Source: a virus
Virus record (IMG/VR): IMGVR_UViG_3300032309_003157
Coordinates: 1-20,442 of that record
Length of the DNA: 20,442 nt
Strand: one strand, 5' to 3'
Under the pieces are notes generated by a model that saw nothing but the letters and a program-made list of their open reading frames with translations, did not search any database and was not told the DNA's origin. Position 1 is the first letter of the stretch. Each line of letters starts with the position of its first letter. The translations under genes and the position numbers were made by a program. This document shows positions 1-20,442 of this stretch, one piece after another.

Positions 1-1
1 A

Positions 2-121
2 GGAACTGACGATTACAGACGTGGAGATGAAATAAGACCAACTATTGTTGGTACAATCAATGAAGCGTCCAAAATTCTGAACTTAGTTTCAGAATCCCAA
101 TCATCTTTAGTGGTTGGGTAG
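2..121 (+). CDS. C-terminal end of an upstream gene (partial)
   Basis: An open frame enters from the left edge and ends at a TAG, giving 39 residues that end in SSLVVG. It stops 9 bases before the gp25-like gene on the same strand, which fits the compact operon style of the rest of the cluster. Too little is present to name it. From its position beside gp25 it is probably another tail or baseplate gene, but that is inference only. Confidence 0.6.
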   Translation, partial: GTDDYRRGDEIRPTIVGTINEASKILNLVSESQSSLVVG

Positions 122-130
122 TTCAAACGT

Positions 131-592
131 ATGGCTCAAGGAAAGACATATGGAATAAGTTTTCCATTCGTGGATAGTATGGAAGGTAAGTATTTGGAGT
201 TAACTGAATATGTTGCTGAAGAAATCCGAACGAATCTTATTCATCTTTTACTCACAAGAAAAGGTAGTAGATATTTTCTACCGAATTTTGGGACTAGATT
301 GTATGAATACATTTTTCAACCAATGGACGGACCTACCTTTTCTGAAATTGAATCTGAGATACGAGACTCTGTACAACAATTTTTACCCAACTTACAAATC
401 ACAAATATAGTCATACAGGCAGCTTCTGATGAAGCTGCTGGTATGACAGTGACAACTGCGGGAAATGTGGTTAATCCTGAGTTATCAATACCAAATCAAA
501 ATGTCTCAGAATATACAGCTAAAGTTAGAATTGATTACGCAATTTCTAACGATGTCTTTAATTCTAAAGATTTTGTAATTATTAATATCTAA
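131..592 (+). CDS. GPW/gp25-family baseplate wedge protein (T4 gp25-like)
   Basis: This 153-aa protein has the size and hallmark of the GPW/gp25 family. In T4, gp25 sits in the baseplate wedge close to the tube and helps start sheath assembly. The sequence shows the family core: a helical stretch leading to LLLTRKGSR at residues 39-47, then P51, N52, F53, G54 and L57, which matches the conserved G-x-R...P-x-F-G-x-x-L pattern. The C-terminal part has an insertion (about residues 95-125) before a final beta-rich segment ending at the stop. The ATG at 131 gives the expected short N-terminus; no Shine-Dalgarno motif precedes it. The stop lies one base before the start of the gp6-like gene, so the two are surely co-expressed. 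Family assignment is confident; the exact role is inferred from T4. Confidence 0.9.
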   Translation: MAQGKTYGISFPFVDSMEGKYLELTEYVAEEIRTNLIHLLLTRKGSRYFLPNFGTRLYEYIFQPMDGPTFSEIESEIRDSVQQFLPNLQITNIVIQAASDEAAGMTVTTAGNVVNPELSIPNQNVSEYTAKVRIDYAISNDVFNSKDFVIINI

Positions 593-593
593 T

Positions 594-2435
594 ATGGCTG
601 AAAGAAAAATATCATACACTGCGAGAGATTTTGTAACTATAAGACAGGAACTCATCAATTATACAAGGACATATTATCCTGAGTTAATTGACAACTTTAA
701 CGACGCTGCCGTATTTTCGGTATTTCTAGATCTTAACGCTGCGGTTGCGGACAATCTTCACTATAATATAGACAGAAGTATTCAGGAGACCGTACTTCAA
801 TTTGCACAACAAAGATCATCAATTTACAACATAGCAAGGACATATGGATTAAAAATTCCAGGTCAAAGACCTTCAGTTGCTTTGGTTGATTTTTCGATAA
901 CGGTACCTGCGTTTGGGGACAAAGAAGATGAACGGTACTTAGGTATTCTAAGAAGGGGAAGTCAAGTAATTGGCGCAGGTCAAATATTTGAAACGGTATA
1001 TGACGTTAATTTTGCATCACCTTTCAATATTGATGGGATTCCAAATAGGTTGAAAATACCTAATTTCGACGTAAATAATAATTTAATTAATTACACAATA
1101 ACCAAAAGAGAAACTGTAGTTAATGGAATTACAAAGATCTTCAAAAGAACCATTCTTCCAAATGATGTAACACCCTTCTTTAGTTTTTTCTTACCTGAAA
1201 AAAATGTCTTAGGGATTACATCGATGATACAAAAGCCTGGAACTGCGTATTCGAATATTCCATCGGATCAAGAATTTTTAGGTGCTCAAGGTAGATGGTA
1301 TGAAGTCCCAGCGTTGGCTGAGAGTCGCATATTTGTTGAGGATCCATCAAAACCATCCGATGATCCAGCAATCAAAGTAGGTGTATACATTGAAACTCAA
1401 AACAGGTTTATCACAGAATACACACCCGAAGGTTTTTATAAAATTACTTTTGGTGGAGGTACTAACACTGCGGATGACCAACTTAGAGAATTTACCGTTT
1501 TAGATGTACCACTCAAGGTACAACGATATCAAAATAACTCACTAGCGTTGGGGGCTATACCACAAGCAAATTCGACGTTATTTATTCAATATAGAATCGG
1601 TGGTGGACTTGGTACAAATTTAGGGGTCAATGTAATTAATCAAATTGGGTCTGTAAATTTCTTTGTAAATGGTCCATCTGAGACAATCAATACCCAAGTA
1701 GTTAATTCTTTGGTTTGTAACAACCCAACTGCTGCTATAGGAGGCGCAGGATACCCATCAACGGAGGAAATTAGAAATTACGTAACATACAATTTTAGTG
1801 CTCAAAATAGAGCGGTAACAATCCAGGATTATGAAGCGGTTTTAAGAAATATGCCACCACAATTTGGTGCACCTGCAAAAGTTTCAATAACTGAAAATAA
1901 TAATAAGATAAATGTTAGTGTTTTGTCTTATGATCAAAATGGTAAATTAATTCCTGAGGTATCTCAAACTTTGAAGAATAACATTGCTGAATATCTTTCA
2001 AACTACAGAATGATAAATGATTATGTTACAATTGGCAGCGCTCAGGTTATTGACATTGCAATAGATACTTCAGTGGTCTTAGATGCGTCACAAAATCAGG
2101 GAGTTGTTATCACTAATATAATTGATAAGATCTCAACATTTTTCAGTCCCGCCATTAGAGGTATGGGACAAAATATAGTACTATCGGAACTTTATAGAAT
2201 CATACAAAATGAAAATGGAGTATTGAGTATAAACGACATTTCAGTTTTTGGAAAAGTTGGTGGACAATATTCATCCGCACAAACTTCAATGCCATATTCA
2301 AATTCTGAAACTAAAAAAATATCTTTGGTTGATAATACAATTTTCGCAGAACCAAATCAAATTTATCAAATCAGATTCCCAAATAGAGATATTACTGTAA
2401 GAACCAAAAACTACCAGTCAATTATTTTGACGTAA
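594..2435 (+). CDS. Baseplate wedge protein, gp6 / Baseplate_J-like
   Basis: This 613-aa protein looks like a gp6-type baseplate wedge subunit, the dimeric part that clamps with gp7 (gpJ with gpI in P2) to form the wedge core. The N-terminal 100 residues (YTARDFVTIRQELINY onward, with a helix rich in D, N and R) resemble the start of gp6/gpJ proteins. A Gly-rich segment around residues 283-292 (ITFGGGTN) precedes the middle domain. Around residues 380-415 is a typical gp6 signature: GYPSTEEIRN, then AQNRAVTIQDYE with N405 and R406. The length is close to T4 gp6 (about 660 aa). Placement directly after gp25 repeats the order seen in many T4-like phages. The start follows the gp25 stop after one base. 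A 75-bp gap with promoter-like sequence follows. Confidence 0.85.
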   Translation: MAERKISYTARDFVTIRQELINYTRTYYPELIDNFNDAAVFSVFLDLNAAVADNLHYNIDRSIQETVLQFAQQRSSIYNIARTYGLKIPGQRPSVALVDFSITVPAFGDKEDERYLGILRRGSQVIGAGQIFETVYDVNFASPFNIDGIPNRLKIPNFDVNNNLINYTITKRETVVNGITKIFKRTILPNDVTPFFSFFLPEKNVLGITSMIQKPGTAYSNIPSDQEFLGAQGRWYEVPALAESRIFVEDPSKPSDDPAIKVGVYIETQNRFITEYTPEGFYKITFGGGTNTADDQLREFTVLDVPLKVQRYQNNSLALGAIPQANSTLFIQYRIGGGLGTNLGVNVINQIGSVNFFVNGPSETINTQVVNSLVCNNPTAAIGGAGYPSTEEIRNYVTYNFSAQNRAVTIQDYEAVLRNMPPQFGAPAKVSITENNNKINVSVLSYDQNGKLIPEVSQTLKNNIAEYLSNYRMINDYVTIGSAQVIDIAIDTSVVLDASQNQGVVITNIIDKISTFFSPAIRGMGQNIVLSELYRIIQNENGVLSINDISVFGKVGGQYSSAQTSMPYSNSETKKISLVDNTIFAEPNQIYQIRFPNRDITVRTKNYQSIILT

Positions 2436-2510
2436 GAATTCACTTATCGATTCGTAGAATTACATTTTGAAAAATAGTAGTATTACTATTTATCAAAAAA
2501 AGACATTTTT
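2436..2510 (+). promoter_or_regulatory. Intergenic leader with hairpin and promoter-like CTATTTA motif
   Basis: This is one of the few non-coding gaps in the baseplate cluster. It holds a perfect 8-bp inverted repeat, AAATAGTA at 2472-2479 and TACTATTT at 2484-2491, with a 4-base loop. The right arm contains CTATTTA (2486-2492), 25 bases before the ATG at 2511. The same heptamer lies 26 bases before the two small genes at 19649 and 19985, and AAAAATAGTAGTA also recurs near 19932-19945. The downstream run is A-rich, not T-rich, so it does not look like a terminator. I infer a promoter, perhaps of the late class, with an overlapping palindrome. No exact TATAAATA is present, so confidence is modest. 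Confidence 0.4.
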
Positions 2511-5500
2511 ATGTCCAATAGTTACAGAATCAGAACCCAGGTTGGGGTAGACAAACAAATCAATATTCAATTGGATCAAGATTTTGACCAATTAGAAATT
2601 TTATCTTTGAAGATTCGACAAGAAGAGGCATATCCACGTTTTTGTGCGGACTACGGAGTTGTTGCAGGGAGAGTTATTGTAAATGATGGATTTGGTGTTC
2701 CAAATGTTAAGATAAGTATATTTGTACCTCTAGATCAAGTTGACTTACAAAATCCAATAATATCGACTTTATATCCGTATAGAGATGTAACAGATGTTAA
2801 TGATGATGGTTACAGATACAATCTTTTACCCTACGATAAACAACACGGTGGTCACACACCAACAGGTACTTTTCCCTCGAAACAAGACATCATTACCAAT
2901 CCAGCACTGATAGAAATATACGATAAATATTACAAATATACTGTTAAAACCAACGCTAGTGGGGATTTTCTAATAATGGGGGTACCACTTGGTGAACAAA
3001 AATTGGTAATGGATTGTGATTTATCTGACATCGGACCGTTCTCATTAGCACCACAAGATTTAGTTGACATAGGACTTGCAACACCTGAAGAGATAGACGG
3101 TAACAAATTTCCATCATCTAACAATCTAGACTTACTACCACAGATAATCAATCAAGTAAAAACAATTCAAGTTCAACCTTTTTGGGGTGATCCTGAAATC
3201 TGTCAAATAAGGATTACACGAGAAGATTTTAACTTACTTGATTCAGGAGTTAAAATTATACCTTCAGCCATTTTTATGGGATCTTTGTTTTCCAATGTAG
3301 ATGAACAAAGCTTAAGTAAAAGATGTAGACCTAAAAATGGAATTGGTAAACTTTGTAATCTAACGAGTGGTCCTGGTGAAATAGTTGCGGTTCGTCAAAC
3401 AATTTTCAATGATGAAAATGGGTATCCTATTCTAGAACAAGCTGAACTACCGAATGGTGGTAAAGTTATTGATGTTGACGGTACATTCGTTTTTAATGTT
3501 CCTATGAATATGGATTACGTAACAACTAACGAGTTTGGAGAACAAATCATTAGTTTGGATCCATCTGTCGGTATTCCAACATCAGGAAAATATCGTTTCA
3601 AAATTAAGTATGATCAACCACCAACTTTTCAAAAAAGAGAAATACGAAGAGGTTATTATTTGGTACCAAATATAAAAGAGTATGGATGGTCTGTATCACA
3701 AACCGATCCTGCCTACAATATTAGTACTAACTCAACGGAGTATAAAAAATTCCAAAGTTCGTATTATTTTGGACTAGATTGGAGTGGTTATACAAACGGA
3801 TTTACAATAACTAACAATGAATTTATAGATAGGATGACCGAGATGGTAAATTGTCAAGACACATTTTATCAACTCAAATATAGAAAAGTTTACACAACTG
3901 CAGCCTTAATAGATAATTTTAAAAGTGGTGATTTTGTAAATAGATTTGTAGCCATCAAAGATATTACTGATGAAACTTGTGAAGGTACAATCAATAAATT
4001 TCCATCGACCGATGCAAATTATAAATTTGATTTTATTTTTTTTGTTGCAAATATCTTATTAACTATTTTAGGTCCGATATTACTTGTCCTTATTGTTCAA
4101 CTACATGTACTTTCATTATTACTAACATTCATCAGAGAATTTTTTATAGTTGTGTTGTTACCAGTACTTAAACTAGTTTACAGGTTATGTAATTGGGCAA
4201 ACAAAATCGGGTTCAAGGTAAAATGTAAAAAACCACCATCACCATCAGAAATTAGGAAAAGATTTCCAGATTTGAAAAAACTTAAAATACCGATGTTAAC
4301 TTATCCTGATTGTCAAGCTTGTGATTGTTCTAGTGATGATATATTAGGTGGTGGTGGATTTGATGATACAAGTTGTAATGCTGATTTGAACATTGCTGAA
4401 AATTGGACACAACCATACAATGCTGGACCAAATGGTGAAAGTATAGAATTCGATAAGATTCAATATATGTTTGCAGGATGGGGTTGGGATGAAGTAGAAC
4501 CAAGAGGACATCCTTATGAACAGAGAATCCCAAAAGCAGAGATGGGAGGAAATTCATACAGAAATTGGTATTATTATGTAAATTCGTTACCCCCATGGGA
4601 AACTATCAATATGTTTTCACTAAAAGGAAACTATTTTAATCACCCTACTGTGGGGGCTACGAGTGGAGGTATTAGTAGAATAGGTGTAACATTCAATCCA
4701 GATTTCAATGTTGGAAAACAACATTACGACAACGCAATTGCTCTGATAGTAGATGAACAATGTTTCACATCTCTTTCAGGACAAACATTATTAACATTCC
4801 AAAACCCGAATTTATCTAAGGATATTAACGCGGCTAATGTTATATCAGGTGTAACTTATACAAATATAGATATAGAAGTAAATTATGCTAATTTTTCAAA
4901 CACTAATTTACAAAACAGTTCAGTTAATTATAGGATTGGAGGAAATGCCCCATTACAAACGACAGATTCGAAGTACTTTTTTCCTTCAGACTTGGAATAC
5001 TTTCAGGTAATAACTGGAATGTCTTACAATCAGTTTGTTTCGTTAAACGTAACAAACAGCTCTTCTGGAGGTATTAATTTTCTATGTTTTAATGTGACTT
5101 TTGATTTATTACCAGACCCAAATATTAATGTAAATGCACAAAATTACCAAACATTAAATGAACACACGATTGAATATACGGATTGTTTTGGAGTTCAACA
5201 AATTGAAAGTTTAGTACCAGGACAATACTCAAGATGTGTCAGAACCCAACAAGGACAACAACCTCAAATAACAAATCAATGGACTGATCCAGCTAATCAC
5301 ACACAACCAGGTAGTGCAACACCAATTTCACCGCAAATACTATTCACTACAAACTGTTCTAATCAACCCACTCCACCACCTCAGAACGTATATGTACTGT
5401 CAGATAGTTTATACAAAAGATTGTCAAAACAATTTACTTTATATTGGGATCCTCAAGGGTTCCAAACAGGTGCACCTTTTTCAGCCCCGAACTTGAGTGA

Positions 5501-7787
5501 TTATTTGAGTTATTATAAAGGAGAACAACTTTACATAATTTTTATGGTAAGAGGGGTTGATCCATACAGTGGGAAACATAAAGTAAAATATGATTTATCT
5601 AGGTTATTTGGGTATGATACAAGTTTTAACCCAAACACAATAACTGTTCAAGGAAATTATTATTTAAATATACCAATACAAGCTGGTGGTCGTTGTGTTA
5701 GACACGACCAATTGGTAACCAATTCAGATACACAACTAGACGGAAATAATTCAAACGCGACTTTAAAACTTTACTTTGATTCATACCTATTCCAACCTGG
5801 GATAAATTGGAATTCTTACAATTCAGATTTACATTTATATTATTCCTCATTGGATGGTACACAAATAGACAAGTTCCAAGCGCCTGGTTATTTCAATAAC
5901 CAATTCAGTTTAGGGCCCACTCTGTCAATAACTGATGTTGATCAAACTACAACATCGTTAAAATTGGAAGTAAAAGTACAGGGGACCAATGCATATATTC
6001 AGGAGGAGTATATTGAAGGCGGTTCATACATTAGATATGGACCTTCAGGGGTCAATTCTTTTCCAGGTAATATAAAACCTACTGTATATTTTGGTCCATC
6101 CTATATCAATGGTTCGTATTCTACATCAACACCACCACCGAACAGACCTATTTTACAAATGACCGATCAATTTAAATTGGTAATGAGAACGGACAGATTA
6201 CCTACAGGTACTGATTTGGATACATTGGGTACCAATACATTTTCATTTCAGTGTAGCACAAGTTTAGGTTTTTACTTTATTTCAGAATCTGGTGCAACAA
6301 ATGTTATTTTGGGTGACTTGGTACCAGACCCACCTTTAGATGATTTGAATGATGATATTGTAACGGGTAACACAACTCAAAAAATTTTGGAAAGTTTAAC
6401 TTGTCAAGGATTGGTTGATTTGGATTGTTATGTGGGTTATGGTTCTAATTTAATCATTAAACCTTCTACAGACCCATGTAACACGAATACGAATAGGAAT
6501 TTACCAGTAATCAAAGATGGGTGTTATGTACTTTTGAATGAACCTTTTGGTAGTTTGTTTGGGAGAAATAACGATTTCACAATATTAAGTGAATGGAAAC
6601 TTAGGTTTCGTACAACACTTGCACTATGTCGTGGTGTTGTTTCACAAAGTTTTAATAATTCTTGGGTTAATGGAGGTCTATTTGCATTTCCGTTCAGTAG
6701 TAATGTTTTTTTCGATTCTAATAACAAACCATTTGTTAGGAGAGTAGGGCCTAATGTCCAAGGACAATCTGTTGAGTATAGTTTTTGTGGATTACAATTA
6801 GCATTTGAAGAACAATCAAATAACTTTTATTACAGATCTAGTCCTTACAGTTTAACTTCAGGATTTATTGGTGCGTCGTATAGTCCAAACTTTTACAGAA
6901 GACAGTCAAATTCAAAATACTTGAAATACCCGACCACTATGGTAGATTTGGGTCCCCAATTTTTTTGGACAAAAGATGTGTACTATTCGAATGATTACTA
7001 CGGGTATAATATGGACAATTTGGATCCAACCTCATATGGCCCAACAGAAAATTTAACGTCTGTATTTGCCCTGTCACGTATTCTCAATACTAACGAATTT
7101 TTCTCGGCAGGTGTTGTAAGAGGTTTATTTTCTAGATCTAACTTAAGAGTTGATGGTGATTACGCTCAAATGTTACAAATAAATTCTCAATACGGTATAA
7201 ATCCATTTAATGCTGAAAATTATCCCGACGATGGAACAACTTCATCTTCAATATATTTTGGACTAACTCCGTCCAATTTTATAGGTTTAAGGCCCAAACC
7301 AGTATTTGGTATTTTTTATTCTGGTGAAACTACGGATAGAGATTTGATTTCACCCAAAAGGATCGACTACACCCTAACAGGATCAGTTGTAGATTTTGTT
7401 GCCGACAGTTTGCCTGTCGTAAACCAAACAGTTCCATTTTACCCATGGAAAAATAATGGTTTTTTGAATATAGCCAACAATGGTGTTTTCTCTATATTCG
7501 GAAGTGAATCAAATAGTTGGATTACAGATAAAACCACGTTTTCGGCCTTCACTTATCAAAGATTGGACAGATTTTATTTTCCTTTCTTTGTTGGTGGAAA
7601 CCAACAGGTTCAAAATTCTTTGGGATATATCTATCAAACAGATCCTACAGGTTTGAATTTTCCTAGTGTTGTACCTGGAACAACAAATTTAGAAACATTA
7701 ACTTCAGGACCTTTCTACTTTTATTTTGGTATTAAAAATGGTGCTACAGCGATAGATAAATTTAGACAAAAATATATTCCGAACTAA
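2511..7787 (+). CDS. Giant 1758-aa structural protein of the baseplate cluster, with hydrophobic segment
   Basis: No family is recognised for the whole protein. Residues about 50-170 look like a carboxypeptidase-regulatory-type beta-sandwich (GRVIVNDGFGVPNVKISIFVP, then YTVKTNASGDFLIMGVPLGE) split by a long insertion. Residues about 506-556 are almost purely hydrophobic (starting FDFIFFVANILLTILGPILL) and are followed by the basic stretch KVKCKKPP. This is long enough for two membrane passes, which is odd for a baseplate protein. A Cys cluster (C601, C604, C606) and a Gly/Asp-rich linker follow. The remaining 1100 residues are Asn-, Tyr- and Phe-rich, as in beta-structured virion proteins. 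No signal peptide is seen. It occupies the slot of gene 7 in T4, but a gpI/gp7-like domain is instead found in the 12390 gene. It may be a large wedge or peripheral baseplate component; the function is unknown. Confidence 0.8.
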   Translation: MSNSYRIRTQVGVDKQINIQLDQDFDQLEILSLKIRQEEAYPRFCADYGVVAGRVIVNDGFGVPNVKISIFVPLDQVDLQNPIISTLYPYRDVTDVNDDGYRYNLLPYDKQHGGHTPTGTFPSKQDIITNPALIEIYDKYYKYTVKTNASGDFLIMGVPLGEQKLVMDCDLSDIGPFSLAPQDLVDIGLATPEEIDGNKFPSSNNLDLLPQIINQVKTIQVQPFWGDPEICQIRITREDFNLLDSGVKIIPSAIFMGSLFSNVDEQSLSKRCRPKNGIGKLCNLTSGPGEIVAVRQTIFNDENGYPILEQAELPNGGKVIDVDGTFVFNVPMNMDYVTTNEFGEQIISLDPSVGIPTSGKYRFKIKYDQPPTFQKREIRRGYYLVPNIKEYGWSVSQTDPAYNISTNSTEYKKFQSSYYFGLDWSGYTNGFTITNNEFIDRMTEMVNCQDTFYQLKYRKVYTTAALIDNFKSGDFVNRFVAIKDITDETCEGTINKFPSTDANYKFDFIFFVANILLTILGPILLVLIVQLHVLSLLLTFIREFFIVVLLPVLKLVYRLCNWANKIGFKVKCKKPPSPSEIRKRFPDLKKLKIPMLTYPDCQACDCSSDDILGGGGFDDTSCNADLNIAENWTQPYNAGPNGESIEFDKIQYMFAGWGWDEVEPRGHPYEQRIPKAEMGGNSYRNWYYYVNSLPPWETINMFSLKGNYFNHPTVGATSGGISRIGVTFNPDFNVGKQHYDNAIALIVDEQCFTSLSGQTLLTFQNPNLSKDINAANVISGVTYTNIDIEVNYANFSNTNLQNSSVNYRIGGNAPLQTTDSKYFFPSDLEYFQVITGMSYNQFVSLNVTNSSSGGINFLCFNVTFDLLPDPNINVNAQNYQTLNEHTIEYTDCFGVQQIESLVPGQYSRCVRTQQGQQPQITNQWTDPANHTQPGSATPISPQILFTTNCSNQPTPPPQNVYVLSDSLYKRLSKQFTLYWDPQGFQTGAPFSAPNLSDYLSYYKGEQLYIIFMVRGVDPYSGKHKVKYDLSRLFGYDTSFNPNTITVQGNYYLNIPIQAGGRCVRHDQLVTNSDTQLDGNNSNATLKLYFDSYLFQPGINWNSYNSDLHLYYSSLDGTQIDKFQAPGYFNNQFSLGPTLSITDVDQTTTSLKLEVKVQGTNAYIQEEYIEGGSYIRYGPSGVNSFPGNIKPTVYFGPSYINGSYSTSTPPPNRPILQMTDQFKLVMRTDRLPTGTDLDTLGTNTFSFQCSTSLGFYFISESGATNVILGDLVPDPPLDDLNDDIVTGNTTQKILESLTCQGLVDLDCYVGYGSNLIIKPSTDPCNTNTNRNLPVIKDGCYVLLNEPFGSLFGRNNDFTILSEWKLRFRTTLALCRGVVSQSFNNSWVNGGLFAFPFSSNVFFDSNNKPFVRRVGPNVQGQSVEYSFCGLQLAFEEQSNNFYYRSSPYSLTSGFIGASYSPNFYRRQSNSKYLKYPTTMVDLGPQFFWTKDVYYSNDYYGYNMDNLDPTSYGPTENLTSVFALSRILNTNEFFSAGVVRGLFSRSNLRVDGDYAQMLQINSQYGINPFNAENYPDDGTTSSSIYFGLTPSNFIGLRPKPVFGIFYSGETTDRDLISPKRIDYTLTGSVVDFVADSLPVVNQTVPFYPWKNNGFLNIANNGVFSIFGSESNSWITDKTTFSAFTYQRLDRFYFPFFVGGNQQVQNSLGYIYQTDPTGLNFPSVVPGTTNLETLTSGPFYFYFGIKNGATAIDKFRQKYIPN

Positions 7788-7791
7788 AATT

Positions 7792-9537
7792 ATGGATGTA
7801 CAAAATTATCTAGTTGTAAAACCTGACTTGCTAAATGCCGCAGCACCTCAGACGGATATAAATATTAATACACAACTCAATGAAACTCAATCACAACTTA
7901 TTGAGTATGAACAAACGTCTAACGTAAGTCTGATTACTGTATTTGATAATGAAAGACAAGATTCTAATATTTTTAGACCGACATATAAAATAAATTATAT
8001 TTACGAAAATAATATAGTAGGTTACTGTCCAAACCCATCTTGGGAAAATTATTTGAATAATTTACACTATGTTGACCCTATAACATCTTTAGTTTCACAA
8101 CAATGGAGTGGACTTCCATCTTATCAAGAATTTGAGTTTATACGAACAGATGTAACGAATACACAACTTAATATACCTGGACTTTTTGATGGATTTATAA
8201 CAAAAAGTGCATCTTCTTATAATTGGGCTGTAAGATTATCATATCCTTTTGAAAACCTTACGGGGGTGACTATGTCATATAATTTTGGACCAAACAACTC
8301 ATTCACATGGAAATCGGATGATGGGGTACCTTTTATAATATCTACAGGATCTGATAATGGGTTACAAATACTTCAGTTTAATTGTCCTGTTAAACATGGT
8401 TTGTCTATTGGGGAATATGTTCAATTACTGTCTAGATTTACATACAACAATGTTGATACATATCAAGTTTATAGTTTGGGTAATAACACTTATGGTTCGG
8501 ACGAATATATTTTCAACCTTTATAATGTTGGATACACGGGTAATACTTTTTTTTCAGGCAAAACTGGAACTTTCAAAAGAATAATTGACATTTATAATTC
8601 AGGAGAAACCAAGTCTAGGTATTATGTAAGAAATCATAAAATTATATCTAATGCTCAGGATACCATTACTACTCGAAGTGCTTTTGAAGAAAATTCTTAT
8701 GCAAACAAATCTTCCTACCAACTGTCGGCATTAACACCAAATAAGATCGCTAAGATATTTCAGTATCAAAGTTCATATACATATAACGTAACATTTGAGC
8801 GTGATTTAGATTTAACAAATTTATTAGACAACAACAAACGACCTGTTTCAGAAATATTTGCGTCGTTCCAATGGGTAGGATATTTTGGATGGCATAATCG
8901 ATTACAGAGGGGTTGGCAATTTAATTTAACAAGCGGTGCGACAAATACATGGTTCGATTTCACCAATTCGGACTCAATAGAAGATGTTAGAACATCCCAA
9001 TATTCAAGAGTTTCTAGAGGATTATTCAACACAACTCCAAATTATTTCAATTTTACAATCAATTTACCAAAACAAAGTGGTGATACAGTTCTTGGAGATT
9101 TTTGTGAGTTTAACGACACAGAACAATTGGAAAGGGTCATATCTCCGTATATGAATAAATTTACTTACAATCAATCGTTATTTACAACTGATGTCACCGC
9201 AAATCAAACAAATCCGAATGGGTTTTATTATCAAGTTCATTTTCCTGTAAGAATTAAAACTTTTTCCAATTATGTAGAAACAGCGTCCCCCAATTTAGTG
9301 GATGTAGTTCCTAGTTACGCTTTTTTTTCAGAAAATCAAAATCTTTGGTTGTGGAGAGATCTCTACACTTATGGGTTTATCGATGATGAAGGAAGAGGAG
9401 TTGACTTTCCATTTCTAAATGAAGCACATTACCCATTTGGAAACATAACATTCAGATTGTTCTCTGATGAATCATCTTTCAATCCAATTGATTATTATCA
9501 AATAACAATACAACCTTTAATAGATCCGTGTGAATAA
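7792..9537 (+). CDS. Unknown structural protein of the baseplate cluster (581 aa)
   Basis: I do not recognise this 581-aa protein. It has a short polar N-terminus (MDVQNYLVVKP), no signal peptide, no membrane segment and few cysteines. Composition is rich in Asn, Tyr, Phe and Thr, as expected for a beta-rich virion protein. An aromatic block near the C-terminus (NLWLWRDLYTYGFIDDEGRG, then VDFPFLNEAHYPF) is the likeliest conserved signature to search with. The ATG is 4 bases after the stop of the giant gene. Its own stop overlaps the GTG start of the next gene by 8 bases, so translation of the two is probably coupled. A role in the wedge or peripheral baseplate is inferred from context only. 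Confidence 0.75.
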   Translation: MDVQNYLVVKPDLLNAAAPQTDININTQLNETQSQLIEYEQTSNVSLITVFDNERQDSNIFRPTYKINYIYENNIVGYCPNPSWENYLNNLHYVDPITSLVSQQWSGLPSYQEFEFIRTDVTNTQLNIPGLFDGFITKSASSYNWAVRLSYPFENLTGVTMSYNFGPNNSFTWKSDDGVPFIISTGSDNGLQILQFNCPVKHGLSIGEYVQLLSRFTYNNVDTYQVYSLGNNTYGSDEYIFNLYNVGYTGNTFFSGKTGTFKRIIDIYNSGETKSRYYVRNHKIISNAQDTITTRSAFEENSYANKSSYQLSALTPNKIAKIFQYQSSYTYNVTFERDLDLTNLLDNNKRPVSEIFASFQWVGYFGWHNRLQRGWQFNLTSGATNTWFDFTNSDSIEDVRTSQYSRVSRGLFNTTPNYFNFTINLPKQSGDTVLGDFCEFNDTEQLERVISPYMNKFTYNQSLFTTDVTANQTNPNGFYYQVHFPVRIKTFSNYVETASPNLVDVVPSYAFFSENQNLWLWRDLYTYGFIDDEGRGVDFPFLNEAHYPFGNITFRLFSDESSFNPIDYYQITIQPLIDPCE

Positions 9538-10351
9538 AATCGAAGTTATATTTAATAACCAATCAAAAGACTTGGTAATTCCACTAGAATCCTCATGGGA
9601 TTTCTATGGTCAACAGGAGGGTGTTGAAAAATTTGAACAGAGTGTCTTGGAGCAAATTATTAACAAAGACCAAGATTTCGAAGTTTCAAGATTTGAACAT
9701 AAATCCTACTACACAAATGTTAAAGAACAAACATCAATAAACTATGAGTTTTGGTTGTACAATCCTAACGTTATTAACACAACTACGACGATACCTGCAT
9801 TATCAGGTACTTGGGAAAACTCATATACATCCAAGTTTTCTAACTTGGACATTTATTATCAAAGGCCTAATTTCAATAAATCTTTTTGGAAATTAGATTT
9901 GTACGATACACCAAATAATATTAATCAGAAAGTCTATATTACTATTATTTTACCCACACATCAAGGTTTAACACAACCCTCACAGTTAGGATTTTTCCAA
10001 AATGTGTTGATAAAAAAACCAAAATACGTTTTGGATTATTTAGGGGATAAAGAAGGGTTTTTTATTTATTGGTTAAAAAAAAGAAATTATTTGGATATTA
10101 ATACTTTTTATATGTCTGCTAAATTTTTTAATGGAAATACTGGACAATTCATAAGAATGTTGAATAAACCTCAATATCAATTGGCGAATACATCAAATCC
10201 ATTCTCTTTTAGTCAAGAAGATTATTTCTATTATCGAGTGAACTTAGATTATACGATCCAAAAGTATGAAGTATTTAAGTATCCGAATATAGTTAGAGTA
10301 GGGACTGAACTTGAACCCATAAAGTGGTATGAATATGTAAACCCGACATAG
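9530..10351 (+). CDS. Unknown structural protein with GTG start (273 aa)
   Basis: The frame starts with GTG at 9530, overlapping the end of the previous gene by 8 bases. The next in-frame ATG is far inside (near residue 193), so GTG is the reasonable start and the overlap suggests coupled translation. The product is acidic at its N-terminus (VIPLESSWDFYGQQEGVEKF), rich in Tyr, Phe and Asn, and has no membrane segment or catalytic motif that I recognise. It ends WYEYVNPT. The stop TAG abuts the ATG of the next gene with no gap. Its place in the cluster suggests a baseplate or tail component; no family name can be supported. Confidence 0.72.
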   Translation: MNKIEVIFNNQSKDLVIPLESSWDFYGQQEGVEKFEQSVLEQIINKDQDFEVSRFEHKSYYTNVKEQTSINYEFWLYNPNVINTTTTIPALSGTWENSYTSKFSNLDIYYQRPNFNKSFWKLDLYDTPNNINQKVYITIILPTHQGLTQPSQLGFFQNVLIKKPKYVLDYLGDKEGFFIYWLKKRNYLDINTFYMSAKFFNGNTGQFIRMLNKPQYQLANTSNPFSFSQEDYFYYRVNLDYTIQKYEVFKYPNIVRVGTELEPIKWYEYVNPT

Positions 10352-11434
10352 ATGGAATCCGAAATAATAAGAGTCAAAATATCACCTGAATTTTTATTAA
10401 CCAATAAATCAGAAATTCAAGTTTCAGGTGAAACATATGGAGTTTACTCAGGAGTTACTCAAATGCTCAAAAGTGGACCCAACGGGTCTTCTTTGTTTAC
10501 AGGATTTACCATTCCAATCTTACTTACTCAAACAACCATTGATGTAGGTTATTTTTCTGTTTTTGATGGGGCATTATCTCAACTCAATGTTGTAACTAAT
10601 TTTATATTTTCTTCTACTACAGGTAACCCATATACTTGGTACATTTACAATACATCCGACAATGAATTCAAATCATTTCTTGATTTATCATCCTACCGAG
10701 TGGATTGGGGTGATGGATCGCCTTTAGAAACAATCACAGCGTATACACCAAATTCTATTGTTCACAACTATCCAAACTCACCTAGTGGTTATACAATAAC
10801 ACTACAACAAGTAAATCCTTGGGGAAACACAACAGTCTTCAAACAAATCAAAACCCCATACCAACTAGTTCCAATATTGGACCCAACTGGTGAGGCGTAT
10901 TTCACACCGATGGTCGGTAGTTGGACAGGAACTCCAATTTCTTATAATTTTATTTTCAGTGGTGATGCTGTGAACAATGTATCAGCTCAAATAAGTTCAG
11001 CATACATTACAGTTCCTTTTACTGTAAGTGGTATTACAACATCAAGACTAAGAGAATTATACATTTATGGGCCTCCACCAAATTACATTATCAATGTACC
11101 AGTCATACAAAACGGGGATATATTCGGAATTATTACAGATATCAATCCCGTATTTACCGCATATACTATTCAAAATATAGACTTTTTTGATTATAGTGAT
11201 GGTACTTCAATTTATTTTTTAAACTCTAGTGGATTAACAGAGAATCATTTAGTTGCTGATCCGTTGGTTAAAGAAGAATTCTTATTAGGAGTCGTTTCAG
11301 AACCTGAAGTACAATCTGACATATTCATTGATCGTGGTAAAAATTCAGCATTAGAAAGAATTCAGAGGCTTGGTGAAATTGATAGTTTTAGGGATTTAAC
11401 TACTTATGGTTATGGATTTTTTGATGTTAGCTAA
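10352..11434 (+). CDS. Structural protein with PKD-like domain (360 aa)
   Basis: Residues about 110-170 contain the hallmarks of a PKD-type Ig-like beta-sandwich: YRVDWGDGSPLETI, then IVHNYPNSPSGYTITLQQV. The W-G-D-G-S turn and the H-x-Y-x...G-x-Y-x-I/V strand pair are typical. PKD domains occur in surface adhesins and in some phage tail or fibre proteins, where they act as rigid spacers or binding modules. The rest is beta-rich and unassigned. The C-terminus (residues about 320-360) is charged and helical-looking (KNSALERIQRLGEIDSFRDL), possibly an attachment segment. The ATG directly follows the previous stop. A 42-base gap with the T4-type late promoter follows, so this is probably the last gene of its transcription unit unless there is read-through. 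Confidence 0.75.
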   Translation: MESEIIRVKISPEFLLTNKSEIQVSGETYGVYSGVTQMLKSGPNGSSLFTGFTIPILLTQTTIDVGYFSVFDGALSQLNVVTNFIFSSTTGNPYTWYIYNTSDNEFKSFLDLSSYRVDWGDGSPLETITAYTPNSIVHNYPNSPSGYTITLQQVNPWGNTTVFKQIKTPYQLVPILDPTGEAYFTPMVGSWTGTPISYNFIFSGDAVNNVSAQISSAYITVPFTVSGITTSRLRELYIYGPPPNYIINVPVIQNGDIFGIITDINPVFTAYTIQNIDFFDYSDGTSIYFLNSSGLTENHLVADPLVKEEFLLGVVSEPEVQSDIFIDRGKNSALERIQRLGEIDSFRDLTTYGYGFFDVS

Positions 11435-11451
11435 AATGAAATTTCGATATT

Positions 11452-11459
11452 TATAAATA
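11452..11459 (+). promoter_or_regulatory. T4-type late promoter motif TATAAATA
   Basis: An exact TATAAATA octamer lies in the 42-base gap before the gene at 11477 and ends 18 bases before its ATG. This is the late-promoter consensus of T4-related phages, read by the phage sigma factor gp55 with gp33 and the sliding clamp. It needs no -35 box, and none is obvious here. Position, strand and the fact that the gap exists in an otherwise gapless cluster all support a true promoter. Transcription should start roughly at the A-rich run before the ATG, giving a short leader. Confidence 0.6.
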
Positions 11460-11476
11460 AAGTAAACTAAAAAAAA

Positions 11477-12385
11477 ATGGCAATAGGTACATACGGAACA
11501 ATAAGACCTGCGGACTGTTCACCTGAAGATGTAGAAATTTTAATGAACTACACACCTTCTAGGGACGTAACAAATGATTTTGTACTTACAAAATTAGATG
11601 CAACACAAATTTTAAGACCCTACTTTAACAACGCACAAACTGGGGGTAATGATAATGAAATTTTGGGGGGTCTTTATAATCTGAGACTACCAGCGGAAAC
11701 GTTTACTCAACTTGGAATTTATACATTATACATTCGTCCAGCTCAGATAAGAACATCAATCACTGACTGTAATGTACTTTCTGCTCTACCAAATGTTAAA
11801 GGTATAATAATTGATTTATCTAATGTACCAAGTCAATATGTAAATAAATTCCAAGCTCAGGGGTTAGTTGGTTTCAGGGTGGAATATCTCGATAGTAATG
11901 GAAGTAAAATTCCAAATTTTTTCAGAATAATAACATCTAACTTTTTTTGTGAAGCAATTGTTCAAAATCTTACAAACACATCACAAAAATCAATTAGATA
12001 CCGATATAGTGAAGGTCAAACTAATTTAGTTTTTTGTACAGTATCACCTAGTAGTTCACCAAGCAATAATCCAGCGGCAACACCTTATATTGGTCAACCT
12101 GGACAAAATATTATCATTTCGAATACGTTTTTCAATCCTGTAACGGTAGAGGTTCAGGTAACCCAATATGATTTGGAAACACTGAATATTGCATTTTACG
12201 GTAATCAGACCAAGTCTATGGAGGATGGTATCTATACAATATACGATCCACAAAATAACATATATCAACAATTCAATCTTTATGAAATCAAAGATGAGTT
12301 CGATAACCTATTGTTTGAGGTTAAACAAAATAGAGGTGAAAATATCGATTTCAGTAAATCTTTTCAATTAATAACACAACAATAA
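11477..12385 (+). CDS. Unknown structural protein (302 aa)
   Basis: I do not recognise this protein. It begins MAIGTYGTIRPADCSPEDVE and has no signal peptide, membrane segment or enzyme motif. A Ser/Pro/Asn-rich low-complexity stretch (SPSSSPSNNPAATPYIGQPG, about residues 192-212) separates an N-terminal domain from a beta-rich C-terminal domain ending in LYEIKDEFDNLLFEVKQNRG, which looks like an assembly or contact segment. The ATG follows an A-run (eight A's) behind the late promoter. The gene is 4 bases before the 1050-aa tail protein, so the two share a transcript. It may be a partner of that protein in the baseplate; this is inference from adjacency. Confidence 0.75.
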   Translation: MAIGTYGTIRPADCSPEDVEILMNYTPSRDVTNDFVLTKLDATQILRPYFNNAQTGGNDNEILGGLYNLRLPAETFTQLGIYTLYIRPAQIRTSITDCNVLSALPNVKGIIIDLSNVPSQYVNKFQAQGLVGFRVEYLDSNGSKIPNFFRIITSNFFCEAIVQNLTNTSQKSIRYRYSEGQTNLVFCTVSPSSSPSNNPAATPYIGQPGQNIIISNTFFNPVTVEVQVTQYDLETLNIAFYGNQTKSMEDGIYTIYDPQNNIYQQFNLYEIKDEFDNLLFEVKQNRGENIDFSKSFQLITQQ

Positions 12386-12389
12386 GTGA

Positions 12390-15300
12390 ATGGAAAGAAG
12401 GTTTTTTCGAACTAACGGAGCATCAGGAGCCGATACACCATTTGACAATATTGTTGGCTTACAAACGGTAACTGGTGGAGGGTTAACTCAAGGTAATTTT
12501 GAGTTCGATATTTCTTTGTCCGAAAAAAACAATAGAACCTTCAACATCGGAGTTTTTGGAGATCCAATATCATTGGATGTTTTAGGATTGACCTCGGTAA
12601 ACGAGTCACGAGAATTACAATCAAAAGAATACAGAGTTTTTCCGAATATTGACTTATCGTTAGTAACCAATTTCACTCTTTATGGTTCGCTGAGAAAACG
12701 TCTAGAAGTCTCAGTTCAACGAATACTTGGTTTTTTCCCTGCAGGGCTACAAATAGATTTCTTAGATTTAGATTATTCTACAGGAAATACCGCTTACAAT
12801 ATTTCTTACAATCAGATATCAGATTTGACAACATTAACAATAAACGTTAGTAAAATCCAGAATCCTTTTTCAATCGATTATAGTTCTAAATCAAGAATTA
12901 ATTTACAAAATAGAGAGTCGGAATTTTCACCAATACGAGATTTAACTAATCGTTTCAGGGATTACGTCTTGGTGGTTGATGGGGTTAATTATACTATTAT
13001 AGATTTTAGACCATCAGATAGTTTAACTTCAGGAACTATCACATTAAAAATTACAGGTAGACCTTTTGACACGAGTGTCACAAATTCAAATCTTTTAATA
13101 AGACCGAGTGATTTTTATGTTGAAAAAATATTTTCTGAAGATTTTGACGAAGTAGTTCAATTTTTATTGAACAGATTAGTTACACCAAAATATACTGCAA
13201 CTTTTGCAGTACCTGTCGAGGGGGACAATGGAATAGTTGCAATACAAGCTAAATCGATTACCTTTCCTCTAGATGGTATTTGGAATCTAGACATTAGGAC
13301 TAACAATTTCGAAAACTATTTGAGTAAACTTAACGAAATCGGCCAACAATTTGATGAGTTTAAAACCAACTTAGTTACAAGGTTTTTGACAACAAACTCT
13401 TTTTTAGAATTTGACACCCAAGACCAAAAAGTGTTCAAAGTACTTCAAATTTATGGTAGGAGTTTTGACCAAATAAAATTATACATTACCGCGCTTGCGA
13501 ATATGACAAGTGTACAATACCAACTAGGTGACACCATACCAGATGAGTTGTTAAAATATTTAGCACAAACGTTGGGTTGGAACATAAATGTTTCACCAAT
13601 TGTTCAACAAGGTTATTTACAATCAACTTTATCAACATCAGGAGTAACTCAATATGAAGGTTACTCTCGAGAATTAACAGAAAATGAAATTAATTACAAC
13701 TTTTATCAAAACTTAATTTTAAATTCAGCCTATTTGTATAAATCAAAAGGAACGAGAAAAGCAATCGAGTTTTTACTTAGATTTTTGGGTATACCCGAAG
13801 CTGTTACCGAGTTTAACGAATTTGTATATGTTGCAGATCAAAGAATTGATATGCAAAAATTTTATGACCAATTGTTTCAACTTACAGGTGGAACATATGT
13901 TAATGAGGTTACCGAATACGATTCTGAAATAACTTTTTCGATTTACGGAATAACCTATACAGGTTTCAGTTCTTCAACAATCGTACAATCAGTGAGTGTT
14001 AATTTCGACGACTACCCTGTTGATGAATTGGGATATCCATATGCTCCTATCGAAACTGACAATTATTTTTTCGAAAAGGGTGCGGGGTGGTTCGAATCAA
14101 CTCCACAACATAGAAGTCCTGAAGTTGTTGTTCCAACATTTTCTGTCTTTACAGGTTCAAGTCCATTCGTACAAACAGAATTACAACCATTTACTTACGG
14201 TCAAGAATATTTTGAGAGGTGGAGATCATTCCCTTATATGAATTTGGGTTTCAATCTAAAATTAGTTAGAGACAACAAAAAATCGTGGCAACCACCTATT
14301 TTAAGAAAAAGTTCTAATGGTGGACTTAACGCTTACTATATTGTAGAAGATGATCGATTAGCAATTAATGCTAAGAATACCGAAATATATTTAAATCCAG
14401 GTCAGGGTTTATTATATGACGTGTGGTATATGTCTAGAAATTTTAACTATCCTATACCAAATTCAGGTATGACACCTGCTTACCCTAGTTTAGGGAGTTA
14501 TAATTGGAGTTTCATTAACCCAGAAGCGGATAAGAAAACTTTTTTCGAATTTCAAATAGATTTTATTAGATCGACAATAAATGCTAGAGACAGATGGTTT
14601 AGTACTGACGGGAAAACGAGTGGTTATTCATCACTTTTAGATATTTTTTATAATTTCTTACAGTCCGTTCAAAATGCTGATGTACCTAACTATAATTTTA
14701 CTTATAAAAAATTAATAGAATATGTTGATGGTTTGGGTACAAATTGGATACGATTGATAGAACAATTTGTTCCAGCAACAACTATATGGCAAACTGGTAT
14801 AAGATATGAGAACTCTCCAATGCAGAGGCAAAAGTATGTTTGGAAAAAACAAGAACCATGTTACTTGGTTTCATTGCAAGTTGCTAGAGTTCCTGTTACT
14901 CCAAGTCCAACAGCCTCAGTCACGGCAACTCTGAATCAAACACCGACAGCTACTCCTACTAATACAATAACACCATCTATTACACCAACTATAACCCCTA
15001 CTAATACGTTGACACCAACTGTAACTCCTACTGTTACACCGACTAAATCAGTTACACCGACACCTAGTATAACAATTGGGTTGACTCCGAGTGTGACCAC
15101 AACGAAAACTAATACTCAAACCCCAACAGTTTCCACAACCGTAACAAAGACACCTTCGAACACTGCAACAAATACGGTAACACCAACTAATACTGTAACA
15201 CCGACGAACACACGTACGGTTACACCAACGACCACACCAACGAGAACACAGACACCCACACCATCAGTAACATGTTCTGGTAGTACAGTTACTTGTTATG

Positions 15301-15542
15301 AGTTCTTACTTGATAACACGGGTATTGGTGCAACAACATATGGGTATACCGATTGTACTAACACAAGTCAAACAATTACTGTTGAAGCCAATAATTATGA
15401 CGTAGTTTGTGCAATTACAACTCCTTCTAGAATTTCAGGAGCAGTAGGTCCTGTACCAGTACAATTAGATCCTTGTGGTTCGGTATGTATTCCTCTTACA
15501 CCAACACCTACACCTACTAGAACCCCAACACCAAGTAGTTAA
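12390..15542 (+). CDS. Tail protein I / gp7-like baseplate protein fused to Thr/Pro linker and Cys-rich module (1050 aa)
   Basis: The central region (about residues 310-475) resembles P2 gpI-type tail proteins, the partners of gpJ/gp6 in the baseplate wedge. It shows IPDELLKYLAQTLGWN near residue 382 and KSKGTRKAIEFLLRFLGIPE near residue 451, matching the family pattern of a helix with LA-x-x-LGW followed by KGT-x-x-x-I-x-x-LL-x-x-LG. The N-terminal 300 residues are beta-rich and unassigned. Residues 475-834 are aromatic-rich and unassigned. Residues 835-961 are a Thr/Pro repeat linker. Residues 962-1036 form a compact module with six cysteines (C962, then TCYEF, YTDC, DVVC, DPC, VC). A short Thr/Pro tail (1037-1050, TPTPTPTRTPTPSS) ends the protein. 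A baseplate core domain carrying an adhesin-like extension is unusual. The gpI/gp7 relation is a motif-level judgement. Confidence 0.7.
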   Translation: MERRFFRTNGASGADTPFDNIVGLQTVTGGGLTQGNFEFDISLSEKNNRTFNIGVFGDPISLDVLGLTSVNESRELQSKEYRVFPNIDLSLVTNFTLYGSLRKRLEVSVQRILGFFPAGLQIDFLDLDYSTGNTAYNISYNQISDLTTLTINVSKIQNPFSIDYSSKSRINLQNRESEFSPIRDLTNRFRDYVLVVDGVNYTIIDFRPSDSLTSGTITLKITGRPFDTSVTNSNLLIRPSDFYVEKIFSEDFDEVVQFLLNRLVTPKYTATFAVPVEGDNGIVAIQAKSITFPLDGIWNLDIRTNNFENYLSKLNEIGQQFDEFKTNLVTRFLTTNSFLEFDTQDQKVFKVLQIYGRSFDQIKLYITALANMTSVQYQLGDTIPDELLKYLAQTLGWNINVSPIVQQGYLQSTLSTSGVTQYEGYSRELTENEINYNFYQNLILNSAYLYKSKGTRKAIEFLLRFLGIPEAVTEFNEFVYVADQRIDMQKFYDQLFQLTGGTYVNEVTEYDSEITFSIYGITYTGFSSSTIVQSVSVNFDDYPVDELGYPYAPIETDNYFFEKGAGWFESTPQHRSPEVVVPTFSVFTGSSPFVQTELQPFTYGQEYFERWRSFPYMNLGFNLKLVRDNKKSWQPPILRKSSNGGLNAYYIVEDDRLAINAKNTEIYLNPGQGLLYDVWYMSRNFNYPIPNSGMTPAYPSLGSYNWSFINPEADKKTFFEFQIDFIRSTINARDRWFSTDGKTSGYSSLLDIFYNFLQSVQNADVPNYNFTYKKLIEYVDGLGTNWIRLIEQFVPATTIWQTGIRYENSPMQRQKYVWKKQEPCYLVSLQVARVPVTPSPTASVTATLNQTPTATPTNTITPSITPTITPTNTLTPTVTPTVTPTKSVTPTPSITIGLTPSVTTTKTNTQTPTVSTTVTKTPSNTATNTVTPTNTVTPTNTRTVTPTTTPTRTQTPTPSVTCSGSTVTCYEFLLDNTGIGATTYGYTDCTNTSQTITVEANNYDVVCAITTPSRISGAVGPVPVQLDPCGSVCIPLTPTPTPTRTPTPSS
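14892..15272 (+). repeat. Thr/Pro-rich coding repeat array A
   Basis: About 127 codons of the 1050-aa protein consist of short units of the type T-P-T-x-T and T-x-T-P-S. At DNA level the words ACACCAACT, ACTCCTACT and GTTACACC recur imperfectly. CCTACTGTTACACC (15027-15040) is found again exactly in array C at 20402-20415, and with one mismatch in array B at 18173-18186. The encoded chain should be extended and unable to fold compactly, acting as a stalk between the baseplate domain and the Cys-rich end module. Confidence 0.85.
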
Positions 15543-15553
15543 AATATAAGTTT

Positions 15554-16054
15554 ATGAGAATTGTCAATCCTAATAACCGAGTTTTTATACTTAACTACAA
15601 TAGTGTAGCAAACGGACAATTATTTTCTTATGATTGTAACTACCAATATGTGACTACCAATATATTTCCTTGGGCATCAGAGTCTTCAGGTGTTTCTTCA
15701 TTTTCGGATGTTTTGTATAACGTTTTGAATACCTATTTGAATAGTCAAAACATACTACTGAGTGATTGTTTATCGAATAGTTTGAATTCGTTTTGGTCTG
15801 TAGAAATAAAAATTAATGGTGTGGTCTTAGTTACACTACCCTTTTTCAGTGGAGTTGGAACTACACAAGTACCTAATAATAGTCAATGGAGAAGTGCAGT
15901 CAATTTGGCACTTTCACAATTACTTGGATTTAGTTATTATTACTTTTTTGTTGGCGAAGTTGTAACAATTTATAACCTATTGTGTCCACCAACTCAAAAT
16001 TTAGTAGCAGTTGACATAAATGTAGGAATAAATTTCATAATTGAATGTAATTAA
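15554..16054 (+). CDS. Small protein homologous to the C-terminal domain of the SprB-repeat protein (166 aa)
   Basis: This 166-aa protein has no named family that I can support, but it is clearly related to residues about 566-697 of the next gene product. Aligned pieces are FFSGVGTTQVPNNSQWRSAV here with FFTGSTLLQIPSDEQWYSAV there, LLSDCL with GNCLLS, and the final VDINVGINFIIEC with TVNLLIDYVINC. It lacks the SprB repeats and the Thr/Pro tail, so it is the bare domain. No signal peptide or membrane helix is evident. It lies 11 bases after the 1050-aa gene and 3 bases before the 730-aa gene. I infer an interaction or capping domain used in the same virion appendage. Confidence 0.78.
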   Translation: MRIVNPNNRVFILNYNSVANGQLFSYDCNYQYVTTNIFPWASESSGVSSFSDVLYNVLNTYLNSQNILLSDCLSNSLNSFWSVEIKINGVVLVTLPFFSGVGTTQVPNNSQWRSAVNLALSQLLGFSYYYFFVGEVVTIYNLLCPPTQNLVAVDINVGINFIIECN

Positions 16055-16057
16055 AAT

Positions 16058-18250
16058 ATGGCTGGTACTTTTAACGCAATTTATTCAGTAACAGGATCAT
16101 GTCAAAATATTAATGCTGGTTCTATTACAATTTCTGCTTTCGGTGGAATAGAACCTTATTTTTATACTTGGTTAGACCCTTTATCATTTACAGGATCACA
16201 AATTTCAGGATTGGGTCCTGGGGTTTATAATGTATTCATCAACGATAGTGCCGCACCTGTCAATAACTATCTTTATTTAAATATTTCAGTATCAAGTGGA
16301 TTATGTTTGAATCTCATAACTTCAGCGAATACCACTTGTGGTGACTCAAATGGTAGTATTATTGTTTCAGCAATTACTGATTACAACGAAATAACCTACT
16401 CATTACTTGATAGTAACAACAACTTACTAAGTCAAATAGGTAATAATCAATTGAGTTGCCAGTTTACTAATTTAAGTGCTGGAACATATTCAATATTAGC
16501 GAATAGTTTAGCTGGTTGTTCTGCACGAACCGAAACAATAATCATAAATTCGGGTCAGACATTAGACTTTGGTTTTTATATTGTGAATGACACCGAATGC
16601 GATGTAAATCCGACTGGTAAAATTTTTGTAACAGGAGTCACAGGTAATGGACCATTTTTATATGAATGGACAAATGGTTTCACAGGAACATCAATAACAG
16701 GTTTAACTCAAGGTGTTTATGGTTGTACTGTGAGAAGTTCTGATAATTGTGTTTTGAGTAAAGCCGCTTCGGTAGATTTTGTTCCTAGTTTAGGTTTAGG
16801 TTCTTGGAGTGCAACAACAATACCTACTTGTTTCAACAATGATGGATCTTTAATTCTGAACATTACAGGTGGAACAGGCCCATACTACTATTCTGGTTCA
16901 AATAGTTACATTACAGTTTCTTATTCTCAAACACAAACATTCACAAATTTACCAGAAGGAATATTCACGGTTGATGTGACAGATGCTACTTTTTGCAAAC
17001 AAACTTTTTCGACAAATTTAGATATTGTAAATACAATAAATAATGTCACATTTACGGTTAATGATTCTTTTTGTAGTGTTTCAGGTGGTTCAATTAATAT
17101 ACAAGTATTTGGTGGTTTACCACCTTTCATTTATAGTTTATCAGGATCTAGTGAATCTAAAAATGCAACAACTAACACTTACGAATATAGTTTTGAAAAT
17201 TTAAGTCCTGGAGAATATAACATTACCGTTTCGAATATTGGACAGTGTACATACACACAAAATTTTACGGTATTAGCTCAAAATAAATTCACACATTCAA
17301 TTTCAACATCAGGTACAACTTGTGGAAATAACAATGGTGTCTTATCAATAGAAATTTCGACAGGTGGTACCGCACCTTACATATATGCATTATCTAATGG
17401 TTTTAGTTTTCAGACCGATGCATTGTCATATTCGTTCTTGAATTTACCATCGGGGTCATATACCTATCAAGTCACAGACGTAGATGGTTGTCGTCAAGAA
17501 GGTACAACTTTCATTTTGGGTTCACAATCAGTAAACTTTGAACTGTACCCAATACCTTGTATTTCAGGTGGAAATGGATCCATTACCACCCTCATCAGTA
17601 GTGGTACTCCACCATTTACCTTCGATTGGTCAAGTAACGTATCAGGTAATCCTCAAGAAATATACATAACAGGTTTGACCGCGGACACTTATACACTTCT
17701 TATTGTCGATGCAAACGGATGTAGTTATTCCGCCTCAACCATAGTCAGTTGTTTAGATATCATTTCAACTTATCAGGTATACGGAATGAGTCAAAATAAC
17801 TTCTCTTATATTTCAGGTTCACGAAGAGGTATGTTAGAAATGTTGAATCAAGGTTATGCTAACTTGACTTCAGGATTGGGAAATTGTTTATTGAGTGCAA
17901 CTACGTTTACTGTAGAATCCCAAATACAAGGTGTGACCATCAGTAGTTTGTTTTTTACAGGTTCAACACTACTTCAAATACCTTCAGATGAACAATGGTA
18001 TAGTGCGGTTTATTCATTATTATCACCCTACGCACAAGTACTAACAATTGATAATCAAAATAGTGAACTCACTATTGAAGTACCAAATAACCCACCTAAT
18101 CCTGTTTTCACAGTCAATTTATTAATTGATTATGTAATAAATTGTTTATCTACACCGACTCCTACGGTTACACCTACTGTAACACCAACTAGTTCAGTTA
18201 CCCCAACATTCACACCAACAAATTCAGCCACACCAACACCTTCAATCTAA
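16058..18250 (+). CDS. Adhesin-like protein with seven SprB-type repeats and Thr/Pro tail (730 aa)
   Basis: Residues 1 to about 565 comprise seven diverged repeats of about 80 aa. Each has the pattern T-x-C-x(4,6)-G-x-I, then GG-x-x-P-Y/F-x-Y, then a turn ending L-x-x-G-x-Y-x-V, and a final D-x-x-x-C. Clear examples are GNGPFLYEWTNGFTGTSITG followed by LTQGVYGCTV, and SGTPPFTFDWSSN followed by LTADTYTLLIVDANGCSYSA. This is the SprB-repeat style of Bacteroidota surface adhesins such as the gliding protein SprB of Flavobacterium. Residues about 566-697 are a copy of the 166-aa protein encoded just upstream. Residues 699-730 are a Thr/Pro tail ending TPTPSI. There is no signal peptide, which suits a virion protein. 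I infer a fibre or decoration protein contacting the host surface. The IS element begins right after its stop and does not truncate it. Confidence 0.8.
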   Translation: MAGTFNAIYSVTGSCQNINAGSITISAFGGIEPYFYTWLDPLSFTGSQISGLGPGVYNVFINDSAAPVNNYLYLNISVSSGLCLNLITSANTTCGDSNGSIIVSAITDYNEITYSLLDSNNNLLSQIGNNQLSCQFTNLSAGTYSILANSLAGCSARTETIIINSGQTLDFGFYIVNDTECDVNPTGKIFVTGVTGNGPFLYEWTNGFTGTSITGLTQGVYGCTVRSSDNCVLSKAASVDFVPSLGLGSWSATTIPTCFNNDGSLILNITGGTGPYYYSGSNSYITVSYSQTQTFTNLPEGIFTVDVTDATFCKQTFSTNLDIVNTINNVTFTVNDSFCSVSGGSINIQVFGGLPPFIYSLSGSSESKNATTNTYEYSFENLSPGEYNITVSNIGQCTYTQNFTVLAQNKFTHSISTSGTTCGNNNGVLSIEISTGGTAPYIYALSNGFSFQTDALSYSFLNLPSGSYTYQVTDVDGCRQEGTTFILGSQSVNFELYPIPCISGGNGSITTLISSGTPPFTFDWSSNVSGNPQEIYITGLTADTYTLLIVDANGCSYSASTIVSCLDIISTYQVYGMSQNNFSYISGSRRGMLEMLNQGYANLTSGLGNCLLSATTFTVESQIQGVTISSLFFTGSTLLQIPSDEQWYSAVYSLLSPYAQVLTIDNQNSELTIEVPNNPPNPVFTVNLLIDYVINCLSTPTPTVTPTVTPTSSVTPTFTPTNSATPTPSI
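18152..18247 (+). repeat. Thr/Pro-rich coding repeat array B
   Basis: This is the C-terminal tail of the 730-aa protein, 32 codons of T-P-T-x units (TPTPTVTPTVTPTSSVTPTF and on). It shares DNA words with arrays A and C. It is directly followed by the stop codon and the right end of the IS element, so the tail is free and caps no further domain. Confidence 0.85.
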
Positions 18251-18400
18251 GATGAACTACCAAACCACTAAAGATGGTTTGGTTTCTTGGGCTGATTGAC
18301 TAACGTCCATCATATCTCCACAAGCGTGAATTTCTGCCGTTCCAGCAGTATTATTTTTTGTAAAGGCAAAGTGTTTAATGTTATTCGCAGCAAGAACATC
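18251..18400 (-). ncRNA. Putative omega (reRNA) guide RNA at the tnpB 3' end
   Basis: In studied IS200/IS605 elements the guide RNA of TnpB comes from the 3' part of tnpB and the right end, with the guide taken from flanking DNA just past the element. Here the right-end hairpin lies inside the last codons of tnpB, so a processed RNA would cover roughly this interval. Its guide would be read from the complement of the end of the 730-aa gene, near 18236-18252. Limits are an inference from the family; no covariance evidence is available. Confidence 0.35.
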
Positions 18401-19456
18401 TCTATCGTGAGTTGTTCCGCAGGAACTACAAGTCCAAACCCTATCACTTAACTTTAATTGTTTATTTATTACACCACAAGAACACATTCTAGAACTAGGT
18501 TCAAATTGCCCTATTCTCAAAATATTACATCCAAACCATTCTGATTTATAATCAATAAGTCCAATGAACTTTGCTATCGAAATATCACTTAAAGCTTGAG
18601 CTAGTTTATGATTTTTCATCATATTACCCGATTTTAAGGTTTCTAAACACAAAGTATCGAAATTTGTAACTAAATAATGAGAAGTTTTGTGTAAAAAATC
18701 ATTTCTTTTATTTGTAACTTTTTCATGAATCAAAGCCAATTTTTTAATTTCTTTTTTACGATTATTACTTCCTTTAACTTTTCTACTAACTTTTCTTTGT
18801 TGTTTTTTTAACTTTTTAAGGGATTTTTTTAAATGTTTTGGGTTTTCTATTTCCATTCCATTTGATAATGTTGCAAAAGTTTTAATACCTAAATCAATAC
18901 CAATAGCTTGTTTTTCGTCTAAGGGTTTCTTTTTAGGTAACTCTTTTTCCAACTCAACTAAAATAGAAATGAAATATTTTCCTGTTGGTGTTTTTGTTAT
19001 CGTACTAGTTTTTATTATTCCTTCAAAAGTTCTATCAATTTTAACTTTTATTGATGTTTTAAATTTTGGTAACCAAATCTTATTTTTTTCAAAATCAATT
19101 TCTGTATTCTGAGGAATATTAAAACTTTGCCTATTATCTTTTTTTGATTTGAATTTTGGAAATCCTTTTTTTTCTTTAAAAAATCTTGTGAATGCTTTGT
19201 CCAAATTTTCTAAAGATGCTTGTAATGTTTGTGAATTTACTTCTTTCAACCAAGAAGTGTCTTCATTTTTTTTAAGTTGAGGTAAATCTTTCTGAATATC
19301 AAATCTATTTAAACCTTTTCCAGTTTCCTGATATGATGTTATTTTTTTGTTTAAAGCATAGTTATAAACCCATCTAGAACAACCCATGTGTTTTAACATA
19401 AGTTCTTCTTGTTCTTTGTTCGGATAAATTCTATATTTAAACGCTTTGTAAATCAT
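18257..19456 (-). CDS. tnpB: TnpB, RNA-guided RuvC-type nuclease of an IS200/IS605 element
   Basis: This 399-aa protein has the normal full length for TnpB (OrfB). It starts MIYKAFKYRIYPNKEQEELM, the usual N-terminus. I prefer this ATG over an in-frame TTG six codons upstream. The split RuvC site is complete: D188 in GIDLGIKTFATLSNG, E272 in LCLETLKSGNM and D353 in HDRDVLAANNIK. The zinc finger uses C325, C327, C343 and C346, with a C-x-C first pair (MCSCGVIN) in place of the common C-x-x-C. A Lys/Arg-rich region lies at about 205-250. TnpB uses an RNA from the element's 3' end to cut a matching target beside a TAM, which helps retain the element after excision. The gene is on the strand opposite all others and looks more AT-rich by eye, as expected for an acquired element. 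Confidence 0.93.
   Translation of the reverse strand: MIYKAFKYRIYPNKEQEELMLKHMGCSRWVYNYALNKKITSYQETGKGLNRFDIQKDLPQLKKNEDTSWLKEVNSQTLQASLENLDKAFTRFFKEKKGFPKFKSKKDNRQSFNIPQNTEIDFEKNKIWLPKFKTSIKVKIDRTFEGIIKTSTITKTPTGKYFISILVELEKELPKKKPLDEKQAIGIDLGIKTFATLSNGMEIENPKHLKKSLKKLKKQQRKVSRKVKGSNNRKKEIKKLALIHEKVTNKRNDFLHKTSHYLVTNFDTLCLETLKSGNMMKNHKLAQALSDISIAKFIGLIDYKSEWFGCNILRIGQFEPSSRMCSCGVINKQLKLSDRVWTCSSCGTTHDRDVLAANNIKHFAFTKNNTAGTAEIHACGDMMDVSQSAQETKPSLVVW
18259..18283 (-). repeat. Right-end hairpin of the IS element, overlapping the tnpB 3' end
   Basis: A perfect 9-bp stem (ACCAAACCA 18259-18267 with TGGTTTGGT 18275-18283) closes the loop CTAAAGA on the plus strand. It encodes the last residues of TnpB (PSLVVW) and runs into its TAG stop. 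The matching loop and CAAGAAA block at the other end identify it as the transposon right end. Confidence 0.8.
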
Positions 19457-19548
19457 TATATCGATAAATATCAATGAAACTTAAAAAGTTTAGAATAATA
19501 TTGTTTTTTTTCAAAAAAATATTTATTGTTATTACAGAACAACAATTC

Positions 19549-19575
19549 ATCCCACAAACTAAAGATTTGTGGGAT
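19549..19575 (-). repeat. Left-end hairpin of the IS element
   Basis: A perfect 10-bp stem (ATCCCACAAA 19549-19558 with TTTGTGGGAT 19566-19575) encloses the loop CTAAAGA, identical to the right-end loop. On the plus strand both hairpins are followed by TTTCTTG. This shared block at the 5' foot in element orientation is where TnpA guide sequences sit in this family. Confidence 0.8.
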
Positions 19576-19613
19576 TTCTTGTTGAGTTTATTTAAAAAAA
19601 GTTTCAAGAAATC
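19573..19613. repeat. Second inverted repeat at the IS left end
   Basis: GATTTCTTG (19573-19581) and CAAGAAATC (19605-19613) form a 9-bp inverted repeat around an AT-rich 23-base spacer. One arm is the TTTCTTG block flanking the left-end hairpin. It lies between that hairpin and the outer edge of the element, so it may mark the left cleavage region. The 19457-19619 stretch holds no gene. Confidence 0.5.
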
Positions 19614-19619
19614 TTGTTC

Positions 19620-19648
19620 CATCTATTTACTGAATATAAGACACAAGG
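19620..19648 (+). promoter_or_regulatory. Duplicated promoter-like leader, copy 1
   Basis: CATCTATTTACTGAATATAAGACA begins here and ends at the ATG of the 78-aa gene; the same leader precedes the second copy. CTATTTAC lies 26 bases before the start codon, and AATATAAG lies about 10 bases before it. Conservation of the leader together with the gene suggests that it carries the transcription start. It lies just outside the IS left end. Confidence 0.4.
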
Positions 19649-19885
19649 ATGGCATTAATTGAGATATCATCAATAACTGGAACTTCGCCCTATCAACTAT
19701 TTGTTTCTGACATTTATGGAAACAATGAAACATTTATAGCTTCTTTTTCAGGGGCAGTTCCTCCATCTCAATATTTCATATTACCGTCTTTATTTGACAC
19801 AGCCCCAATAGTATCAATTAAAATAGTTGATTCAAATAATTGTCAAACTAATTTCGAAACAATGTGTCAAATCATAGTTCCATGA
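19649..19885 (+). CDS. Small SprB-like protein, tandem copy 1 (78 aa)
   Basis: This 78-aa protein is the first of two tandem paralogues. It reads like a single SprB-type unit: SSITGTSPYQLFVSDIYGNN, a middle strand YFILPSLFD, then SIKIVDSNNCQTNFETMC. The first 35 residues match copy 2 at all but one position; the second half is much less conserved. It ends QIIVP, exactly where copy 2 continues into its Thr/Pro tail, so it is the tailless form. The start follows the duplicated leader and GGATG. No signal peptide or membrane segment is seen. A small virion decoration or fibre-associated protein is inferred from its kinship with the SprB-repeat neighbour. Confidence 0.75.
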   Translation: MALIEISSITGTSPYQLFVSDIYGNNETFIASFSGAVPPSQYFILPSLFDTAPIVSIKIVDSNNCQTNFETMCQIIVP

Positions 19886-19955
19886 TATTTGAAATCAGTA
19901 AAAAACAATCAGTATAAATTTCTAGTAAGAAAAAAATAGTAGTAAATCATACGTT

Positions 19956-19984
19956 CATCTATTTACTGAATATAAGACAAAAAG
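19956..19984 (+). promoter_or_regulatory. Duplicated promoter-like leader, copy 2
   Basis: This repeats the leader before 19649, with CTATTTAC at 19959-19966, 26 bases before the ATG at 19985, and AATATAAG closer to the start. Differences from copy 1 are limited to the last bases before the start codon. It is preserved despite drift in the adjoining spacer, which argues for function. Confidence 0.4.
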
Positions 19985-20442
19985 ATGGCATTGATAGAAA
20001 TATCATCAATAACTGGAACTTCACCTTATCAATTATATGTTTCTGACATTTATGGAAACAATGAAACTTTTATTGCCTCTTTTTCAGGTACGGTACCGCC
20101 AACTAGATATTTCAATTTACCACCATTATTACAAACAGCTCAATCTGTTTTAATAAAAATTATTGACGCAAATAATTGCCAAACATTTCAACTTGTAAGT
20201 TGTAAAGTCATATTACCTACACCAAGTATAACAAGTAGTCCGACAGTTACTCCATCTATTACTCCAACAAATACACCGACACCAACAAATACTCCAACAA
20301 ATTCCGTAACACCAACCATAACACCCACAAATACACGAACACCATCAGTCACACCTACCAATACTAAAACTCCTACCGTTACACCAACCAACACTAAAAC
20401 ACCTACTGTTACACCAACTAATACACCGACAAATACAACAAC
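19985..20442 (+). CDS. Small SprB-like protein with Thr/Pro tail, tandem copy 2 (partial, runs off the window)
   Basis: The frame is open to the right edge (152 codons seen). Residues 1-77 are the paralogue of copy 1: SSITGTSPYQLYVSDIYGNN at the start and IKIIDANNCQTFQLVSCKV at the end, with Cys residues in similar places. From residue 78 it is a Thr/Pro repeat (TPSITSSPTVTPSITPTNTP and on) for at least 75 residues. Whether a further domain follows the tail, as in the 1050-aa protein, cannot be seen. It is the last gene in the window, after its own copy of the duplicated leader. A surface-exposed virion appendage protein is inferred. Confidence 0.8.
   Translation, partial: MALIEISSITGTSPYQLYVSDIYGNNETFIASFSGTVPPTRYFNLPPLLQTAQSVLIKIIDANNCQTFQLVSCKVILPTPSITSSPTVTPSITPTNTPTPTNTPTNSVTPTITPTNTRTPSVTPTNTKTPTVTPTNTKTPTVTPTNTPTNTT
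20216..20442 (+). repeat. Thr/Pro-rich coding repeat array C (continues past the window)
   Basis: At least 75 codons of T-P-T-N-T and T-P-T-V-T units belong to the last gene. ACTAAAAC followed by TCC/ACC-TAC-GTTACACC recurs about every 36 bases between 20360 and 20415. The 14-base word CCTACTGTTACACC at 20402 is identical to one in array A. It is coding, with the Gly/Val-rich reverse frame as a by-product. Confidence 0.85.

Follow-up and report, generated by a model that had tools for sequence, protein, structure and literature searches.

The window, i.e. the whole stretch of 20,442 nt analyzed here, is part of a T4-like phage tail operon from an uncultured phage of the Bacteroidota type. A gp25 gene (131-592, GPW_gp25) is followed by the gp6/Baseplate_J gene (594-2435) and further tail-region genes, and downstream of the GPW_gp25 and Baseplate_J genes lies the gene for a 1050-aa baseplate-region protein (12390..15542, + strand), in the following called the upstream protein. 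Its conserved core, residues 1-807, bears in relatives a C-terminal domain designated DomA, and its C-terminal part in the window, residues ~830-1050, consists of a Pro/Thr-rich linker and a ~75-aa Cys-containing module. A tail/baseplate function is indicated by the order of the genes behind gp25 and gp6 and by a sub-threshold match to Tail_P2_I (PF09684; E about 0.1). The label gpI-like is taken from this weak signal, which covered residues 442-477 and reached 12-13 bits (E 0.1-0.18) against a cut-off of 20.6 bits; the upstream proteins of relatives gave E<0.1 in two of 12 cases. As for P2 gpI-type proteins, the DomA-bearing core is located in the baseplate block after gp25 and gp6, but the upstream protein scores under the cut-off, is far larger and carries DomA in relatives.

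The next two genes, both on the + strand, encode a stand-alone 166-aa protein, which is DomA (ORF 15554-16054), and a 730-aa SprB-repeat protein (ORF 16058-18250), in agreement with the coordinates of the initial annotation. The seven SprB-like repeats counted there were likewise recovered (16058..17740, + strand, residues 1-561), with starts at residues 15, 94, 181, 257, 339, 421 and 501. The 730-aa protein matched Pfam SprB (PF13573) with 84.9 bits (cut-off 28, E=2.8e-24), and six stretches passed the cut-off. It thereby resembles the gliding adhesin SprB of Flavobacterium in having a shaft built of SprB repeats. It differs in being a phage tail-region product and in its C-terminal domain, DomB (17741..18148, + strand, residues 562-697), a separate alpha/beta domain without a Pfam match. 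DomB is followed by a short Pro/Thr-rich tail (18149..18247, + strand), where extra modules are joined in relatives. The SprB repeats, together with the match of gp6 to Flavobacterium phages (25-29% identity), hint at a host among the Bacteroidota.

DomA and DomB share one real domain and are distantly related copies of it. The alignment originally proposed between the 166-aa protein and the 730-aa C-terminus was reproduced by BLASTP (19/48 identical, E=2e-6), and profile-profile comparison with hhalign gave E=8.5e-9 with small family alignments and E=2e-11, probability 97.3% and a score of 70.1 with alignments of 89 and 91 sequences. Chance likeness was excluded by control comparisons, in which 40 column-shuffled profiles scored at most 22.3 and a reversed profile 14.6; pieces of an unrelated neighbour scored 21.9. 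Searches were reciprocal: with the DomB profile, 105 ORFs coding for DomA were retrieved at E<1e-3, with the DomA profile 100 ORFs coding for DomB, and the best E-value among the remaining ORFs of the loci was 0.03. In the 166-aa protein the common core covers residues ~50-166, in the 730-aa protein residues ~590-697; the stretches preceding the two cores align poorly with each other. The family, which is defined in this analysis, is characterized by an alpha-beta-beta-alpha-beta-beta-beta arrangement, a conserved FF.G....P.D/N..W core and a last strand ending in I-x-C. The profile-profile alignment extends into this strand, as the first reading of both C-termini had implied.

AlphaFold models of DomA and DomB, built from separate nine-sequence alignments, were of moderate confidence, with a mean pLDDT of 71.4 for DomA and 64.2 for DomB, and values below 50 in the N-terminal arm of DomA. 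Both showed the same order of a helix, two long strands, a helix, two short strands and a long final strand (DomA: H50-64, E72-87, E90-101, H109-126, E128-133, E136-141, E151-165; DomB: H27-43, E49-62, E65-74, H83-94, E99-104, E109-113, E123-135). A Foldseek search of BFVD with the DomA model returned just two matches at E<=1e-3, UniProt A0A6J5L8T1 (985 aa) and A0A6J5LD72 (714 aa), both from uncultured Caudovirales phages. Their lengths fit the fused DomA proteins (984-985 aa) and the DomB proteins (710-715 aa), and the 'SprB repeat' label of A0A6J5LD72 fits a DomB protein, the correspondence being judged by length and label. Neither entry is annotated beyond SprB, and DomA would there be a C-terminal domain and not a free protein. 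The published model of the 714-aa SprB protein superposed on the DomA model with a TM-score of 0.62 over the query (rmsd 3.8), so that a shared fold is supported directly by element order and indirectly, through a relative, by superposition. A Cyanophage KBS-P-1A protein was also matched (E=1.8e-3, TM 0.36). No significant PDB match to DomA or DomB was obtained (best Foldseek E 0.05 and 0.06, no relevant profile match), and weak PDB matches of both models to Y-family polymerases (E>0.06) were rejected as not meaningful.

The domain is undescribed, reaching no curated family threshold and having no solved homologue among the structures searched; the impression that it has no named family thus held. 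No Pfam match attained its curated threshold, and PHROG matches were weak and of unknown function, the best having an E-value of 0.0092 for DomA and, in one DomB member, 0.0012. DomA was absent from bacterial and archaeal genomes in pattern and tblastn searches. Neither DomA nor DomB was found in cultured phages; one tblastn query hit other phages outside DomB only, mostly SprB repeats or whisker proteins. Parts of the upstream core weakly matched baseplate-block proteins of Flavobacterium phage immuto (1265 aa) and Microcystis phage Mel-JY01 (1336 aa), in whose loci DomA and DomB were not found. The pair is present in jumbo-size contigs (L148, L157 and L143, records of 318-321 kb). The phage group may overlap with the large aquatic 'moraphages' with predicted Bacteroidota hosts, in the description of which SprB is not mentioned (PMC12619734). 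No paper describing the SprB/DomB phage proteins was found in the literature.

DomA and DomB were each monophyletic in a joint tree, where one branch with a support of 100/100 divided them. This branch was long, i.e. the two are strongly diverged. When 12 phage records of 48-321 kb were searched with the DomB profile, DomB was found once in each, with an adjacent DomA in six, and no further copies of either domain were detected elsewhere in these records (up to 321 kb). Wherever a locus is long enough to contain the two domains, they occur together and adjoin. Since each is monophyletic and they are always adjacent, DomA and DomB are paralogues from a single ancient duplication and not the outcome of repeated shuffling.

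The initial annotation described the 166-aa protein as a free copy of the end domain of the 730-aa protein. The relatives do not bear this out, as they carry DomA on the upstream protein of about 1000 aa. In loci found with the DomA profile, the upstream protein (1014 aa in L016-L023) ended in DomA and the SprB-DomB gene came immediately after it, and loci retrieved with DomB alone likewise had DomA fused to the upstream protein. To lessen bias, the upstream core alone, stripped of DomA and DomB, was used as a query. The upstream gene was complete in 77 of the loci obtained, and in these DomA was fused in 74, separate in three and lacking in none; core-only loci without DomB end soon after the upstream gene, short of the DomB position. 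All three separate cases belong to the clade of the window and have a 166-aa gene. A tree of 70 cores placed the separate forms in one clade (support 100), paired with fused L094-L101 (support 100) and nested in larger fused groups. As the separate forms are a single clade nested in this way, DomA is very probably the C-terminal domain of the upstream protein, freed by one gene fission. The direction, fission as opposed to fusion, relies on the nesting under a midpoint root; any root outside a nine-row group of the core tree gives the same answer.

In L006 and L007 of the split clade, the upstream protein stops at 831 aa, and in the window, L005, L008 and L009 it runs on into Pro/Thr-rich linkers and variable modules. 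The distance from the DomA stop to the start of the DomB-protein gene was 3 nt in each of the six distinct split cases, and among 81 distinct fused cases 64 showed a 1-nt overlap of this stop and start, a tight spacing that would be consistent with coupled, matched synthesis. The gap between the upstream gene and the DomA gene varied from 9 to 40 nt in the split genomes. Because the frame offset there was 0, 1 or 2, a conserved programmed frameshift or readthrough that would re-join DomA to the upstream protein in the clade of the window was rejected.

The freed DomA stays under strong purifying selection. Among five split genomes, in which synonymous sites were well diverged (pS about 0.6), the dN/dS of DomA was 0.17 overall, 0.05 for residues 1-40, 0.06 for residues 1-20 and 0.17-0.22 for the rest. 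The N-terminal arm, residues 1-19, has no equivalent in fused relatives. Its residues 1-17 (MRIVNPNNRVFILNYNS) showed no clear counterpart in the linker at this position, which reads like RRQxGCxxxPxxxxPC. With a dN/dS of 0.06 for residues 1-20, the part arising with the fission is thus among the most constrained.

An explanation for these observations, which on the whole is considered reasonably probable, could be a paralogous C-terminal pair, separated by fission in one clade, that docks the SprB fibre to the baseplate. The suggestion in the initial annotation that the 166-aa and 730-aa proteins assemble through their common fold is thereby retained as the favoured, though putative, reading. 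DomA and DomB would bind one another, or interlock as a pseudo-symmetric ring, so that the baseplate-borne DomA takes the DomB end of the seven-repeat SprB-like fibre. The joint is proposed because DomA is normally fixed to a baseplate-region protein, DomB is at the end of a fibre-like protein, their adjacency is invariant and DomA survived the fission; taken by itself, the docking step has a little short of an even chance. In nearly all members of this large group of uncultured T4-like phages DomA is held covalently on the upstream protein; in the clade of the window, where it is a protein of its own, it would be held in trans by the highly conserved new arm, replacing the lost covalent link. 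This role of the arm as a putative tether is put forward with somewhat more reserve than the docking. The upstream protein, its end now free, could then have gained there a site for Pro/Thr-linked variable modules. More doubtful again is the extended proposal of a putative lock-and-key pair serving as the SprB-fibre joint across a large group of uncultured phages, converted from covalent to non-covalent by the fission with the N-terminal arm as tether.

The main rival, rated about as doubtful as that extended proposal, is that DomA and DomB have the same fold by descent and make no contact, each capping or oligomerizing its own protein, e.g. as a trimerization or end-cap domain, with the free DomA self-assembling on the baseplate. 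Both are C-terminal caps, the branch between them is long, and paralogous domains often retain homotypic contacts, all of which would fit separate capping. It is opposed by the co-occurrence and adjacency of the two domains in every locus long enough for both, and by the tight spacing of their genes. Distinctly improbable is a dedicated fibre-assembly chaperone or tip adhesin of the Tfa or gp38 kind acting on the SprB-repeat fibre. A small gene adjoining a fibre-like gene and sharing the fold of the fibre's end would suit such a protein, but in relatives DomA is permanently and covalently built into the upstream protein, the DomA gene precedes the fibre gene instead of following it, and no Pfam or PHROG match to Tfa/gp38-type families was obtained for DomA. 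Mobile-domain shuffling as first suggested, with the 730-aa end domain copied into a free protein, is very improbable, for although Pro/Thr-linked modules do move between genes in this region, DomA and DomB are each monophyletic at two fixed positions, were not met at any other place in the searched phage records, and the closest kin of DomA are the fused domains of the upstream protein.

A domain pair that recurs in uncultured large phages and falls below threshold in Pfam and PHROG is hereby given a place. The docking reading can be approached through a natural experiment, in which a single clade has set free a baseplate-region domain that most relatives keep fused; this contrast makes docking of the SprB-like fibre testable with two short co-expressed proteins.

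A ~75-aa module (GSTVxCYxxLLDNxG...CGSVC) is located between Pro/Thr-rich linkers at 14880-15539 of the window. In the window, L005 and L009 it is carried by the upstream protein, whereas L006 (10505-13210) and L008 (10505-13765) have it at the C-terminal end of the SprB-DomB protein; the copy in the window was 63% and 58% identical to those of L006 and L008, respectively. This distribution points to genuine swapping between neighbouring genes, different from the situation of DomA and DomB. Behind the fused DomA, too, a Pro/Thr linker with an extra module is found in some relatives, at L102:4773-8132 and similarly in L103, L106, L123, L128 and L139, and modules are likewise appended behind DomB in many other relatives. 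Both domains thus serve as attachment points for decorations.

Downstream of the DomB gene, an IS605-type OrfB/TnpB-like gene (18257-19474, - strand) with OrfB_IS605 and Cas12f1-like TNB domains is inserted ahead of a gene for a 78-aa SprB-like domain; the insertion is present in L004 and absent from the corresponding site of L006 and L008. The 78-aa domain (MALIEISSITGTSPYQL...), for which no match was found in cultured phages, is present as a tandem duplicate at 19649-19885 and 19985-20440, one copy being alone and one having a Pro/Thr-rich tail. The duplicates are about 80% identical at the nucleotide level across the first 200 nt, and a relative of this domain comes after DomB in many related loci.
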